Assembly (NCBI RefSeq): GCF_003350405.1
Contig: NZ_QQAW01000007.1
Coordinates: 124,001-188,000 of the forward strand
Length of the DNA stretch: 64,000 bases
Direction: 5' to 3'
Origin: Gluconacetobacter liquefaciens
GTDB taxonomy: Bacteria > Pseudomonadota > Alphaproteobacteria > Acetobacterales > Acetobacteraceae
Under the pieces are notes generated by a model. It had not been told where the DNA came from, searched no databases, and saw only the letters and a list, made by a program, of their open reading frames with translations. Within the stretch, counting starts at the first letter, position 1. Each line of letters begins with the position of its first letter. A program made the translations under genes and the position numbers. Positions 1 to 64,000 of this stretch are shown here, one piece after another.

Positions 1-3
1 CGC

Positions 4-1167
4 ATGATGCCCGTCCGGGGCCCGGTCGGCCCCGCATCGGGGGATGGCGCTGGAGAGATCGAAGGCGCCGGCCCGATGCGCTCGGCGCCGGAGGTCAGCA
101 TCGTCGTGCCCTGCTATAACGAGCGGGCCAATGTACGCCCACTGGTGGCGGCCCTTTCCCAAGCCCTGGCAGGGCGGGAATGGGAAGTGATCTTCGTCGA
201 TGACAGTTCGCCCGACGGCACGATCGACGAGGTCCGGGCACTGGCCGAATGCGACAGGCGTGTGCGCGGGTTGCTGCGCGTGGGGCGGCGCGGCCTGTCC
301 TCGGCGGTGATCGAAGGCGTGCTGTCCTCCTCTGCGCGGATCGTCGCTGTCATGGATGGCGACATGCAGCATGACGAATCGTGCCTGGGCCGCATGATCG
401 ATGCCGTTGCGCGCGACGGCTACGACATCGCGGTCGGCAGCCGCCATGTGGCCGGCGGCGACAATGCCGGCCTGGCCAATGGCTGGCGGACATTCCTCTC
501 CGACTCCGGCATCCGCCTGGTGCAGATGACCCTGCCGGTCAGGCTGGGCGATCCGATGAGCGGCTTCTTCGCCATGCGCCGCGACCTGTTCGCGCGCACG
601 GTGCCGCGCCTGTCGGGCACGGGCTTCAAGATCCTGCTTGATGTGTTCCTGTCGGCACCCCAGCGGCCCAGGGTGCTGGAGGTGCCGTTCGTCTTCCGTC
701 CCCGCGCGGCGGGCGAGAGCAAGCTGGATATCCTGGTGCTGGTGCAGTTCGTGGCGATGCTGGCGGACAAGCTGTGCCGCGGGTTCCTGCCAACCCGGTT
801 CGTCGCGTTCTCGCTGGTGGGGCTGGTCGGTATCCTGGTCAACCTGGCGGTTCTGGATGTGGGGCGGCGTCTGGGTGCCGATTTCACGACCGGCCAGTGG
901 CTGGGCACGCTGGTGGCCATGGTGACGAATTTCTGGATGAACAATGCGCTGACCTATCGCGATCGGCGATTGCGCGGGGTGCGGATGTGGCTGGGGCTGG
1001 CGCTGTTCATGGTCATCTGTTCGGCTGGCGCCATTGCCGATGTCGGCATCGCGCGGGCGATTTTCAGTCGTGACGGGCAATGGGGGCTAGCGGGCGCCGC
1101 CGGGGCTGCGATCGCGGTGGTGTGGAATTATGCCGTGTCCTCGACCCTGATCTGGCGCGTGCGATGA
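4..1167 (+). CDS. GT2 glycosyltransferase fused to a GtrA-like membrane domain
   Basis: Likely transfers a sugar from an NDP-sugar to polyprenyl phosphate at the inner membrane, supplying a lipid-linked donor for the next gene. The N-terminal GT-A domain starts with a SIVVPCYNE strand near residue 30 and carries the VDDSSPDGT and MDGDMQHD acidic motifs of the DPM1/GtrB type. From about residue 255 four hydrophobic segments form a GtrA-like domain (RFVAFSLVGL, NFWMNNALTYRD). The listed start is the first ATG; an ATG at 76 directly before the conserved fold is equally plausible, and the frame may begin outside the window. The stop overlaps the next start (ATGA). Family call is firm; acceptor and sugar are unknown. 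Confidence 0.88.
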   Translation: MMPVRGPVGPASGDGAGEIEGAGPMRSAPEVSIVVPCYNERANVRPLVAALSQALAGREWEVIFVDDSSPDGTIDEVRALAECDRRVRGLLRVGRRGLSSAVIEGVLSSSARIVAVMDGDMQHDESCLGRMIDAVARDGYDIAVGSRHVAGGDNAGLANGWRTFLSDSGIRLVQMTLPVRLGDPMSGFFAMRRDLFARTVPRLSGTGFKILLDVFLSAPQRPRVLEVPFVFRPRAAGESKLDILVLVQFVAMLADKLCRGFLPTRFVAFSLVGLVGILVNLAVLDVGRRLGADFTTGQWLGTLVAMVTNFWMNNALTYRDRRLRGVRMWLGLALFMVICSAGAIADVGIARAIFSRDGQWGLAGAAGAAIAVVWNYAVSSTLIWRVR

Positions 1168-2627
1168 GGGGCGGCGGCGAACGGGCCGGCCTTGCCCTGT
1201 CGCGATGGGGCCTGGCCCTCATCGGGGTGACGATTGTGCGTCTGCTGGTGGCGGCCTGCACGCCGCTTTCGCCCGACGAGGCCTATTACTGGGTCTGGTC
1301 GCGCGCGCTGGCGCCGGGCTATCTGGACCATCCCCCGATGGTGGCGCTTTGGATCCGTGCGGGCACCGCTCTGCTGGGGAGCGGAGCCCTGGGCGTGCGG
1401 CTGCTGGGTCCGATTTCGGCGGCGATCGGCACGCTGTTCCTGGCCCTGGCCGCCCGGGACCTGGGAGCTGGCGACGGGCCGCCGGCCAGCCGGATGGTGC
1501 GGGCGGGCGTGCTGCTCAACGCCACGCTGGCGCTGGGCATCGGCGCGGTGATGATGACCCCGGATACGCCGCTGCTGTTCTTCATGACGCTGGCGCTGTG
1601 GGCATTGGGCCGGCTGCTGGCCACCGGCCAAGGGGCATGGTGGCTGGTGCTGGGGGCGGCGCTCGGCCTGGCGTGCGACAGCAAATATACCGCCGTGCTG
1701 CCCGGAGGCGGCCTGGCCCTGTGGTGTGTGTGCAGCCGCTCCGGCCGCGCGTGGCTGCGCACGCCGTGGCCGTGGTGCGGGGCGCTGCTGGCCGCAATCC
1801 TGTTTTTGCCGGTTATCGGCTGGAACGAAGCACATCATTGGGCCAGCTTCGTGCGCCAGGGCGGCCGGGCAGGGGACTGGCGGCCGGCGCGCGCCGTGCA
1901 GTTCCTCTCGGAACTGGCAGGCGGCCAGCTTGGCCTGATGACACCGTTGATCGCGCTGGCGTTCGGTGGCGGCCTGTGGAGGGCGTGGCGACGGGCCGGC
2001 CGCGATCCGGGGGCTGCGGTGCTGCTGTGGTGGACCATTCCGGCCGAGCTTGTGTTCATACAGCACGCGCTGGGCGACCGCGTACAGGCCAACTGGCCGG
2101 TCCTGCTCTATCCCGCCATGGCCATCCTGGCCGCGTCGCCGGTCTGGCGTTTCTGGCGTGCGGGCGCGGCCCTGGGGTTCGCGCTGACGCTAGTGGTTTA
2201 TATCCAGTCCACGCTCGCGCCGGTTTCCCTCTCGCCGCATCTCGATATCACCCTTCGGCAGATGGCCGGCTGGCAGGGGCTGGCGCAGGCGGTTGACGGG
2301 CTGGCAGCGCCTGGCGGGTTCGTTGCGGCCGACGAATATGGGCTGGCGTCGGAACTGGCCCTGGCCCTGCCGCACCGTACCGTGATCGGCATCGAGCCGC
2401 GCTGGGCGCTGTTCGCCCTGCCGCGCCCGGTGGAGGGCAGCGGCGTCTTCCTGTGCAGCATGCGGCGGCTGCGCGATCTCGATCTGTCGCCGTTCAGCAA
2501 TGCCACGCGGATCGGCACGGTGGAGCGGGCACGCAAGGGCAATGTGGCGGAGCGCTATGCCGTCTTCCGTGTGACGCTGGCGCCCGGTTCCCCAGTCGGT
2601 GCCGCGCGCCTGCCGGCAGGGGAATAG
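1164..2627 (+). CDS. ArnT-like polytopic glycosyltransferase (GT39/GT83 family)
   Basis: Polytopic inner-membrane protein of about 487 residues of the dolichyl-phosphate-mannose mannosyltransferase/ArnT superfamily, which uses polyprenyl-phosphate sugars as donors. The diagnostic periplasmic loop lies at the N-terminus: SPDEAYYWVWS followed by DHPPMVALWIR, with the catalytic acidic residue in the DEAYYW motif. About ten hydrophobic segments follow, with a short soluble C-terminus. The ATG at 1164 overlaps the TGA of the GT2-GtrA gene, so the pair is translationally coupled: the first gene probably makes the lipid-linked sugar and this one transfers it to lipid A or another envelope glycan. 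The substrate cannot be read from sequence. Confidence 0.87.
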   Translation: MRGGGERAGLALSRWGLALIGVTIVRLLVAACTPLSPDEAYYWVWSRALAPGYLDHPPMVALWIRAGTALLGSGALGVRLLGPISAAIGTLFLALAARDLGAGDGPPASRMVRAGVLLNATLALGIGAVMMTPDTPLLFFMTLALWALGRLLATGQGAWWLVLGAALGLACDSKYTAVLPGGGLALWCVCSRSGRAWLRTPWPWCGALLAAILFLPVIGWNEAHHWASFVRQGGRAGDWRPARAVQFLSELAGGQLGLMTPLIALAFGGGLWRAWRRAGRDPGAAVLLWWTIPAELVFIQHALGDRVQANWPVLLYPAMAILAASPVWRFWRAGAALGFALTLVVYIQSTLAPVSLSPHLDITLRQMAGWQGLAQAVDGLAAPGGFVAADEYGLASELALALPHRTVIGIEPRWALFALPRPVEGSGVFLCSMRRLRDLDLSPFSNATRIGTVERARKGNVAERYAVFRVTLAPGSPVGAARLPAGE

Positions 2628-2634
2628 CGCGCCC

Positions 2635-2991
2635 CTATCCCGCCGCGCCGGCCAGCGCGGAGCGCACCAGATCCAGCAAGGCGCGGACCCGGAAGGGCTT
2701 TTCCAATGTGGGGCCGGGTGCAAAGGCCGCCAGGCGTGCCGGGTCGCCGCTGATGGCGATCACGGGGACGCTCGCCGTTTTCAACCGGGCGACCAGACGG
2801 TCCGGCGGCCCGTCGGGCAAGGAAAGGTCGAGAATGGCCAGATCGATCGCTCCCCGTTCCATCGCGTCCAGGGCGGCCTCCACGCTCGCGCAGGCGGTGA
2901 CGCGCAGGTCGGAGGCTTCCAGCGCCGTGCAGATCAGGTCGGCAATGGTGGATTCGTCTTCCACCAGCAGGATATGGCGGCCAGATGTCAT
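2635..2991 (-). CDS. Single-domain response regulator (receiver only)
   Basis: A 118-residue CheY-like receiver with no output domain. It opens with the ILLVEDE acidic pocket (Glu11/Asp12), has the phosphoacceptor Asp at about residue 55 in LAILDLSLPDG, a Ser in the switch position (VIAISGD) and the conserved Lys in LEKPF. The ATG at 2991 overlaps the TGA of the upstream NUDIX gene by four bases, so the two are co-translated. No histidine kinase is nearby, so it probably acts in a phosphorelay or by protein contact. An upstream in-frame extension runs through the NUDIX gene and is not real coding sequence. Confidence 0.85.
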   Translation of the reverse strand: MTSGRHILLVEDESTIADLICTALEASDLRVTACASVEAALDAMERGAIDLAILDLSLPDGPPDRLVARLKTASVPVIAISGDPARLAAFAPGPTLEKPFRVRALLDLVRSALAGAAG

Positions 2992-3485
2992 GATGCATGG
3001 TCCTCTGCGGGGATAAGACGGCGGAGATCGCCACCAGGGACAGGCCATGGCGCGACCCCCCGGTCGGAAAGCGCCAATGTGCCCAGTTCCAGCAGTCCGG
3101 GGCTCATGCGTTCGGGCGCGGCGCGGATCTGGTCGAGCTTGAACCAATCGACGGCAACCGCGTCATCGGCGGCACGGATGTCGGTCTGGCCGGAATCGGC
3201 GCAACGCACGACAGCGATGACGTAATGAAAGCGCAGGCGGCCCTCGGGCATGCGGTCCAGCACATCGAAGGCCGTCAGCACGCCCTGCGCGCGGGTCACG
3301 AACCCGGTTTCCTCACGCAGTTCGCGTTCCGCCGCCTGGAACAGGGTTTCGCCATGCTCGATCCGGCCGCCAGGAAAGCCCCACAGCCCCTGATCGGGCG
3401 GGTTGGCTCGCCGGATCAGCAGCAGGCGCGGCCCACGGACAACGACGGACAGGATGGCGGCCGACACGATGGAGGAAGCAGTCAT
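2988..3485 (-). CDS. NUDIX hydrolase
   Basis: A NUDIX-fold pyrophosphohydrolase of about 165 residues that hydrolyses a nucleoside-diphosphate-linked substrate, cytosolic. The NUDIX box is complete: GGRIEHGE, seven residues, then RELREETGF, giving the metal-binding REXXEE glutamates. It is preceded by GLWGFPGG, typical of the ADP-ribose pyrophosphatase/MutT-like group. The start was placed at the ATG at 3485 because the fold begins at once (SAAILSVVVRGPRLLLIRR) and sequence upstream is low-complexity with no homology signal. It overlaps the receiver gene by ATGA. Substrate unknown; MutT-like sanitation and NADH/ADP-ribose cleavage are the main options. Confidence 0.87.
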   Translation of the reverse strand: MTASSIVSAAILSVVVRGPRLLLIRRANPPDQGLWGFPGGRIEHGETLFQAAERELREETGFVTRAQGVLTAFDVLDRMPEGRLRFHYVIAVVRCADSGQTDIRAADDAVAVDWFKLDQIRAAPERMSPGLLELGTLALSDRGVAPWPVPGGDLRRLIPAEDHAS

Positions 3486-3651
3486 GCTGGCGATCTTAAC
3501 CGCATGCCCGCCTCCGGCGCCACCATACCGGGCGGCTTCAGCCTGAAAGGAGATTTGGCCTGGCGCGCGAGAGCGGTCTTGATGGCGACCCGTCGTGACG
3601 CACAGGAAACGCGCGCCGGGTCGCCCCCGACGCGCATGTCCGGTCAGGCTG

Positions 3652-5703
3652 TCAGGGGACGACCGGCAGCCAGATGGCGGTAGACTGTTCCCCGCCCCGA
3701 TGGATGGTCTGGGTGGCGGCGACATAATCATGCGCCGTGGCACGCAGTATGCTGGGCACGAAGGTCTGCGGGTTGCGGTCGTAGAGCGGGAACAGCGAGG
3801 ACTGGATCTGTACCATGATCCGGTGTCCGGGCTCGAACACATGATTGACCGCTGGCAGCGTGAAGCGATAGCGCGCCGTCGCGTTGGGCACCGCGGCCAC
3901 CGAATGGTCGAACCCTTCGCGGTAGCGGCCTCGGAAGATATCCATCGACACTGCCAGTTCGTATCCGCCCATTTCCGGCCGGTCGCCGTTGGTGGCGGGC
4001 ATCACGTCGATCAGTTTCACCACCCAGTCGGAATCGGTGCCGCTGGTCGCCGCGAACAGGTCGGCCACCGGCACCCCACTGACGCGGACCGACTTGGTCA
4101 GCACCGGTGTTTCATAGGTCAGCACGTCCGGGCGGCTCTCGGCGGGGCGCTGGTCCTGTACCAGCCAGGCCTTCCAGCGCGGCCCGTCACTTGCGAAATT
4201 GAACGGACGCTCCACGAACGGCACCGGATGCGCCGGATCGGAGACGTAGGAATCCTGCCCCGTAGCCGGGTGGTCGAACGACAGGCTGTAGTCGGCCTGC
4301 AGATAGAGCGGCTTCAGCTTATTGTCGCAGCCCTTGTCGTCGCAGGCCAGCGGCCAGTGCGGGAAGCGGTCCCAGTGGTTCTCGCCGGAATTGTAGATGA
4401 TGGCTTCCGGCAGGTGCGCGTCGGGCGATCCGGGGCGCAGATACTGGTTGAAGAAGGGCAGCAGCACCTCGGCGCGGAACTGGTGCGCGGTGTCGCCATT
4501 CCAGTGCAGCGGGCCGAGTTCCGAGCCGTCGTAATTCACCTGGCTGTGGCGCCACGGGCCCATCACCAGCACGTTGGGCACGTTCGGGCTGGTCGCCTTC
4601 AGCGCCTGCCAGGAATGGATGGCGCCCCACATGTCTTCCTGGTCCCACAACCCCTGTTCCCAGATGGTGGGAACGGTCAGCGGATGGCGGGTGATCAGCT
4701 TGTCCAGCGCCTGGTCCTGCCAGAACGCGTCATAATCCGGGTGGGCCAGCATGCGCTGCCACCAAGGAAACTGGTCCAGCCCGGCGGCGGAGGCGAACTG
4801 CGCGGCAGAGCCCGCGCGCAGGAAGTTCGTATAATCGTCGCGATCGACCCGCGGAATGGAAGAGCCCGAGCCCCGCACCGTCATCTGGTCGGTGAAATAA
4901 TCCAGCCCCCCCTGGCGGAAGGCGCCGTAATGGTACCAGTCATCGCCCATCCAGCCATCGACCATCGGGCTTTCCGGCGCCGCGACCTTCAACGCCGGGT
5001 GCGGGTTCAGCAGCGCCATGACGACGGTGAAGCCTTCATAGGACGAGCCCAGCATGCCCACGCGCCCGTTGGACTGCGGCAGGTTGTGCACCAGCCAGTC
5101 GATCGTGTCCCACGCATCGGTCACTTCGTCGGTGTTGGTGGGGTTCAGCGGGCCGCGCACCGGGCGCGTCATCACATAGTCACCCTCGGACCCGTATTTG
5201 CCGCGAATATCCTGGAACACGCGGATATAGCCGGACTCGACGAACACATCGTCGCCCTGAGGCAGCAGCGCGCGCATGGTCAGCGCGTCCTCGACCCGGT
5301 TGAGCCGCTGCGAGGCGTGATAAGGCGTGCGCGTCAGCAGGATCGGCGCATCATGGGCGTCACGCGGGATCACGATCACCGTATGCAGTTTCACCCCGTC
5401 GCGCATCGGGATCATGACCTCGCGCTTGACGTAGTCGCGTGCGGCGGTGGGGAAGGTGACATGCGCGGGAATGTCGCTGCCCGTCTGCACCGTCAGGGAC
5501 GACGCAGCGGCCGGGGTGGCCGGCGGGGGCGGAGCGGCGTGGCCCAGGCTGCTGGTCAGGCACAGGGCGGCCGCCAAGGCGATCGCGCCGCCTGAGCGAT
5601 GGAAGGAAGGGGTCAAGCGTGGCGCTCCTGCTCTGTCCGCCGTTGCGGAGATGTCACGTTTTTTGCGTGTTCGCACCATGTCGCAACCCGATGGATCAGG
5701 CAA
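3652..5703 (-). CDS. Secreted alpha-amino acid ester hydrolase (CocE/NonD, X-Pro peptidase S15-like)
   Basis: An exported serine hydrolase of about 680 residues, close in layout to the alpha-amino acid ester hydrolases of Acetobacter turbidans and Xanthomonas, which acylate beta-lactam nuclei and cleave amino-acid esters. A hydrophobic signal (IALAAALCLTSSLGHAA) precedes the alpha/beta-hydrolase fold. The nucleophile is the second Ser of GSSYEG (near residue 221); QGLWDQEDMWGA supplies acidic residues of the carboxylate cluster that binds the substrate alpha-amino group; GPWRHSQ supplies the catalytic His. A C-terminal jelly-roll domain follows, as usual in the family. Start choice is open between ATG at 5703 and at 5679. 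The physiological substrate is uncertain. Confidence 0.88.
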   Translation of the reverse strand: MPDPSGCDMVRTRKKRDISATADRAGAPRLTPSFHRSGGAIALAAALCLTSSLGHAAPPPPATPAAASSLTVQTGSDIPAHVTFPTAARDYVKREVMIPMRDGVKLHTVIVIPRDAHDAPILLTRTPYHASQRLNRVEDALTMRALLPQGDDVFVESGYIRVFQDIRGKYGSEGDYVMTRPVRGPLNPTNTDEVTDAWDTIDWLVHNLPQSNGRVGMLGSSYEGFTVVMALLNPHPALKVAAPESPMVDGWMGDDWYHYGAFRQGGLDYFTDQMTVRGSGSSIPRVDRDDYTNFLRAGSAAQFASAAGLDQFPWWQRMLAHPDYDAFWQDQALDKLITRHPLTVPTIWEQGLWDQEDMWGAIHSWQALKATSPNVPNVLVMGPWRHSQVNYDGSELGPLHWNGDTAHQFRAEVLLPFFNQYLRPGSPDAHLPEAIIYNSGENHWDRFPHWPLACDDKGCDNKLKPLYLQADYSLSFDHPATGQDSYVSDPAHPVPFVERPFNFASDGPRWKAWLVQDQRPAESRPDVLTYETPVLTKSVRVSGVPVADLFAATSGTDSDWVVKLIDVMPATNGDRPEMGGYELAVSMDIFRGRYREGFDHSVAAVPNATARYRFTLPAVNHVFEPGHRIMVQIQSSLFPLYDRNPQTFVPSILRATAHDYVAATQTIHRGGEQSTAIWLPVVP

Positions 5704-5742
5704 CCGGCCATCATCGTGGCGTATGCGTCCCTCGGGCCGGTT

Positions 5743-6264
5743 TCAGTGACCCATGAAATGATCCATGGCGTGCGATTGCGGGCGGGTGAGCACGACATGG
5801 GCCCGACAGCGCGGCGTGCCGTACGTGCCCTGTATGGTGGCACCATCGGGCGTGCCTTCGAATACCATCGGAAAGGGCTTGCGGTTCATGTCGTTCAGCA
5901 TGAGCTGGGCGTGGAACGGGCCCGATGTCGCATCGCGCTGGCCGCGCAGGGTATGCGCGCCGTCGGCAGGCGTGAAGGCGATGCGCTCGCTCCCGATCTG
6001 CAAGGTGGAGGGGGCGCGGGTCTCGGGGCAGATGCCGCGTTCGGCGACAAGTGTGCCTGTCCAGATGCCCACCGGGTCCTTGGCGGCGTCGGCCGCCGGT
6101 TCCGCCGCCCCGGCCGGCGACAGGCAGCCCGCCGACAGGGCGAAGATGAAGGCACCGGCGATCGCCGCGCGCCCATGGCCGTGTGAACGCGAGGGAAGCA
6201 GAGGGCGGTCCAGTCGAAAGAGGGGCACGTTCGGGCTCCGTAACACCTTGGGTCTGTGCGCCAA
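5743..6264 (-). CDS. Exported hypothetical protein
   Basis: I do not recognise a family. About 173 residues: a basic N-terminus, a hydrophobic stretch (AAIAGAFIFALSAGC) and then an Ala-rich linker, consistent with a Sec signal cleaved near SPAGAA or, less well, a lipoprotein signal at the Cys. The mature part (VGIWTGTLVAERGICPETRAPSTLQI) resembles small periplasmic beta-rich proteins and contains three Cys that could form a disulfide. It lies just upstream of, and on the same strand as, the ester hydrolase (39-base gap), so co-transcription is likely. It diverges from guaA. Confidence 0.6.
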   Translation of the reverse strand: MAHRPKVLRSPNVPLFRLDRPLLPSRSHGHGRAAIAGAFIFALSAGCLSPAGAAEPAADAAKDPVGIWTGTLVAERGICPETRAPSTLQIGSERIAFTPADGAHTLRGQRDATSGPFHAQLMLNDMNRKPFPMVFEGTPDGATIQGTYGTPRCRAHVVLTRPQSHAMDHFMGH

Positions 6265-6414
6265 TATGGGCGCGGGCGGGCTGGCGGACCATAGGGTGCC
6301 GCCCGCTGCGGGCTTGCACTATACTCTGTGTCGACGCATATCCGGCTCCTGCACGGCCCGCCCGGTCCGCGCAGCGCGCCCTGCGACCGTAACGCCGCGA
6401 CCGAAAGAGCAACG

Positions 6415-8037
6415 ATGAGCGACGATGTGAAGACCGCCGGTTCCACCCAGACCCTGCCCCAGGATACGACGACGCTGGACGCGGCGTTGCATCAGGACCG
6501 GATTCTGATCCTGGATTTCGGCAGCCAGGTCACGCAGCTGATCGCCCGCCGCGTGCGCGAAAGCGGCGTCTATTGCGAGATATGGCCGTTCTCCACCGAC
6601 GAGGCGAAGATCCGCGCCTTCGCCCCGCGCGGCATCATTCTCTCGGGTGGCCCGGCCAGCGTGCTGGACGACAACGCGCCGCGCATTCCCGATGTGGTGT
6701 TCGCCCTGAATGTGCCGGTGCTGGGCATCTGCTACGGGCAGCAGGCGATGTGCCTCCAGTTGGGCGGCGCGGTGGAAACCCACGCTCATCGTGAATTCGG
6801 CCGGGCGCATGTCGATATCGTCGAGGATTGCGCGCTGTTCCGTGGCACCTGGACGCGAGGCGGGCGCGAGCAGGTCTGGATGAGCCATGGCGACCGGGTG
6901 ACGAAGCTGCCGCCGGGCTTCCGGGCCGTGGCCGTCAGCGAGGGTGCGCCCTATGCCATCATCGCGGACGAGGGGCGGCGCCTGTATGGCGTGCAGTTCC
7001 ACCCCGAGGTGGTGCATACGCCGCACGGCGCGGCCCTGCTGCGCAATTTCACCCACGGCGTGGTGGGCTGCCAGGGTACCTGGACCATGGCCGGCTTCCG
7101 CGACATGGAAATCGCCCGCATCCGCCAGCAGGTCGGCTCGGGCCGGGTGATCTGCGGCCTGTCGGGCGGTGTGGATTCCTCGGTGGCGGCGGTGCTGATC
7201 CACGAGGCGATCGGCGACCAACTCACCTGCATCTTCGTCGATCCCGGCATCCTGCGTGCAGGCGAGGCCGATGAAGTGGTCAAGACCTTCCGTGGCCGCT
7301 TCAACATCAAGCTGATCCATCGCGATGCGTCGGACCTGTTCCTGTCCGCCCTGGAAGGGGTGACGGACCCGGAGGTGAAGCGCAAGACGATCGGCCGCCT
7401 GTTCGTCGAGGTGTTCGAGGAAGAGGCCGCGAAGCTGGGCGGCGCGGAATTCCTGGCCCAGGGCACCCTGTATCCAGATGTGATCGAAAGCGTCAGCTTC
7501 ACCGGCGGCCCGTCGGTCACCATCAAGTCGCACCACAATGTGGGCGGCCTGCCGGACCGCATGAAGATGCAACTGGTCGAGCCGCTACGCGAACTGTTCA
7601 AGGACGAGGTGCGCGCACTGGGCCGCGAACTGGGTATCCCCGAAGCTATCGTCGGCCGTCACCCGTTCCCAGGTCCGGGCCTGGCCATCCGCATCCCTGG
7701 CGGGATCGACCGCGACAAGCTGGCCCTGCTGCGGCAGGTCGACACGGTCTTCCTGGAAGAAATCCGCGGCGCCGGGCTGTATGATGCGATCTGGCAGGCC
7801 TTTGCCGTGTTGCTCCCCGTCCGCACCGTCGGCGTAATGGGCGACGGTCGCACCTACGACTATGCCTGCGCCCTGCGCGCGGTCACCAGCACCGACGGCA
7901 TGACGGCCGATGTCTATCCGTTCGACATCGGCTTCCTGAACCGCGTCGCCAGCCGCATCGTCAATGAAGTGCGCGGCATCAACCGCGTCACCTACGACAT
8001 CACCTCAAAGCCGCCCGGTACCATCGAGTGGGAATGA
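6415..8037 (+). CDS. guaA: GMP synthase (glutamine-hydrolysing)
   Basis: Converts XMP to GMP with ATP and glutamine, the last step of de novo guanine nucleotide synthesis. The N-terminal class I amidotransferase has the nucleophile Cys near residue 106 (GICYGQQAM) and the His-Glu pair near 196/198 (FHPEVV). The ATP-pyrophosphatase P-loop SGGVDSS sits at about 250-256, and the C-terminal dimerisation domain ends in the family hallmark KPPGTIEWE. The predicted 540 residues are slightly longer than the usual 525 because of a low-complexity N-terminal leader of about 25 residues. The ATG at 6415 follows an AAAGAG ribosome site; upstream in-frame codons are not supported. Monocistronic, with its own terminator. 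Confidence 0.97.
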
Positions 8038-8082
8038 TCCCGCGTCTGGCATAGGGTGGCATCATCCTGCATGAGAATGCTC

Positions 8083-8112
8083 AAAAGCCCGCAGAAATGC
8101 GGGCTTTTTTTA
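8083..8112 (+). terminator. Rho-independent terminator of guaA
   Basis: An 8-base-pair GC-rich stem (AAGCCCGC paired with GCGGGCTT, 8085-8092 with 8099-8106) with a 6-base loop, followed by a run of T. It lies about 45 bases after the guaA stop. Textbook intrinsic terminator. Confidence 0.92.
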
Positions 8113-8134
8113 TTTTAATTCGGCATTGTCTGGC

Positions 8135-8437
8135 ACCTGATGACAGAGGCGATCCGGGGTGACCAAAGGCGGCAAATCATCGACCTGAAACGACCTCGGC
8201 TTTCGGTCGTGCGGCAATGCACGGTGTTGCGGCTCAACCGGTCGGGCGTCTGCTACCGGCATGTGCCGCACAGAGCGAGGCGAATCTGGAACTGATGCGG
8301 CTGATCGACGCGCAGTTCCTGGAGGCACGAGGCGCAGCGTTCCGCGGTCGGCAAAAGGAATTGCGTTCATGGGCGGCCGCATGTCGTGTTTCGGCGAGGT
8401 GCGATCCGGGAATTGAAATCGGCTCGACACCCAACCA
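8135..8437 (+). pseudogene. Degenerate N-terminal piece of an IS3-family OrfB transposase
   Basis: Translation from about 8150 gives DQRRQIIDLKRPRLSVVRQC, continuing TVLRLNRSGVCYRHVP. This matches the start of IS3-group OrfB proteins, where the RQC..L..SRS..YYR block precedes the integrase core. A frame change near 8268 is needed to continue into EANLELMRLIDAQFLE, the next conserved block. After about 8325 the similarity fades, and no DDE core, OrfA or terminal inverted repeats can be seen. It is a scar of a lost insertion, ending directly at the DUF4112 gene. Confidence 0.65.
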
Positions 8438-8438
8438 C

Positions 8439-8834
8439 ATGACCAACATGGCATATGCAGGCACATTTTCCGGGGACGTTCTCCCGCCTCTGACCGACGA
8501 TGTGGCGCGCCGGCTACGGCGGGTCAAAGCGCTGGCATGGATTCTCGACGCGGCTTTCCGACTGCCGGGCACGAAGTTCCGGCTGGGGTTGGACGCTCTG
8601 ATCGGACTGATCCCCGGCGGCGGTAGCGCGGTCATGGGGCTTGTCTCGCTCTATATCGTCTGGGAGGCATGGCGGATCGGGGTGCCCAGCCGATTGCTCG
8701 TCCGTATGGTCGCCAATGTCGCGATGGAGACGGCTGTGGACACGGTCCCGATGGTGGGCGACGTCTTTGACGCCGCCTTCAAGGCGAACCTGCGCAATGT
8801 CGCGCTGATCGAACGCCATCTGAACGGCAAATAA
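8439..8834 (+). CDS. DUF4112 small membrane protein
   Basis: About 131 residues matching the DUF4112 pattern: a helix with LDAAFRLPGTKFRLGLD, then ALIGLIPGGGSAVMGLVSLYIV, an amphipathic RIGVPSRLLVRMVANV segment and the closing VPMVGDVFDAAFKANLRNVALIERHL. Likely an inner-membrane protein; function unknown. The frame is open further upstream, but that part is IS3 debris in a shifted frame, so the start was placed at the ATG at 8439 (8448 is an alternative); neither has a clear ribosome site. The upstream insertion scar may have removed the native promoter. An inverted repeat overlaps its stop codon. Confidence 0.85.
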   Translation: MTNMAYAGTFSGDVLPPLTDDVARRLRRVKALAWILDAAFRLPGTKFRLGLDALIGLIPGGGSAVMGLVSLYIVWEAWRIGVPSRLLVRMVANVAMETAVDTVPMVGDVFDAAFKANLRNVALIERHLNGK

Positions 8835-8868
8835 CGGCGCCCGGTCTTCCGGACGTGGCGCCGTTATT
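8830..8868. terminator. Bidirectional hairpin between convergent genes
   Basis: A perfect 12-base-pair inverted repeat (AATAACGGCGCC at 8830-8841 and its complement at 8857-8868) with a 15-base loop. The left arm contains the DUF4112 stop codon. Convergent genes on both sides and A/T at the outer ends of both arms fit a terminator that works in both directions. Confidence 0.7.
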
Positions 8869-8897
8869 GGGAATATGGCCTCTGCGCGCGTGGCGCG

Positions 8898-11030
8898 TCA
8901 GCGGAGCTGATCGATAGATTCGACGTGCTTCTCCACCTCGTCGCGTGTCAGCCACAGGTCGCGCAGGGTCTTGCTGCTGAGGTAGGAGAGCTGGTCGGTG
9001 TGATGCGGCGAGCCCGGCTGGCTGGAATTGCCATAGCTCAGCAAGCCCTTTGCCTTCATCGGTGTAGAAAAACTGACAAGCGATACCCAGGTTTCACCAT
9101 GGAACGGCGTCCGTTCGCCGTCTTTCATCGGCCCCCAGGTGATGGTCCGAAAAACGCCGGTATTGCCGAAACCACCATTGCCCGGCAGATTCACATTGCC
9201 CAGATGAAAGCGCGAGACCGCGCCGAAGGGCCGATCAATCGCGCCATAAAGCCGCTTCGTCTCCGTGACGGCCTGGGCGAGAAGGTCGACTGCCTGTGTC
9301 GGGTTTTTCAGGCCCGATGGGGTGTGAATCGGATCGTCCAGTGACCAGGATATCGCGAAGTTCCCGGAGTCGCCAAACTTAGGGCCCATGAACAGACGGG
9401 CCCATGTTTCGAATAGCAGGGCGCCCCTGCTATCGGCATCGTCCGCGCCATCCCAGTTACGCAGGACCCGGACGGCATCCCGGACATCGCGGCGCCTGTC
9501 CGTCGCGGCGGCGGCCAGAAGCTCCGGCAGAATGCGCTGCGCCAGCAATGCGTGCGTATTGAGTTTTTTCGACACGATCTCATCAAAGGACATCTTGTCG
9601 TTACCCGCCAGCATCGTCGTCGACATCTGGGCCCGGAACGTCATCGGTCCTTTCACGGCAATATAAGCCGGATAGGCCTCGGGATATAATGCGCGCGGAT
9701 AGGTCGCTACCCACGGAGGATCGTTGGCGTTCTGAACAAAACCCGTCGAAGGGTCAATGATTTTTGGAAGGTCTTCGTATGGGACGATGCTTTTGGGAAT
9801 GTTCCCGGATCTGTCGCCGGCAACGTAGCTGTTCCAGTCGTTGAAATCTCCGTCCGCGTGCTTCGGAAGGATGCCGTTGTTCAGATACATGATATGACCG
9901 TCATGATCCGCATAGACGATGTTGAACATCGGAATCTGCAGTTTTTTGAGAGTGGCCTGGAACTGGTCAAAATTATGCGCCAGCGCCATGTCCCAATATT
10001 GCCGAAGCATGAAGGGACGATCGAGGCCGGCCACGTGGAGGGCAAACGCGGTACCGTCGGCCCGTCTGAAAACCGGTCCCTGCACGGCATAATTCTGCGC
10101 GAAGCTCTTAGTCGTTACGGTCCCGTCCGGCAGCTTCACCTTGTAGGACAGCGTCTTGGTCGTGAACGCACGCTTCTTGCCGTCCAGACGATATCCATCG
10201 CCATTGGGCGTCAGCGTATAACGGGTCGCACCCAGGATCGTATTGACGGTATTGGTAAAGGCGACATCCTTGGTGAAAGCAAAGCGCAGGATCGGAAGCC
10301 CGACCTGTGTCGCACCGTAAATGCTGAAGCCCGGCCCGCTGACCTGGGCTTCGTAATAGGTGTAGAAGGCAGTAGCCCATGGCAGATGCGGGTTGGCCAG
10401 CAGGACCGCGTGACCGTCCGTGGTGCGTGAGGGGGCAATCGCCCACGCATTCGACCCACCCGCCGCGCGCGACGGCGGGTCGGCCAGCATTTTCTCTTCA
10501 GCGGCGATATAGACGTAATTCATCAGCCGAAGAGCATGGGCAATGACATCCACGCCGTTCACGGGCAGGACGGGCCTGACGTCGCTGGCGAGTTCGTTCG
10601 GATGGCGTGCCGCGTAATCGTTGATGCCACGTGCGAACGCATCCATATCCTTGCGGAAATCGGGAGATTGCTGCGCGTACCAGGTCTTTGCGCGGTCATA
10701 CACGCCATTGGCGAGAAGCCAGCGGTCGGAGTCCTCCTCTTTCGGCCCCCAATACTCCGCTGCCCGTCCACGCGCCGTTCCGTATAGCCGCAGCAGGATG
10801 TTGCCGTGGCTATGGGCCTGCGCCCACCCGAAACCATAGAAGGCCCCGGCCTCGGTCCGGGCATAGACATGCGGAACCCCGAACGTGTCCCACAGAATCT
10901 CTCCCTGGCTCGCCCCCGTTGCGGCGGCCGATGCCTGGCCGCCCATGGCCAGGGACGGGAATACAATCCCGAGACAGAGGGCGGATTTCCAGTTTTGACC
11001 AAAGAAAGACAAAAGAGTTCTCCTGAACAT
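8898..11030 (-). CDS. Penicillin acylase family protein (Ntn hydrolase, exported)
   Basis: A 710-residue secreted amidase precursor of the S45 family, which includes penicillin G acylases, acyl-homoserine-lactone acylases and aculeacin acylase. A signal peptide ends near residue 36. The alpha-chain motif ILWDTFGVPHVYA and AQAHSHGNILLRLYGTARGRAAEYWG are typical. The spacer ends at GG/SNAWA, placing the N-terminal nucleophile Ser of the beta chain at about residue 193; LANPHLPW follows. The beta chain ends with a normal HTDQLSYLSSKTLRDLW region, so the gene is full length. Periplasmic autoprocessing is expected. Quorum-signal or amide scavenging is more likely than penicillin as the real role, but cannot be decided here. 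Confidence 0.9.
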   Translation of the reverse strand: MFRRTLLSFFGQNWKSALCLGIVFPSLAMGGQASAAATGASQGEILWDTFGVPHVYARTEAGAFYGFGWAQAHSHGNILLRLYGTARGRAAEYWGPKEEDSDRWLLANGVYDRAKTWYAQQSPDFRKDMDAFARGINDYAARHPNELASDVRPVLPVNGVDVIAHALRLMNYVYIAAEEKMLADPPSRAAGGSNAWAIAPSRTTDGHAVLLANPHLPWATAFYTYYEAQVSGPGFSIYGATQVGLPILRFAFTKDVAFTNTVNTILGATRYTLTPNGDGYRLDGKKRAFTTKTLSYKVKLPDGTVTTKSFAQNYAVQGPVFRRADGTAFALHVAGLDRPFMLRQYWDMALAHNFDQFQATLKKLQIPMFNIVYADHDGHIMYLNNGILPKHADGDFNDWNSYVAGDRSGNIPKSIVPYEDLPKIIDPSTGFVQNANDPPWVATYPRALYPEAYPAYIAVKGPMTFRAQMSTTMLAGNDKMSFDEIVSKKLNTHALLAQRILPELLAAAATDRRRDVRDAVRVLRNWDGADDADSRGALLFETWARLFMGPKFGDSGNFAISWSLDDPIHTPSGLKNPTQAVDLLAQAVTETKRLYGAIDRPFGAVSRFHLGNVNLPGNGGFGNTGVFRTITWGPMKDGERTPFHGETWVSLVSFSTPMKAKGLLSYGNSSQPGSPHHTDQLSYLSSKTLRDLWLTRDEVEKHVESIDQLR

Positions 11031-11594
11031 TATCTGTATTCAGAGCGTTTCTGTCGGAGCCGGCGGACACATAGGGATAGCGCGGTAAATGCAGCGGCCT
11101 CCGCGCCCTGCAAAAAAATCCCGATCCAAAAAAACAAGGCGCTCCGTGCAAGTCAGTCTCTCTGCTCCGCTGGACGGAAATTCCGGGGGAAGGTTTTTTT
11201 AGCGTAATGGACCATCCCGAGAAGGGGACGTCAAATCAGACGGTCAGCGGAGCCGATGGCCCGGGACATTGGCAATCTTTCGGCGACCACGATCGCGCTC
11301 GTGCCGCAAGGAATCACGCTGCGGTCGCGGCTGACGCCCGGCGTGAACGTGGCGCAGCCGGTGACCAGGCAGATCTATGGAGACCGACCACAAATGGGGA
11401 TGGCACCTTCTCGCGGTCACTGAGCGGACAATCCCTTGCCCTGTGCCGCCGCACAACGACGGGGCGGCAATCCGGCGACGTATGGCGAAGCTGGGCTGCG
11501 TGCAGGGTGGTTGCGGAGACCGGGGATTAAGCGTTTGCTCGCCAGTACGAGGGGCAGCCACCGGGGCGGCTCCCACGTGACACAGGAGGTCTCC
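11031..11594. other. 564-base intergenic stretch
   Basis: Lies between the divergent acylase gene and a DUF1269 gene. The first 180 bases should hold the acylase promoter (reverse strand). The rest contains one short possible reading frame (11256-11423) and ends in a strong AGGAGGT site at 11584-11590 that belongs to the next gene. No RNA gene, repeat or terminator was recognised. Confidence 0.5.
11256..11423 (+). CDS. Possible 55-residue open reading frame, unrecognised
   Basis: An ATG preceded by GCGGAG opens a frame starting MARDIGNLSATTIALVPQG and running about 55 codons. Codon composition is coding-like for its first two thirds. I know no family for it, and it may be a fragment of a larger lost gene. 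Reported only because it is the best reading frame in this interval. Confidence 0.22.
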   Translation: MARDIGNLSATTIALVPQGITLRSRLTPGVNVAQPVTRQIYGDRPQMGMAPSRGH

Positions 11595-12125
11595 ATGTCC
11601 GACCTTGTGGTTCTCGGTTTCGATACGCTCGACGGCGCGACGCTTGCCCGCGAGGAGATATGGAAACTCGAAAACGAATATCTCGTTGATGTCGATGATG
11701 CGGTGGTCGTCCGTCGGACGGATGATGGAAAGATTCATCTAGACCAGTCCGTGCATACGGTGGCCCTCGGGGCGGTTGACGGTGTGTGGAGCGGTATGCT
11801 GCTTGGAACCCTGATCGGACTGGTGTTTCTCAATCCGCTGGCCGGTTTCGCCGTTGGCGCGGTGGCTGGCGGGACGGCGGGCACTGTCGGTGGAGCCCTG
11901 ACCGATTTCGGCATCAATGACGACTTCATGAAACGGATCGGGGCGACCCTGAAGCCGGGCACATCCGCGCTCTTCGTTCTGGTGCGCAAGGTGGAACCGC
12001 AGAAGGTCGTGGCCCATCTCCGGGCTCTGAGCGGCCACCCTCATATCGTCCAGACCTCGCTTTCGCCCGAGGCTGAACAGAAGCTGCGCGCGGCTCTGGC
12101 AGCGGATAATGGCAGCGCGGCCTGA
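11595..12125 (+). CDS. DUF1269 family membrane protein
   Basis: A 176-residue protein of the DUF1269 family, commonly found near stress genes. The start MSDLVVLGFDTLDGATLA leads into a ferredoxin-like fold. A Gly/Ala-rich hydrophobic hairpin at about residues 60-105 (GMLLGTLIGLVFLNPLAGFA, then GAVAGG) resembles a glycine-zipper membrane segment; LKPGTSALFVLVRKVEPQKV follows. The ATG at 11595 is fixed by AGGAGGT five bases upstream; in-frame codons further upstream have no support. Function unknown; probably membrane associated. It is followed after 28 bases by another small stress-type gene with its own ribosome site, so the two likely form an operon. Confidence 0.85.
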   Translation: MSDLVVLGFDTLDGATLAREEIWKLENEYLVDVDDAVVVRRTDDGKIHLDQSVHTVALGAVDGVWSGMLLGTLIGLVFLNPLAGFAVGAVAGGTAGTVGGALTDFGINDDFMKRIGATLKPGTSALFVLVRKVEPQKVVAHLRALSGHPHIVQTSLSPEAEQKLRAALAADNGSAA

Positions 12126-12153
12126 TACAGGCGTGCATAACAGGAGAAATAAT

Positions 12154-12582
12154 GTGGCAGATATTTACGATAAGGTTCAACGGCTTCGCTCCGATCTCGA
12201 GACGCTCGGCGCCGATCTGCGGGAGGCCGACACAGCACTGCGGACCGAATTCAAATCGTGGGGCGCGAAGAACGGCGCCAAGGCGCTCCGCAAGACCGCC
12301 AAGCGCCTTCAGGAACTCGGCGACACGGCTGTGAGCCAGGCCAACGACCTGAACAAGAAGGTGTTGGAAAAGGTCGGGGACTCGCAGGAGCGTGCGCAGC
12401 AGGTCTCCGTGCTGCTGGGCGAGACTGCGGCACGGCTCGAAAAGAGCAATGCCGTGGCCAAATCCGGCGGCATCGTCCGCACGCTGGCCGGCGTAGCCAT
12501 CGGACTGGCCGTCGTGGGGGGCATCGCAGCACTCGCGAAGCGGTTGTGCAGCAAATCGGAGCCTTACAAGCCCGGACACTAA
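12154..12582 (+). CDS. Coiled-coil protein with C-terminal membrane anchor (DUF883/ElaB-like layout)
   Basis: About 142 residues: a long helical, charged part (DKVQRLRSDLETLGADLREA, later KTAKRLQELGDTAVSQANDL) and one C-terminal transmembrane helix (VRTLAGVAIGLAVVGGIAAL) before a short basic tail. The layout resembles ribosome-anchoring ElaB/YqjD proteins, but I cannot confirm that family. GTG at 12154 is preferred because AGGAGA lies seven bases upstream; the ATG two bases earlier is in another frame that soon stops. The gene ends at the junction with the broken ligD sequence. Confidence 0.72.
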   Translation: MADIYDKVQRLRSDLETLGADLREADTALRTEFKSWGAKNGAKALRKTAKRLQELGDTAVSQANDLNKKVLEKVGDSQERAQQVSVLLGETAARLEKSNAVAKSGGIVRTLAGVAIGLAVVGGIAALAKRLCSKSEPYKPGH

Positions 12583-12605
12583 AAACCGCACACGGGCAGG
12601 GGGGC

Positions 12606-12779
12606 GCGCACGCCTCCCGGCCGATCCGCCCGGTGCTGTTCCGTCGCGTGAAGACGCAGCTTATCCGCGTCCATGCCGGCGGCCTGGCGTTTCGCGACTG
12701 GGCGGCGGAGGGCAGGCTGCGGCACACTTCGTTCCGGGGCATTCGCGACGCCGAACCAGCATCGGAGATCGTAAGTAAA
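12606..12779 (+). pseudogene. Residual end of an ATP-dependent DNA ligase domain (LigD)
   Basis: In frame with the polymerase domain that follows. The translation LFRRVKTQLIRVHAGGLAFR continues DWAAEGRLRHTSFRGIRDAE, which corresponds to the last strand of the OB-fold of LigD-type ligases (F.GWT..GRLRHASF.GLR). The ligase nucleotidyltransferase core and the phosphoesterase domain that would precede it are absent: the sequence instead runs into the end of the coiled-coil gene. This marks a deletion that removed the 5-prime part of ligD. Confidence 0.62.
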
Positions 12780-13682
12780 ATGTCCGCTCCCGAAGCAGGT
12801 TCCGCCCGATCCAGGGCCGGACAGAAATGCACCGTCGCCCTGACCCATCCGGACCGCCTTTACTGGCCGGATGCCGGCGTCACCAAGCAAGGTCTGGCCG
12901 ACTACTACGCCGCCATATGGCCGCGCATCGCGCCGTTCATCGTCGATCGTCCATTGGCGCTGCTGCGCTGTCCGGAAGGCATCGACGGGCCGCGCTTCTT
13001 CCAGAAGAACGGCTGGAAGGGCATGAACGCCCACATCCGGACATTGGACGATCCGGCCACCGGCACGGCCGAGCATCTGATCGGCATTCACGATCTCGAC
13101 GGCCTCATGGGTTTGGTGCAATCGGCGGTGCTGGAGATCCATCCCTGGGGCGCCGCCTGTCGCGACTGGGAGCGGCCGGACCAACTGGTCATGGATCTCG
13201 ACCCCGGCGAGGGCGTGGCATGGGAACGGGTCATCGACGCTGCGCGCGACGTGGGCGAGCGCCTGGAGGCATCCGGCCTCACGCCCTACGTCAAGACCTC
13301 CGGCGGAAAGGGGCTGCACGTCGTGGCGCCTCTGAAACCCGAGGCGGATTGGGAAACGGTAAAGGCGTTCTCGCGAACGCTGGCCCAGACAATGGCCGCC
13401 GACCGCCCGGACCGCTACATCGCGACGATCACCAAAGCGAAGCGCCACGGGAAGATCCTGCTCGACTACCTGCGCAACCAGCGAGGCGCCACCTCCGTCG
13501 CGCCATACTCGACCCGCGCTCGCGCCGGGGCCCCTGTCTCGATGCCCCTGTCCTGGGATGAACTGGGGCAGATTACCGGATCGGCGCAGTTCACGGTCAA
13601 CAATGCCCTCACGAGGCTTACCGCACTCCGTGCTGACCCATGGGCGGCATTTCACACGGCGCGCCGCCCGATCCAGCCCTGA
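12780..13682 (+). CDS. ligD: LigD polymerase domain, remnant of the NHEJ ligase/polymerase
   Basis: Encodes the primase-polymerase (PolDom) module of bacterial non-homologous end joining, about 300 residues from the ATG at 12780. Conserved parts are present: LTHPDRLYWPDAGVTK at the entry, RCPEGIDGPRFFQKN, the catalytic acidic pair in VMDLDPGEG, TSGGKGLHVVAPL with the conserved His, and the LLDYLRNQRGATSVAPYS block with the third acidic residue. The normal protein is about 800-900 residues with phosphoesterase and ligase domains; here only the last piece of the ligase domain remains upstream. No ku gene is in the window. The ribosome site at 12780 is weak, so expression as a stand-alone polymerase is possible but unproven. 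Confidence 0.82.
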   Translation: MSAPEAGSARSRAGQKCTVALTHPDRLYWPDAGVTKQGLADYYAAIWPRIAPFIVDRPLALLRCPEGIDGPRFFQKNGWKGMNAHIRTLDDPATGTAEHLIGIHDLDGLMGLVQSAVLEIHPWGAACRDWERPDQLVMDLDPGEGVAWERVIDAARDVGERLEASGLTPYVKTSGGKGLHVVAPLKPEADWETVKAFSRTLAQTMAADRPDRYIATITKAKRHGKILLDYLRNQRGATSVAPYSTRARAGAPVSMPLSWDELGQITGSAQFTVNNALTRLTALRADPWAAFHTARRPIQP

Positions 13683-13933
13683 CAGCCACGTTTTATTACT
13701 TACACGGCGGTCGGCATCGCATAGCGCAGTCCCTGAAGCAGTTGACCGAAGCCCGCATGCGCCGAAAGGCCGCGCCATTTCGCTCGGCCATGTCGATGCT
13801 GGTCCTCTTCATCAACCGGGCAGAGCGCTCGCTCTCGCCGGAAAGACGCTCCATTCTCAACCGGGCAAAAGGGGAACTCCGTCGGGTCTTCGGGGCTCCC
13901 TGGACTGACCCTGCATGCCAAATCTGCTATTGA
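13640..13933 (+). pseudogene. DUF3175 protein, N-terminally disrupted
   Basis: From about 13715 the frame reads HRIAQSLKQLTEARMRRKAA, then PFRSAMSMLVLFINRAERSL and a closing AKGELRRVFG. This is the C-terminal two thirds of DUF3175 proteins (DP..IA.SLKRSAE..RRKA.P..SAMSMLTFYINRAG). The conserved N-terminal part (W...V...S.ALDLE.GVF) is missing: the reading frame overlaps the end of the LigD gene instead. A short product from the internal ATG at 13757 is possible, but the gene is probably dead. Confidence 0.58.
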
Positions 13934-14232
13934 CCGGCATTCTTCCTGCGGGTTTCAGCCGCTTTCTTCGCCGATGCCGAGCGTTCTTCCGGCGAGCGTT
14001 CAGCGGCCGCCGCGCCTCCCAGCCTGCCGCCCTTGCGGGAGGGGTCATGGGTTACAGCGTGCCCCCTGCCGGAACCGCTCTTCTTGCCGCCACCGGTCTC
14101 CTTGTTGACGGTGGCCCACGCCCGGCGTTCGGCTTCCTCCCCGCTGACGCCACGCTGCTCGTAGCTCTGCTCGATATGCTCGGCCTGTCTCTTCTGCTTG
14201 TCCGTATAGGCGGACTTGTCGCCACGCGGCAT
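13927..14232 (-). CDS. Small basic protein of the plasmid-stabilisation annotated family
   Basis: A 101-residue, highly charged soluble protein starting MPRGDKSAYTDKQKRQAEHI and containing YEQRGVSGEEAERRAWATVNK, the hallmark of a widespread short family often labelled plasmid stabilisation protein. The tail is Gly/Ser/Lys-rich followed by a KKAAETRRKNAGQ helix. The ATG at 14232 starts the conserved block; upstream in-frame sequence has no homology. Biochemical function is not established, and its occurrence near stress genes does not make this DNA a plasmid. Confidence 0.75.
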   Translation of the reverse strand: MPRGDKSAYTDKQKRQAEHIEQSYEQRGVSGEEAERRAWATVNKETGGGKKSGSGRGHAVTHDPSRKGGRLGGAAAAERSPEERSASAKKAAETRRKNAGQ

Positions 14233-14635
14233 GGTCGATGCTCCCGGTCCCAAGAGTGGGCGCGGCCCCTGGTTCTTTGCAGGCACGCGACCGCACCCGA
14301 TGACAAGGCCGGACAGCGGGAAAAGTTCTCCGGGCTGCAAACGAGGGAACGCATTCCCTATGGATCGATAAAAGGAAATGATTATACCTTATAAGGCGTC
14401 TTCTGATGTTCAATCAGATGATTTCGTTTCAATATTTTATGCCGGAATGATGAATAAATAGAAAATATATATATTATATCATCAAGAATATTATAAAAAA
14501 CAACTTTGACGGGACATGATTTCGGAACCTCTCATCAAGCCATGCGTAGCAGCAGGACAATGTTGGGCGTGGCGGTCGATCTCGCGGAACGGCGATCCCG
14601 GCGCCCTGTCTGCAATGGCGGCGAGGAGAGAGAGC
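14233..14635. other. AT-rich divergent promoter region upstream of the catalase
   Basis: A 403-base gap between the small basic protein (reverse) and katE (forward). The block 14380-14512 is strikingly AT-rich for this genome, with an alternating AT run around 14466-14480, and probably holds promoters for both genes. A GAGGAGAG ribosome site for katE lies at about 14622-14629. No gene was recognised here. Confidence 0.55.
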
Positions 14636-16753
14636 ATGACCATCAAGGGAAAGAAGCCGGGAGCCGCGCCGAAGAAGGCCCCGGATGCGGCCGGAGCCGG
14701 TGGCGAGACGCATCAGGTCGCTGGCGGCGACGTGGCAACGCTGACGACAGCCCAGGGCGCGCCGGTCGCCGACGACCAGAACACCCTACGTTACGGCGCC
14801 CGAGGCCCCGCGTTGATGGAGGATTTCCATTTCCGCGAGAAGATCTTCCATTTCGACCATGAACGTATCCCCGAGCGTGTGGTCCATGCCCGTGGCTACG
14901 GCGCGCATGGCTATTTCGAACTGACCGACAGCCTGGCCGATGTGACGCGCGCGGATATCTTTCAGCGCGTCGGCGAGCGCACGCCGGCCTTCGTGCGGTT
15001 TTCGACCGTCGCGGGCGCCAAGGGCTCGTTCGACCTGGCGCGTGACGTGCGCGGCTTCGCGGTCAAACTCTATACGCAGGAAGGCAACTGGGATCTCGTT
15101 GGTAACAATATCCCGGTTTTCTTCATCCAGGATGCGATCAAGTTTCCGGACATGGTCCATGCGGTCAAACCGGCACCGGATCGTGATTTCCCGCAGGCTC
15201 AGTCGGCCCACGACAATTTCTGGGACTTCATATCGCTGACGCCGGAAAGCCTGCACATGATCATGTGGGTCATGTCGGACCGCGCCATTCCGCGCTCCTT
15301 CCGCTTCATGGAAGGGTTCGCCGTGCATACGTTCCGCCTGCTCGATGCGCAGGGTCGCTCGATCTTCGTGAAATTCCACTGGAAACCCAAGCTGCGCCTG
15401 CAATCGGTGGTCTGGAACGAGGCGGTCAAGATCAACGGCGCCGACCCCGATTTCCACCGTCGCGATTTGTGGAACGCCATCACCAGCGGCGATTTCCCGG
15501 AATGGGAGCTGGGGGTTCAGCTTTTCGACGAGGCTTTCGCCGAGAAATTCGCGTTCGACGTGCTCGACCCCACCAAACTGATCCCGGAGGAAGACGTGCC
15601 GGTGCGGATCGTCGGCCGGCTGGTGCTCAATCGCGTGGTCGATAATTTCTTCGCCGAGACCGAGCAGGTGGCCTTCTGCACCCAGAACGTGCCGCCAGGC
15701 ATTGATTTCTCGAACGATCCGCTGCTCCAGGGGCGCAATTTTTCCTATCTCGATACCCAGATCAAGCGATTGGGTAGCCCCAATTTCACCCATATCCCCA
15801 TCAACGCGCCCAAATGCCCGATGGCCCATTTCCAGCAGGACGGGCACATGGCAATGCGCAACCCGATCGGCCGCGCCAATTACGAACCCAATAGCTGGGG
15901 CGAAGCCGGCGGGCCGCGCGAAGACCCGGTGCGCGGCTTCCGCAGTTTTGCGGCGGAGGAAACCGGCCCCAAGGTCCGGCTTCGCCCCGAGAGCTTCGCC
16001 GACCATTACAGCCAGGCGCGGCAATTCGTGATCAGCCAGACGCCCATTGAGCAGAAACATATCGGCGACGCCATCACCTTCGAACTCAGCAAGGTCGAGC
16101 GAGCGGACATCCGCGCCCGCGTCGTCTCGCATCTGCGCCATATCGACGAGCACCTGGCGGCAACGGTCGCCGACGGATTGGGCCTGCCGTTGCCCGAACC
16201 GGCGAAGGCGGCCCGGCCCGTCATCGCCGATCTGCCCCCCTCGAACGCACTGAGCATTGTCAGGAACGGTCCTCACAGCTTCGCCGGCCGCAAATTCGGC
16301 ATCCTTTTGACCGATGGGGCGGATGCCGGCCTGTTCGATGCCCTGGTCACGGCGGCGGAAAAGGAAAAGGCCATCTATGAAATCGTCGCGCCGAAGATTG
16401 GCGGCGTCACCCTCTCCGATGGCAGGGCCCTGCCGGCACAGCAGAAGATTGATGGCGGTCCCTCCGTGCTGTTCGACGCCGTGGCGGTGATAACTTCGGC
16501 CGATGGGGCGACGCTGCTTGCCGGGGATGCGGCGGCCAGGGATTTCGTGACCGACGCCTTCGCCCATTGCAAATTCATCGGCTATGCCGCGGAAGCGATC
16601 GCGCTGTTCGCGAAAGCCGGCCTGGCCGATGATCTCGACGATGGCTGCATGGTTCTGAAGACCGATGCCGACGTTGACGGCTTCGTGACGGCATGCCATG
16701 CGCTTCGCTTCTGGGATCGCGAAGCGAAGGTCGCTCCTGACGCTGGAGCGTGA
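14636..16753 (+). CDS. katE: Large-subunit catalase HPII (hydroperoxidase II)
   Basis: Decomposes hydrogen peroxide; a clade 2, about 705-residue haem catalase. Visible landmarks are the distal His ([15 protein letters not shown], near residue 84), the distal Asn ([15 protein letters not shown]) and the proximal haem Tyr in [18 protein letters not shown]. From about residue 560 there is the extra flavodoxin/DJ-1-like C-terminal domain of HPII enzymes ([20 protein letters not shown]). The ATG at 14636 is chosen because GAGGAGAG lies just upstream; the frame is open further 5-prime but without homology. Its stop overlaps the start of the next glycosyltransferase, so the catalase may be transcribed with the four-gene cassette. 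Confidence 0.95.
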
Positions 16754-17880
16754 TGGTCATGCCGGGTGGGGCTCTCGCCGTCACGCGGCCGACCTACGCC
16801 ATCGCCATACCGGCTCGCGACGAGGAAGGGCGCATTCTCTCGTGCCTTGAGGCGTGCCGCGTCGCGATGGCGCGGTGGCCCCAGCCCGGGGTCATCGCGC
16901 TGCTGGTCAATAACACCGGCGACGATACCGCCGCCCGCGCCCTTGCCTGGGCGCGGAAAATCGGTGCGCCGCTTCGGCTGGCGGAATGGCGCTTTCCTGA
17001 TGCAACCGCCCATGCCGGCACCGCGCGCCGAACCGCTTTCGATTTCGCCCGCGCCCAGCTTGGAACTGGCGGATATCTGCTGACGACGGACGCGGACTCC
17101 CGGCCCGCTCCGGACTGGGTCCATGCCAGCCTGGCCCCTCTCGCCGCCGGTCGAGCGGCGATGGTATGCGGCACGATAGAACTGGACCCGTCGGAATTCG
17201 CGCAATTGCCGCCGTGGGCGACCGCCAATGGCGCGGTCGAGGACCTCTACGGCCGCACCGCGCGAGAACTCGCCAGCCTGCTCGATCCCGACCCCCTCAA
17301 TCCCTGGCCGTTTCACGGCACGATATCGGGCGCCAACCTCGCCATGTCCGTCGCGGCCTATGACCGCATCGGCGGCGCGCCGATCGTGCCCCATGGGGAA
17401 GATCGCGCACTGGTCCGCCGTTTTCTCGACCACGACTTGCCTGTCCTTTACAGCGATGCCCCGCATGTCGTGACATCCTGCCGGCTGGAAGGGCGGGCAC
17501 CGGGCGGCATGGCCGATACCATCGCCTCCCGCCTCGCCGGCGGGCAACATTGGTGCGACGAGTCCCTCGAACCCGCGCAGCAGACCTGGTTCCGGGCGCA
17601 TGTGCGCGCCCGGCTGCGCAGGGCGTTTCGCGACGGCCGGCAACGGGATGCGGCCCTGAGCGAGGCCGGATTATCCGCCGGGCAGCGCCGGACGGCACCA
17701 ACCTTCACCTGCTTCGGCGCGCTATGGGCATTTGTCGAAACCACTAGTCCCCGCCTCGCACGTCGTAGGATGTCGTGGGAAGATATGGCGGCCGAACTCC
17801 CCCTTCTGGAAGCACTTCGCGACGAAGAGGCCGCGGCCGCGACGGGTGCGCGGGCCCGGCAGTCTGGAGAGATCGCATGA
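16753..17880 (+). CDS. GT2-like glycosyltransferase, first gene of a four-gene cassette
   Basis: Soluble GT-A fold transferase of about 375 residues. YAIAIPARDEEGRILSCLEA opens the nucleotide-sugar fold, LLTTDADSRPAPDW carries the DxD metal motif, and GANLAMSVAAYDRIGG with HGEDRALVRRFLDHD resembles the acceptor ED motif of GT2 enzymes. No membrane helices. It starts on the A of the catalase TGA and overlaps the next gene by ATGA, so the whole block 16753-20372 is coupled. The neighbours (flavoprotein, PIG-L deacetylase, NodS-like methyltransferase) suggest it acts on an N-acetylated sugar intermediate, but donor and acceptor are unknown. Confidence 0.82.
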   Translation: MVMPGGALAVTRPTYAIAIPARDEEGRILSCLEACRVAMARWPQPGVIALLVNNTGDDTAARALAWARKIGAPLRLAEWRFPDATAHAGTARRTAFDFARAQLGTGGYLLTTDADSRPAPDWVHASLAPLAAGRAAMVCGTIELDPSEFAQLPPWATANGAVEDLYGRTARELASLLDPDPLNPWPFHGTISGANLAMSVAAYDRIGGAPIVPHGEDRALVRRFLDHDLPVLYSDAPHVVTSCRLEGRAPGGMADTIASRLAGGQHWCDESLEPAQQTWFRAHVRARLRRAFRDGRQRDAALSEAGLSAGQRRTAPTFTCFGALWAFVETTSPRLARRRMSWEDMAAELPLLEALRDEEAAAATGARARQSGEIA

Positions 17881-19025
17881 CCGGCCGTCCAGCCCTCTCG
17901 CCTTCCCGGCAGTGCCCAGACCCAGGCGGGCATGACGCGCTGATGCGGTGGCTGGCGAGTCGGGCCGACAGCGCCGAGACGGATCCCGCGGGCCTCGCGC
18001 CCGAGATCGACGCCATCCGACAGGTCGGCCTGCTGGCAGCCTGTCTTCCGCATAGCGAAGGCGGGGAGGGGCTGGGGCTCGGCGTGGAGGCCGCACACGA
18101 TACATGCACATTGTTGCGGCGGCTGGGCCACGCGAATCTCTCGGTCGCCCGGCTGTTCGAGGGGCATATGAATGCGGTGAAACTGCTGCATCTGTATGGT
18201 GGCCCGAATGTGTGGGAGCGCGTTGCGCCGGCGATCGGGGACGGTGCTCTGCTCGGTGTCTGGGGCGCGGACGGCCCCCGTCCGCTTCGCGGCTTCCGTG
18301 CCGGCGGCCGCCTGCGGCTGCAAGGTGAGAAAATCTTCGCCTCCGGCCTGGGGTTTGTCCATTTCGCGGTCGTGACTCTGCGCGACGGGAACGACGATGA
18401 CGGACCATCCCGGCTCGCGCTGGTCGATGTATCCGATAGTGCCCGTCAGGATCTCTCCGCCTGGAAAGCATCGGGGATGCGCGCCACGGCCTCGGGCCGT
18501 TTCGATTTTACCGGACTGGAGATCGACGCCGATCACCTCGTCGGCCAGCCGGGAGATTATATGCGCGAGCCATATTTCGAGGGCGGCATCTGGCGCTATT
18601 GTGCGGCCCATCTCGGCGGGGCGGAGGCGTTGGTCGATCTCTGGCGCGACGCCCTGACCAGCCGTGGCCGGCTGGATAACCCAATGCAGCTTGCCCGTTA
18701 TGCGCGGGCAGTCGCCCTCTGCCATGCCATGGCAAGCTTGCTGCGGGACACGGCCCAGACCGTCGAAGCCGTGGCAGCGAAGCCGCAGGACATGATCAAC
18801 GAAGCGGTCGCTGCCGCCCTGCTGGCACGCCAGTTCGTGGAGGAAAGCTGCGTCCAGATACTCCAGCTTGCGGAGAAATCCCTGGGCACCGCTGCCTATG
18901 TCACCGGCACTCCGATCGAACGCATCCGGCGCGACCTGTCGATGTTTCTGCGCCAGGCCACGCCCGACGCCAAACTGCTCAAGGCAGGCCGCCTGCTGAC
19001 CGGCGCGCAGGGGGCGCCGTGGTGA
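17877..19025 (+). CDS. Acyl-CoA dehydrogenase-fold flavoprotein
   Basis: About 382 residues with the three-part acyl-CoA dehydrogenase fold: an N-terminal helical domain (GLLAACLPHSEGGEGLGLGV), a central beta domain (GRLRLQGEKIFASGLGFVHF) and a C-terminal helical bundle. The C-terminal motif reads LAEKSLGTAAYVTGTPIERI then RRDLSMFLRQATPDAK. The FAD-contact arginines are kept, but the IYEGT-type loop that carries the catalytic Glu of classical dehydrogenases is not seen. It could therefore be a monooxygenase or a desaturase-like member rather than a beta-oxidation enzyme. Coupled by ATGA to the glycosyltransferase and overlapping the next gene. Confidence 0.8.
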   Translation: MTGRPALSPSRQCPDPGGHDALMRWLASRADSAETDPAGLAPEIDAIRQVGLLAACLPHSEGGEGLGLGVEAAHDTCTLLRRLGHANLSVARLFEGHMNAVKLLHLYGGPNVWERVAPAIGDGALLGVWGADGPRPLRGFRAGGRLRLQGEKIFASGLGFVHFAVVTLRDGNDDDGPSRLALVDVSDSARQDLSAWKASGMRATASGRFDFTGLEIDADHLVGQPGDYMREPYFEGGIWRYCAAHLGGAEALVDLWRDALTSRGRLDNPMQLARYARAVALCHAMASLLRDTAQTVEAVAAKPQDMINEAVAAALLARQFVEESCVQILQLAEKSLGTAAYVTGTPIERIRRDLSMFLRQATPDAKLLKAGRLLTGAQGAPW

Positions 19026-19765
19026 CGCCCTTTGCCGAGGGCGCGATCGTCCGGGCCGGACGGCAGGCCCGCACCATCGCGATCGCGGCACTGGCCGGCC
19101 CCGGCAACGTGCTGGTGCTGGCGCCGCATCCCGATGACGAATCGCTGGGTTGCGGCGCCGCCGTCGCGGCCGCCAGCCGTGCCGGCAAGGATGTGCTGGT
19201 CGTCGCGCTCACCGATGGCCGGCTGTCGCACCCCCATTCGCGGCTCTTTCCACCCGGCAGGCTGATTGCCCTCCGCCAGGCTGAACTGCGCGAAGCCGTA
19301 CGCATTCTGACGCAGGGCACCGGCAAGACGTTCCTGCTCGGCTTCCCCGACCAGGGCGCGCCCGCAACCCCGGCCGACCGCGCGGCGGTAAGCAACCGGC
19401 TGCTGCATCTGATCGACACCCACACCGTAAGCGCGCTCTGGACGACCTGGGAGAAAGACCCGCACCCCGATCACCGCTGCGCCGCCGCGATCGGCCGCGC
19501 GGTCGCCCATGCGCGTCCCGGCCTCAAACTGTGGCGCTATCCGGTCTGGGGCCGTTTCATCGAGGACACCCCGGAGGCGGAAGATGTTCTCTACCGTTTC
19601 GACAGCACCGCGCTCCAACCCGAAAAACGCGCGGCCATCGACGCGCATCGATCCCAGATGACGGCGCTCATCCCCGACGATCCCGATGGCTTCGTCATGG
19701 ACCCGCAGGCACGGCGCCATTTCCTCGAAAGTCCGGAATTGTTCATTGGGGACGGTCATGTCTGA
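19019..19765 (+). CDS. PIG-L (LmbE) family zinc deacetylase
   Basis: About 248 residues of the PIG-L family, which removes the N-acetyl group from GlcNAc-containing substrates (as in GPI anchors, mycothiol and bacillithiol). The zinc motif HPDDE is at about residues 37-41 (LVLAPHPDDESLGCG) and the second metal motif is HPDHR near residue 148. No signal peptide or membrane helix, so it is cytosolic. Two adjacent GTG codons (19019, 19022) can serve as start; both overlap the stop of the previous gene. The deacetylase gives the clearest chemical clue of the cassette: an N-acetylated sugar substrate. Confidence 0.88.
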   Translation: MVTPFAEGAIVRAGRQARTIAIAALAGPGNVLVLAPHPDDESLGCGAAVAAASRAGKDVLVVALTDGRLSHPHSRLFPPGRLIALRQAELREAVRILTQGTGKTFLLGFPDQGAPATPADRAAVSNRLLHLIDTHTVSALWTTWEKDPHPDHRCAAAIGRAVAHARPGLKLWRYPVWGRFIEDTPEAEDVLYRFDSTALQPEKRAAIDAHRSQMTALIPDDPDGFVMDPQARRHFLESPELFIGDGHV

Positions 19766-20372
19766 ACGGACCGCCCGGTTCGACCGGCTCTATGCCGGCG
19801 ATATCGACCCGTGGCAGTTCCGCAGTTCGGTCTATGAGAGGGATAAATACCGGGCGACCATGGATGCCCTGCCGCGGCCGCGTTACGCCCTCGCGATCGA
19901 AGCCGGCTGCTCGATCGGCGAACTGACGCGGCTGCTGTCCTGGCGCTGCGATCGTGTGATCGGCATCGACGTCTCGTCAATCGCGCTGGAAGAAGCGGTG
20001 CGACGCAATGCGGATCGGCCGAACACCACCTTCCGCCAGGGCGAATTGCCTGCCGCGTGGGCCGCCGAATATCCGGTTGACCTGATCGTGCTGTCGGAAG
20101 TCCTGTATTTCCTCGCGCCGCAGGAAATCGAAGACCTCGCGAACCGGGTCGCGGCGCACTGGTGCCCCGGCGGCGATTGCGTGCTCGTCAATTATCTCGG
20201 CCCCACGGCGGAGGCCCTGCAAGGGGCCGAGGCAGCGGATCTCTTCATTGCGGCCATGACGGCGCAGCCTGACGTCCGATCCACCATCAGAGTGACGAAA
20301 GACCGATACCGGCTCGATCTTCTGACGCGCGGCATATCGCCGCCAGCATACGCCGCCGGATCAGGCCGCTGA
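19758..20372 (+). CDS. NodS-like SAM-dependent methyltransferase
   Basis: About 204 residues, class I Rossmann methyltransferase resembling NodS, which N-methylates the deacetylated glucosamine of Nod factors. The SAM motif I is AIEAGCSIGELTRLL, motif II is GIDVSSIALEEAVRR, and DLIVLSEVLYFL matches motif IV of the NodS group. The start DRLYAGDIDPWQFRSSVYER is also NodS-like. The ATG at 19758 overlaps the deacetylase stop. Following a deacetylase, it probably methylates the freed amine. The last 86 bases overlap the end of a convergent gene. Confidence 0.86.
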   Translation: MSERTARFDRLYAGDIDPWQFRSSVYERDKYRATMDALPRPRYALAIEAGCSIGELTRLLSWRCDRVIGIDVSSIALEEAVRRNADRPNTTFRQGELPAAWAAEYPVDLIVLSEVLYFLAPQEIEDLANRVAAHWCPGGDCVLVNYLGPTAEALQGAEAADLFIAAMTAQPDVRSTIRVTKDRYRLDLLTRGISPPAYAAGSGR

Positions 20373-20883
20373 CCGGGCGGATCAGATACCAGTAGGGCGT
20401 AAAAAGGCGCCTAGCCCTGGCGGTGACGCAGAAAACGCGCGTCTCTGTCACCAGCCTGCGTCGATGGCCTGGCCCAGGGTGCAGGGTAAAGCCAAGCACG
20501 AGCTTGCAGACGTCATCCTGCCGATCGGCCTGGAAGATCGCAGGTGCGGGAATCGCGCAAAGTCCATAGTCCGCCTGCCAGAATGCACCGATCAGGCCGT
20601 AGACGATCGCCGTGTCGTCCCTCCGTTCGAGCAACGTGAAATCGCTGCGATCCAGAGGGCGTCCCTGCGTTTGGCCCAAGAGCCGGGCCGGCACTTCCCG
20701 CAGCCGGATCGCCATGCGGGTCAGCCGGTCATCCTGAGTGCGATAGGCGGCTACCGCATTCATGATGCGCCGAGCCGGCGCGGCGATGTCGATATGATGC
20801 CGTTCGCTGAAATCGAAACGCGGAACGAACTGATCCAGCGGGTTCATCATTCCGGCAGACGATATCCATCGCCGCGGTGCCAT
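20287..20883 (-). CDS. START/SRPBCC-like protein of unknown function
   Basis: About 198 residues. I recognise only the pattern of a START-like family: FDFSERHHIDIAAPARRIMN at the N-terminus, DFTLLERRDDTAIVYGLIGA in the core, VTETRVFC and the terminal YWYLIRPVSGLIRRRMLAAI. Probably a lipid- or hydrophobe-binding cytosolic protein. The ATG at 20883 has GGGAGG eight bases upstream. It follows the phosphohexomutase on the same strand and its 3-prime end overlaps the convergent methyltransferase gene by 86 bases, which is unusual in this otherwise tidy region. Confidence 0.6.
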   Translation of the reverse strand: MAPRRWISSAGMMNPLDQFVPRFDFSERHHIDIAAPARRIMNAVAAYRTQDDRLTRMAIRLREVPARLLGQTQGRPLDRSDFTLLERRDDTAIVYGLIGAFWQADYGLCAIPAPAIFQADRQDDVCKLVLGFTLHPGPGHRRRLVTETRVFCVTARARRLFTPYWYLIRPVSGLIRRRMLAAICRASEDRAGIGLSSL

Positions 20884-20889
20884 CCCGAT

Positions 20890-20909
20890 GGCCTCCCGAT
20901 CGGGAGGCC
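20890..20909. repeat. Perfect 20-base palindrome containing a ribosome site
   Basis: Self-complementary sequence made of GGCCTCCCGA and its complement, located between the phosphohexomutase stop (20926) and the start codon of the START-like gene (20883). No T run follows on either strand. On the reverse strand the right half includes the GGGAGG ribosome site of the START-like gene, so a hairpin would hide it. Confidence 0.6.
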
Positions 20910-20925
20910 GTTCAACAGCTTTCCT

Positions 20926-22398
20926 TCAATGCTCTTTCCACACGCTCACGGCGCCGATGCCCGTCTTCAGCAGGTCCGCCGCCCGTTCGGGGGTGTCGGC
21001 TTCGACATAGACGCGCAGTTCCGGTGCGTTGCCCGAGGGGCGCAGATGGATGATCTCGTTATTGGCGAACGTCATGCGCAACCCGTCCGTCTGGTCGACA
21101 TGCGCCAGATCTTCGGCTTTCTCGATGAAGCCCAGCCCCATCGCGCCTTCGGCCGGGGTTCGGCTGAGCGTCTCGATTTCCGCCAGGCTCTGCGCGGTCG
21201 GCATGTTCACCAGCCGATCGCTGAGCGTGAAGCGTGGCGGCAGGGTGGCAACGAGGGCGGCAAGGCTGGTGTTCGCCCGGCGGGCGGCGACCAGGGCGCA
21301 CAGCATCGGCAGCACGGAATCGCGCGTGGGCAGGGCGTCGAGAGTCCGGCCGTCCTGCGCAATGCCGGTGGCCAGCAGAAAGCCGCCATTGGCTTCATAG
21401 CCCACGGAAGGCGTAATCCCGGCCTCGGCTGCGTCGGTCATGGCGGCGACGACGAAAGGCGAGCCGATGCGCGTGCGCCGGACATCGCGTGCAAAGCCGC
21501 TTTTCTCCAGCGCCGTATTGCTGCTGACCGGGGTGGTCACGGCCGCCGCACCGAGGAAGCGGGCGGCCAGAATGCCCAGCACGTCGCCTCGCAGCCAGTT
21601 GCCCTGCGCGTCGGCCAGCAGCGGCCGGTCGGAATCACCGTCGGTCGTCAGGATGGCATCCAGCTTGCCGTCCGCCGCCCATTCACGGGCCAGCACCGCA
21701 TCCTCGGGGCGCACGGCCTCGGTATCGACGGGGATGAAGCTCGTCGAACGGCCCAGCGGCACGGCTGTTCCGCCCAGGGCCTCGACGATCAGCATCAGCA
21801 CATCGCGCCCGACGGCGGAATGCTGATAGACCCCCAGCCGCAGCCCGGCCAGCGCGTCAGGGCCGAAGAACGCGCGATAGCGCGCGACATAGCCCGGTAC
21901 GACATCCGTCAGGTCGGGCATGTCGACGGATGCGACCAGCACGCCATCGGCATCGAACCAGCCTTCGGGCAGCGCCACATCCTGCGTTCGCATGGCCGCT
22001 TCGTCGGATTTGAGGAATTCGCCACGCGCGCGGTTGAACTTGATGCCGTTGCGGTCGGCCGGGATATGGCTGCCGGTGACCATCAGCGACGGATAGCCCT
22101 GCGCGAAGGCATGCAGGCACAGGGCGGGCGTGGGCACATAACCGCAGAAGACCGGCTTGCCCTCCATATGCTCGATGGCGGCCACGCAGGCCCGCAGGAT
22201 GCGCGGCGTACTGGGGCGCAGGTCGCCCGCCACCGCGACGGGCGTTCCGGGGGCGAATTCGCCAAGCGAGGCAAGATGCCGGAGATAGCCGACCGTATAG
22301 GCGAAGCAGACCGCGTCCGTCATCGCGGTGACCAGGCCACGGGCGCCACTGGTGCCAAAGGCGACCCCGGACTGTTCCATCCATTCGGCTATTTTCAT
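20926..22398 (-). CDS. Phosphomannomutase/phosphoglucomutase-family phosphohexomutase
   Basis: About 490 residues of the alpha-D-phosphohexomutase superfamily, interconverting hexose 1- and 6-phosphates. GTSGARG marks the start of domain 1. The active-site phosphoserine lies in VTGSHIPADRNGIKF (TGSH in place of the usual TASH), the metal loop is TTDGDSDRPLL, and GYEANGGFLLA is the sugar-binding loop; the C-terminal domain ends with RPSGNAPELRVYVEA, the phosphate-binding loop. The ATG at 22398 is preferred over an upstream TTG. It likely feeds mannose- or glucose-nucleotide supply for polysaccharides. Substrate preference cannot be read from sequence. Confidence 0.9.
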   Translation of the reverse strand: MKIAEWMEQSGVAFGTSGARGLVTAMTDAVCFAYTVGYLRHLASLGEFAPGTPVAVAGDLRPSTPRILRACVAAIEHMEGKPVFCGYVPTPALCLHAFAQGYPSLMVTGSHIPADRNGIKFNRARGEFLKSDEAAMRTQDVALPEGWFDADGVLVASVDMPDLTDVVPGYVARYRAFFGPDALAGLRLGVYQHSAVGRDVLMLIVEALGGTAVPLGRSTSFIPVDTEAVRPEDAVLAREWAADGKLDAILTTDGDSDRPLLADAQGNWLRGDVLGILAARFLGAAAVTTPVSSNTALEKSGFARDVRRTRIGSPFVVAAMTDAAEAGITPSVGYEANGGFLLATGIAQDGRTLDALPTRDSVLPMLCALVAARRANTSLAALVATLPPRFTLSDRLVNMPTAQSLAEIETLSRTPAEGAMGLGFIEKAEDLAHVDQTDGLRMTFANNEIIHLRPSGNAPELRVYVEADTPERAADLLKTGIGAVSVWKEH

Positions 22399-22506
22399 GC
22401 GGGATTCTCTCAAAAAACGACGATCCAGACGGGCGTCTGGGCATCCATTTTCGGCAAACGTATGGCGCAGGACCGGTTTCCCTTCATCAATGGCCTTTCT
22501 GTACCA

Positions 22507-22916
22507 TCAGCGGGAAAAAGCGTCCATTCCCGGGGCCGGCAGCAGGCGGCTCGGCCAGCCGATGCGGACAAGCAGGTCGTCCGGACCATTGAGGGCGAAT
22601 TCGTACATGCCCCACTCGGTATGGCGGGCCGCCTTCACCGGGCCGAGAATGGCGTCCCCCGCCGCCTGGGCGAGTTGATCGACATGGGGCGTGGACAGAT
22701 AGACGAGACGCCGAACGGGTTTCGGCCGGGCACCACCCATCCGGGCACGGCGGGCTGGAGGTGAATCGCGGCACCTTCCCGGTTGGACAGGATGCGATAA
22801 TCCCCATCCCCGTCGGCCGGCCCGAAAAACCCCAGCCTGTTCCACCAGCGTTCGGCCGCGTCGATGTCGTTGCAGGGAATGATTGCGCTGATGCGGCAGT
22901 CAGGCGGCGTGTCCAT
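22507..22916 (-). pseudogene. VOC/glyoxalase-fold protein with a frameshift
   Basis: The start MDTPPDCRISAIIPCNDIDA and WWNRLGFFGPADGDGDYRIL are a normal vicinal-oxygen-chelate N-terminus. The matching C-terminal half (RRLVYLSTPHVDQLAQAAGD, then WGMYEFALNGPDDLLVRIG) is in another frame. The change falls at about 22730-22750 (after HLQPAVPGW); the span is 410 bases, not a multiple of three. Either a real inactivating indel or a sequence error. Intact versions resemble bleomycin-resistance-type proteins. It is the third gene after uspA and crcB, its ATG overlapping the crcB TAA by one base. Confidence 0.72.
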
Positions 22917-23341
22917 TACGATTCTCCCGATCCGCTTGCGGGGGGTGGCGGGTTGAGCGCTTGAGCGGCAACGTACCCGGCGGTCACGCTTGCCATGCCC
23001 AGTGTGATGGAGAGCACGATATTCAGCGCCGCCCGCCCCGGCGCCCCACCGCGCAGCAGGTCCAGCGTCTGGAGCGTGAATGATGAAAAGGTGGTGTACC
23101 CCCCGCAGATGCCGACCATGAACATCAATCGGGCGGTATCCGACACCTGGAAGCGCGCATTGCCCAGCGTCAGCGTGCCGAAGAACGCGATGGCGAACGA
23201 TCCGGACATGTTGATCAGGATCGTACCCCAGGGGAGGGTCTGGCTGATGCGCGCGGTCGCCAGACCAATCCAGTAGCGCATCAGGGTTCCGCACGCTCCG
23301 GCAAGGGCGATGCCAAGGGTCGTCAAGAGGTTGGAGGTCAT
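22916..23341 (-). CDS. crcB: Fluoride ion channel CrcB/Fluc
   Basis: A 141-residue, four-helix protein of the Fluc family, which forms dual-topology dimers in the inner membrane and exports fluoride. Signature elements are GACGTLMRYWIG, the pore Asn in GTILINMSGSFAIAF, and GICGGYTTFSSFTLQTLDLL with the Phe-box and central sodium site. The ATG at 23341 overlaps the stop of the universal stress gene (ATGA). I did not find a convincing fluoride riboswitch before the operon. Confidence 0.93.
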   Translation of the reverse strand: MTSNLLTTLGIALAGACGTLMRYWIGLATARISQTLPWGTILINMSGSFAIAFFGTLTLGNARFQVSDTARLMFMVGICGGYTTFSSFTLQTLDLLRGGAPGRAALNIVLSITLGMASVTAGYVAAQALNPPPPASGSGES

Positions 23342-24186
23342 GCCGTAAGGTCTTCGATGCCGTGATGACAGGTAAGGATGGGCAGCGTGGCGTGCGCGAG
23401 CAGGTCGCGCGTAGGGCCGCCGAACAGCCATTCGACAAAGCGCGCGTGGGTATAGGCGCCCATCATCAGCAGGTCGCCCCCGGCCGCCAGTGCATGCGCG
23501 CGGATCTCCTCGCCGAGCCTGTCACGCGGGGCGACGAACCGGTCGATCGTGACCGGAATACCGCGCGCGATCAATTCACCGACCAACTCCGGTGGCGCTT
23601 CGGACGTATCGTGTTCCGCGCCGATCACGAAGGTGACGTGCCCGGCCGTGTTCAGAAGCGGGCGGGCCGTATCCAGTACCCGGTCGAGGGCGGGCGAGGG
23701 ATGCCATGCGACGACAGGGCGCTGGCCGACGGTCGGGTAAGCCTGCAAGGGAGCGATGAGAACCAGTGCCACGGCATCGTACAGCGCGCCGTCCAAGGCC
23801 TGCCCGATATCGTCCCGATCCCCGGCGCAGGGGCGACTGATGACCACCAGATCGGCATTCCGCGCTTCCTGGGCCACGATCCTTCGGATATCGCCCGCGA
23901 TCTCGACCCAACTCGCCTGGGCGACCACCGGGTGGCTGGCCGCACCGATCCACGCCCGGGCGATGCTCTGTAGCCGCTCCGCGCGCAAGGTGACCTGCCG
24001 AGCGAAGGCGCCGCGTTGGGCTGGCGTCGGAATTCCTTCGTCGGGTGCCTGGAAGGCCGGATCAGTCGCGCGCTTGGGATGAAGCAGCCGGATCTCCTGC
24101 CCGCCCAGCCGCCGGGCCAGTTCCCCGGCGGCCTGAAGCGTGAACAGGGCCGTTTCCGGCCGGTCCAGAATGGCAAGTATCCGCAT
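23338..24186 (-). CDS. Universal stress protein (UspA family)
   Basis: A 282-residue protein of tandem Usp layout. The N-terminal half begins MRILAILDRPETALFTLQAA and keeps the strand order but lacks a clear nucleotide loop. The C-terminal half has the ATP-binding pattern in LMMGAYTHARFVEWLFGGPT followed by RDLLAHATLPILTCH. Probably a cytosolic ATP-binding stress protein. It is the first gene of a three-gene operon with crcB and the frameshifted VOC gene. Confidence 0.87.
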   Translation of the reverse strand: MRILAILDRPETALFTLQAAGELARRLGGQEIRLLHPKRATDPAFQAPDEGIPTPAQRGAFARQVTLRAERLQSIARAWIGAASHPVVAQASWVEIAGDIRRIVAQEARNADLVVISRPCAGDRDDIGQALDGALYDAVALVLIAPLQAYPTVGQRPVVAWHPSPALDRVLDTARPLLNTAGHVTFVIGAEHDTSEAPPELVGELIARGIPVTIDRFVAPRDRLGEEIRAHALAAGGDLLMMGAYTHARFVEWLFGGPTRDLLAHATLPILTCHHGIEDLTA

Positions 24187-24469
24187 CGCCGCCCCCTCAG
24201 CGCTTCCAGCGCAGGACGATATGTATCATCCCATGGCGGAAACGGGTGCGCGTTCCAGAACGTGCGTAGGGGCGATCAGAGTGCATGAACAGATTCCTCC
24301 CATCATGCCCTTTCGGGCCGGGTAGGAATCATCAGCCTCGACGGCGAGGCGGTTCGACCCGGATTGGGTCAGGCAGAATCCATTGCCAGACCCAATGTGG
24401 CCACCGGGACCACGGGTCTGTCAAGGGTGCGGGCTGACGGCGCGTTTCCGCCTCCGCCAGCCGCGCGGA

Positions 24470-26791
24470 TCAGAAACGCTGCTCGATACCGGTCAGGATG
24501 GTCCGACGCAGACCGTATTGCGGCGCGCCGACACCGATGCCCGAGCCGCTGCGCAGTTCGTAGCGCTTGTCGAACAGATTGATCACGTCCAGCCGCAACT
24601 GGGTGCGCTTCAGGAACGGGATATGGAACAGATCCTGGAACGACTGCACGGCAGAGAGGTTGAAGGTCGCATATTGCGGGATCACCCCGCCGTTGGGAAT
24701 GTCGCTATCCTGACGCAGGCCGCTGCCATAGACCATGGTCGCCGACAGGCGCAACGGGTGGCCGGTCCTGTAGAATGCGGTGTAGCTGCCCCCGGCCGAA
24801 GCCGTCCAGCGCTGGTCATGGTCCAGATGCACCCAGCGGTGCTGGATGTAGGCCAGGTCGTCGGGGTCGAAGTTCCACTGGGCCGTGTTGATGTCCTTGC
24901 CAATGGCCCGCGACCAGGAAAAATTGCCGTAGACGCTGAAGGGCCCGTGTTCATAATTGGTGGCGAATTCATAGCCATGGACCTGCCCGCGCCGGTAATT
25001 GAAGGCGGAGAGGATGATCGGCGAGCCGAACTGCCCTTCATCGATCAGGTTCTTGGCCAGCTTCACATACGCATCGAACGACGCATGCCAGCCGGGCAGG
25101 ATCTCCTGGGCAAAACCGGCATCGAAATAATGGTCGCGTTCCGCCTTGACGGTCGTGTTCTGGAACGATGCCGGTGCGGACGACGTGTTGGCGAACTTGC
25201 CAAGCTGCACACCGCTCAGCAGCTCGAACGGCGGCGGCGTGAAATAGCGCGAATAACCGGCATGGAACGTGCCGCCATGCCAAGGCTGATACACGATGTT
25301 GATGCGCGGGCTGACCTGCTTGGAATGGGTATATTCGTCTACCCCGTCGAAACGCAGGCCGTAATTGATGGTCAGGTTGCGCACCGGGCGCCATTCGTCC
25401 TGGGCGTACAGACCATACATCCAGCCGGTGCGGCCATTGCCATCATGGATCGAGACGGTCTGGTCGCCGAACTCCGCGTTACCGTCTTCATCGACGCCGG
25501 TCTGCGGATAGACGGTCGAATCCGTCTTGGAAATATTGCGTTCGACGTAGACCTGATAACCGAAGCGCACGGTATGCTGGGCATTGGCACGCCAGGTCAC
25601 GTCGGTCTGCGAACCCGTCGAGAAGACCGAGCGTTGGGCGCGCTGGGCAATGCCGTTATAGACCAGATCACCCAGCGGGTCCGGCGAATAGCCCAGCGAA
25701 CTATAGCGGACGATGGCGGAACTCTGCAGGCTGACCGTGCCCATATCTTTCTGTAGCGACAGGATGCCGAAATCCGTGATCTGCTTCTGGCGCTCGTTCA
25801 GGCTCGCACTATCGACGCTGCCATAAAGATTCTGCGACAGCGCGCTGTTGAGGAAGGACGGATTTGCAAACTGCCTCTGCTGCCCTGGGTTGTTCGGAAG
25901 CTGGTATTCAGCGTTCGACACGCCGGCCGTCAGGCTGATGCGCGTGTTCTCGTCCGCCGTGTAACGCAGATGGCCCAGGAAATGGTACTGGTTCGTCAGA
26001 TCATGCAGGGCGTTGAAATCCGGCGTAGGGTTTTCGACCCCGACGCGGTCATGCACGAAATCGGCGGTAGCGAAATAATCCCATTTCCCGGCATGGCCGC
26101 CATATTGCAGCGACGGGAAGAAGTAATCGCGCGCACCGCCATAGATCGACACGGCACCACCCGGATCGGCGCTGCCGGTCTTGGTCGTGATGTCGATGAC
26201 GCCAGCCTGCAGAAAGCCATATTCACTGGGCAACGCGCCTGTCGTCAGCGACATCGAATGGGCGAAGCGCGTCATCAAAGTCTGGCCGAACACGCTTATG
26301 CCCTCGGGCAGCGCAACACCATCCAGACGGAACTGGACCTCGTTATGGTCGCCGCGGATATGGATCTGGCCGTAGCTGTCCTGCGCCACGCCGGGGGCCT
26401 GCAACAGCACGGTATTCAGCGGCGCATTGTCGCCGCCGGGGATGGTTTCGATATCGCGCCGCGTAAAACGATAGATCGTGGCACCGGTCGAGGGCTGAAG
26501 GGCCGCGCGCGTCACGTCCAGATGCGCGTTGACCACGATATGTTCCTCGTTGGTCGCTTCCACGCTTCCGTCAGGCAACACGCGGTCTGTAGAGCGCGTG
26601 AAAGACGACCGGGACGACGTGTCCTGCTGCGCGGCCGTATCTGTGGCTGTGGCTGTGGCTGTGGCGGGGGTCGCGGCGGAAGCGGGCGAGGATTGATCGG
26701 CGGTCTGGGCACGGACGGCCTGCGGAAGGGCAAGTGCGGTTCCCGCAAGCAAAATGGCGGCCATGCGAAGCGCAGGTCGAGGCGAACTCAT
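24470..26791 (-). CDS. TonB-dependent outer-membrane receptor
   Basis: A 773-residue outer-membrane beta-barrel transporter. A Sec signal (MAAILLAGTALALPQAVRAQ) is followed by a low-complexity Thr/Ala linker, then the plug domain (PGGDNAPLNTVLLQAPGVAQ, QIHIRGDHNEVQFRLDGVAL, the latter the plug core motif) and a 22-strand barrel ending in the aromatic FDKRYELRSG and final Phe. No neighbouring gene indicates the ligand. The linker contains a perfect 6-base repeat. A putative promoter and a dyad lie upstream. Family call is secure, ligand unknown. Confidence 0.92.
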   Translation of the reverse strand: MSSPRPALRMAAILLAGTALALPQAVRAQTADQSSPASAATPATATATATDTAAQQDTSSRSSFTRSTDRVLPDGSVEATNEEHIVVNAHLDVTRAALQPSTGATIYRFTRRDIETIPGGDNAPLNTVLLQAPGVAQDSYGQIHIRGDHNEVQFRLDGVALPEGISVFGQTLMTRFAHSMSLTTGALPSEYGFLQAGVIDITTKTGSADPGGAVSIYGGARDYFFPSLQYGGHAGKWDYFATADFVHDRVGVENPTPDFNALHDLTNQYHFLGHLRYTADENTRISLTAGVSNAEYQLPNNPGQQRQFANPSFLNSALSQNLYGSVDSASLNERQKQITDFGILSLQKDMGTVSLQSSAIVRYSSLGYSPDPLGDLVYNGIAQRAQRSVFSTGSQTDVTWRANAQHTVRFGYQVYVERNISKTDSTVYPQTGVDEDGNAEFGDQTVSIHDGNGRTGWMYGLYAQDEWRPVRNLTINYGLRFDGVDEYTHSKQVSPRINIVYQPWHGGTFHAGYSRYFTPPPFELLSGVQLGKFANTSSAPASFQNTTVKAERDHYFDAGFAQEILPGWHASFDAYVKLAKNLIDEGQFGSPIILSAFNYRRGQVHGYEFATNYEHGPFSVYGNFSWSRAIGKDINTAQWNFDPDDLAYIQHRWVHLDHDQRWTASAGGSYTAFYRTGHPLRLSATMVYGSGLRQDSDIPNGGVIPQYATFNLSAVQSFQDLFHIPFLKRTQLRLDVINLFDKRYELRSGSGIGVGAPQYGLRRTILTGIEQRF
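26642..26665. repeat. Hexanucleotide tandem repeat (CTGTGG x4)
   Basis: Four perfect copies of a 6-base unit inside the TonB receptor gene, encoding alternating Ala-Thr in the linker after the signal peptide. The unit length is a multiple of three, so copy changes alter linker length without a frameshift. Confidence 0.85.
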
Positions 26792-26826
26792 TCAGGGCGA
26801 TCCTGTTCGTATGAAGGCCCTGAGCC

Positions 26827-26853
26827 TATATATGGTATGTTATAATGTTGCAA
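26827..26853 (-). promoter_or_regulatory. Putative sigma-70 promoter of the TonB receptor
   Basis: Reverse strand: TTGCAA (26853-26848) and TATATA (26832-26827) separated by 15 bases, about 35 bases before the start codon. The region is locally AT-rich. The spacer is shorter than ideal, so this is tentative. Confidence 0.35.
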
Positions 26854-26888
26854 TCTGTAGCGGCATGACGAACGAAACGCCGCAAGAC

Positions 26889-26908
26889 ATGTTGTATCTC
26901 TGCAACAT
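26889..26908. promoter_or_regulatory. Dyad symmetry ATGTTG-N8-CAACAT
   Basis: A 6-base inverted repeat with an 8-base spacer, about 98 bases upstream of the TonB receptor start. ATGTTGCA occurs again at 26845-26852 nearer the gene. Spacing suits a dimeric regulator, but no regulator gene is adjacent. Confidence 0.35.
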
Positions 26909-26997
26909 AAACCTCTTGCTCCGTTGAGGGGAAGATGCCCAGGCAGGCTGTCGGGTTGGGAATACGGGTAGAGATAGAGTGACGAAGGCGATGGCGT

Positions 26998-27276
26998 CTA
27001 TGCGACCGTCAGTCGGGTGATCCTGCAGCAATTGTATGCAAGGACGACGAGCGTCCATTCTGTTGCGACGTTTGCGAGGCTTTGGAGGTGGAACCGAGTG
27101 GAGCCCGTCTCGGCGAGGACGGTTAGCGGTAGACCGATCCATCCCGCCATGCCCAGGATCATGTCGGCAAAGTTGGGCGCGTCGGCCGTGGTCGCAACAA
27201 TCCCGTTTCCCCCGCGGGCGCGTGCGGACGGGGCCAAGGCGTCTATCGGCCTGCTTTTCCAGGCCCTGAAGCGCAA
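26998..27276 (-). pseudogene. Probable transposase C-terminal remnant
   Basis: The last third of this frame (FHLQSLANVATEWTLVVLAY, then NCCRITRL) resembles the conserved end of IS5/IS1182-type transposases (L..V..EW.L...AYNL.RL). The upstream part is Ala/Arg-rich and not recognisable as a DDE core, and no terminal repeats were found. Treated as a scar of an old insertion. The rest of the 26854-27333 gap holds the receptor promoter region and nothing else I can name. Confidence 0.42.
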
Positions 27277-27333
27277 CGGAATGCGTCTGTCAGGATACGG
27301 AAAAAGAGCGTTTTTTTGTTTGTGGAGTGCCGC

Positions 27334-27513
27334 TCATGGCCCACCCGGGCCGCGGAAGAGCAGGAACAGAGCGATGATGATCACGATGATCGGCAACAGG
27401 CCCAGCCCGTTGAATCCCGAGCCTCGTGGGCCACCATACCAACCCGAGCGGATACCATAACCGCCGCCACCAATGGCGAAGATGATCAGGATGATCACGA
27501 GAAGGGTCAGCAT
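27334..27513 (-). CDS. Small DUF3309-like membrane protein
   Basis: A 59-residue protein too short for most gene finders: MLTLLVIILIIFAIGGGGYG as first helix, a Gly-rich turn with RSGWYGGPRGSGFNGLG, and a second helix LLPIIVIIIALFLLFRGPG. This two-helix Gly-rich hairpin is typical of DUF3309-type proteins. The ATG at 27513 is preceded by GGAGG at a good distance. Inner membrane; function unknown. Confidence 0.7.
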   Translation of the reverse strand: MLTLLVIILIIFAIGGGGYGIRSGWYGGPRGSGFNGLGLLPIIVIIIALFLLFRGPGGP

Positions 27514-27736
27514 CGTTGGGCCTCCGGAAAGGGTTGTCCTGATAACGCTTCATGGCTCGAATTGTTCATCGGCGACGTAAATGACTCTCCGGACGTGATC
27601 GCTCTGGCGGCTGGCCGTCAGGGTCCGACAGGTTCAGGCGTAGACCGTCCTTATCCTGTCCTCCGTGCCTTTCCCTTGGGCGACAAGGAGGCCATTCGAC
27701 TGCGGAAAAGCGGGATGCCGACGGATTTCTCTCGGC

Positions 27737-28207
27737 CTATTTGGAAGAGGGCGTGTCTGGCCCAACCGCAAGGGCAGGAAATTTAAGGGATGCCTGCCGT
27801 TTTTCCACGGTCGGCAGGGGCGATTTGCCAGGGGCGGCGCCGTTCTCGCGCAGAAGAAACGCGACCAGGGCGGTTGCATCTTCCGTCGATAGCGTACCGG
27901 GGGCCATTAACGGCATGGCGCGCTGGATATAGCCAGTCAGACGCGAAAGCGGTGTTCCCGCCCAGCTTGCCACCAGCCGGCCTTTCAGGGACGGCGTCTG
28001 GAAATTGCCGCTGAGATCGGCGCCATGACACATGGCGCAGGCGGTCCGGTAGAGATCCGCCCCGTGCTGCGCCTGTTCGGTCGTGAAGGATGGGACGGTC
28101 GATGCAACAGGCTTGGCGGCGTGAAGCGGTGAGGCGGAGGCAAGGCTCAGAGCTGCTGCATAAAACGCGTGGGAACGCATGAGGCGGGTGGATGGCTTGC
28201 GGGGCAT
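27737..28207 (-). CDS. Exported c-type cytochrome
   Basis: About 156 residues with an N-terminal signal (FYAAALSLASASPLHAA) and one haem c site, CAMCH, in ADLYRTACAMCHGADLSGNF. A Met ligand is likely in QRAMPLMAPGTLS, followed by the class I closing helix TEDATALVAFLLRENG. Periplasmic electron carrier. The ATG at 28207 is chosen; a GTG at 28216 overlaps the oxidase stop. It follows the FAD oxidase gene directly, so it is a good candidate for the electron acceptor of that enzyme or a partner in the same pathway. Confidence 0.86.
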   Translation of the reverse strand: MPRKPSTRLMRSHAFYAAALSLASASPLHAAKPVASTVPSFTTEQAQHGADLYRTACAMCHGADLSGNFQTPSLKGRLVASWAGTPLSRLTGYIQRAMPLMAPGTLSTEDATALVAFLLRENGAAPGKSPLPTVEKRQASLKFPALAVGPDTPSSK

Positions 28208-28212
28208 GGGGC

Positions 28213-29497
28213 TCACCCTTCCGAAATGGGCGAACGGGCGAACAGGTCTGCCAGAACCTTGATCGCTCTTTCCGACTCAGTCCGGTCGGGATGTTCAAAG
28301 GAATTTCCGACGCTTCCCATCTCGCCCTCGTTGTCCAGATCATAGGCCTGGACCATCAGCCCGTCTGTTTTCGAGACGGCCGAGGCACCGTGATAATGCA
28401 GGCCATATGGCAGGTCCGGACGGGGTGGGAGCCATGCCGTCTGCCCTCGGACGGGGATGAGGCTTTTATCGTTCCACCAGTCACGCGCCGCGTAGCCAGG
28501 GCAGTTGATAATCACTTTTTCCGGTAGGGAGGTCAGTTCGCTGGGATCGTGGAACTCCCGGATCACGACATGGCCGCCAGCCTGGAAAAATTCCGACATC
28601 AGCAGATGCCCGTAGGAGGCGAAATTATAGAGCATGAGCGAATTGCGCTTGGCGTATGGGGCAGCGAAGGGGCTTTCTGCGGGGGTGAGTTCTTCACCCG
28701 CCGGAACGATATCCCTGATGCGATCCGAATAGCGGGCGAATTCCTCGCCATGCTGGGGCATTCCGGTCGAGGCGTAATCACCGGTGCGGCCATCGGGCTT
28801 TTCCTCGTGCGGCGCATCGAACGGCCGGTCGGAAAAGGAGAAATGTTCGATGAATTCCACGGGATTGCCGGGAAGGCCGAGATAGTCGCGATAGGTGGCC
28901 CAGGAGATCCGGGCCATTCTTTCCCATAAATCGGCGAATTCCGGGCCGGCCGGAGCGGTCAGGGAAATGCGGGAATCCGGTGTCCAACTGCCGTTGGCGC
29001 GAACCGACCGCGTCCTGGGCAGCAGGTCTTTCGTGTAGATCGTAACGTCGAAGCCGGCGCGTTGTGCCGTAAGGGCGGTGGTGAGGCCGATGATGCCGCA
29101 GCCGATGACCGCGACCTTGCGTTGCAGGGTGGTGGAGACCTTCTCGACAACCACGCTCGCCGAGCCCCAGGAGAGGGACCAGCCGCTGCCGCCATGGCCG
29201 TAATTGTGGAAGACCAGCTTGTTTCCCACATGCTCGACGTCAAAACGCGGCCCCATGGCACGAAAGGGGCGCAGACAGACCTTGATGTCGGTGATCTGGT
29301 CGGCCCGCAGATCGAAGGGCTGAAGCCTGATGCGCCGCCGGGGGAGCGAGGCTGGCTGCGCGGAGGGAGAAGGTGCAGCCGGCTGCGGGGCTTGGGCGCG
29401 AACGAGGCTCCCCCCCCGTGAATGCTCCGACGACGCCGCAGGCGGAGGCCCCCGCGACAAGATGCCTCCGTCCGATAGTCCTGTTCCGATTGGTCAT
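28213..29497 (-). pseudogene. Tat-type FAD-dependent amine/amino-acid oxidase, frameshifted at a G8 run
   Basis: A DAAO-like FAD oxidoreductase of about 425 residues. The Rossmann motif VAVIGCGIIGLTTALTAQRA sits in the first third, preceded by VFHNYGHGGSGWSLSWG, a block normally near the C-terminus of D-amino-acid oxidases. From the ATG at 29497 the protein begins MTNRNRTIGRRHLVAGASA, a twin-arginine signal, but this frame leaves the oxidase frame at eight G (29410-29417). Seven G would join them; the total span is one base too long. An alternative GTG/ATG start at 29460 would give a leaderless protein. It could be a pseudogene, phase-variable or a sequencing error. Lies between a TonB receptor and a cytochrome c. 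Confidence 0.75.
29410..29417. repeat. Homopolymer G8 (reverse strand) at a frame break
   Basis: Eight C on the given strand, eight G in the coding sense, exactly where the twin-arginine leader frame and the oxidase frame separate. Slippage to seven or ten would restore one continuous protein. Confidence 0.8.
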
Positions 29498-29575
29498 ATG
29501 CGCGAAGCCCAGTGCAGAAGTGGCGCCGGGGAGGGGCCGTTTGTCCCCTCCCTCCATCCAGATGAAGAGCGGATG

Positions 29576-32239
29576 TCAGAATGTGGCATTCACGCGCCCA
29601 TAATAATAGCCACCCGAGATGGGGACCTGCGCGGAGCTTGCATCATAGACCGTGTAGCCGCCGCTGTTGAGGATGTCCGGCAGTCTGCGCGGACGGACAT
29701 TGAAGACGTTGTTGGCGCCGACCGCCAGATGCCAGTGCCGGTCGAACCGATAGCCGATTTCGAGATCGGTCAGCCAGCGGGGGGTATTCTTGAACTGACC
29801 GAAGCAGGAATTGGAGTAGCGCAGGGCGCCCCCGCTCGCGCAGGTGAGCGAGCCGTTCGTCCAGTCCTGATAGGTCATCATATCGGTCGTTTCGCCATAA
29901 CGGGTCTGGCGAATGTTGAAGTCCCAGTTTGCGATCGTGTAATAGGCGTTCAGGATGATCTTGCTGCGCGGATAGGCGGTGGTGAGATAGCCAATCGTCT
30001 GCGCATTGAGCAGGGATGCGCCTGTCCCTGACGTGGCGGCGTGATGCAGGCGCGTGCGGTTGAGGTCCAGCGCCATCGAGAGCATCAGATTACCGTACCG
30101 GTGCAGGTGGAATGTGTAATCGGCCTTGATGTCGAGGCCCTGCGTGCGGGTGCTGCCGATATTGGCGAAATAGTAGGCCGAGACGTTCTGCGGATCGATA
30201 TCGTTGACCGGCAGGGCATAGCCCATGGCCTGAATGGCGTCGATCGCGGTTAGCCCCTTGGTCACGCCGCCCTGGCCGATGCGGTTGCGGAGATTGATCT
30301 GATAGACATCGGCCTCGACATGGAAACCATCGACGGGTTCGACGACCAGGCCGCCGCTGGCATTGACCGAATATTCGGGTTTCAGCGGCTGGGCGCCGAG
30401 CAGGGCGGCGGCGGCGGAACTAACGGGGAGCAGGCCGGCGGCGCCCGTCGGGTTGACGCTCATGGTGCTGAAATGCTGTTCCGCCATGGTCGGGGCACGG
30501 AAGCCCGTGCTGATGGTGCCGCGGATGGCGACCCGTCTCGTGATGTCGTAGCGGGTGGAGACCTTGCCGTTCTGTGTATTGCCGACATCGGTGTAATGTT
30601 CGAAACGGCCGGCGAAATCGAGATCCCAGTTCTTCAGCATGTGGAAGTCGCCGTCGATATAGGCCGCCCAGATATCGCGGCTCCAGTTTCCGGCACTTTG
30701 CGGTGCGATACCGACATAACCCTGGGTTCCGCCGACCTGGTAGGACGAGGGTTCACCGGCCACGATCTCGTATGTTTCCAGACGATGTTCGCCACCGAAG
30801 GCCAGGGTCATCGGGACCGTATGGAAGATGTCGATATGACGCCGGAAATCCAGATTGTTGGTCCACTGGGCGTTGCGGTAGCTTTGCGTATGTACCGTGG
30901 TCGGCGTGATACCGCAGCCGACGGTTGAAATATTGGCCACGTTGCCGTTGTTGCATCGGCTGCTCAGCAGTCCCGGATTGGCTGTGTTCTTGTTGCCGAT
31001 ATTATCTTCGTCAGCGCCATACTGGGTGCTGATATCCCAGTCGAAACCGAAGAAATCACGGCCCTTCATGCCGAGCATCGCGGCGTAGTCGTTTTCTTCG
31101 ATCGTTTCCAGCGGGGAGAAACCGGAAGGATAGACTGTAGGCGCGATATTGGGGACGCGGTAATTCTGGATCGCTTCCGCGTGGCGGTGGGCATAGGTGA
31201 TCTGTCCGTAGAAATCGACTTTTTCACCAATTGGTTTTCCAAAATCGATGCCGAGGTTTTCGCGCGTTTCTTCCGGCGTGCTCATGATCTTGTTCGAGGT
31301 GACGGGAACGGGGAGCGGATTCGCCACGATGCCGGTGTAATAGCCGCTGGTGCTGGCCCCTGCCGGCCAGTAGCCGAGAAGACGATGGTCCTTGGCACCT
31401 TTCGTGACGAAATGATCGGTGTGATAGACCTGCCCGCTCAGATGCATGTAACCGTCATTGCCGAGCTTGAAGCCGCCATCGGCATTGACCTGATATTGCC
31501 AGCCATCGCCGTTATAGGCGTTTGCGCCGGTCTGTGCCGAGACATTCAGGCCATGGTCGGTTTTTTTTGTAATGATGTTGACGACGCCGGCAATGGCATC
31601 GGAACCGTACATGGCGGCCGCGCCGTCTTCCAGAACCTCGATATGGTCGATCATGTTGGCGGGCAGCATGTTCAGGTCGACGCCGGTTGCGCCGAAGCTG
31701 GGGCCGGAGTTCTGGATGATGTTGCCTGTGACGTGGCGCCGCTTGCCGTCGACCAGAACGAGTACCTGATTGGGATTGAGGCCGCGCATGCGGATCGACG
31801 ACGTGAGGGCGGCGGTGTCGCTGCCTTTGGCCTGTATGTTGATGGAGGCGTATGTGCGTGTCAGTGCATCCGCCAGGTTCAACTGCCCTGACCGGGTCAG
31901 GGTTGCCGCTGTGATGACCGAAATCGGCGAACTGCTCTGGCGGGCGTGGCGGTTGCTGTCGTGGGTGCCGGTCACGATCACGGCTTCGCCGGCATCGGGC
32001 GGAGCCTGATAGGGCGCGACGGCGGCTGCCGCTGTCGTTGCCGTGGGCATTCCGGCGGAATTGGTGGGTATTCCTGATATTTTCCGGCTTTTTGCGGCGG
32101 GGCGCTGGCCGGTTGGAGGCGTTGCGGACGTCGTCGCGGTCTGGGCGACCGCACTGGCGACGTCGAACTGGATGGCGAGAATGGTGGCTGTGATCAGGCT
32201 TCGCCGTAGGGTCATGGAATGACTATGCTCCCGCGCCAT
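29576..32239 (-). CDS. TonB-dependent receptor (large, plug-barrel)
   Basis: An 887-residue outer-membrane transporter. A signal peptide (SLITATILAIQFDVASAVAQ) and a Thr/Ala/Pro linker precede the plug (VIVTGTHDSNRHARQSSSPI, then SIRMRGLNPNQVLVLVDGKR, and VEVLEDGAAAMYGSDAIAGV as the plug core). The barrel ends in a terminal Phe (YYYGRVNATF). This LVDGKRRH/GSDAIAGVVNI type is common for oligopeptide, plant-compound or siderophore uptake. The ATG at 32239 is listed; the ATG at 32215 starts nearer the signal peptide. It is the first gene of a likely operon with the FAD oxidase and cytochrome c. Confidence 0.92.
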   Translation of the reverse strand: MAREHSHSMTLRRSLITATILAIQFDVASAVAQTATTSATPPTGQRPAAKSRKISGIPTNSAGMPTATTAAAAVAPYQAPPDAGEAVIVTGTHDSNRHARQSSSPISVITAATLTRSGQLNLADALTRTYASINIQAKGSDTAALTSSIRMRGLNPNQVLVLVDGKRRHVTGNIIQNSGPSFGATGVDLNMLPANMIDHIEVLEDGAAAMYGSDAIAGVVNIITKKTDHGLNVSAQTGANAYNGDGWQYQVNADGGFKLGNDGYMHLSGQVYHTDHFVTKGAKDHRLLGYWPAGASTSGYYTGIVANPLPVPVTSNKIMSTPEETRENLGIDFGKPIGEKVDFYGQITYAHRHAEAIQNYRVPNIAPTVYPSGFSPLETIEENDYAAMLGMKGRDFFGFDWDISTQYGADEDNIGNKNTANPGLLSSRCNNGNVANISTVGCGITPTTVHTQSYRNAQWTNNLDFRRHIDIFHTVPMTLAFGGEHRLETYEIVAGEPSSYQVGGTQGYVGIAPQSAGNWSRDIWAAYIDGDFHMLKNWDLDFAGRFEHYTDVGNTQNGKVSTRYDITRRVAIRGTISTGFRAPTMAEQHFSTMSVNPTGAAGLLPVSSAAAALLGAQPLKPEYSVNASGGLVVEPVDGFHVEADVYQINLRNRIGQGGVTKGLTAIDAIQAMGYALPVNDIDPQNVSAYYFANIGSTRTQGLDIKADYTFHLHRYGNLMLSMALDLNRTRLHHAATSGTGASLLNAQTIGYLTTAYPRSKIILNAYYTIANWDFNIRQTRYGETTDMMTYQDWTNGSLTCASGGALRYSNSCFGQFKNTPRWLTDLEIGYRFDRHWHLAVGANNVFNVRPRRLPDILNSGGYTVYDASSAQVPISGGYYYGRVNATF

Positions 32240-32517
32240 TTGTTGCGACGTCGAGATAACGTGAAGCGGATCACAATTTCATTTCAATATAAAAATATGC
32301 AGTTCGAAACGAATCTGTTCTGAGTCTGAACATTGTTGCATATATATCGCACAGAATATTTCTTATTATAATTTGGAAATAAAATGAAAGAAAAGCGCGG
32401 GGAGAGGCACGCCGAAGGTGCCGAAGGTTGATCTTGTTTTGTTGTTATGTTTATGTAACGGTTAGCGGTCTTGCTGCGTTGTGCTGCATGCTCTCCCCCC
32501 GACGCGGGACGCGATGA
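32240..32517. other. AT-rich promoter region upstream of the second TonB receptor
   Basis: A 278-base gap between a TonB receptor start and the end of the CBS gene. Bases 32275-32395 are AT-rich and contain GTTGCATATATA around 32335, sharing a GTTGCA element with the region upstream of the first receptor. No coding frame of substance. Confidence 0.4.
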
Positions 32518-32976
32518 TCAGCGACCGACCGAGGCGTGGTCGCTGCGCCAGACATAATCCTGCATTGCCGATGCCAGACGTTCGGCTTCGTCCACGCGAA
32601 ATTTCACGATATCGCCGATGCTCACGATGCCGATGACGGCGTCGTTGTCGACGATCGGCAGGTGACGAGACCGATAATCGGTCATTTTGCGGCCGACCTT
32701 CAGGATCTCTTCGTCGAGTGTTGTCGTCGGCATGTTGCGGGCCATGATCTCGTGGGCCGTCAGGTGGGCCACGTCCATGCCGTGGCCGGCCAGCGCTGCG
32801 ACGAGGTCGCGTTCCGAGACCAGGCCGGCGAGACGGGCGTGTTCGTCGAGAACGGGGACGGCACCGATACGGTTTTGCGTCATGAGACGGGCGATGTCGC
32901 GGATCGGCGTGTTTTCGTGGACGGTGAAGAGGTGACGGTCCTTGCTTTCCAGAGCCTGGAGAACGGTGGCGGTCAT
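32518..32976 (-). CDS. CBS-pair domain protein
   Basis: A 152-residue soluble protein made of two CBS motifs forming one Bateman module: HENTPIRDIARLMTQNRIGA with VSERDLV, then NMPTTTLDEEILKVGRKMTD with VSIGDIVKFRVDE. Such proteins bind adenine nucleotides (AMP, ATP, NAD) and regulate partners or sense energy state. No other domain. It lies between the nuo operon and the TonB-receptor operon on the same strand; 113 bases separate it from nuoN, so co-transcription with nuo is possible but not shown. Confidence 0.88.
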   Translation of the reverse strand: MTATVLQALESKDRHLFTVHENTPIRDIARLMTQNRIGAVPVLDEHARLAGLVSERDLVAALAGHGMDVAHLTAHEIMARNMPTTTLDEEILKVGRKMTDYRSRHLPIVDNDAVIGIVSIGDIVKFRVDEAERLASAMQDYVWRSDHASVGR

Positions 32977-33089
32977 GACGTCTTCTCCCTTTTGCGGATT
33001 GTTGATGTGTCGTGTGCGTCGCGGGCCTGTCCGTATCGATCAGATAGGTGCGGGTCCTGCAAATGACAGGGTCGATGTGTCGTATCGAC

Positions 33090-34550
33090 TTATTCGCTGT
33101 ACAGGATGTCGTGAGGCGCGATGGGCGGCAGGCTGGCGGCGCGCAGGACGGGCAGGGGTTGCAGAAGGGCGCGGGTCTGCCGGACGAGCATTTCGGGAAA
33201 GAGGCCGGCCAGAAGGGTAACGATGGCCAGGGCGGTGATCAGGACGGTATTCGCCTGCGTGCCGCGCACCGCCCGGTGATCCTCCGGCACGGGCTCCATC
33301 ATCGCGCGCACGACGTTGAGATAATAATAGAGCCCGATGATGCTGCTTGCGACCAGTGCGACCAGCAGCACGACCCGCCGGGCTGAAACGCCTGCGATGA
33401 CGATGTAGGTCTTGGCGAAGAAACCGATGGCCGGGGGGATGCCCGCCAGCGAGATCAGCATGACGGCCATGGCAAGCGCCAGGGCTGGTCGGCGGCGAAA
33501 CATGCCGCGCCACCCGGCAATGTCGGACAGGCCGGATGCACCGCGCATGGCGGCGAAGGCGCCGGATGTCGCGGCGGCATAGGCCGCCAGATAGAAGGCC
33601 GCGCTGGCCAGGCCGAACGGCCCCGGCGACAGAAGGGCGAGCAGCAGGTAACCGACATGGGCGATGGATGAGCCCGCCAGCAGGCGCTTGAGGTTGGTCT
33701 GTCCCAGCGCCAGCAGGTTGCCACCGAACATGCTCAGCACGGCGATGATGGCGAGTTCCATGCCCGCGGCGTCGGGGCGGAGCAGATCGGCGCCTGCGAA
33801 ATAGCGTGCGAGGGCCGCGAACAGGGCGATCTTGGAAGTAACGGCGATGAAGGATGCGACCGGTATAGGCGCGCCCTCCATGACGTCGGGGAGCCAGGTG
33901 TGGAAGGGAACGGCCGACAGCTTGAAGAACAGGCCGGTCAGCACCAGCGCCGTTGCCGCCAGGGGCAGCGCCGGTCCGTCCGGGCCGGCCAGGGATGGGG
34001 CGGCAAAGCGCAGGCTCCCGCTTTCGGCATAGGACAGGGCGAGGCCGAACAGCAGGATCGCCGAGGACAGTCCCGCCAGGATCAGGTATTTGATCGCCGC
34101 CTCGTCGGCCGTGGGCTGGATGCGGTGGTAGGCGATCAGGCCGAGCAGCGACAGGCTCAGCGTCTCCAGCCCCAGGAAGAAGATCACCATGTCCACGCTG
34201 CCGGCCATGACCAGCGCGCCGAGCGTACCGAGCAGCAGGAGCAGGTAGAATTCATCGGCCGGGGTACCGGCCTCGCGCCACGCCATGATGGCGCATGCGG
34301 CCGAGGACAGCAGGATCAGGCCGGCGATATAGGCGAACCATCCGTCGGGCACGAACAGGATGCCGACAGGGTCGCCCGGCCAGGACAGGACAGGCGACCA
34401 AAGGCTGGCGAAGGCCAGAAAGAGCGTTGCCAGCGCGATGACGATGGCGCGCGCTTCCGAGCGACGCCAGGCGATGGACAGCATAAGCAGCGCGATGCCG
34501 CCGCCCAGGATCGGCAGCGATGGCGGCAGGCCCGAAAGCGGGGCGGTCAT
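33090..34550 (-). CDS. nuoN: NADH-quinone oxidoreductase subunit N
   Basis: About 486 residues, one of three antiporter-like proton-pumping subunits of complex I in the inner membrane. Fourteen or so helices; the family motifs are visible: a Glu in the TM5 motif (FFLGLETLSLSLLGL), a Lys in the half-channel (LTGLFFKLSAVPFHTWLPDV), and LLAGSSIAHVGYLLL with the broken helix, plus the TM12 Lys in GIPPAIGFFAKTYI. The ATG at 34550 overlaps the nuoM stop (ATGA). Last gene of the operon; a weak hairpin follows the TAA. Confidence 0.95.
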   Translation of the reverse strand: MTAPLSGLPPSLPILGGGIALLMLSIAWRRSEARAIVIALATLFLAFASLWSPVLSWPGDPVGILFVPDGWFAYIAGLILLSSAACAIMAWREAGTPADEFYLLLLLGTLGALVMAGSVDMVIFFLGLETLSLSLLGLIAYHRIQPTADEAAIKYLILAGLSSAILLFGLALSYAESGSLRFAAPSLAGPDGPALPLAATALVLTGLFFKLSAVPFHTWLPDVMEGAPIPVASFIAVTSKIALFAALARYFAGADLLRPDAAGMELAIIAVLSMFGGNLLALGQTNLKRLLAGSSIAHVGYLLLALLSPGPFGLASAAFYLAAYAAATSGAFAAMRGASGLSDIAGWRGMFRRRPALALAMAVMLISLAGIPPAIGFFAKTYIVIAGVSARRVVLLVALVASSIIGLYYYLNVVRAMMEPVPEDHRAVRGTQANTVLITALAIVTLLAGLFPEMLVRQTRALLQPLPVLRAASLPPIAPHDILYSE

Positions 34551-36046
34551 GGCTGGGGGGCCTCCATCTCCGGCATGGCAAGGGGTGTTGCCGGCAGCGA
34601 CAGGTTCAGGACCGGCTGGGGATAGGTGCCCAGCACCAGCAGAAGGGCCATGGTGAGGCCCAGCACCGTCATATGCCGGGCGCCGAAATCCGCCGGTGGC
34701 GCATGGTCGGTGCCTTGTCCGGCATGGGGCGGGCCGAAGAAGGCGCGGCCGACCATGGTGAGGGAATAGACCGCCGAGAGCACCAGACCGGCGGCACCGA
34801 GGGCCGCGATCGGTGGACTGATGCGCCAGGTGGCGAGCAAGACGAGGAACTCGCCGACGAAATTGCCCATGCCGGGCAGGCCGAGCGAGGCGATGGCGAA
34901 GAACAGGCCGACGGAGGAAAGGTGCGGCAGGGCCTGCCACAGGCCACCCATGCGCCGCATGTCGCGCGTGTGCAGGCGGTCTTGCAGCGATCCGGCGATG
35001 ATGAACAGGGCGCCGGTGCTCAGCCCGTGGGCGACCATCTGCACCACCGCGCCGCGCATGCCCATGGGGGAGCCGGAAAAGACGCCCAGCAGGACGAAGC
35101 CCAGATGGCTGACGCTGCTGTAGGCGATCAGGCGTTTGATGTCGTCCTGCGCCAGCGATAGCCACGCGCCGTACAGGATGCCGGCGGCGCCCAGGGCCAG
35201 GGCGACCGGTGTGAACCGGCTGGCCGCGTCGGGAAACAGCAGCACGACGAAGCGGATCAGTCCGTAGCCACCGGTTTTCAGAAGGATGCCGGCCAGCAGC
35301 ACGCTGCCGGCGGTGGGGGCCTGCGTATGGGTGTCGGGCAGCCACACATGCAGCGGCACCACCGGCAGCTTGACCGCGAAGGCGGCGAAGAAGCCGAGCA
35401 TCAGCACCATGGCGGCGGTCGGCATCAGCGGCGTGTCGGCCAGGGCAAAATAATCGAAGGTTACGATGCCCGTGGCATGCTGGTGCAGGATGACGAGGCC
35501 GAGGATCGCCACCAGCATCAGCAGGCCGCTGCCCTGGGTGAACAGGAAGAACTTGATGGCGGCGCGGCGCCGGTCCTCGTGCCCCCATTGCAGGATCAGC
35601 ACATACATCGGCACCAGCATCAGTTCCCAGAAGAAGAAGAACAGGAACAGGTCCGTGGCCAGGAAGACACCGTCGATGCCGGCGATCGTCGCGAGCAGGA
35701 GCAGGTGAAACAGGCCCGGCCGCTCGCCGACGTCGCGCGCGGACAGGATCACGCAGGGAAAGGAGAGGATGGTCGTCAGCCACAGCAGCACGAGGCTGAG
35801 GCCGTCCATGTCCATGCGCGCGGCGATGCCCAGGGCTGGAATCCAGGGGGCGGAAAAATGGGCGAGCCACGGACCATGGCCCCAGTCGGCGGCGCAGGTG
35901 ACGGAGAGCAGCAGAAGCGTTTGCAGAACGATGGTCGTGATCGCGACCCACCATGGGCGGTGGCGTGCCTCGGGGCCGCGGTCGGACAGCCACGCGGCGA
36001 GGCCGCCCGTTGCTGGCAGCAGAACGAGCGCGGGAAGAGCGATCAT
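34547..36046 (-). CDS. nuoM: NADH-quinone oxidoreductase subunit M
   Basis: About 499 residues, antiporter-like subunit of complex I. The TM5 Glu is in FFFFFWELMLVPMYVLILQW, the TM7 Lys in AAFAVKLPVVPLHVWLPDTH, and the central HTQAPTAGSVLLAGILLKTG with LIAYSSVSHLGFVLLG are textbook NuoM. The start ATG at 36046 overlaps the nuoL stop by four bases. Ends MEAPQP. Confidence 0.96.
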   Translation of the reverse strand: MIALPALVLLPATGGLAAWLSDRGPEARHRPWWVAITTIVLQTLLLLSVTCAADWGHGPWLAHFSAPWIPALGIAARMDMDGLSLVLLWLTTILSFPCVILSARDVGERPGLFHLLLLATIAGIDGVFLATDLFLFFFFWELMLVPMYVLILQWGHEDRRRAAIKFFLFTQGSGLLMLVAILGLVILHQHATGIVTFDYFALADTPLMPTAAMVLMLGFFAAFAVKLPVVPLHVWLPDTHTQAPTAGSVLLAGILLKTGGYGLIRFVVLLFPDAASRFTPVALALGAAGILYGAWLSLAQDDIKRLIAYSSVSHLGFVLLGVFSGSPMGMRGAVVQMVAHGLSTGALFIIAGSLQDRLHTRDMRRMGGLWQALPHLSSVGLFFAIASLGLPGMGNFVGEFLVLLATWRISPPIAALGAAGLVLSAVYSLTMVGRAFFGPPHAGQGTDHAPPADFGARHMTVLGLTMALLLVLGTYPQPVLNLSLPATPLAMPEMEAPQP

Positions 36047-37893
36047 GGCCGGACTCCCAGACACAGGGCGACGACCGTGCCGGCCGCGATCCAGCCGGCA
36101 TAGCGACGGACCTGCCCGCTTTGCATGCGGCCGAGCATCCGGCCGCCGGCGCGCGCCGTTGCCGCCGTGGCATCGGAAAGGCGATCGCAGATGTCGCTCT
36201 GGTTCAACTGGCCCAGCGTGGTGAAGGGCCGGACGATCAGCACGTCGTAAAGCGTATCGAAGTCCCAGCCGGCACGGGCCACGCGGGCGAGGGCGTTCTC
36301 CGGCGGTGTCCGCGTTCTGGTGCGGGGTTGCCACAGCATCCATGCCACGCCGATGCCGGCGAGGGGGACCAGCGATCCTGCCCACAGCAGCCAGTGTGGG
36401 CCTTCCGGCATCGACGCGCCGAATAGGGGGGACAGCAGGTGGGACAGCAGATGCACCGGGGCGATGGCATCGGGCATTCCCATCCATCCGCCGGTCAGTG
36501 CGAGAACGGCGAGGCAGACGAGAGGAATGGCCATGGTGGCGCCCGTGCGACCGTGAGGCTCCGTGTGGCGGGGTCCAAAAAACACGATGAAGACGCAGCG
36601 GAAGATATAGATCGCCGTCGCGAAGGCGCCGAGCAGGGCACCGGCCCAGAGCATGGGATCGGCATGCCAGGCGCCCTGGAGAATCATTTCCTTGCTGTAG
36701 AAACCGGCGGTCAGCAGCGGCAGGCCGGCCAGTGCCGCGCTGCCGGCCAGGAAGGCGGCGAACACGCCCGGCATCGCGTGGGCCAGGCCGCCCATCTGAT
36801 AGATATCCTGCCGATGATGGACGCGCAGGATGATCGCGCCGGCCGCCATGAACAGCAGGGCCTTGAAGAAGGCGTGGGTGACCAGATGGAAGATTGCCGC
36901 CTGCCACGCCCCGGTGCCGAGGGCGAGGAACATGTAGCCGATCTGGCTCATGGTCGAATAGGCGAGGATGCGTTTGATGTCGGTCTGCACCAGGGCGCTG
37001 CCGGCGGCCAGCAGAAGTGTGATCAGCCCGATCAGGGCGACGGCCGTCATCGCAACCGGGAGCGACGCAAACAGCGGATGAAGCCGCGCGATCAGATAGA
37101 CCCCGGCGGTCACCATGGTTGCGGCATGGATCAGGGCGGAGACGGGAGTCGGGCCGGCCATGGCATCGGGCAGCCAAGTCTGAAGCGGCACCTGCGCGGA
37201 TTTGGCGACGGCACCGCCCAGCAGCAGGAAGGCGGCTATTGCGGCTTGCAGGTCGGCCGGGCGGGCGGTCACGGTCTGGAGAACTGACGCGACATCCAGC
37301 GTGCCCGCCCGCGTGGCCAGCAGCAGCAGGCCGCACAGCATGGCGGCATCGCCGATGCGGGTGACGATGAACGCCTTGCGCGCGGCGGTGACGTTGGCGG
37401 TGTCGGCATGCCAGAAGCTGATCAGCAGGTAGGAGCAGATGCCCACGCCTTCCCAGCCGATATAGAGGCTCAGCAGGTCCGACGAAAAGACGAGGACCAG
37501 CATGGCCGCGACGAACAGGGTCATGCAGCCGAAGAAGCGCGCGATGTCGGGGTCGTCGTGCATGTAGCCGCAGGCATAAAGAAGGATCAGGAAGCCGACG
37601 CCGGTGACGATCAGCATCATGACGAGTGACAGCGGGTCGAGCATGAAGGCGATCCGGGCGCTGAAGCCCTCGACTTGCATCCATGACCATAGCGTGGCGT
37701 GCAGGGCGCCGGTGGGTGGGGGCGTCCGGAGAAAGCCGATGGCGAGCACGGCCGCCATCAGGGCCGAGAGCCCGACCGATCCGGCGCCGATCACGCAGGA
37801 AGGGAGCGGGGGCATGCGGCCCGCCGACAGGAACAGGACCCCGGCCGCAAGGAGGGGGCAGGCGACGATCAGCGGCAGAAGCAGCGCGTTCAT
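36043..37893 (-). CDS. nuoL: NADH-quinone oxidoreductase subunit L
   Basis: A 616-residue antiporter-like subunit at the distal end of the membrane arm, with the long lateral helix at the C-terminus. Landmarks: YIGWEGVGICSYLLISFWHA (TM5 Glu), AKSAQVPLQTWLPDAMAGPT (TM7 Lys), SALIHAATMVTAGVYLIAR and AYSTMSQIGYMFLALG. The last 90 residues contain the amphipathic helix that spans NuoM and NuoN. Spacing to nuoK is 4 bases. Confidence 0.96.
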   Translation of the reverse strand: MNALLLPLIVACPLLAAGVLFLSAGRMPPLPSCVIGAGSVGLSALMAAVLAIGFLRTPPPTGALHATLWSWMQVEGFSARIAFMLDPLSLVMMLIVTGVGFLILLYACGYMHDDPDIARFFGCMTLFVAAMLVLVFSSDLLSLYIGWEGVGICSYLLISFWHADTANVTAARKAFIVTRIGDAAMLCGLLLLATRAGTLDVASVLQTVTARPADLQAAIAAFLLLGGAVAKSAQVPLQTWLPDAMAGPTPVSALIHAATMVTAGVYLIARLHPLFASLPVAMTAVALIGLITLLLAAGSALVQTDIKRILAYSTMSQIGYMFLALGTGAWQAAIFHLVTHAFFKALLFMAAGAIILRVHHRQDIYQMGGLAHAMPGVFAAFLAGSAALAGLPLLTAGFYSKEMILQGAWHADPMLWAGALLGAFATAIYIFRCVFIVFFGPRHTEPHGRTGATMAIPLVCLAVLALTGGWMGMPDAIAPVHLLSHLLSPLFGASMPEGPHWLLWAGSLVPLAGIGVAWMLWQPRTRTRTPPENALARVARAGWDFDTLYDVLIVRPFTTLGQLNQSDICDRLSDATAATARAGGRMLGRMQSGQVRRYAGWIAAGTVVALCLGVRP

Positions 37894-37897
37894 GACC

Positions 37898-38209
37898 TTA
37901 TCCCTTCAGTCGGTTGCCGGTATCGGCGTCCAGCGTCGGGCGGCCGGCGGAATGCAGACGCAGGATGATGGCCAGCCCGACGGCGGCTTCGGCGGCGGCG
38001 AGGGACAGGATCATCAGGAACATCACCTGCCCCTGTGCGGCGTGCCAGCGGGCGCCGGCGGCGATGAAGGCCAGGGCCGCCGCGTTCAGCATGATCTCGA
38101 TGGACATCAGCATCAGCAGCAGGTTGCGCCGGGCCAGCACGCCCAGCATCCCGACCGCGAATAATAGAGTGGCCAGCAGCAGCGCATGGGTGGGGGAGGC
38201 GGCGCTCAT
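37898..38209 (-). CDS. nuoK: NADH-quinone oxidoreductase subunit K
   Basis: A 103-residue, three-helix subunit of the quinone-proximal membrane arm. The two buried glutamates of the proton path are visible in LLMLMSIEIMLNAAALAFIA and LSLAAAEAAVGLAIILRL. Starts one base after the nuoJ stop. Confidence 0.95.
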   Translation of the reverse strand: MSAASPTHALLLATLLFAVGMLGVLARRNLLLMLMSIEIMLNAAALAFIAAGARWHAAQGQVMFLMILSLAAAEAAVGLAIILRLHSAGRPTLDADTGNRLKG

Positions 38210-38210
38210 G

Positions 38211-38732
38211 TCACGGCTCTCCCGTGCCGGTGCCGCGGATGTTGCGGCCGATGTGAAAGGCGCTGACCAGACCTGCGAGAAGCAGGAAGGAGGCCAGTTC
38301 CACGCTCAGCACGTAGGGGCCGTACAGCAGTAGGCCGACCGATTGCGGCCCGATCGGAACCATGGCATCGGAAGCCGCCGTGGGGGGGATGGTGCGCAGC
38401 GTGATGCAGAGTGCGATGAGCAGGAGGCCCGACAGGAGAGCCGGCCCGATCCAGACCGCCGGTGCCATCCAGTGCCGTTCGCGGTCGCGGTCGCTCCGGC
38501 CCAGATTGAGCATCATGACCACGAAGACGAACAGCACCATCACGGCGCCGGCATAGATGATAACTTCGAGCATCGCGGCGAACGGCGCGCCCAGCGTGAA
38601 GAATACGCCGGCGAGCGACAGCGGGACCACGACCAGATACAGCAGCGCATGCACCGCGACGGCGCGTGTGACGACCATGATGGCCGCCCAGGCGGCGACC
38701 AGCGAGAACAGGATGAAGGGCAGGTCCGACAT
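38211..38732 (-). CDS. nuoJ: NADH-quinone oxidoreductase subunit J
   Basis: A 173-residue, five-helix subunit. HALLYLVVVPLSLAGVFFTL and the flexible TM3 region LEVIIYAGAVMVLFVFVVMM, which changes conformation in turnover, are typical NuoJ motifs, followed by LNLGR. It lies 15 bases after nuoI. Confidence 0.95.
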   Translation of the reverse strand: MSDLPFILFSLVAAWAAIMVVTRAVAVHALLYLVVVPLSLAGVFFTLGAPFAAMLEVIIYAGAVMVLFVFVVMMLNLGRSDRDRERHWMAPAVWIGPALLSGLLLIALCITLRTIPPTAASDAMVPIGPQSVGLLLYGPYVLSVELASFLLLAGLVSAFHIGRNIRGTGTGEP

Positions 38733-38747
38733 GGTGCCTCTTCCCCT

Positions 38748-39260
38748 CTACGGCAGCAGCGTATGGAGGTCGATCGGGGCAGCTTCGCGCTCGGCTTCGC
38801 CCTTGTCCTTGCCGAGAATTTTTACGCCTGCGACACGGAAAAAGCTGTAGTCGGGGTATTTTCCCGTTCCGCTGATCAGCAGGTCTTCCTTTTCGTAGAC
38901 CAGGTTCGGCCGCAGATATTCGCTCATCTCGAAATCCGGCGTAAGCTGAATGGCGTAGGTGGGGCAGGCTTCCTCGCACATGCCGCAGAAGATGCAGCGG
39001 GAGAAATTGATGCGGAAATAATCGGGGTACCATCTGCCGTCCTGCTCGGCTTTCTGCAGACTGATGCAGTCGACCGGGCACGCCACCGCGCACAGGTTGC
39101 AGGCTACGCAGCGTTCCATGCCGTCAGGGTCGCGCGACAGGATGATGCGGCCGCGATAGCGCGGCGGCAGGGGGGGCTTGTGCTCGGGATAGCCCACCGT
39201 CACGCGACGGTGGCCCGCATGCAGGAAGGTCAGCCAGAGCGTGCGCAGGATTCCGAACAT
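38748..39260 (-). CDS. nuoI: NADH-quinone oxidoreductase subunit I
   Basis: About 170 residues; carries two [4Fe-4S] clusters (N6a, N6b) with motifs [12 protein letters not shown] and [12 protein letters not shown], linking the peripheral arm to the N2 cluster. The N-terminal amphipathic part ([19 protein letters not shown]) lies at the membrane surface. The ATG at 39260 is set by homology length; the open frame extends upstream into nuoH without support. Confidence 0.95.
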
Positions 39261-39283
39261 GGCATGCCTTCCTCTTGCTTTTT

Positions 39284-40240
39284 CTATCCCGGCGCGTGCA
39301 GGAGCAGGATTGCGCCGGTGGCGGCGATGTTGATCAGGGACAGCGGCAGCAGGATCTTCCAGCCCAGGGCCATCAACTGGTCGTAGCGCGGGCGGGGCAG
39401 GGCCGCGCGCAGCAGGATGAACAGGCAGATCAGCGCGCCGGTCTTGAGCGCGAACCACAGCATGGGCGGCAGCAGCGGCCCCTGCCAGCCGCCCAGATAC
39501 AGCGTGACCAGCAAGACCGAGATCAGGACCACCCCGGCATATTCGGCCAGGAAGAACATGCCGAACTTCATGCCCGAATATTCGGTGTGAAAGCCGGCGC
39601 CGAGTTCGTTTTCGCCTTCCGGCAGGTCGAAGGGCAGGCGGTGCGTCTCCGCGATGCCGGCCAGGGTAAACACCACGCAGCCCAATGCCTGCGGCACGAC
39701 GAACCACAGGCCGGACTGTGCCAGCACGATATCGCGCATGGTGAACGAGCCCGCCTGCATCACGACGCCCAGCACCGACAGGCCCATGAACACTTCGTAG
39801 CTGATCATCTGCGCGGCGGCGCGCATGCCGCCGAGCAGCGCGTATTTGCTGTTGGAGGCCCAGCCGGCCAGCACCACGCCGTAGACGCCCATGCCCATCA
39901 TCGCCAGCACGAACAGCAGGCCGACATTCAGGTCGCCGGCAACGCTCCAGAACGCGGTGACCGGCACGACGCCGAAGGACAGCAGCACCGTCATCATGCC
40001 GATCGCCGGCGCCAGCACGAATACGCCACGGTCGGCAAAGGGTGGAATCCAGTCCTGCTTGAACAGGATCTTGATGCCGTCGGCCACGGCCTGAAGAATG
40101 CCGCCAGGCCCGACGCGGTTGGGGCCGTACCGGTCCTGCCACAGGCCCAGCAGCCGGCGTTCGAACCATGTCAGGAATGTTGCCAGACCCAGCAGGACCG
40201 CGAGGGTTACGCCGATGATGACCGGCATCGGGGCGGTCAT
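39284..40240 (-). CDS. nuoH: NADH-quinone oxidoreductase subunit H
   Basis: About 318 residues, eight-helix membrane subunit that forms the quinone chamber with NuoB and NuoCD. Motifs: [40 protein letters not shown], and the charged loop [20 protein letters not shown]. The ATG at 40240 overlaps the nuoG stop by four bases. Confidence 0.96.
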
Positions 40241-42933
40241 GGCGCATCTACCCGGCGAAGCCGCACGCGGATGGGGGCATTGAAGGCGCGTGCTGCCAGA
40301 TGTGGAGGGCACAGAGCGATGCCGGGAGGGAGCGCGGGATCGTGGCGAACCGGCAGGGTGATGGGTTCGCCGGCCAGCGTGATGTTGGCCATGGCGCCGT
40401 CCTCCAGTCCCGTCGGCAGGGTGCTTAGGCGCAGGGCGGCCGGTGCCGCGCGTGCGGCGATGGGGGGAGAAAGGGCACTGAGTTCCTCTGTGCCGAACAG
40501 TCGGTGCTCGGGCAGCAGCAGGAAATCGTCCGGGCCGAAGCTGAAAGGGGCGGGGATGTCGTAATGCCAGTCGGACGGTGCCTGGGCGGCGTCATCCAGC
40601 AGGCGGATGCCGGCGTCGCCACCGCGCATCGGGCCGCCGATTTCCTGCTGGAATCGGTTGAGGGACTGGACGGAATTCCAGCCAGGAACCTGATAGAAGG
40701 GCACCAGTGCCCCTGGCATGTCGGGGGCGTAGGCGCCTTCCATCGAGGGGGAGAGCGGTGTGTCCGGCGATTGCGGCAGGGGACGGTCCTGAACGCTGAT
40801 ATTGGCCCGTACGGCGGTGCGCCCGCTGATCCTCGCCGGTTCGCTGCGGACCCTGCGGCCGTCGAGCCGATAATCGGCGCCCGGAGCGGCGCTGCCGACC
40901 CTCGACAGGGCCGTGATGTCTTGCGCCATGGCGGCGATGATCTGGTCGAGGTCCGTCCAGTGGGGGGCGTCGGTCATGGTGTGGGTAAGATGTTGGGCCC
41001 AGTGCCAGCTTTCCTGAACCGGCATGTCCGGGAGAATGGCCGGCAGGAAGCGCTGGGCACGGCCCTCGGTGCTGACCAGCGTGCCGCCGCTTTCGGCGAA
41101 GCTGGCGGCGGGGAGTGCCAGATCGGCTAGAGGCGCCAGAGGCGTGGCGATATGGTCGATGACGACCAGATGGGGGACGGCGGAGAGAAGGTCGTGCAGG
41201 GCCGCAGCATCCAGCCGGCGGGTCAGGTCGTTTTCCATCACCACCAGCGTGCCGATGCGGCCGGCGCGGGCCATGGCGCGCACGTCGTCGAGCGGCAGAC
41301 CGCCGAGGAGCGCCATGCCCATGCTGTTGCACTCGGGCATCACCAGCGAAAGCGCCGGGTCGGTGCCGGCGGCATGCAGGGCGGTGGCGATGTTCGCGGC
41401 GGCATGCAGCAGGGCGGCATTGGCGTATTGCAGGCCGGCGACGATCAGGGGGCGCCGGGCGGCCCGCAGGGCGTTGGCGAGCCTGTCCGCCAGTTGGATT
41501 TCCGTTTCCGACAGGTCCGGTGCGTCGGGCGCCGAGGCGTCGATCCGGTGGGCGATGGCAAAGCCCAGCCGGGCGAGGGTGTCGGGGGCCGCGCGGTGGG
41601 TCGTGGCCGCGACCGGGTCCAGGTCGGTGGGGGCGGGGGTGAGCACCCGCAGCGGCGAGGGGGCGTCGGTCCCCAGCATGCGCACGGCGGCATCCATCCA
41701 ATGCGGCACCCTGGCCGTGTCGGCGGCGGGGTAGGCGGCCCGGCGCAGCGTCTGGCGGAGCGCCAGGCCAAGGCGCGGGGCGGTGACGCAGACATCCTCG
41801 CCCAGGACCAGAACGGCGTCGGCGGATTCCATGTCGTGCAGGCTGGGATTGCGCGCTTGCGTCGTGCGCAGCAGAGCCGGGACCAGCATCGCCAGGTCGT
41901 GGTCGGGCTGGGCCAGCCCGGTCGAGAATTGCGCGGCGCCTGTGAGGGCACGCAGGGCGAAATTGGATTCCAGCGATGCGCGTGTCGAGCCGATGCCTAC
42001 GATCGGGCCGTCGGCGGCCATGGCGGCGAACCGTTCCAGCGCGGTCGCGATCGAGACGGGAACGGGGATGCCGTCCTGCCGCATCATGGGCGCGCGCGGG
42101 CGGGTGGGCGCGGACGTGAAGCCATGGCCGTAGCGCCCGCGATCGCACAGGAAATAGCGATTGACCGCGTCGTGATAGCGGTTGATCACCCGGCGCACCG
42201 TGCCCTGTCGCGCATTGACGATGGTATTGCAGCCGACGGCGCAGTGCGCGCAGACGGAGGGGGCGCCGCGCATGTCCCATTTGCGGCTGTAGATCCTGGA
42301 AAAGGGTTTGTCGGTGAAGACACCGGTGGGGCAGATTTCGACCAGATTGCCGCTGAAGGCGTTTTCCAGCGCGCCGTCTTCATGGCGGCCGAAATAGAGG
42401 TCGTTGTGGGCACCGAAGGCTGCGAGATCCTCGCCGCCGGCATAATCGCGGTAGAAGCGCACGCACCGATAGCAGCCGATGCAGCGGTTCATTTCATGAT
42501 TGATGAACGGGCCCAGATCCTGGTTGCGGTGCGTACGCTTGGTAAAACGGTAGCGGCGCCGGTCATGCCCGGTCATGACCGTCATGTCCTGCAAATGGCA
42601 TTCGCCGCCTTCGGGGCAGACGGGGCAGTCGTGCGGGTGGTTGGTCATCAGCCACTCGACGACACCGGCGCGGAATTCCCGTGCCTGGGGATCGTCGATC
42701 GACAGGATCGTACCGTCGGTGACGGGCGTCATGCACGCCATGACGATACGACCGGTCTTGTCGTCCGGGCCGCTGAACTGCTTGACGGCGCACTGGCGGC
42801 AGGCGCCGACCGAGCCGAGTTCGGGGTGCCAGCAGAAATAAGGGAGATCGGCGCCGGCTTCCAGACAGGCTTGCAGCAGATTTTCATCCGTGCGGGCGGG
42901 GCAGGCGCGGCCGTCGATGAGGATCGTCGCCAT
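40237..42933 (-). CDS. nuoG: NADH-quinone oxidoreductase subunit G
   Basis: An approximately 898-residue iron-sulfur subunit of the peripheral arm. The N-terminal ferredoxin domain binds the [2Fe-2S] N1b ([18 protein letters not shown] and MACMTPV). [17 protein letters not shown] supplies the His-ligated N5; [14 protein letters not shown] and CPTGVF supply N4. A further set, CAHCAVGC with a distant Cys (RYFLCDRG), builds the extra N7 cluster, as in E. coli and Thermus. The molybdopterin-like C-terminal domain follows. The ATG at 42933 starts [13 protein letters not shown]. Confidence 0.96.
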
Positions 42934-42946
42934 CGTCCCGTTCCTT

Positions 42947-44242
42947 CTAGGCGGTTTCACGCAGCGGGCAGCGCTGCTGGTGGATGTGGGCGTCGAAATC
43001 CTCGCGGAACAGCTTCAGCCCGCTGGCCAGCGGGGCCATGGCGCCGGGGGCATGGGCGCAGAAGGTGCGGCCCATCGGGCCGAGCATGCGGGCATGGTCG
43101 TGCAGGCGGTCCAGATCCTCGGGTTCGCCGGTGCCGGACTCGATGGCGCCGAGCAGGCGCTCCACCCAGGGCAGGCCGTCGCGGCATGGCGTGCACCAGC
43201 CGCAGGATTCCTGGGCGAAGAAATGTTCCAGATTATGCAGCATGCCGACGGGGCAGGTGCGGTCGTCCAGCAGGATGGCAAGGCCGGTACCCAGCCGGCT
43301 GCCTGCCTTTTCCACCGTGCCATAATCCATCGTCACGTCGATCTGTCCGGCGTCGAGAAAGGCGGTGGAGGCGCCGCCGGGCAGGAAGGCGCGCAACCGG
43401 TAGCCGTCGCGCATGCCGCCGGCATGGTGCTCGATGATCTCGCGAAGCGGGGTGCCCATCGGCAGTTCCCACGCGCCGGGGCGGCGCACGCGGCCGCTGA
43501 CGCCGTAGATCTTGGTGCCGCTGTCCGGGCCGAGACCGAGCGAGAGGAACCACGCCGCGCCGTTGGTGACGATGTGCGGCAGGTTGCAGAGCGTCTCGAC
43601 ATTGTTGACGACGCTGGGCGCGCCCCACAGGCCGCCGACCTGCGGAAAGGGGGGCTTGCTGCGCGGCTGAGCCCGGCGGCCTTCAAGCGCGGTCAGCAGG
43701 GCGGTTTCCTCGCCGCAGATATAGCGGCCGCCGCTGGCGTGGACGTGGATTTCGAACCCGAAGCCGGAGCCGAGGATGTTCTCGCCCAGCCACCCGACCT
43801 CACGGGCTTCCGCGATGGCGTGGTTCAGGCGCTCCAGCGCCAGATGGTATTCGCCGCGCAGGAAGATCACGCCGTGGCCGGCCTGGATGGCGTAGCCGGC
43901 GACGATCATGCCTTCGATCAGTTGCAGCGGATTGCCTTCCAGCAGCAGCCGGTCCTTGAAGGTGCCGGGTTCCATCTCGTCCGCGTTGGCGATGAGGTAT
44001 TTGCGGCGGGTGGTGGCCGGGTCCCTGGGTACGAAGCTCCATTTCTGGCCGGTGCCGAAGCCGGCGCCCCCGCGTCCGCGCAGTTTCGATGCGGTGACGA
44101 GGTCGATGACCGCCTCGGGTGTCATGTCGCGCAGGGCGCGGCGCGCCGCCTGCCAGCCGCCGGCGCGGCCATAGGCGGCGCAATCGGGCGGCCCGTCCGG
44201 CAGGCCGATCATGGCGGTCAGGGGCCGTTCGGACGGGCTCAT
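42947..44242 (-). CDS. nuoF: NADH-quinone oxidoreductase subunit F
   Basis: About 431 residues, the NADH- and FMN-binding subunit. The nucleotide loop GRGGAGFGTGQKWSFVP, FMN motif (LIANADEMEPGTFKDRLLLE), the EETALLTALEGRRAQPRSKP block and the N3 [4Fe-4S] motif ESCGWCTPCRDG with a late Cys (GRTFCAHAPGA) are all present. The ATG at 44242 overlaps the nuoE stop. Confidence 0.96.
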   Translation of the reverse strand: MSPSERPLTAMIGLPDGPPDCAAYGRAGGWQAARRALRDMTPEAVIDLVTASKLRGRGGAGFGTGQKWSFVPRDPATTRRKYLIANADEMEPGTFKDRLLLEGNPLQLIEGMIVAGYAIQAGHGVIFLRGEYHLALERLNHAIAEAREVGWLGENILGSGFGFEIHVHASGGRYICGEETALLTALEGRRAQPRSKPPFPQVGGLWGAPSVVNNVETLCNLPHIVTNGAAWFLSLGLGPDSGTKIYGVSGRVRRPGAWELPMGTPLREIIEHHAGGMRDGYRLRAFLPGGASTAFLDAGQIDVTMDYGTVEKAGSRLGTGLAILLDDRTCPVGMLHNLEHFFAQESCGWCTPCRDGLPWVERLLGAIESGTGEPEDLDRLHDHARMLGPMGRTFCAHAPGAMAPLASGLKLFREDFDAHIHQQRCPLRETA

Positions 44243-44733
44243 GATGCGGCCCCTCGCAGGCCGTCGGCCAGCCGTTCCGCTGTTTCGGCGTCCAGGTCGC
44301 CATGCAGGGTGCGGTCCACCAGCATGGCTGGCGCGTGGTCGCAATGGCCCAGGCAGACGATGGGCAGCAGCGTGACCGCGCCGTCCGGCGTGGTTTCGCC
44401 CGGCCGGATGCCCAGCCGGGCTTGCAGACGTGCGCAGACCGTGTCGCGGCCCATGATCCAGCATGAGACGCTGTCGCACAGCATGATGACGTGCCGCCCC
44501 ACCGGGCGGCGGAAGATCAGGTTGAAATAGGTGGCGATGCCGTCGAGATCGGCCGGCGACATGCCTAGCAGGGAGGCTGTTTCGGCCAGGTGCGCGTCGC
44601 TGACCCAGCCGAACCGCTCCTGCACCATCGTAAGGGCGGAGACCGAGGCCGCGCGGGGCCGGTGCTCGGCGCGGGCGAGGTCGGCGATCCGCGCCCGCAG
44701 CTCGGCGGGGAGGGGCGTGTCAGCGGTCGACAT
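44239..44733 (-). CDS. nuoE: NADH-quinone oxidoreductase subunit E
   Basis: A 164-residue thioredoxin-like subunit that carries the [2Fe-2S] N1a cluster. The four ligands are two Cys in LCDSVSCW and two in [12 protein letters not shown]. The N-terminal helical part ([20 protein letters not shown]) packs on NuoF. It overlaps the end of nuoCD by 14 bases. Confidence 0.95.
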
Positions 44734-46504
44734 CGGCCATCACGAAATCGATGCTGCCGATGATGGCGATCAGGTCGGCGATCATGGCGCCACGGCTGAT
44801 CAGCGGGATCATCTGCAAATGCGGGAAGGACGGGGTGCGGATGCGGGTGCGGTAGGACATGGTGCCGCCGTCGCTGATCAGGTGATACTGGTTGAGCCCC
44901 TTGGTGGCCTCGACACAGCCCCGCGCCTCGCCGGGCGGAATGACCGGGCCCCAGCTCACGTTCAGGAAATGATGGATCAGGGTTTCGATGTCGTGCATCG
45001 TCCGCGCCCTGGGCGGCGGCGTGGTGAGCGGGTGGTCCGCCTTGATCGGGCCGGCCGGCATGTTGTCGACGCACTGGCGGACGATGCGCAGGCTCTGGCG
45101 GATTTCGGCGATATGCACCACCACGCGGTCGTAGCAATCGCCGTTCGTGGCGGTGGGGATATCGAATGCGAGTTGGTCGTAGCAGGCATAGGGGGCCTGA
45201 CGGCGGTAATCCCATTCCAGGCCGCAGGCGCGCAGGCCGGGGCCGGTGACGCCCCATTCGATCGCCTCGCGCAGCGTGTAGGCGCCCACGCCCTTGGTGC
45301 GTGCGCGGAAAATACCGTTGCGCATCACCATTTTCTCGTACTCGTCGAGGCGTTTGGGCAGGTAGTCGAGGAACGTGCGGATCAGGCCGTCCCAGCCCAC
45401 GGGCAGGTCCATCGCCACGCCGCCGATGCGGAAGAAGGCCGGATGCATCCGAAAACCGCAGATGGCTTCGATAATCTCGAACACCCGCTCGCGGTCGGTG
45501 AACATGTAGAAGACGGGCGAAAGCTGGCCCACGTCCTGGCTCATGGTGCCGTAGAAGACCAGGTGGCTGGCGATGCGGAACAGTTCGGCCAGCATCACGC
45601 GGATCATCTGCGCGCGGGGCGGAACCTGGATGCCGGCCAGGGTTTCCACCGCCATGACATAGGGGAAATTGTTCATCACGCCGCCCAGATAGTCGACGCG
45701 ATCGGTATAGGGGATGTAGCTGTGCCAGGATTGGCGCTCGCCCATCTTCTCGGCGCCGCGATGGTGGAAGCCGATATCGGGCACGGCATCGACGATCCGC
45801 TCGCCCTCCAGTTGCAGCACGATGCGGAAGACACCGTGCACGCTGGGGTGATTGGGGCCGAGATTGAGAAACATGAAATCGGTGTTCGCCGAATGCCGGC
45901 GCATGCCCCACTGGCCGGGGTCGAAGCGCAGGGCTTCCTGCTCGCGCTTTTCCGCGTCCTCGGTCAGGCTGTAGGGCGGCATTTCGGTGGCGCGGGCGTA
46001 ATGGTCCTTGCGCAGGGGGTGGCCGGTCCATGTGGGGGGCGTCAGGATGCGGCGCAGGAACGGGTGGTCGTCGAAAACGATGCCGAACAGATCCCAGGCT
46101 TCGCATTCGTACCAGTTCGCGTTCGGCCACAGGTCGCTGATGGTGGGGGCGTGCGGGCGCTCTTCCGGCAGGGGGACTTTCACGCGCAGTTCGTCACCGG
46201 CGTTGGCGAACGCGAGCAGGTGATAGACCAGCGTGAAGGCGGATGCGGGCTGCCCGTCGCGATGCGTGCGTTCGCGTTCGTCGATCACTGTGAGATCGAG
46301 CAGCATGCGGAGCGCCGTGTCCGGCTGTTTCAGGCGGGCGAGTGCCGCATGCACGTCCTGCCGCGCGATCCACACCGTCGGGACACCGTCGCGCGTGGGC
46401 TCGATGGCCAGGATCACCGGCGTGGGGGCACGCGCCACCTGTTCGAACATGGTTTCGGACGTGCGAAGATCGGCTGGCCGGGGTGGGGTGGCCACGATCA
46501 TCAT
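44720..46504 (-). CDS. nuoC: NADH-quinone oxidoreductase subunit C/D fusion
   Basis: A 594-residue fusion of the 30-kDa (NuoC) and 49-kDa (NuoD) subunits. The first 190 residues have the NuoC motif ([20 protein letters not shown], then [17 protein letters not shown]). From about residue 205 the NuoD part runs: [16 protein letters not shown] (quinone-site His), [20 protein letters not shown] and the terminal [13 protein letters not shown]. The fusion is the E. coli type; most alphaproteobacterial operons keep nuoC and nuoD separate. Also called nuoCD. Confidence 0.96.
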
Positions 46505-46513
46505 CGCCTCCGT

Positions 46514-47155
46514 TCAGAGCGCGTCGGGGGAGCGGAGGTCCCGTGCCGCCCGGCGCGCGTCGCGTTTGGCATCGCGCATGCTGGGCGGGGTGACACGCTC
46601 GATGCCTTGCGGGCCGACCATCCAGCTTAACGGGCGCCGCTGGGTGCCGATGGCGTTCTGCAACAGCATCAGCCCTTCCAGCAGAGCATCGGGGCGGGGT
46701 GGGCAGCCCGGCACGTAGACATCGACCGGCAGGAAGGAATCCACGCCCTGGACCACGCTGTAGATATCGTACATGCCGCCCGAATTGGCGCAGGAACCCA
46801 TCGAGATGACCCAGCGCGGCTCCAGCATCTGATCGTAGAGATATTTGATGATCGGCGCCATTTTCACGAATACGGTGCCGGAAATGACAATCAGGTCGGC
46901 CTCGCGCGGGGTGGCGCGCAGCACTTCGGACCCGAAGCGCGCGATATCGTATTTGCTGGTGAAGGCGGTCGCCATTTCGACATAGCAGCAGGACAGGCCG
47001 AAATTGAACGGCCAGATCGAATGCTTCTGGCCCCAGGACACGAAATCCTGCAAACGGCCCATGACCAGGTTACGCCGGATCGTTTCGGTTGCGCTCGGGT
47101 TCTCCGGTTGCACGGGAGGTGGCGCGTCCGTGGCCGATGTCATGGACCAGCGCAT
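46514..47155 (-). CDS. nuoB: NADH-quinone oxidoreductase subunit B
   Basis: A 213-residue subunit binding the terminal [4Fe-4S] cluster N2 next to quinone. Ligands: the tandem Cys in [28 protein letters not shown] and [15 protein letters not shown]. The N-terminus is a short variable extension and the C-terminus a basic tail. One base separates it from nuoA. Confidence 0.96.
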
Positions 47156-47156
47156 G

Positions 47157-47573
47157 CTAGAGAACCTTTCGGGTCAGTCGTTGCGTCGGGCCCCATTCCA
47201 GGCCACCGCTGCGCCACAGATAGGCCAGCGCGATGGCCAGGAAGCCGAGGAACAGAAGCACCGCCGCGTAGCCCTGCCACCCGGCCTGTCGCGCCACCGT
47301 GGCCCATGAGAACAGGAAAACCGCCTCGGCATCGAAAATCACGAAAAACACGGCGATCAGGTAATATTGCACCGGCAGGCGCAGGTGGGCCGAACCCACC
47401 GGCAGGATGCCGGATTCGAACGGCAGGTTCATCGACGCGCCACGGGCCGGCCCGACCCGGCGGTTGCCGGTGACGGATGCCAGGGCCAGCATCACCGACA
47501 GCAGGACCGCAATGGCGATGGCGTAAAGCATCAACGGATGCAGCACACAGAAGCTACACATGGACGACACCAT
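47157..47573 (-). CDS. nuoA: NADH-quinone oxidoreductase subunit A, first gene of the operon
   Basis: A 138-residue, three-helix subunit. [20 protein letters not shown] and [20 protein letters not shown] are the conserved loop and TM2 motifs. Several ATG codons (47573, 47561, 47531) could start it; the length of E. coli NuoA favours one of the first two. The promoter should lie in the 219 bases up to the efflux operon, where I see no obvious consensus. Confidence 0.94.
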
Positions 47574-47792
47574 CGGGTTGTCGCGGCTACCAGGAGTGGC
47601 GACGCCGCGTGCGTCGGTGTTGGGATCGCTCAGGGGCTGTTCTGAAAATATCTATTCTGGGTCGGGAACTGATCGGCGCAGGTTGCGGCCTGCGTTTTTT
47701 TCTGGAAACGGTCTGTTCGAACCATCTCGCTATGCCGGCTGAACGTGGGGTGCGGAGACCGGGTTGCCGGCCGGGAAACCTTTAACGGCGAT

Positions 47793-49271
47793 TTAACGAT
47801 GTCGCGGACTGGCTGCTTGCCCCGCCCGCCATCCGCCGCCCATGGCCCGCACGAGGTCGATCCCCGCGACCAGGCGGCGGGTAGCGATGGCGATCATGCC
47901 CTCGCGTGCCTGAAGTTCCGCTGTCTGGGCGATGACGACCTGAAGATAATCCACCGCGCCTTCGCGATACTGGATGGATGCCAACTGGTTGGTGCGGGCG
48001 GCGGCGGTAACCGCTTCCTCCTGTCGCGCGGAGGCGTCGGCCAGATGGTTGAGCAGGGCAAGCTGATCCTCGACCTCGCGGAAGGCCGTAAGGGACGTTT
48101 GCCGGTAATTCGCGGCCATTTCGGCATAGGCGGCATGCATGGCCGCCAGATCGGCGAAGCGCCGGCCGCCGTCGAAGACCGCCAGTGTGGCCAGTGCCGG
48201 GCCGAGTGCCCATACGCCTGTGCCGGCGGAGAGGAGCATGCCGGTTGTCGTCGCCGATCCGCCCGAGGCGCCGAGGGTAATGGCGGGGAAGAAAGCCGCC
48301 CGCGCGATGCCGATGCGCGCGTTGGCCGCCGCCATATGCCGCTCGGCGGCGGCGACATCCGGCCGGCGTTGCAGCAGAGCAGACGGGGCCGTGGTGGGAA
48401 TGACCGGGACCGGGTCCAGCGCGCCGGCCGGCGGAAGCGAGAAAAGGGAGGGTTCCTCGCCGATCAGCACTGCGATGGCATGTTCGGTCAGGGCGCGATT
48501 GGCCACCTGCTGGTCCAGTTCGGACTGTACGGAGGCCAGTTGGGTGCGGGCTCGGCCGACATCGAGTTCGCTGGCGGCGCCGCCGCTAAAGCGCGTCGTG
48601 GTCAGGTTCAATGCCGCCTGGTAGGCGCTGACCGTGCGCCGCAGTACGTCGATCCGGGCATCCAGTCCGCGTAACTGGAAATAATCCTCGGCCAGTTCGG
48701 CCTCCAGGCTGAGGCGCATGCCAGCCAGATCGTCGGCGCTGGCCTGGGCCTCGGACCGCGCGGCGGCGACGAGGTTGCGTATGCGGCCCCAGATGTCGGG
48801 CTCCCACGAGACGGTGCCCCCAGCCGCGTATGTGCGATAATCGAAATAATTGCCGGTCTGCGGAAGGACGGCCCGTTCGCGCTCGGCGCTGGAGGACGCG
48901 TCGATTTGGGGAAAGAATTCGGCGCGCGCGCGTCGCACCAGGGCTCGGGCCTGATCATATCGTGCGACTGCCGCCGCGAGTTGCGGGCTGCCAAGTTCGA
49001 TCCGGGCTTCCAGATCGTTCAGTCGGGTATCGGCCATGATCGTCCACCAATCCTGGCGCGCCGATGTGTCAGACGGCTGGGCTGGGGTCCAGGGGCCGGT
49101 TTCCTTGAAGGTGGCGGGCAAGTTGGGGGGCGAGGGGGGCTGGTAATGCGGGGCCAGGTTGCAGCCGGCGAGCAGGGAGAGGGTCAGAAGCAGGGGGCCA
49201 CCCTGCACCCGGCCGGGAAAAATTGCCCCTGTCACCCGTGCTCGGGAGAAACGCCGGCGCTCAGGCGCCAT
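47793..49271 (-). CDS. RND efflux outer-membrane factor (NodT/OprM-type lipoprotein)
   Basis: About 492 residues, TolC-like trimeric outer-membrane channel. A lipoprotein signal ends LLTLSLLAGC, then NLAPHYQPPSPPNLPATFKE as usual for NodT-type proteins. Two outer-membrane-efflux repeats follow, with GGTVSWEPDIWGRIRNLVAA and TTTRFSGGAASELDVGRART in the first, and QRRPDVAAAERHMAAANARI between them. The ATG at 49271 overlaps the adaptor gene by 11 bases; sequence further upstream in frame is within the adaptor gene. Third gene of the efflux operon. Confidence 0.93.
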   Translation of the reverse strand: MAPERRRFSRARVTGAIFPGRVQGGPLLLTLSLLAGCNLAPHYQPPSPPNLPATFKETGPWTPAQPSDTSARQDWWTIMADTRLNDLEARIELGSPQLAAAVARYDQARALVRRARAEFFPQIDASSSAERERAVLPQTGNYFDYRTYAAGGTVSWEPDIWGRIRNLVAAARSEAQASADDLAGMRLSLEAELAEDYFQLRGLDARIDVLRRTVSAYQAALNLTTTRFSGGAASELDVGRARTQLASVQSELDQQVANRALTEHAIAVLIGEEPSLFSLPPAGALDPVPVIPTTAPSALLQRRPDVAAAERHMAAANARIGIARAAFFPAITLGASGGSATTTGMLLSAGTGVWALGPALATLAVFDGGRRFADLAAMHAAYAEMAANYRQTSLTAFREVEDQLALLNHLADASARQEEAVTAAARTNQLASIQYREGAVDYLQVVIAQTAELQAREGMIAIATRRLVAGIDLVRAMGGGWRAGQAASPRHR

Positions 49272-50448
49272 GCGGGTGCTCCGGTTCCCGCGGTTCGACC
49301 GCGTCGCCGTCGCGCAGATCGTCCCTGGGATTGTCGATGACGGCGCTTTGTGGCGGCAGGCCCGTGACCGCGAGTTCGGTGCCAAAATCGGTTACGATGG
49401 TGATGGGCTGGATTTTGACATGGTGGCTGGAATCCATCAGGGCGACGGTCGTGCCATTGCGTCGGAACAGCAGGCTGCTGGCGGGCACGCGGACGAGATC
49501 GTTATCCCTGCTCGGATCGGTGCCGGGGAAGGTGAAGGCGATCTGGGCATAGGCCCCCGGTTTCAGCAGGTTTTCGCCATTATCGTAGACAAGCTGCACC
49601 AGCATCGCGCCGGATTGGGGATCGACGGCGTCCGAGGAATGAATGAGGTGGGCCTGAAAGGTTCGGCCGGGATAGTCGGGCACCGTGAACGCGACCACCA
49701 TGCCGTCCTGCATTCTTGCGGCATAGGCCTGGGGGACGCTGACATAGAGCCGTAGCCGGACGACATCGGAAACGGTGAAGAGGGGCTGCGCCGCCGAAGT
49801 GCCGGCGGCGATCAGCGCGCCGATGTCGGTGGCGCGGCTGGTGACCACGCCGGTGAACGGCGCCACGATATGTTTGAAGCCGGAGAGGGTCTGCAGCCGT
49901 TCCACCTCCGCCGCCGCCTCGTGGCGCGTGGCTTCGCTGGCGGCGAAATTGCCTCTTCGTTCGTCGGTTTCCTGTTGCGAGACCGCGTTCTGCGCATTGA
50001 GGCGGTCCCAGCGGCGGGTGGTGATTCCGGCGAGGTCGCGCTGGGCGGTGCGGGTCGCCAGCACGGCGCGAGCGGCGGCGAGTTGCTGGTCGACGTCCGG
50101 GGTGTCGATCTCTGCCAGTAACTGCCCTTCCTGCACCTTTTGTCCGATATCGACGTACCAGCGCCGGAGATAGCCGTTGGTCCGCGCATAGACCGGCGCG
50201 CTGTACCAGGCCTGCAACCGGCCGGGCAGGACCAGCCTGTCCATTGCCATGCCGCCTGGGTGGACGATGCTCACCGTCGGGATGGCGGCGGCTTGTGTCG
50301 ACGCATGAAGCAGGTGGCGGGCGTGGAGGCGCAAAAGCGTGCCTGCCACCAGGACCAGCGCAAAGACCGCGCCCGCGATCAGCACGAACCGGCCGAGCCG
50401 GGGCTGGGGCCGGTCGCCCTGTATCGTCCCTGGCGCGGGGTCAGGCAT
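49261..50448 (-). CDS. RND efflux periplasmic adaptor (HlyD/MFP family)
   Basis: About 395 residues. One N-terminal helix (FVLIAGAVFALVLVAGTLLR) anchors it in the inner membrane. The lipoyl/barrel-sandwich halves are visible as APVYARTNGYLRRWYVDIGQ with GQLLAEIDTPDVDQQL, and HIVAPFTGVVTSRATDIGAL; a short alpha-hairpin lies between. The beta-barrel (PLFTVSDVVRLRLYVSVPQA) and membrane-proximal domain follow. The ATG at 50448 overlaps the pump stop by 8 bases. Confidence 0.93.
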   Translation of the reverse strand: MPDPAPGTIQGDRPQPRLGRFVLIAGAVFALVLVAGTLLRLHARHLLHASTQAAAIPTVSIVHPGGMAMDRLVLPGRLQAWYSAPVYARTNGYLRRWYVDIGQKVQEGQLLAEIDTPDVDQQLAAARAVLATRTAQRDLAGITTRRWDRLNAQNAVSQQETDERRGNFAASEATRHEAAAEVERLQTLSGFKHIVAPFTGVVTSRATDIGALIAAGTSAAQPLFTVSDVVRLRLYVSVPQAYAARMQDGMVVAFTVPDYPGRTFQAHLIHSSDAVDPQSGAMLVQLVYDNGENLLKPGAYAQIAFTFPGTDPSRDNDLVRVPASSLLFRRNGTTVALMDSSHHVKIQPITIVTDFGTELAVTGLPPQSAVIDNPRDDLRDGDAVEPREPEHPHGA

Positions 50449-53400
50449 GGGCCGAGGCTCCCCGCGTGGCCGGCCGCGCGCGTCGTTCGTAGATGATCGC
50501 GAACAGGGTCGGCACGAAAAACAGCGAGGCACAGGTGGCGAAGACCAGCCCGCCGACGACGGCGCGACCGAGGGGGGCGTTCTGCTCGCCGCCCTCGCCA
50601 AAACCCATCGCCATGGGCAGCATGCCGATGACCATGGCCAGCGCGGTCATCAGCACGGGCCGCAGGCGGGTCTTGCCGGCCGTCAGCGCCGCTCGCAGCG
50701 CATCGCCATGTTCGTCGAGCTGTTCCCGGCAGAAGGCGATGACGAGGATGGAATTGGCGGTTGCCACCCCCATGCACATGATCGCGCCGGTAAGGGCCGG
50801 GACAGATAGCGGCGTGCCGGTGGCGAACAGCATCCAGCAGATCCCCGCCAGCGCCGCTGGCAGAGCGAGGATGATGATGCAGGGATCGGTCCAGCTCTGG
50901 AAATTGACGACGATCAGCAGGTAGATCAGCACAACCGCGCCCAGCAGCCCGGCACCCAGGCCGGTGAAGGCGGTATTCATGGATTGGTATTGCCCGCGCA
51001 GCGTGACTGTGACGGTTGCCGGGCGCTGGTGTTCCAGACGGACCAGCACGCTTTGCACATCGGACGCAACGGCGCCGAGGTCGCGGCCGTCATTCCCGGC
51101 GAAGACGTCGATCAGCGGGCGGATGTTGTATTGCCCTTCGACGGGCGATGTCGTGCCGCGCGTGATCGTGCCCAAGGCGCCCAGCACCTGGGGGCGGGTT
51201 GCCTGGGCGCCCGTGCCGGTTACGGGCAGGCCGATCACGTCCGAAAGCGCGCCGATGCGGTATTCCGGCATCTGGACCGCGATCGGGTAGGTCACGTTGT
51301 TCTGCGGGTTCAGCCAGTACAGCGGCGCGGTCTGGGACGTGCCGGCGATGGAGGTCGCGATGCTGCTGGTGACGTCGCCCTCGGTCAGGCCAAGCTGGTT
51401 GATACGGGTGCGGTCGACTTCGAACCGCAGTTCGGGGTAGTTGGCGGGCTGCTGGATTCGGGCATCGACCAGCCCGTCAATGTGGCGGATTTCCCGCAGG
51501 ACAAGTTCGGCGAACTGCCGTGTTTCATCCGGGTGCGGGCCGCTGACCTGGACGTCGATCGGGGCCGGGGCGCCGAAATTGAGGATCTGGCTGGTGATGT
51601 CGGAGGGCAGGAAGGCGAAGCTCGCCTGCGGGAACAGGCGGGGCAATTCGGCACGCAGGCGGCGGATATAGCGTTGGGTGGCGTGATGATTCTCCTTCAG
51701 GGCGATCAGAATGTCGCCGTCCTCGGGGCCGATGGTGCCGGAGGCGCTGTAGGAGACGTTGATGGCGCTGTTCGGCAGGCCGATCATGTCGGCGATCGAT
51801 AGCACCTCGTCCGCCGGGATGCGCGCGCGGACCGCTTTCTCGATGTCGAGGAACAGAGCGGCAGTTTCCTCGATCCGCATGCCCACCGGGCCGCGCACAT
51901 GCAGCGTCATCGCGCCGGCATCGACCTGGGGGAAGAAATTGCGCCCGAGGAAGGGGAGAAAGACCAGGCTGAGGACGGCAAAGCCGAGGAAGAGGCCGAC
52001 GAAGCGGCCGCGATGTGCCAGCACGGCTTCCAGCACCGTGCCGTATCGCTCGCGAAAGGCGGCGAAGCGCCGTTCGAACCCCTGCTGGAAGCGGGTGAAC
52101 AGGCCGCCGGCCGGTTTGCTCTCATGCCTGTGGGCACGCAGCAGGAACATGGCCATGGTGGGAACCAGCGTGCGCGAGAGGATGAAGGACATCGTCATCG
52201 CGAACATCACCGACAGCGCCATCGGCACGAAGAGGAAGCCCGAAACACCCGGTAGATAGAACATCGGCACGAAGACGATGCAGATGCATAGCAGCGACAG
52301 GAAGGCCGGAACGATGATCTCGCCCGATCCGTCGATGATGGCGGCATGTACATCCTTGCCCATTTCCAGATGGCGCTCGATATTTTCGATCGTGACCGTC
52401 GCTTCGTCCACCAGGATGCCGACGGCCAGGGCGAGGCCGCCCAGCGTCATGACGTTCAGGGTCTGGCCGAGGACCGACAGGAGCGCGACGGCGCCCAGGA
52501 TCGAAAGCGGGATCGACGTGGCGACGATCAGGGTGGAGCGCCACGAGCCGAGAAAGAGCAGGATCATCAGGCTGGTCAGCCCCGCCGCGATTGCACCTTC
52601 GCGCAGCACGCCGCTGACGGCGGCCCTGACGAACAGCGACTGGTCGTTGACGGGCGTGATCTGCAACTGGGCTGGCAGGCCGCGCCTCGCGTCGGGGATC
52701 GTGTCGCGAATGCCCTGGACGATGGCGATGGTAGAGGTCTCGCCCGATTTCAGCACCGTCAGCAGGGCCGAGCGCTGGCCGTCGACATGGACGATATTCT
52801 GCTGCGGCAGCGAACCGTCGCGCACATGGGCCACGTCGCGGATGCGGACCACGGCGCCATTCACCGTTCTTATCGGCAGCGTGTTGAGCTGCTCGACGGA
52901 TAGCGGGGCGTTGTTGAGCCGGAGATTGTACTGATATTCGCCGATTTTCACGAATCCGGCAGGTGTGATCTGTGTCTGGATGGAGAGGGTATTTGCCACG
53001 TCGAGGCCGGAGACGCCCCGCGCCTGCAACTGGCTGGGGTTGAGATCCATCTGGATCTGCCGCACCCGCCCACCAGTGGGGAAGGGAATGGCGGCTCCGG
53101 GCACCATCACCAGCCGGGTGCGGATAAAATTGAAGCCGAAATCATAGAGCTGCTGTTCGGTCAGCCCCGTGCCCGACAGGCCGAGCTGAAGGATCGGCAC
53201 GGTGGAGGCGTTGTAGTTGAGGATCAGCGGTGGGGTCGTGCCGAGTGGAAGCTGGCGCAGCAGCGTCTGTGCGATGGCGGTGACCTGTGCGTTGGCGAGG
53301 CGGATATCGGCACCGGGCTGGAAGAAGACCTTGGTGATTCCGATCCCGGTCAGCGCCTGACCCTCGATATGCTCGATATCATTGACCGTTGTTGTCAGCG

Positions 53401-53611
53401 CGCGCTGGAAAGGAAGCTGGATGCGGCCCGACATGTCCTGCGGCGAGAGGTTGGTATAGGTCCATGCGACTGCGACCACCGGGATGCTGATAGTGGGGAA
53501 GATGTCCTTGGGCGTACGGATGGCCGACAGCGTGCCGGCAATCACGATCAGGATCGCCATAACCACGAACGTGTAGGGCCGTGCGAGCGCCAGCCGGACG
53601 ATGGCGTTCAT
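50441..53611 (-). CDS. RND multidrug/solute efflux pump (AcrB/MdtB-like)
   Basis: About 1056 residues with the duplicated RND fold: TM1 after MNAIVRLALARPYTFVVMAI, two large periplasmic loops, and two six-helix blocks. The TM4 segment reads LALAVGILVDEATVTIENIE with acidic residues for proton relay, and GMLPMAMGFGEGGEQNAPLG is the conserved TM11-12 loop. Signature matches the HAE-1 type that includes many uncharacterised alphaproteobacterial pumps. First gene of a three-gene operon; the ATG at 53611 begins the fold, with a 327-base gap upstream. Substrates unknown. Confidence 0.93.
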   Translation of the reverse strand: MNAIVRLALARPYTFVVMAILIVIAGTLSAIRTPKDIFPTISIPVVAVAWTYTNLSPQDMSGRIQLPFQRALTTTVNDIEHIEGQALTGIGITKVFFQPGADIRLANAQVTAIAQTLLRQLPLGTTPPLILNYNASTVPILQLGLSGTGLTEQQLYDFGFNFIRTRLVMVPGAAIPFPTGGRVRQIQMDLNPSQLQARGVSGLDVANTLSIQTQITPAGFVKIGEYQYNLRLNNAPLSVEQLNTLPIRTVNGAVVRIRDVAHVRDGSLPQQNIVHVDGQRSALLTVLKSGETSTIAIVQGIRDTIPDARRGLPAQLQITPVNDQSLFVRAAVSGVLREGAIAAGLTSLMILLFLGSWRSTLIVATSIPLSILGAVALLSVLGQTLNVMTLGGLALAVGILVDEATVTIENIERHLEMGKDVHAAIIDGSGEIIVPAFLSLLCICIVFVPMFYLPGVSGFLFVPMALSVMFAMTMSFILSRTLVPTMAMFLLRAHRHESKPAGGLFTRFQQGFERRFAAFRERYGTVLEAVLAHRGRFVGLFLGFAVLSLVFLPFLGRNFFPQVDAGAMTLHVRGPVGMRIEETAALFLDIEKAVRARIPADEVLSIADMIGLPNSAINVSYSASGTIGPEDGDILIALKENHHATQRYIRRLRAELPRLFPQASFAFLPSDITSQILNFGAPAPIDVQVSGPHPDETRQFAELVLREIRHIDGLVDARIQQPANYPELRFEVDRTRINQLGLTEGDVTSSIATSIAGTSQTAPLYWLNPQNNVTYPIAVQMPEYRIGALSDVIGLPVTGTGAQATRPQVLGALGTITRGTTSPVEGQYNIRPLIDVFAGNDGRDLGAVASDVQSVLVRLEHQRPATVTVTLRGQYQSMNTAFTGLGAGLLGAVVLIYLLIVVNFQSWTDPCIIILALPAALAGICWMLFATGTPLSVPALTGAIMCMGVATANSILVIAFCREQLDEHGDALRAALTAGKTRLRPVLMTALAMVIGMLPMAMGFGEGGEQNAPLGRAVVGGLVFATCASLFFVPTLFAIIYERRARPATRGASAHA

Positions 53612-53938
53612 GGGCGCGTGATGCAGGCTTGTAGCTGATCTGGGGGGAATACCCCGCAGGACGGCATCTCCGTCGGCCACCTTCTTCGGGTGCCGCGCGG
53701 TCCCTTACGCCTCCGAGAGTGCATCAGGCAGCATCTTTCCATGATCCGGGGGTGGAGCCGTCGCGTGGGGCATAGCTGCCCATCAACAGGTATATAGCCG
53801 CCGGCAGGGATCGGAGGTTTGTCACATACGAGCGATCAGGATGAATTTTAGCGTCTCAGCAGCCCATGCGGCGCACCTTCCATCCCTTTCGCCCTCCGTT
53901 GGGGAGCGAGGAATGGAAGGTTTCGCGAGCAGGTCGTG
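53612..53938. other. 327-base intergenic region upstream of the efflux operon
   Basis: Between the RND pump start and the end of the YciE-like gene, both on the reverse strand. It must hold the promoter of the efflux operon and possibly the terminator of the YciE-like gene. No regulator gene, reading frame of substance or clear operator was seen. Confidence 0.4.
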
Positions 53939-54445
53939 TCATGTCGGCTGGAGCGCCGCTTCCGGATTGCTCTCGCGCTCGGCGATTTCGGTGAGGAGGG
54001 CGTCGGTCCGCTTCTCCTCTTCGAGTGTCTCGGCCAGCAATTCCTCTGCTTCCGTGAACCCGAGCGTGGCAGCCCAGGCTTTGAGCGTGCCGTAGCGGGA
54101 GATTTCGTAATGCTCGATGGCTTGAGCGCAGCCGATCAGGACCGCGTCCGCCGCCTCGGTGGAGCCGAACGTCTCGAGATCCTCCTCCATTTCAGCCAGG
54201 ATGCCCTGTGTTGCTTCGCAGGTCTTGCTGCGTGGCGCCTTGCCGATCAGTCCGAACACCTCATTCAGCCGCTCGACATGACGGGCGGTTTCGGTGGCGT
54301 GGGTTTCGAACGCTTTCTTGAGATCCGGCGCCTGGGCGGCGCGGACGGATCTCTTGAGGGCCTTCAGGATCTGCTTCTCGGCAAAGTAAATGTCCTTCAG
54401 CGTTTCATAGAACGCATCGGATAGCGTCTTCTCCTGAGTGGCCAT
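53939..54445 (-). CDS. YciE/DUF892 ferritin-like protein
   Basis: A 168-residue four-helix bundle of the DUF892 family, ferritin-like and stress-induced. FYETLKDIYFAEKQILKALK and HATETARHVERLNEVFGLIG give the first ligand helices (Glu, ExxH), AIEHYEISRYGTLKAWAATL and AEELLAETLEEEKRTDALLT the second pair. A di-metal site is likely. The ATG at 54445 is followed at once by the conserved fold. Often found in stress-gene clusters with DUF1269 and catalases, as in this window. Confidence 0.9.
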   Translation of the reverse strand: MATQEKTLSDAFYETLKDIYFAEKQILKALKRSVRAAQAPDLKKAFETHATETARHVERLNEVFGLIGKAPRSKTCEATQGILAEMEEDLETFGSTEAADAVLIGCAQAIEHYEISRYGTLKAWAATLGFTEAEELLAETLEEEKRTDALLTEIAERESNPEAALQPT

Positions 54446-54816
54446 GATGAACTCCTTTCCGTTTCAAGGGGGGGGCGCGGAGCCTCGGCAGATGTCATCC
54501 GCTGACGCGCCAGCCGGCCTGCGTCTCGGGAATGGTATGGTGCGCGAGATGCCGGTCGATCACGTCCGGGGACGGGCCTTACCCGCCGGGACCGCCTCGA
54601 GAGCGCCATCAATAATGGCAGCTCCCCCGTCGGCAGGCATGTCTGACCCTACGCGCCTGTCGCGGGAGGGTTGCGGGGTCTTCGAAATTTCTGCTGATGC
54701 ACGCGTGCATGAACGAATGGGAAGCGATGCCGGAATCCATTGACCGGATGGCTTGGAGAGCAAACTTCGGGGAACCGGACACGTTGGGGAAAGGAACGTA
54801 ACAGGAGGACCCCGTC
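54446..54816. other. 371-base intergenic region between divergent stress-type genes
   Basis: Holds divergent promoters for the YciE-like gene and the small membrane peptide. A perfect 14-base palindrome (ATGCACGCGTGCAT) sits at 54697-54710 and may be an operator. Nothing in it looks coding, apart from the AGGAGG site at 54803-54808 for the next gene. Confidence 0.45.
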
Positions 54817-54888
54817 ATGCCGATTCTGCTCTGGCTCCTTGGCGTTCCGATCCCGATCATCATTCTCCTTCTTCTGTTCTATCATTGA
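54817..54888 (+). CDS. 23-residue membrane peptide
   Basis: A tiny gene: MPILLWLLGVPIPIIILLLL plus three residues, a single hydrophobic helix. A perfect AGGAGG lies 8 bases before the ATG, and the stop is 12 bases before the start of the next membrane protein gene. Peptides of this PILLWLLGVPIP type recur in alphaproteobacteria near stress genes as far as I recall. Probably an inner-membrane peptide; role unknown. Confidence 0.65.
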   Translation: MPILLWLLGVPIPIIILLLLFYH

Positions 54889-54900
54889 GGAGCATCCGCC

Positions 54901-55743
54901 ATGCCTGCTCTCATGACGGACGAGGTGGCCGTGATATCGCCGGATGCCGGGATATCGTGGCCAGCCGTTCTCGGTGGTGCCATCGTCGCGACGGCGGTGG
55001 CGATCATGCTCATGTCGCTTGGGTCCGGCCTCGGCCTGGCCTGGGTTTCACCTGTTTCCGACGATAACCCGTCCGGAATGACATTTACCGTGGTGACTGC
55101 GATCTGGCTGATCGTGGTGCAGTGGATTTCCTCGTTTTTCGGCGGGTATCTGGCGGGTCGCCTGCGCCCGGCTGCGCTTGATGTGGACGGTCGGGAAATC
55201 CTGTTCCGCGACACGGCAGCGGGTTTCGTTGCCTGGGCGATTGCCGCTGTGCTTGTGGTTGGCCTGGTGGGTTCGGCGGCGTGGTCGGCGGCCGGGGGCG
55301 TGGGGAAAAGCGCCGCGACGATGCTCGCGGGCGTGGGGGCTGGGGCTTCCAGCCATGCGTCGTCGGGTCCGGGCGATTATATGCTCGATACGCTATTCCG
55401 GACCGCTCAGCCGGACGCGTCGCTGCCCGGTCATGACGTGAAATCCGAAGCGGGACGCATCCTGGCAACCGCCGCAACCGGACAGGTCACGCCTGCGGAC
55501 CATGATTATCTTGCCCAGTTGGTTGCGGCCCGCACCGGTATTTCACCCGAGGATGCGGGAAAGCGGGTCGATCTGGCGATTTCCACCGAGACTCAGGCTG
55601 TGGCAAAGGCCCGGCATATTGCGGACCTTGCTCGCAAGGCGGCTTCCTCCTTCGCCCTCTATACGTTTTTCTCCATGCTTGTCGGGGCGTTCATTGCCTC
55701 TGTCGCCGGGGCGATCGGTGGGGGCCAGAGAGATGCGTTCTAA
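54901..55743 (+). CDS. Polytopic membrane protein of unknown function
   Basis: About 280 residues, four or five helices: AVLGGAIVATAVAIMLMSLG, VVTAIWLIVVQWISSFFGGY, AAGFVAWAIAAVLVVGLVGS and a final SFALYTFFSMLVGAFIASVA. The N-terminal TAVAIMLMSLGSGLGL resembles a conserved membrane family often annotated hypothetical in acetic acid bacteria and rhizobia. A periplasmic or cytosolic loop of about 120 residues lies between helices 3 and 4. It follows the 23-residue peptide by 12 bases and is likely co-translated. No function known to me. Confidence 0.72.
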   Translation: MPALMTDEVAVISPDAGISWPAVLGGAIVATAVAIMLMSLGSGLGLAWVSPVSDDNPSGMTFTVVTAIWLIVVQWISSFFGGYLAGRLRPAALDVDGREILFRDTAAGFVAWAIAAVLVVGLVGSAAWSAAGGVGKSAATMLAGVGAGASSHASSGPGDYMLDTLFRTAQPDASLPGHDVKSEAGRILATAATGQVTPADHDYLAQLVAARTGISPEDAGKRVDLAISTETQAVAKARHIADLARKAASSFALYTFFSMLVGAFIASVAGAIGGGQRDAF

Positions 55744-55772
55744 AGGACGCGTTTGAAGCGCTCTCTTGCCGA

Positions 55773-55799
55773 TATAGGCAGGCGGCCCGCCTGCCTATA
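55773..55799 (+). terminator. Strong hairpin after the membrane protein gene
   Basis: A perfect 12-base-pair stem (TATAGGCAGGCG and its complement, 55773-55784 with 55788-55799) with a 3-base loop, 30 bases after the stop. No T run follows, so termination may need other factors. The remaining 55800-56042 has no recognisable gene and turns AT-rich before the next start. Confidence 0.6.
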
Positions 55800-56042
55800 C
55801 TGCCATGCGCCTGCTATCCGACAAGCGGCCGAAACTGCCGAAGCGGCATATCGTTGGTGATTCAACAGCAATCGCTATCGGACGTTCTTCCTGATCGACC
55901 CGCCGGTCCGGAAAGACAAGACATCATGATCGACGGAAATATCTCGCAACGAGCGCGATTGGCCCTTGCCATATGGTCAACATAGGTGGCGGCGCATTTC
56001 GTTTGAGAGAAATGGAAAAACATTGAATATGTAGGGGTTTTC

Positions 56043-56333
56043 ATGAGGGCACTTCTTGCCATCGGGCTTTGTCTTCTTTTTTCCTCAGGCGCCTATGCGC
56101 AGACGGTGGCGCCCTCGGGGCAGACACCTCTTGCGCGAATGCAGGAGGATGAAGTGAGTGGGTCCGCCCAGCAGGCGATCGAAAATGCAAAAAAGCAGTC
56201 GAACGGCAAGACCGAGCACAAAAGCGCTGAAGAAAAGAGCACGAGCACTGCCCAGAAGCGCCAGCATGAAGAACGAAAGGACAAGGGGAAGCGAGATGCC
56301 CCGGTAAAAAATGGAGATTCTCCTCAGCCATAG
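56043..56333 (+). CDS. Small exported, highly charged protein
   Basis: A 96-residue protein with a clear signal peptide (MRALLAIGLCLLFSSGAYAQ, cleavage after AYA). The mature part is Lys/Glu/Ser-rich and low in hydrophobics (NAKKQSNGKTEHKSAEEKST), so it is probably disordered in the periplasm. I know no family. It may be expressed with the next small exported protein, 56 bases downstream. Confidence 0.6.
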   Translation: MRALLAIGLCLLFSSGAYAQTVAPSGQTPLARMQEDEVSGSAQQAIENAKKQSNGKTEHKSAEEKSTSTAQKRQHEERKDKGKRDAPVKNGDSPQP

Positions 56334-56389
56334 GAACGGCTTCCACTGGAGAATCTGCCGATCATTGGCTGTAGGGAAGGATATGAAAA

Positions 56390-56797
56390 ATGAAAGACAT
56401 TCGAGATCTCCTCCAGAAAGCACGTACCGTGAGGCGCAACCCGCCAGGGTCGCCGCCTCAATCCGGCGCGATCGTACGGGCCACCGTATGTCTTGTCTTT
56501 GGGAGCGTCGCGATGGGGCAGCCGGCATCGGCTCAGGAGCCATCTGCCGCACCATCGACGCCTCCTTCGCCATCGACGTTGAAGCCACCATCCAGTGGCG
56601 GCTATTTACAGAAGGACAAGAAGGTTCCGCCTTCAGAAAAATTGTCTGACTGGCCGCAGCTCAAGCGCGATCAGGTTTCGCCAACTCCGCATGCGCCATG
56701 CCCCGGCAAGACGGATTGTAAAATGGTGCCGATGTCGCACGAAGAGGCGACGAAACGCCTGGGTCATGCTCCGCCGACCGGCGATATGCCCAGGTGA
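56390..56797 (+). CDS. Small exported Pro/Ser-rich protein
   Basis: A 135-residue protein: a basic N-terminus, a hydrophobic signal segment (AIVRATVCLVFGSVAMGQPA), then a Pro/Ser linker and a short domain with two Cys (CPGKTDCKMVPMSHEEATKR). The Cys pair may form a disulfide. Family not recognised. Coding is supported by the signal peptide and the charged mature part. Confidence 0.55.
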   Translation: MKDIRDLLQKARTVRRNPPGSPPQSGAIVRATVCLVFGSVAMGQPASAQEPSAAPSTPPSPSTLKPPSSGGYLQKDKKVPPSEKLSDWPQLKRDQVSPTPHAPCPGKTDCKMVPMSHEEATKRLGHAPPTGDMPR

Positions 56798-56897
56798 AGC
56801 AGGGGTATGAAGGTCGGCCCCGAAACTGACCGGAGACCCCGCGTTATGGAGGATGGTTGGAAAGTTGGCCTGCCGAGTGAGAGGGCCGCCGCGCTTT

Positions 56898-56953
56898 GCG
56901 ACCCGAAGGTATTATTTTGTGCACCGAAGTGCAGAAAATACCCTCCGGGTCGC
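56898..56953. repeat. Long imperfect inverted repeat (56 bases)
   Basis: GCGACCCG at 56898-56905 pairs with CGGGTCGC at 56946-56953, and the inner parts (GGTATT...TTTGTGCAC with GTGCAGAAAATACC) pair with two or three mismatches, leaving a CGAA tetraloop. It lies in the 212-base gap between convergent genes (56797 and 57010). It could be a terminator or a small mobile or REP-like element. Confidence 0.6.
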
Positions 56954-57009
56954 CCACAGGCTGACTTTGCAAACAGCCTTCTATATCGATGCGGATAAGG
57001 GGGGCAGCA

Positions 57010-57504
57010 TCACTTCGAATGGACGATGGCGCGTGATTCCTGGTTTTCAGTATCCACGCTGATACGCTGGTAAACCGCCAGGGAAAGCACGATTACCGTC
57101 GCTGTCGCGAGCAGTCCGATGGGATAGAATATCTGCTGTATGTGTTCGCGGCTTACTTCGAAAACCGCAACCAGCCCTTCGATGAAAATCGCGATGATGA
57201 TTGTCGTGATGAATTTTGTGAGGCTCAGGCGGGCCTCAAGAGGTGACACCTTGGCACGACTTTGAATCACCTCCTCTTCCATGAAGTATTTTGCCACATC
57301 GAAAACGGCGATGGCGATAACGACGTAGCTGATGGCAAGAAGCAGCGCGTCGCGCCCGTCGTGCCAGGATGTCAGGAGCGTGAAGACCAAATTGAATATG
57401 CCGTAAAAGATGAGCCCGATGGATAGGGCCATCAGCATGATGCTTGCAGTGCCGAAGGCAGCGCGCGAAACTTTCTTCAATATACTTTCATAGGTGATCG
57501 ACAT
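57010..57504 (-). CDS. Four-helix membrane protein (PsiE-like layout)
   Basis: A 164-residue protein with four hydrophobic helices: FGTASIMLMALSIGLIFYGI, DALLLAISYVVIAIAVFDVA, LTKFITTIIIAIFIEGLVAV and IFYPIGLLATATVIVLSLAV. A charged cytosolic loop (FMEEEVIQSRAKVSPLEARL) separates helices 2 and 3. It resembles a family sometimes labelled general glycosylation pathway protein and is PsiE-like in layout; no biochemical role is established. Start at the ATG at 57504. Confidence 0.65.
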   Translation of the reverse strand: MSITYESILKKVSRAAFGTASIMLMALSIGLIFYGIFNLVFTLLTSWHDGRDALLLAISYVVIAIAVFDVAKYFMEEEVIQSRAKVSPLEARLSLTKFITTIIIAIFIEGLVAVFEVSREHIQQIFYPIGLLATATVIVLSLAVYQRISVDTENQESRAIVHSK

Positions 57505-57851
57505 CTTCTAACCCGACCTTGTTGGGGAAATCCGCATCACGGGGCGTATGATGAATGACCGGTGGGATCGTCGGTCGTTTCCGCACACCGGAACATTCGA
57601 CCGGGTGCGTCGAATAGCTAATGTTCGAGGGGCCTGAGCCTTGGCCGGTGGAGTCTGCAATGCGTCCGGAGTGCCGGGGCCGAGAACGCGGCCCGCGACG
57701 GCGGGTGGGGTGCTCAGCTTTCGGTTCCGGGCAGGCGAACCGCATCTTGGGCGCGGGTGAATCGACGGTGGGATACGGACTGAATGCCGGAAACCCGTCA
57801 TGTGGGATGATGGGTTTCCGGTGTTCCAGATGCCGCCCTCTGGGCGGTAGA
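57505..57851. other. 347-base intergenic region with two hairpins
   Basis: Lies downstream of the polysaccharide export gene. CCGCCC/GGGCGG (57833-57847, 3-base loop) sits 5 bases after its stop, and a perfect 10-base stem (CCGGAAACCC, 57787-57796 with 57812-57821) follows; together they probably end the polysaccharide operon. The rest should hold the promoter of the reverse-strand membrane protein. No gene seen. Confidence 0.5.
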
Positions 57852-58442
57852 TCAGAAATGACGTTCGTAAATCTTGATGACGTCGTCTGGCTTCACGTAA
57901 TCCTGTGGTTCGATGCGGCCGACGACCGCGCCGCCAGGTTCCTGGCGAACGACATAGGCATAGTCCTGGAACGCGCGATAGGAGAAGCCGCCGGCGGCCG
58001 CCACCGCCTTCAGCATGGTCATGCCTGGCTGATAGGAGAATTGGCCGCCATGCTCGACTTCGCCGATGACGGATACGGGACGGTAATCCAGGACCTGCAC
58101 GGTCACCCGTGCGTTGCTGAGAATATGCTGGTCCTTCAGGGTCGTGGCGACGCTCTCGCTGAGTTCCCTGGTGGTCAGCCCCTCGGCCTTGACCATGCCG
58201 ATCAGTGGAAAGGCAATGCTGCCGTCGACCGGCACGCGCGCATCGGTCTGGAACTGGTTTTCGCCGAATGTCGACACATTGATCCGGTCGCCGACACCGA
58301 TCGTGTAGCTTGCCGGGTCATAGCGCGGTATCGGCGTCAGATCGCCTCCGGGCGCGCAGCCGGCGAGGCATGCTCCCGTGATCACGAACGGGAAGCCGAG
58401 TCTTGCAGTACGAGCACCAAGGGTATGACGAAGCGGCAACAT
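57852..58442 (-). CDS. Wza/GumB-like polysaccharide export lipoprotein
   Basis: A 196-residue outer-membrane/periplasmic export protein. A lipobox LAGC (GACLAGCAPGGDLTPIPRYD) is followed by the poly-export domain (YTIGVGDRINVSTFGENQFQ, VPVDGSIAFPLIGMVKAEGL) and an SLBB-type strand set (YRPVSVIGEVEHGGQFSYQP). Short compared with E. coli Wza (379), like GumB/AceH-type proteins. It works with a polymerase and a barrel protein encoded just upstream. Confidence 0.92.
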   Translation of the reverse strand: MLPLRHTLGARTARLGFPFVITGACLAGCAPGGDLTPIPRYDPASYTIGVGDRINVSTFGENQFQTDARVPVDGSIAFPLIGMVKAEGLTTRELSESVATTLKDQHILSNARVTVQVLDYRPVSVIGEVEHGGQFSYQPGMTMLKAVAAAGGFSYRAFQDYAYVVRQEPGGAVVGRIEPQDYVKPDDVIKIYERHF

Positions 58443-58488
58443 GTCGGAACTTCCCTGTTGAGGTTGATTGGGCGATGATCGTTTCAGG

Positions 58489-59877
58489 TCACAGATTTAC
58501 GTCCACCCGTATCATGACGGTGTTGACGGTGAATTTTCCCGTCGTGCCCAGGACGTTCTGATTTGAGATATCATAATCGAGATTTAGCCTGAGATGCCGG
58601 TTCACGAGCCACTGGGCCGAAAGCCCTCCTCCGAAAATGGTCTGGTCGCCGCCGGCCTGCGTGAGGATGCTGCCGACGAGACGTGTCGGCGTGTTCTGGT
58701 ATTGTCCTTTCTGAAAGGTGAAGTGACCGGAAAGGATAACGTCGCGCCGATACTGGTGGCTGAGGCCGAGCTGCAAATTCGTATAGGTGAAGCCGGCCAC
58801 GTTTTCGAAGGCGCTGTCCTCGATCCCGTGCTGGACATCCAGTTGGAGGCGCGTCAGGCGCGAGGGTGCCCAGCTTGCCTGGGCTTCCACGATCGGAGTG
58901 GCGTAATCGGGATAAGCGGCGTTGCGGTAGAAACGACGCTGGTATCCGGCCAGAACGCGCACGTCGATCAGATGAATGGCGCTGTAATCAATGCCCGCCA
59001 TAAGGGCCAGCCCGTTGGAATCGCGGCCTGGATAGCCTGCGAGGCCATGCGTGTACCGAATTTCGGTACCCCGCAGCATGACCAGCGCGCTGGCGGCTTC
59101 GGTCCAGTGATAACGGCCGGTGAGACTTTCGACTATCACTGCCCGATTACGATAGGTCTGAGGGACGGAAATGCCGATGGCCGATGGGAGGCGGGCTCCC
59201 TGATCGAATGAGAAATTCGTTATGTTCCCTTCTGGAATCAGGGAAAATCGTCCATCGCGTGCCACGGTATAGCTGAGAGCCGCCCGGTCGACCTGGTATT
59301 TCACGGGCTGGATCGTGGCAAAGCTTCCCAGCGTGTTGGGTGTCTGGACGAGATTGAGGTGGGAATAGTCGAAACCCAGCCTGTCGTTCGCGATATCGTG
59401 GTAACCGCCGATCCCGGCTGTCCAGGTCGTCTGGTTCTGCGAACCCTGGCTTGGATAGCGCAGATCGGAAACGGAAGCATTGGTGTAGAGCCGGTCCACC
59501 GACCAGTCCGAGGTAAGGCCGATCTGCGCGACGGTGGAGATGATCGCGCTCTGCCCGCCGCCGGGAAGGCGATTGGCATTGTCGATGTAGCCGACGCCCT
59601 CGTTCAGATCGCCGTTCAGCTTGAACCCGCCGAGATGCAGGCCCTGCGGCTGGAATTCCCTGCTGATACGGATCTGTTCCGAATCGACCCAGGTTTCGCC
59701 GACACCTCGCCCGATTTCGGGGAAATACTGGCTCAGGACCTGGGCGGAAGCATGGGTTGGAAATAACGGCGCGGCACAGGCGACGGCTCCTACGATGCGG
59801 TACATGCCTGTTCTGCGCATTGGTCTGTATGGCCCGTTCACGACGGGAAATCGTATTGTCACGGTGTGATCACCCAC
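58489..59877 (-). CDS. Outer-membrane beta-barrel protein of the polysaccharide cluster (BBP2-like)
   Basis: About 462 residues: a signal peptide (MYRIVGAVACAAPLFPTHAS, cut before AQ), then repeated amphipathic beta strands and a typical terminal strand (KFTVNTVMIRVDVNL). It resembles the BBP2 family of large barrels that accompany exopolysaccharide export genes (WDSEQIRISREFQPQGLHLG is near the mature start). A GTG at 59877 overlaps the polymerase stop; an ATG at 59820 is closer to the signal. Probably an outer-membrane secretion pore or secretion-associated barrel. Confidence 0.75.
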   Translation of the reverse strand: MGDHTVTIRFPVVNGPYRPMRRTGMYRIVGAVACAAPLFPTHASAQVLSQYFPEIGRGVGETWVDSEQIRISREFQPQGLHLGGFKLNGDLNEGVGYIDNANRLPGGGQSAIISTVAQIGLTSDWSVDRLYTNASVSDLRYPSQGSQNQTTWTAGIGGYHDIANDRLGFDYSHLNLVQTPNTLGSFATIQPVKYQVDRAALSYTVARDGRFSLIPEGNITNFSFDQGARLPSAIGISVPQTYRNRAVIVESLTGRYHWTEAASALVMLRGTEIRYTHGLAGYPGRDSNGLALMAGIDYSAIHLIDVRVLAGYQRRFYRNAAYPDYATPIVEAQASWAPSRLTRLQLDVQHGIEDSAFENVAGFTYTNLQLGLSHQYRRDVILSGHFTFQKGQYQNTPTRLVGSILTQAGGDQTIFGGGLSAQWLVNRHLRLNLDYDISNQNVLGTTGKFTVNTVMIRVDVNL

Positions 59878-61351
59878 GAATGCTGGAGGGGGCGGTTCCG
59901 CGTATCCTGCCTGGGTTCGGGCTACGGCGTTCGGCGGGAGGGAAGAGGGAGGCGGGCGCCTTGCTTGCCTGTGTGCCTTCCGCCCGGGCGATGCCGGAAA
60001 TCAGCAGGGCAAGAAAGACATAAAAAGATGCAGTGGTAATCGTCGGTGCGGAAAGGCATGCCGAAACCAGATAGCCCGCGAGGGCCGCGCTGGCCCCGTT
60101 GACGACCTGGATATCCTCCAGCTTCCGGTCCATCCGGCGCAATGACCTGACACGGGAGATGAGGCGCCACGCGAACCAGATGAGGCCGAGCATGCCGGGA
60201 ATGCCGATTGCCGCGAGCAGGCCGGGGATCAGGCTCGACGAACGGTTATTGCCCCAGCCGACGCCGAAGCCGAACGTGTCGATGGCCGCTTGCAGGCTGT
60301 CGAGATCGGTGGAACTGCGGGCATTGTAAGATTCACTGTCCTGCTTGTTCGTCACGCTGTCGACGATCGTGCCGAGACTGGTCAGCAGGTCTGGGATCAT
60401 GACGGTCACAAGGACCATGATCACGATACTGAAAATCAGGAACTGGATGGCCCGCCGCTTTATCATGGGCAGGAAGCGCTTCGCGTGGATTGTAACGCCC
60501 ATGAGCACCACGATCAGCGCGCCGATCCCAAGCGTGACGATCCCTGTTGCTGATGTGGAAAGAAAAACGCCGGTAACGGCTGCGGCCAGCGTGATTCTGA
60601 CAAGGGTGCCAGGGAAGTCATTGAGGATCAGCCATCCTGCACAGAAGGCGCCAGCCGCCATGTAGCCGCCAAACGCGGATGGCTCTGAAAAAGTTGCATT
60701 GATTCGGGGGAGAGAACCAACTGTTTGTTCGGTAAGGATCGACCATCCCGGATTCGAATAAAGCATGTCCGAAGGGAAGGGGACATGCGCGACATGGCTG
60801 GCGAATTGCCAGACGCCGAAACCGAAGGCGAGCAGTACGCTCGCGAAATAGGCTCGCAGGATGCTGACAGGATGCAATGGCCGCCCTGGAGCGCCCTGTC
60901 GGGTCATGTATAGCGCGACCATCACGAAAATGATGATGTTGAGAAGGAGATAAAGGTCCTGGTTGAGGTTCGCCGAGCTGGGCGTGAGGGGGGTGATGAC
61001 GAAGGGAGGTGTGGATTTCTGGGGCCAGACATAGACGCGCCCTTCGAAAAAGCGCGGGCTCAGCCAGGATGTCAGGATCGCCCAGCCAGCGACGACGAGC
61101 AGCGGGATAAGAAGCGGCCAGACCCGTGCGCGGCCGGGATAGCGGGCGCCGAGCAGAAACTGCGCGCCGATATAACAAACCATTGCTATGGCCGGCAGCG
61201 TGTTGGGGGCAATGCCGAAGCCGCCGATCGTGATCGCGGCGCTGGCCTCGAATATGCCCATGATGATCATGAGCTGGATCAGCCGCTCGGGCCGATTGAT
61301 CCATATGAGGCAGAGAGGCGCCAGGACCAGGAAGAAAAGCGTGATGCCCAC
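59870..61351 (-). CDS. Wzy/WaaL-like O-antigen or exopolysaccharide polymerase
   Basis: About 493 residues and ten or more transmembrane helices. A periplasmic loop with NATFSEPSAFGGYMAAG is the E-P-S motif of EPS polymerases; FGFGVGWGNNRSSSLIPGLL is the second conserved loop. Likely polymerises lipid-linked repeat units in the inner membrane. GTG at 61351 has AAGGGAG five bases upstream and is preferred to a GTG at 61366. First gene of a three-gene reverse operon with the barrel and the export lipoprotein. Confidence 0.85.
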   Translation of the reverse strand: MGITLFFLVLAPLCLIWINRPERLIQLMIIMGIFEASAAITIGGFGIAPNTLPAIAMVCYIGAQFLLGARYPGRARVWPLLIPLLVVAGWAILTSWLSPRFFEGRVYVWPQKSTPPFVITPLTPSSANLNQDLYLLLNIIIFVMVALYMTRQGAPGRPLHPVSILRAYFASVLLAFGFGVWQFASHVAHVPFPSDMLYSNPGWSILTEQTVGSLPRINATFSEPSAFGGYMAAGAFCAGWLILNDFPGTLVRITLAAAVTGVFLSTSATGIVTLGIGALIVVLMGVTIHAKRFLPMIKRRAIQFLIFSIVIMVLVTVMIPDLLTSLGTIVDSVTNKQDSESYNARSSTDLDSLQAAIDTFGFGVGWGNNRSSSLIPGLLAAIGIPGMLGLIWFAWRLISRVRSLRRMDRKLEDIQVVNGASAALAGYLVSACLSAPTITTASFYVFLALLISGIARAEGTQASKAPASLFPPAERRSPNPGRIRGTAPSSIRG

Positions 61352-61584
61352 GTGACTCCCTTCCACCGCGGCCAGGCGGCGTTGCGCATCGAACGTCCAG
61401 GGGTAATGAATCGAAAAGATGGACGAAATGCGTTGAATGTATTAACCATCGTCTACGTCCAGGCGAAGATCAAGTTTCTTTTCAGGCGCGTATCTGTCTT
61501 CCGGAATATGGAAGGGGAGGTGACCTCTGATCGGCGGGTGGCGAGGCCACATCGCAAGAAACAGTCTTTGCCCAAGGAGGCGCC

Positions 61585-62445
61585 ATGACCATGTCCATTT
61601 CAGCGATCGTCGAAAGACTGAGGCAGCGTATCATCCCCGCGGTGGCAGGCAGTTTTGCCGCCCTGGGTGTCGGATGGGGTGGGGGCGCGCTCGGGGCCGC
61701 TCCAGGTGACGGGATCGATCTTGAAGGCAGGGCCGTGATCTTTAATGAGGAGTTCGACCATCTCAGTGTCTCGCCGCACGGACCTGATACGGTCTGGAGC
61801 GCGCATACGCCGTGGGGCGGTGATTTCGGCGATGCCACCTTCCGTGACAAGGAACCGGGTTTGCCGTTCAGCGTTCGGGACGGAATCCTTCGCATCGAGA
61901 TGCGTCACACGGCGGACGGCAAATGGCAGTCTGGTTTGCTGTCGTCCGCACCTGGTTTCGGCAGCGGTTTCACTGCGCCTTACGGCTATTTCGAGATGCG
62001 GGCGCGCCTGCCGGCGGGGGACGGGGTGTGGCCTGCCTTCTGGCTGGAGGAACTGACACCGACAGGTTCGGGGAAACATGCCCTGGAAGTCGATATCATC
62101 GAGCATTACGGTCGTTTCCCTGCCGCCTATAACGTGACTGTTACGGAGCGGAATCCAGCGAACAGCCGTGAAAACCATTCGGAGATGCATACCCAGGCCG
62201 TTCCGAAAGGAAGTCTGTCGCAGGCATTCCACACATACGGTGCCGATGTGACGCCGCAATGGGTGATCGTCTATTTCGACCGCCGGGAGATCTGGCGTAC
62301 GCCGACCCCGCCACGTCCGCTTGCAGGCCTCGATGTGCTCGTCGATCTCGGATTGGGCGGCGGCTGGCCGATCGACAAGACGCCGAGCCCGTCGATCATG
62401 GAAGTTGACTATGTCCGTGTTTATCAAAGCAGGAAGGCGCCATGA
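61585..62445 (+). CDS. Exported glycoside hydrolase family 16 enzyme
   Basis: A 286-residue secreted beta-glucanase/transglycosylase fold. A signal or anchor region at residues 15-38 precedes the jelly-roll. The catalytic motif is ExDxxE (EVDIIEHYG; nucleophile about Glu168, acid/base about Glu173). YGYFEMRARLPAGDGVWPAF is the conserved strand before it. It is divergent from the polymerase and overlaps the next glycosyltransferase (ATGA). Probably trims or remodels the exopolysaccharide made by this locus; exact linkage unknown. Confidence 0.9.
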   Translation: MTMSISAIVERLRQRIIPAVAGSFAALGVGWGGGALGAAPGDGIDLEGRAVIFNEEFDHLSVSPHGPDTVWSAHTPWGGDFGDATFRDKEPGLPFSVRDGILRIEMRHTADGKWQSGLLSSAPGFGSGFTAPYGYFEMRARLPAGDGVWPAFWLEELTPTGSGKHALEVDIIEHYGRFPAAYNVTVTERNPANSRENHSEMHTQAVPKGSLSQAFHTYGADVTPQWVIVYFDRREIWRTPTPPRPLAGLDVLVDLGLGGGWPIDKTPSPSIMEVDYVRVYQSRKAP

Positions 62446-63317
62446 AGATTGTCGTCGGAATTGCCACGGCGGGACGGGCGCCTGTCCTTGCCGAAATACT
62501 TCGTGACCTCAGGGGCCAGATCCGCCAACCCGATGAAATTATCGTCTGCGCGCCATCCGATGAGGATATGCAGGGCGCGGCGGAGGCGTTTCCCGGTGTG
62601 CGCCTGATTACCGGGCCGCGTGGATTGACCCGGCAGCGGAATGCGATTCTGGCCGCTGTGCCCAACGCCGATGTCGTCATGTTCTTCGACGACGACTTTC
62701 TGGCTGAGGCGCATTACCTCCAGGCGGTCGAGAGACACATGGAGACGAACGCTCGTACGGTTGTCGTGACCGGAGCGGTTCTAGCCGACGGAATCAAGGG
62801 GCCGGGCCTTGATATTGCCGAAGGGCGGGCGATCCTGGCCGCGCGCGGAGAAGACTATGGCCCATCAGGGCCGGAGCCCGTCTTTACCGGATATGGCTGC
62901 AACATGGCGCTTCGCTTGGCGCCCATGCGCGCATTCGGCCTGTCGTTCGACGAACGCCTTCCGCTCTATGGATGGCAGGAAGATGTGGATCTTTCGCGCC
63001 GGCTGGCGGCCCATGGCGATGTGCGGCTTCTGCCGGACGCACGGGGTGTTCATCTGGGTGTCAAACGCGGCCGCAGTTCCGGGATCAAATTGGGCTATTC
63101 GCAGGTTGCAAACCCGCTTTATATCGCGGCAAAGAAGGAGGGGTATCCGCGAACGCGCGCCTGGGAGCATATTATCCGCAATCTGCTCTCCAACATTGTG
63201 AAGGCTATCCGTCCGGAACCCTATATAGACAGGCGCGGGCGCCTGGTGGGCAATATGCTGGCTTTTTTCGACCTCGTGCGCGGCCGGATGACACCGGAAC
63301 GGGCGGCGACCTTATGA
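62442..63317 (+). CDS. GT2 glycosyltransferase of the exopolysaccharide locus
   Basis: A 291-residue GT-A transferase. The N-terminal KIVVGIATAGRAPVLAEILR leads to the metal motif MFFDDDFLAE and the acceptor region GYGCNMALRLAPMRAFG with GWQEDVDLSRRLA (ED motif). No membrane helices. It starts inside the stop of the GH16 gene, so the two are co-translated. Donor and acceptor sugars unknown. Confidence 0.88.
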   Translation: MKIVVGIATAGRAPVLAEILRDLRGQIRQPDEIIVCAPSDEDMQGAAEAFPGVRLITGPRGLTRQRNAILAAVPNADVVMFFDDDFLAEAHYLQAVERHMETNARTVVVTGAVLADGIKGPGLDIAEGRAILAARGEDYGPSGPEPVFTGYGCNMALRLAPMRAFGLSFDERLPLYGWQEDVDLSRRLAAHGDVRLLPDARGVHLGVKRGRSSGIKLGYSQVANPLYIAAKKEGYPRTRAWEHIIRNLLSNIVKAIRPEPYIDRRGRLVGNMLAFFDLVRGRMTPERAATL

Positions 63318-63345
63318 GGCCCTGTTTTTTTCGATATACTGATTC

Positions 63346-63468
63346 ATGGGACGATCGCGCACAGGCATGATCCAGACAATTCTTGCCGCTATCGGCGCCT
63401 ATATCGCTCTCAGCTTTCCGATTGCTCTGCTGATCGGTCGCTGGATCAAGATTTCACGCAGGAAATAA
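63346..63468 (+). CDS. Short membrane peptide (about 40 residues)
   Basis: A short frame MGRSRTGMIQTILAAIGAYI continuing ALSFPIALLIGRWIKISRRK: one hydrophobic helix flanked by basic residues, positive tail inside. It follows the GT2 gene by 28 bases. An internal ATG at 63367 is an alternative start. No family known; coding status rests on composition and spacing only. Confidence 0.4.
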   Translation: MGRSRTGMIQTILAAIGAYIALSFPIALLIGRWIKISRRK

Positions 63469-63546
63469 CCGGCTAAGGAACAGAGGTTCCTTCGCCGGCG
63501 ACTTGTCGTCACGTACAGAATGTTTCTCGTTCAGAATAAATCATTC

Positions 63547-64000
63547 TCATTCCGGAAGGCCCGTCAGGTGCAATGCGGTCGCGAGTTTGGTGCGGGCCCC
63601 TGCGGGGAGTGACGGATTGCTCATCATCACGCGGTGGATCGTGAGTTCCGGGTCGAGCGCCGAGAGCCGGGCAAGGATGGCGGTGCGTTCTGCACCGTTC
63701 TCTTCGGTGGTGAGTGCCACGAGATGGTAGACAAGCGCTGATGGAAGCTGAGGATAGAGTGCGGCGACCATCCGCCCGATCCGGACTGCTTCCGTGGGCA
63801 GATCGGCGAGGAAGAGGTAAAGAACCGCGCAGGGATCCATCGCGACGCTGAGCGGCTGCGCGTTTCCCGATATGCGATAATGCTTCAGAAGATTTCGTGC
63901 GGTTTCCTCTCGGCCGTTTACCAAGGCAAGGAGGGCCTGAAGCACCCGATAGGGGGCGAACCATGCCTGATCAGTGTCTTCGTCATTGCTCTTGAATGGA
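63547..64000 (-). CDS. Partial gene: TPR-like C-terminus of a regulator-type protein
   Basis: The frame is open through the end of the window, so the 5-prime part is missing. At least 150 C-terminal residues are helical: YRVLQALLALVNGREETARN, LVYHLVALTTEENGAERTAI and the end LDPELTIHRVMMSNPSLP to HLTGLPE. This end resembles those of winged-helix or adenylate-cyclase-type TPR proteins, which finish in L..AGLPE. A CadC-like regulator is possible, but the diagnostic domain is outside the window. Confidence 0.5.
   Translation of the reverse strand, partial: PFKSNDEDTDQAWFAPYRVLQALLALVNGREETARNLLKHYRISGNAQPLSVAMDPCAVLYLFLADLPTEAVRIGRMVAALYPQLPSALVYHLVALTTEENGAERTAILARLSALDPELTIHRVMMSNPSLPAGARTKLATALHLTGLPE

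Follow-up and report, generated by a model that had tools for sequence, protein, structure and literature searches.

The closest described parallels to the gene cassette considered here come from several directions. The Nod-factor enzymes NodC, NodB and NodS combine a GT2 glycosyltransferase with sugar de-N-acetylation and subsequent N-methylation. The bacillithiol and mycothiol pathways pair a glycosyltransferase with a PIG-L deacetylase, to which N-methyl-bacillithiol adds a methyltransferase; the glycosyltransferases in question, BshA and MshA, are GT4 enzymes. Among flavoproteins of the acyl-CoA dehydrogenase (ACAD) fold, KijD3, DnmZ and ORF36 act on deoxysugars in antibiotic clusters. The available portions of two sources (PMC5481743, PMC6165268) place the glycoside N-oxygenases KijD3 and DnmZ in group D of the flavin monooxygenases, which includes N-hydroxylases and receives its reduced flavin from an NAD(P)H reductase. 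No description of the cassette itself was found in the open-access literature, and a paper may exist elsewhere; public plasmid records label its genes by family only.

In the window (the whole 64-kb stretch of DNA analysed), four plus-strand genes overlap head to tail directly downstream of a catalase gene, with all frames intact. They encode a GT2 glycosyltransferase (16753..17880; PF00535, 33.2 bits, cut-off 23.3; GTG at 16750 could also serve as the start), an ACAD-fold flavoprotein (17877..19025; PF08028, 35.5 bits, cut-off 22.7), a PIG-L (LmbE) zinc deacetylase (19019..19765; PF02585, 82.2 bits, cut-off 28.2) and a NodS-like class I SAM methyltransferase (19758..20372; PF05401 NodS, 46.2 bits, cut-off 24.0). 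The catalase stop codon lies over the GT2 start with a 1-nt overlap (TGATG), GT2 and the flavoprotein share 4 nt (ATGA), and the remaining overlaps measure 7 nt (flavoprotein/PIG-L) and 8 nt (PIG-L/methyltransferase); third-position GC is 0.76–0.80 across the catalase and the four cassette genes. An overlapping four-gene unit behind a catalase had been proposed in the initial annotation along with these family assignments; frames, junctions and recurrence in most relatives bear out the former, and Pfam scores above their cut-offs the latter. The accompanying statement that no acyltransferase, sulfotransferase or transporter is encoded holds for the four genes, and hydropathy places a membrane segment in none of the four proteins.

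Recurrence was followed in sets of loci fetched with two different baits. Set A was obtained with PIG-L (the best 80 of 389 relatives); set B comprises 40 Pseudomonadota loci chosen by hand from matches to the flavoprotein (27 of 34 plus 13 of 48 matching genomes); set C comprises 32 loci from other phyla with the same ACAD bait (24 of 25 actinomycete, 5 of 6 cyanobacterial and 3 of 4 Bacteroidota matches, the three omitted matches holding loci already in set A). Among the best 80 of 389 in set A, the ACAD gene lies within 3 kb at 75 loci, the methyltransferase within 3.5 kb at 77 and GT2 within 5 kb at 71. Set B has the methyltransferase at 40/40 loci, PIG-L at 35/40 and GT2 at 34/40, and set C has the methyltransferase at 30/32, GT2 at 28/32, PIG-L at 17/32 and a CE4 deacetylase at 13/32. 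The check suggested with the initial annotation, co-occurrence or scattering in relatives, was thus run and returned linkage, the opposite of scattering: the cassette is a real unit. Some loci are incomplete. At the thresholds used, six loci (L125, L126, L127, L128, L143 and L225) have no deacetylase, L126 being partly masked and L143 keeping a 31-bit PIG-L piece; L219 is an ACAD alone, and L209 has no methyltransferase. The genus survey used PIG-L as its sole query, and whole-genome searches scored few ACAD candidates per genome, so their prevalences may be underestimates. Ordinary ACADs may lie behind the weak ACAD matches, generic ones having reached 84–90 bits; of five matches at 114–123 bits, two are split-gene pieces and two (G058, G134) come from genomes with no other match. 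An N-terminal extension in Deinococcus matched nothing in Pfam and nothing significantly in the PDB.

The members also diverge together. Across 102 non-redundant loci, with protein length limits against fragments, pairwise protein distances correlate for all six gene pairs (r 0.69–0.83), and none of 1000 permutations reached values as high; taken alone, such correlations fit either joint inheritance or each gene tracking the species tree.

The catalase itself appears to be a neighbour of the cassette. It is of the large-subunit, HPII-like type (14636..16753, plus strand; PF00199, 587.6 bits, cut-off 25.0), carries Catalase-rel and Catalase_C domains in Pfam, scores 916.3 bits with the NCBIfam HPII model, below its cut-off of 1102, and probably starts at the ATG at 14636, although a longer frame opens at 14516. 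Co-transcription with the cassette is probable. A catalase lies within 10 kb at 23 of the best 80 of 389 loci in set A, 5/40 in set B and 1/32 in set C, raw counts that mark it as a frequent neighbour in some lineages and led us to reject it as a pathway member. Further upstream stands a gene for a LigD primase-polymerase domain protein of DNA end joining (12258..13682, plus strand; PF21686, 307.8 bits). No sigma-70-like promoter was found between 13700 and 20600. A sequence at 14524..14548 on the plus strand, about 90 bases ahead of the catalase ATG, is a weak general-stress (EcfG) promoter candidate, GGAAC-N16-CGTT with one mismatch; our own scan of both strands of the 64-kb window counted 68 sites at zero or one mismatch, so a chance origin of this one has to be taken seriously. 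Exact GGAAC-N15-18-CGTT sites number two in the window, both outside the cassette, against a mean chance expectation of 1.69. EcfG control of the cassette was rejected on these grounds.

The PIG-L gene is the only PIG-L match in its genome, and its family membership is given by the Pfam score and by intact zinc motifs, HPDDE and H-x-D-H, which are invariant in 37 aligned rows; across loci, HPDDE is present in 122 and H-x-D-H in all of 129 PIG-L sequences. The teicoplanin deacetylase Orf2, BshB and diacetylchitobiose deacetylase resemble it by family sequence match, but at low scores (22–36 bits) and with other pathways and gene neighbours; its best PDB sequence match is a hypothetical protein (1uan, 47.7 bits). 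In one actinomycete clade, 13 loci carry a CE4 deacetylase in its place. By a single CE4 query, which distant homologues could escape, the two are mutually exclusive in set C: PIG-L is absent from the 13 CE4 loci and such a CE4 from the 17 PIG-L loci. The CE4 rows are monophyletic with SH-aLRT 100 (7 rows after dereplication), in a midpoint-rooted tree in which the close relative L002 stands in for the window's own genes, and TFDD and HxxxH motifs are present in 14/14 CE4 sequences, two of which (L083 and L201) are probably one record. PDB matches of the CE4 enzyme are mainly chitin and peptidoglycan deacetylases, with the acetyl-xylan esterase 2cc0 among them. Because a CE4 enzyme stands in for PIG-L, the step they have in common is probably de-N-acetylation of a sugar, a prediction from sequence against which it counts that both families can take other substrates. 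PIG-L and the methyltransferase form a single polypeptide at 7 of 159 scanned loci, including 5 of the 9 from Bacteroidota, which suggests that deacetylation is coupled to methylation.

These findings bear directly on the comparison with Nod-factor synthesis. The cassette likewise combines a GT2 enzyme, predicted sugar de-N-acetylation and a NodS-like methyltransferase, and at the CE4-type loci the deacetylase has NodB as its best model: on a Rubrobacter plasmid, the top NCBIfam model is NodB for the CE4 (113.4 bits, cut-off 240) and NodS for the methyltransferase beside it (74.6 bits, cut-off 300). The Nod-like logic put forward in the initial annotation is strengthened by this pairing. There are also differences: most loci, the window's included, have PIG-L rather than CE4, NodB and NodS scores fall under the equivalog cut-offs, an extra flavoprotein is present, and the apparently soluble GT2 has no NCBIfam NodC match at E 0.1. 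A NodC search of the genome gave at best 33.2 bits (cut-off 550), and one for NodA gave no match; the control genomes likewise all stayed below the NodC cut-off and gave no NodA match. The window's methyltransferase scores 55.1 bits with the NodS equivalog model (cut-off 300) and is accordingly NodS-like rather than NodS. Its best PDB sequence matches are 4isc (67 bits) and NodS itself (3ofj, 39 bits), residues D17, P18, W19, E27, E48, C51 and G54 are invariant in 33 rows, and it is predicted to be a probable N-methyltransferase.

A low-molecular-weight thiol like mycothiol or bacillithiol, possibly N-methylated, could act as a redox buffer beside the catalase, and the glycosyltransferase, PIG-L and methyltransferase recall N-methyl-bacillithiol; PIG-L also scores weakly with BshB1 (51.8 bits, cut-off 182.5) and BshB2 (47.7 bits, cut-off 195.25). 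We consider a thiol product very improbable, since the cassette enzyme is a GT2 where BshA and MshA are GT4, no cysteine ligase is found among the four genes, and the genome yielded no BshC to a search that was positive in 3 of 14 genomes. On this last result in particular the thiol, which the initial annotation had also suggested, was set aside; the cassette is best read as partly Nod-factor-like and not thiol-like.

The flavoprotein presents the question of monooxygenase or dehydrogenase. Its model (pLDDT 93.9) has the ACAD fold, and Foldseek places TdsC first, with DszC, MsuC, KijD3 and nitrososynthases high in a ranking that also includes acyl-CoA dehydrogenases (5gj7 at rank 10, 6u1v at rank 14); structural scores are tied, at up to Z 37.7 for monooxygenases and Z 37.1 for dehydrogenases. 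In a PDB sequence profile, DszC, TdsC and MsuC lead with 77–83 bits and KijD3, DnmZ and ORF36 follow with 69–76 bits, while the acyl-CoA dehydrogenase 5gj7, at 76.5 bits, stands above KijD3. Opposite the Glu of a dehydrogenase from the same genome (IYEGT), the MCAD-type catalytic base position is Q360 in 42/42 rows, in an alignment uncertain by one residue; position 361 is likewise never Glu in these rows, nor is residue 239, tentatively placed as the IVD-type base position. H97 (42/42 rows) and S156 (41/42) align with a His and a Ser of DszC, TdsC and MsuC that are active-site residues in DszC; the third residue differs, its DszC counterpart, His391, falling near the invariant Gln of the flavoprotein. 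As far as sequence can tell, the protein probably belongs with the group D flavin monooxygenases and not with the acyl-CoA dehydrogenases, although it shares only about 20% identity with KijD3, DnmZ and ORF36, and DszC, TdsC and MsuC act on sulfur substrates. Weak SfnB/DszC matches raised the idea of sulfone metabolism, which was rejected: at L125, one of four loci whose neighbours were read, the cassette adjoins an SfnB-like ACAD and, by eye, a luciferase-like gene, and this was judged coincidental.

A true acyl-CoA or acyl-ACP dehydrogenase would lead to a glycolipid, with an unsaturated acyl chain on a sugar head made by GT2, PIG-L and methyltransferase much as in a lipo-chitooligosaccharide. 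The flavoprotein does have Pfam acyl-CoA dehydrogenase domains and a fold scored close to dehydrogenases, and its relatives are named acyl-CoA dehydrogenase in public plasmid records. We nevertheless regard a glycolipid as distinctly unlikely, given the lack of Glu at the MCAD-type and, as tentatively placed, the IVD-type position, and given that neither an acyltransferase nor an acyl carrier is among the four genes. The desaturase reading is not preferred because no catalytic base was seen at these positions, so that, where oxidation or desaturation had been suggested, oxidation is kept as a proposal and acyl-CoA-type desaturation appears unlikely. As to an electron supply for the probable monooxygenase, a ferredoxin/rubredoxin-reductase-like gene follows the methyltransferase at 12 of 13 CE4 loci (the thirteenth is cut by a contig end); with the one Rubrobacter query sequence used, which distant homologues could escape, it was not found at PIG-L-type loci. 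It is unlike the small flavin reductases of 16–19 kDa described in the available part of one source (PMC6165268).

The glycosyltransferase is modelled with a GT-A fold (pLDDT 95), and D113, D115, E216, D217 and R244 are invariant in 47 rows; none of its hydrophobic stretches would span a membrane as a helix (peak 19-residue hydropathy 1.14). PDB sequences yielded just two weak matches, both TetR-family regulators (E 0.05–0.06). The top fold matches, WrtF, TarS/TarP and SpsA, are partial (about 180–200 of 375 residues), and a donor was not called from the fold: many of the hits are UDP-GlcNAc enzymes, but the fucosyltransferase WrtF comes first with others close behind. The four enzymes could instead decorate a single sugar within a capsule or exopolysaccharide that neighbouring glycosyltransferases build. 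A GT4 gene, sought with one query that distant homologues could escape, lies near 4 of the best 80 of 389 loci in set A, 5/40 in set B and 1/32 in set C; in Novosphingobium a GT4 and a GT2 lie nearby, together with a weak match of GT28 type (21.1 bits, cut-off 22); and 17 of the best 80 of 389 loci in set A share a neighbour family with, by eye, a GT2-like member, the recurrent neighbour families being typed in part only. Glycosyltransferase genes of S. melonis are EcfG-dependent according to the available part of one report (PMC6599016), which does not tie them to the cassette. Against surface decoration, most loci have a single GT2 of the cassette type, a 5-kb surround free of such a GT4, and the four proteins lack a membrane segment; it seems an unlikely role, if the foremost of the alternatives.

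With moderate confidence, then, we favour a conserved module for cytoplasmic synthesis of a modified amino-sugar glycoside that is de-N-acetylated, N-methylated and flavin-oxidised. GT2 would transfer an N-acetylated sugar, GlcNAc or alike, to an acceptor; PIG-L, or the NodB-like CE4 in the one actinomycete clade, would strip the acetyl group; the NodS-like enzyme would methylate the amine so freed; and the flavoprotein, as a two-component flavin monooxygenase, would oxidise the product at a carbon or at the amine nitrogen, the atom that KijD3 and DnmZ oxidise in amino sugars. The families and unit behind the glycosylate, deacetylate and methylate logic of the initial annotation stand, while the substrate class, the amino-sugar product, the order of steps, the flavoprotein reaction and any role in stress survival are what we infer from them. 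More speculatively, and with considerable doubt, the product might be an N-oxidised N-methyl amino-sugar glycoside of the hydroxylamine or nitrone/nitroxide type, radical-trapping or protective, common to Proteobacteria, Bacteroidota, Cyanobacteria, Deinococcus and Rubrobacter relatives. As part of the same doubtful reading, it would in alphaproteobacteria often be made beside a catalase and sometimes NHEJ genes (Ku and LigD were sought with one query sequence each, which distant homologues could escape), following a Nod-like logic, deacetylation first and methylation second, which evolved with a pair of unrelated deacetylases.

The module, whose genes have stayed together in at least five phyla, probably makes something useful to the cell. 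The exchange of PIG-L for a NodB-like CE4 implies that two unrelated deacetylases should accept one substrate, whose identity would point to the metabolite. Should the flavoprotein be an amino-sugar oxygenase, a large set of proteins carries a mistaken acyl-CoA dehydrogenase label. The cassette would also bear on the origin of the deacetylate-then-N-methylate steps of Nod-factor synthesis.

The four frames at 16753-20372 run head to tail behind the catalase gene, each overlapping the next; from the catalase/GT2 junction onward the overlaps are 1, 4, 7 and 8 nt, the GT2 frame sharing one base with the catalase stop. Family searches returned GT2, an ACAD-type flavoprotein, a PIG-L deacetylase and a NodS-family methyltransferase (MT), recovering the four calls of the initial annotation. 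NCBIfam models (NodS, BshB, SfnB and others) all scored far under cut-off against the four proteins, so no named function can be assigned to them.

The cassette is a real, conserved and chemically coherent unit. PIG-L, used as bait in a one-genome-per-species collection, gave 389 relatives, of which the best 80 were taken; Gluconacetobacter species are the closest named relatives of the window's 4.17-Mb genome among them. Within these 80 loci, ACAD lies within 3 kb of PIG-L in 75, MT within 3.5 kb in 77 and GT2 within 5 kb in 71, with three, two and four of the respective misses near a contig end. ACAD served as a second, independent bait (E 1e-30), with matches, counted by genomes, of 48/150 in Acetobacteraceae, 34/398 in Pseudomonadota, 4/198 in Bacteroidota, 25/246 in Actinomycetota and 6/146 in Cyanobacteriota. 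Among 40 wide loci selected from the Acetobacteraceae and Pseudomonadota matches, MT adjoins ACAD in all 40, PIG-L in 35 and GT2 in 34; in the 32 loci from other phyla the figures are 30 for MT and 28 for GT2. The survey for co-occurrence suggested as a check at first reading finds the genes linked, not scattered, in most relatives. The ACAD-PIG-L-MT order is almost invariant, while GT2 may stand before, after or opposite; Deinococcus radiodurans also has the ACAD-PIG-L pair, with MT one gene beyond. Of the 159 loci scanned, seven encode PIG-L and MT as a fused protein (five of nine Bacteroidota loci, one alphaproteobacterium, one actinomycete), a fusion confirmed by Pfam in locus L030. Protein distances correlate for all six pairs of the four proteins (r 0.69-0.83; 102 loci; 0/1000 permutations), as joint inheritance would predict, although a common species tree alone could contribute.

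The nature of the substrate is best addressed by a replacement: two DEACETYLASES, probably one job, with a polysaccharide deacetylase (CE4) taking PIG-L's place in some operons. A Rubrobacter plasmid operon carries CE4 and no annotated PIG-L, and among 24 actinomycete loci 13 have the CE4 form, 10 PIG-L and one neither. The CE4 loci form a single clade in the ACAD+MT tree (SH-aLRT 100; seven rows after dereplication), which suggests that CE4 replaced PIG-L once. All 14 CE4 sequences, two of them probably the same record, retain the family's TFDD and HxxxH motifs. The folds of CE4 and PIG-L are unrelated, and their common ground is N-acetyl hydrolysis, mostly on glucosamine residues; the CE4 family, in the match list of the Rubrobacter protein, also includes acetyl-xylan esterases. 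The replacement is the strongest evidence that the cassette's substrate may be an N-acetyl amino sugar. Two proteobacterial loci carry a second, more distant PIG-L gene 3' of GT2 (L130 11249-11929 and L132 5617-6300; 135 and 142 bits).

The Nod-factor analogy drawn in the initial annotation holds as step logic and, in the CE4 clade, partly by family: NodB is the top NCBIfam model for the Rubrobacter CE4 (113.4 bits, cut-off 240) and NodS for its MT (74.6 bits, cut-off 300). It fails on defining features, since the cassette GT2 is not NodC and the NodB and NodS matches fall under cut-off. Mycothiol-type thiol synthesis, also raised there, is unlikely. The predicted GT2 model (pLDDT 95) shows a clean GT-A fold resembling WrtF (Z 22.1 over 181 residues) and TarS (Z 20.1 over 198), which does not tell donor or acceptor; no membrane segment was found in the sequence. 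Locus L128 (2851-8921) has, judged by eye, a sucrose-phosphate-synthase-like gene, another putative glycosyltransferase and a GT2-like gene ahead of MT-ACAD, with no deacetylase seen among the genes beside them.

The oxidation assigned to the flavoprotein is the most tentative step of the proposed pathway. Foldseek on the confident model of this protein (pLDDT 93.9) placed TdsC best, then a mixed list including DszC, MsuC, KijD3 and the nitrososynthases DnmZ and ORF36, together with entries named dehydrogenase (5gj7, rank 10; 6u1v, rank 14); structural Z reaches 37.7 for monooxygenases and 37.1 for dehydrogenases, a tie. When PDB sequences were searched with the profile, the top scores went to DszC (83 bits), TdsC (78) and MsuC (77); next come two chains bearing the name acyl-CoA dehydrogenase type 2 (76.5 bits), one of which, 5z8t, is titled flavin-containing monooxygenase, with KijD3 at 76 and more dehydrogenases from 72.6 downward. 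Residues are more informative than either ranking. A true dehydrogenase in the window's genome retains IYEGT with the catalytic Glu. At that position all 42 rows of the cassette family carry Gln, with Glu in none of them one residue further on; at the presumed IVD-type base position, Trp occupies 35/42 rows and Glu none. H97 (42/42) and S156 (41/42) line up with His and Ser of DszC, TdsC and MsuC, the His being aligned also in two same-genome paralogues. A ferredoxin/rubredoxin-reductase-like gene accompanies 12 of 13 CE4-type operons (the thirteenth is cut off), which would fit a flavoprotein dependent on a supply of electrons; PIG-L-type loci yielded no homologue of this gene. The flavoprotein is probably a group D monooxygenase, and N-oxidation of the methylated amine would be an attractive, if unproved, role. 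In Deinococcus radiodurans plasmid 3 (L082 6708-7925) it bears a 400-residue N-terminal extension with no Pfam and no significant PDB match, whose motifs, by eye, may be those of a clan GH-A glycosidase; a homologue (334 bits) stands alone as a gene at L061 7492-8733, ~2.5 kb away from the PIG-L there.

The cassette's neighbourhood in the window holds LigD primase-polymerase, catalase and a Usp protein. Across the PIG-L-bait, ACAD Pseudomonadota and other-phyla sets, catalase lies within 10 kb in 23/80, 5/40 and 1/32 loci, LigD primase-polymerase nearby in 5/80, 4/40 and 0/32, and Ku in 5/80, 3/40 and 0/32. Two reports place Ku and catalases of S. melonis (PMC6599016), and ku-ligD and catalases of Sphingopyxis granuli (PMC7083833), within the EcfG general stress response; given such neighbours, a stress setting is by analogy plausible in alphaproteobacteria, but not general. 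An EcfG-like promoter candidate with one mismatch, possibly a chance match, lies at 14524-14548 directly ahead of the catalase-led operon, and a penicillin-amidase family protein (8898-11030, minus strand; PF01804, 396.7 bits) lies upstream of the stress genes.

When PIG-L alone was sought in 14 genomes of the window's genus, five had the window type (77-100% identity), five another type (41-46%) and four none. The window type clusters with Bartonella tamiae, Paracoccaceae and G046, a genome of the same family, apart from most Acetobacteraceae copies, so that transfer of the cassette from one lineage to another seems to occur. In the stretch retrieved from a Methylobacterium plasmid (L086), ACAD is accompanied by none of the other three genes (PIG-L, MT, GT2), possibly as a remnant or a stand-alone use of the flavoprotein. 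Locus L068, on a contig titled Acidobacteria bacterium, has an ACAD place identical to that of G080, a genome assigned to the window's family, and is probably a mislabelled record. Open-access literature searches on the cassette and its setting turned up no account of it; within their reach the cassette is undescribed, and its product would be a putative amino-sugar compound.
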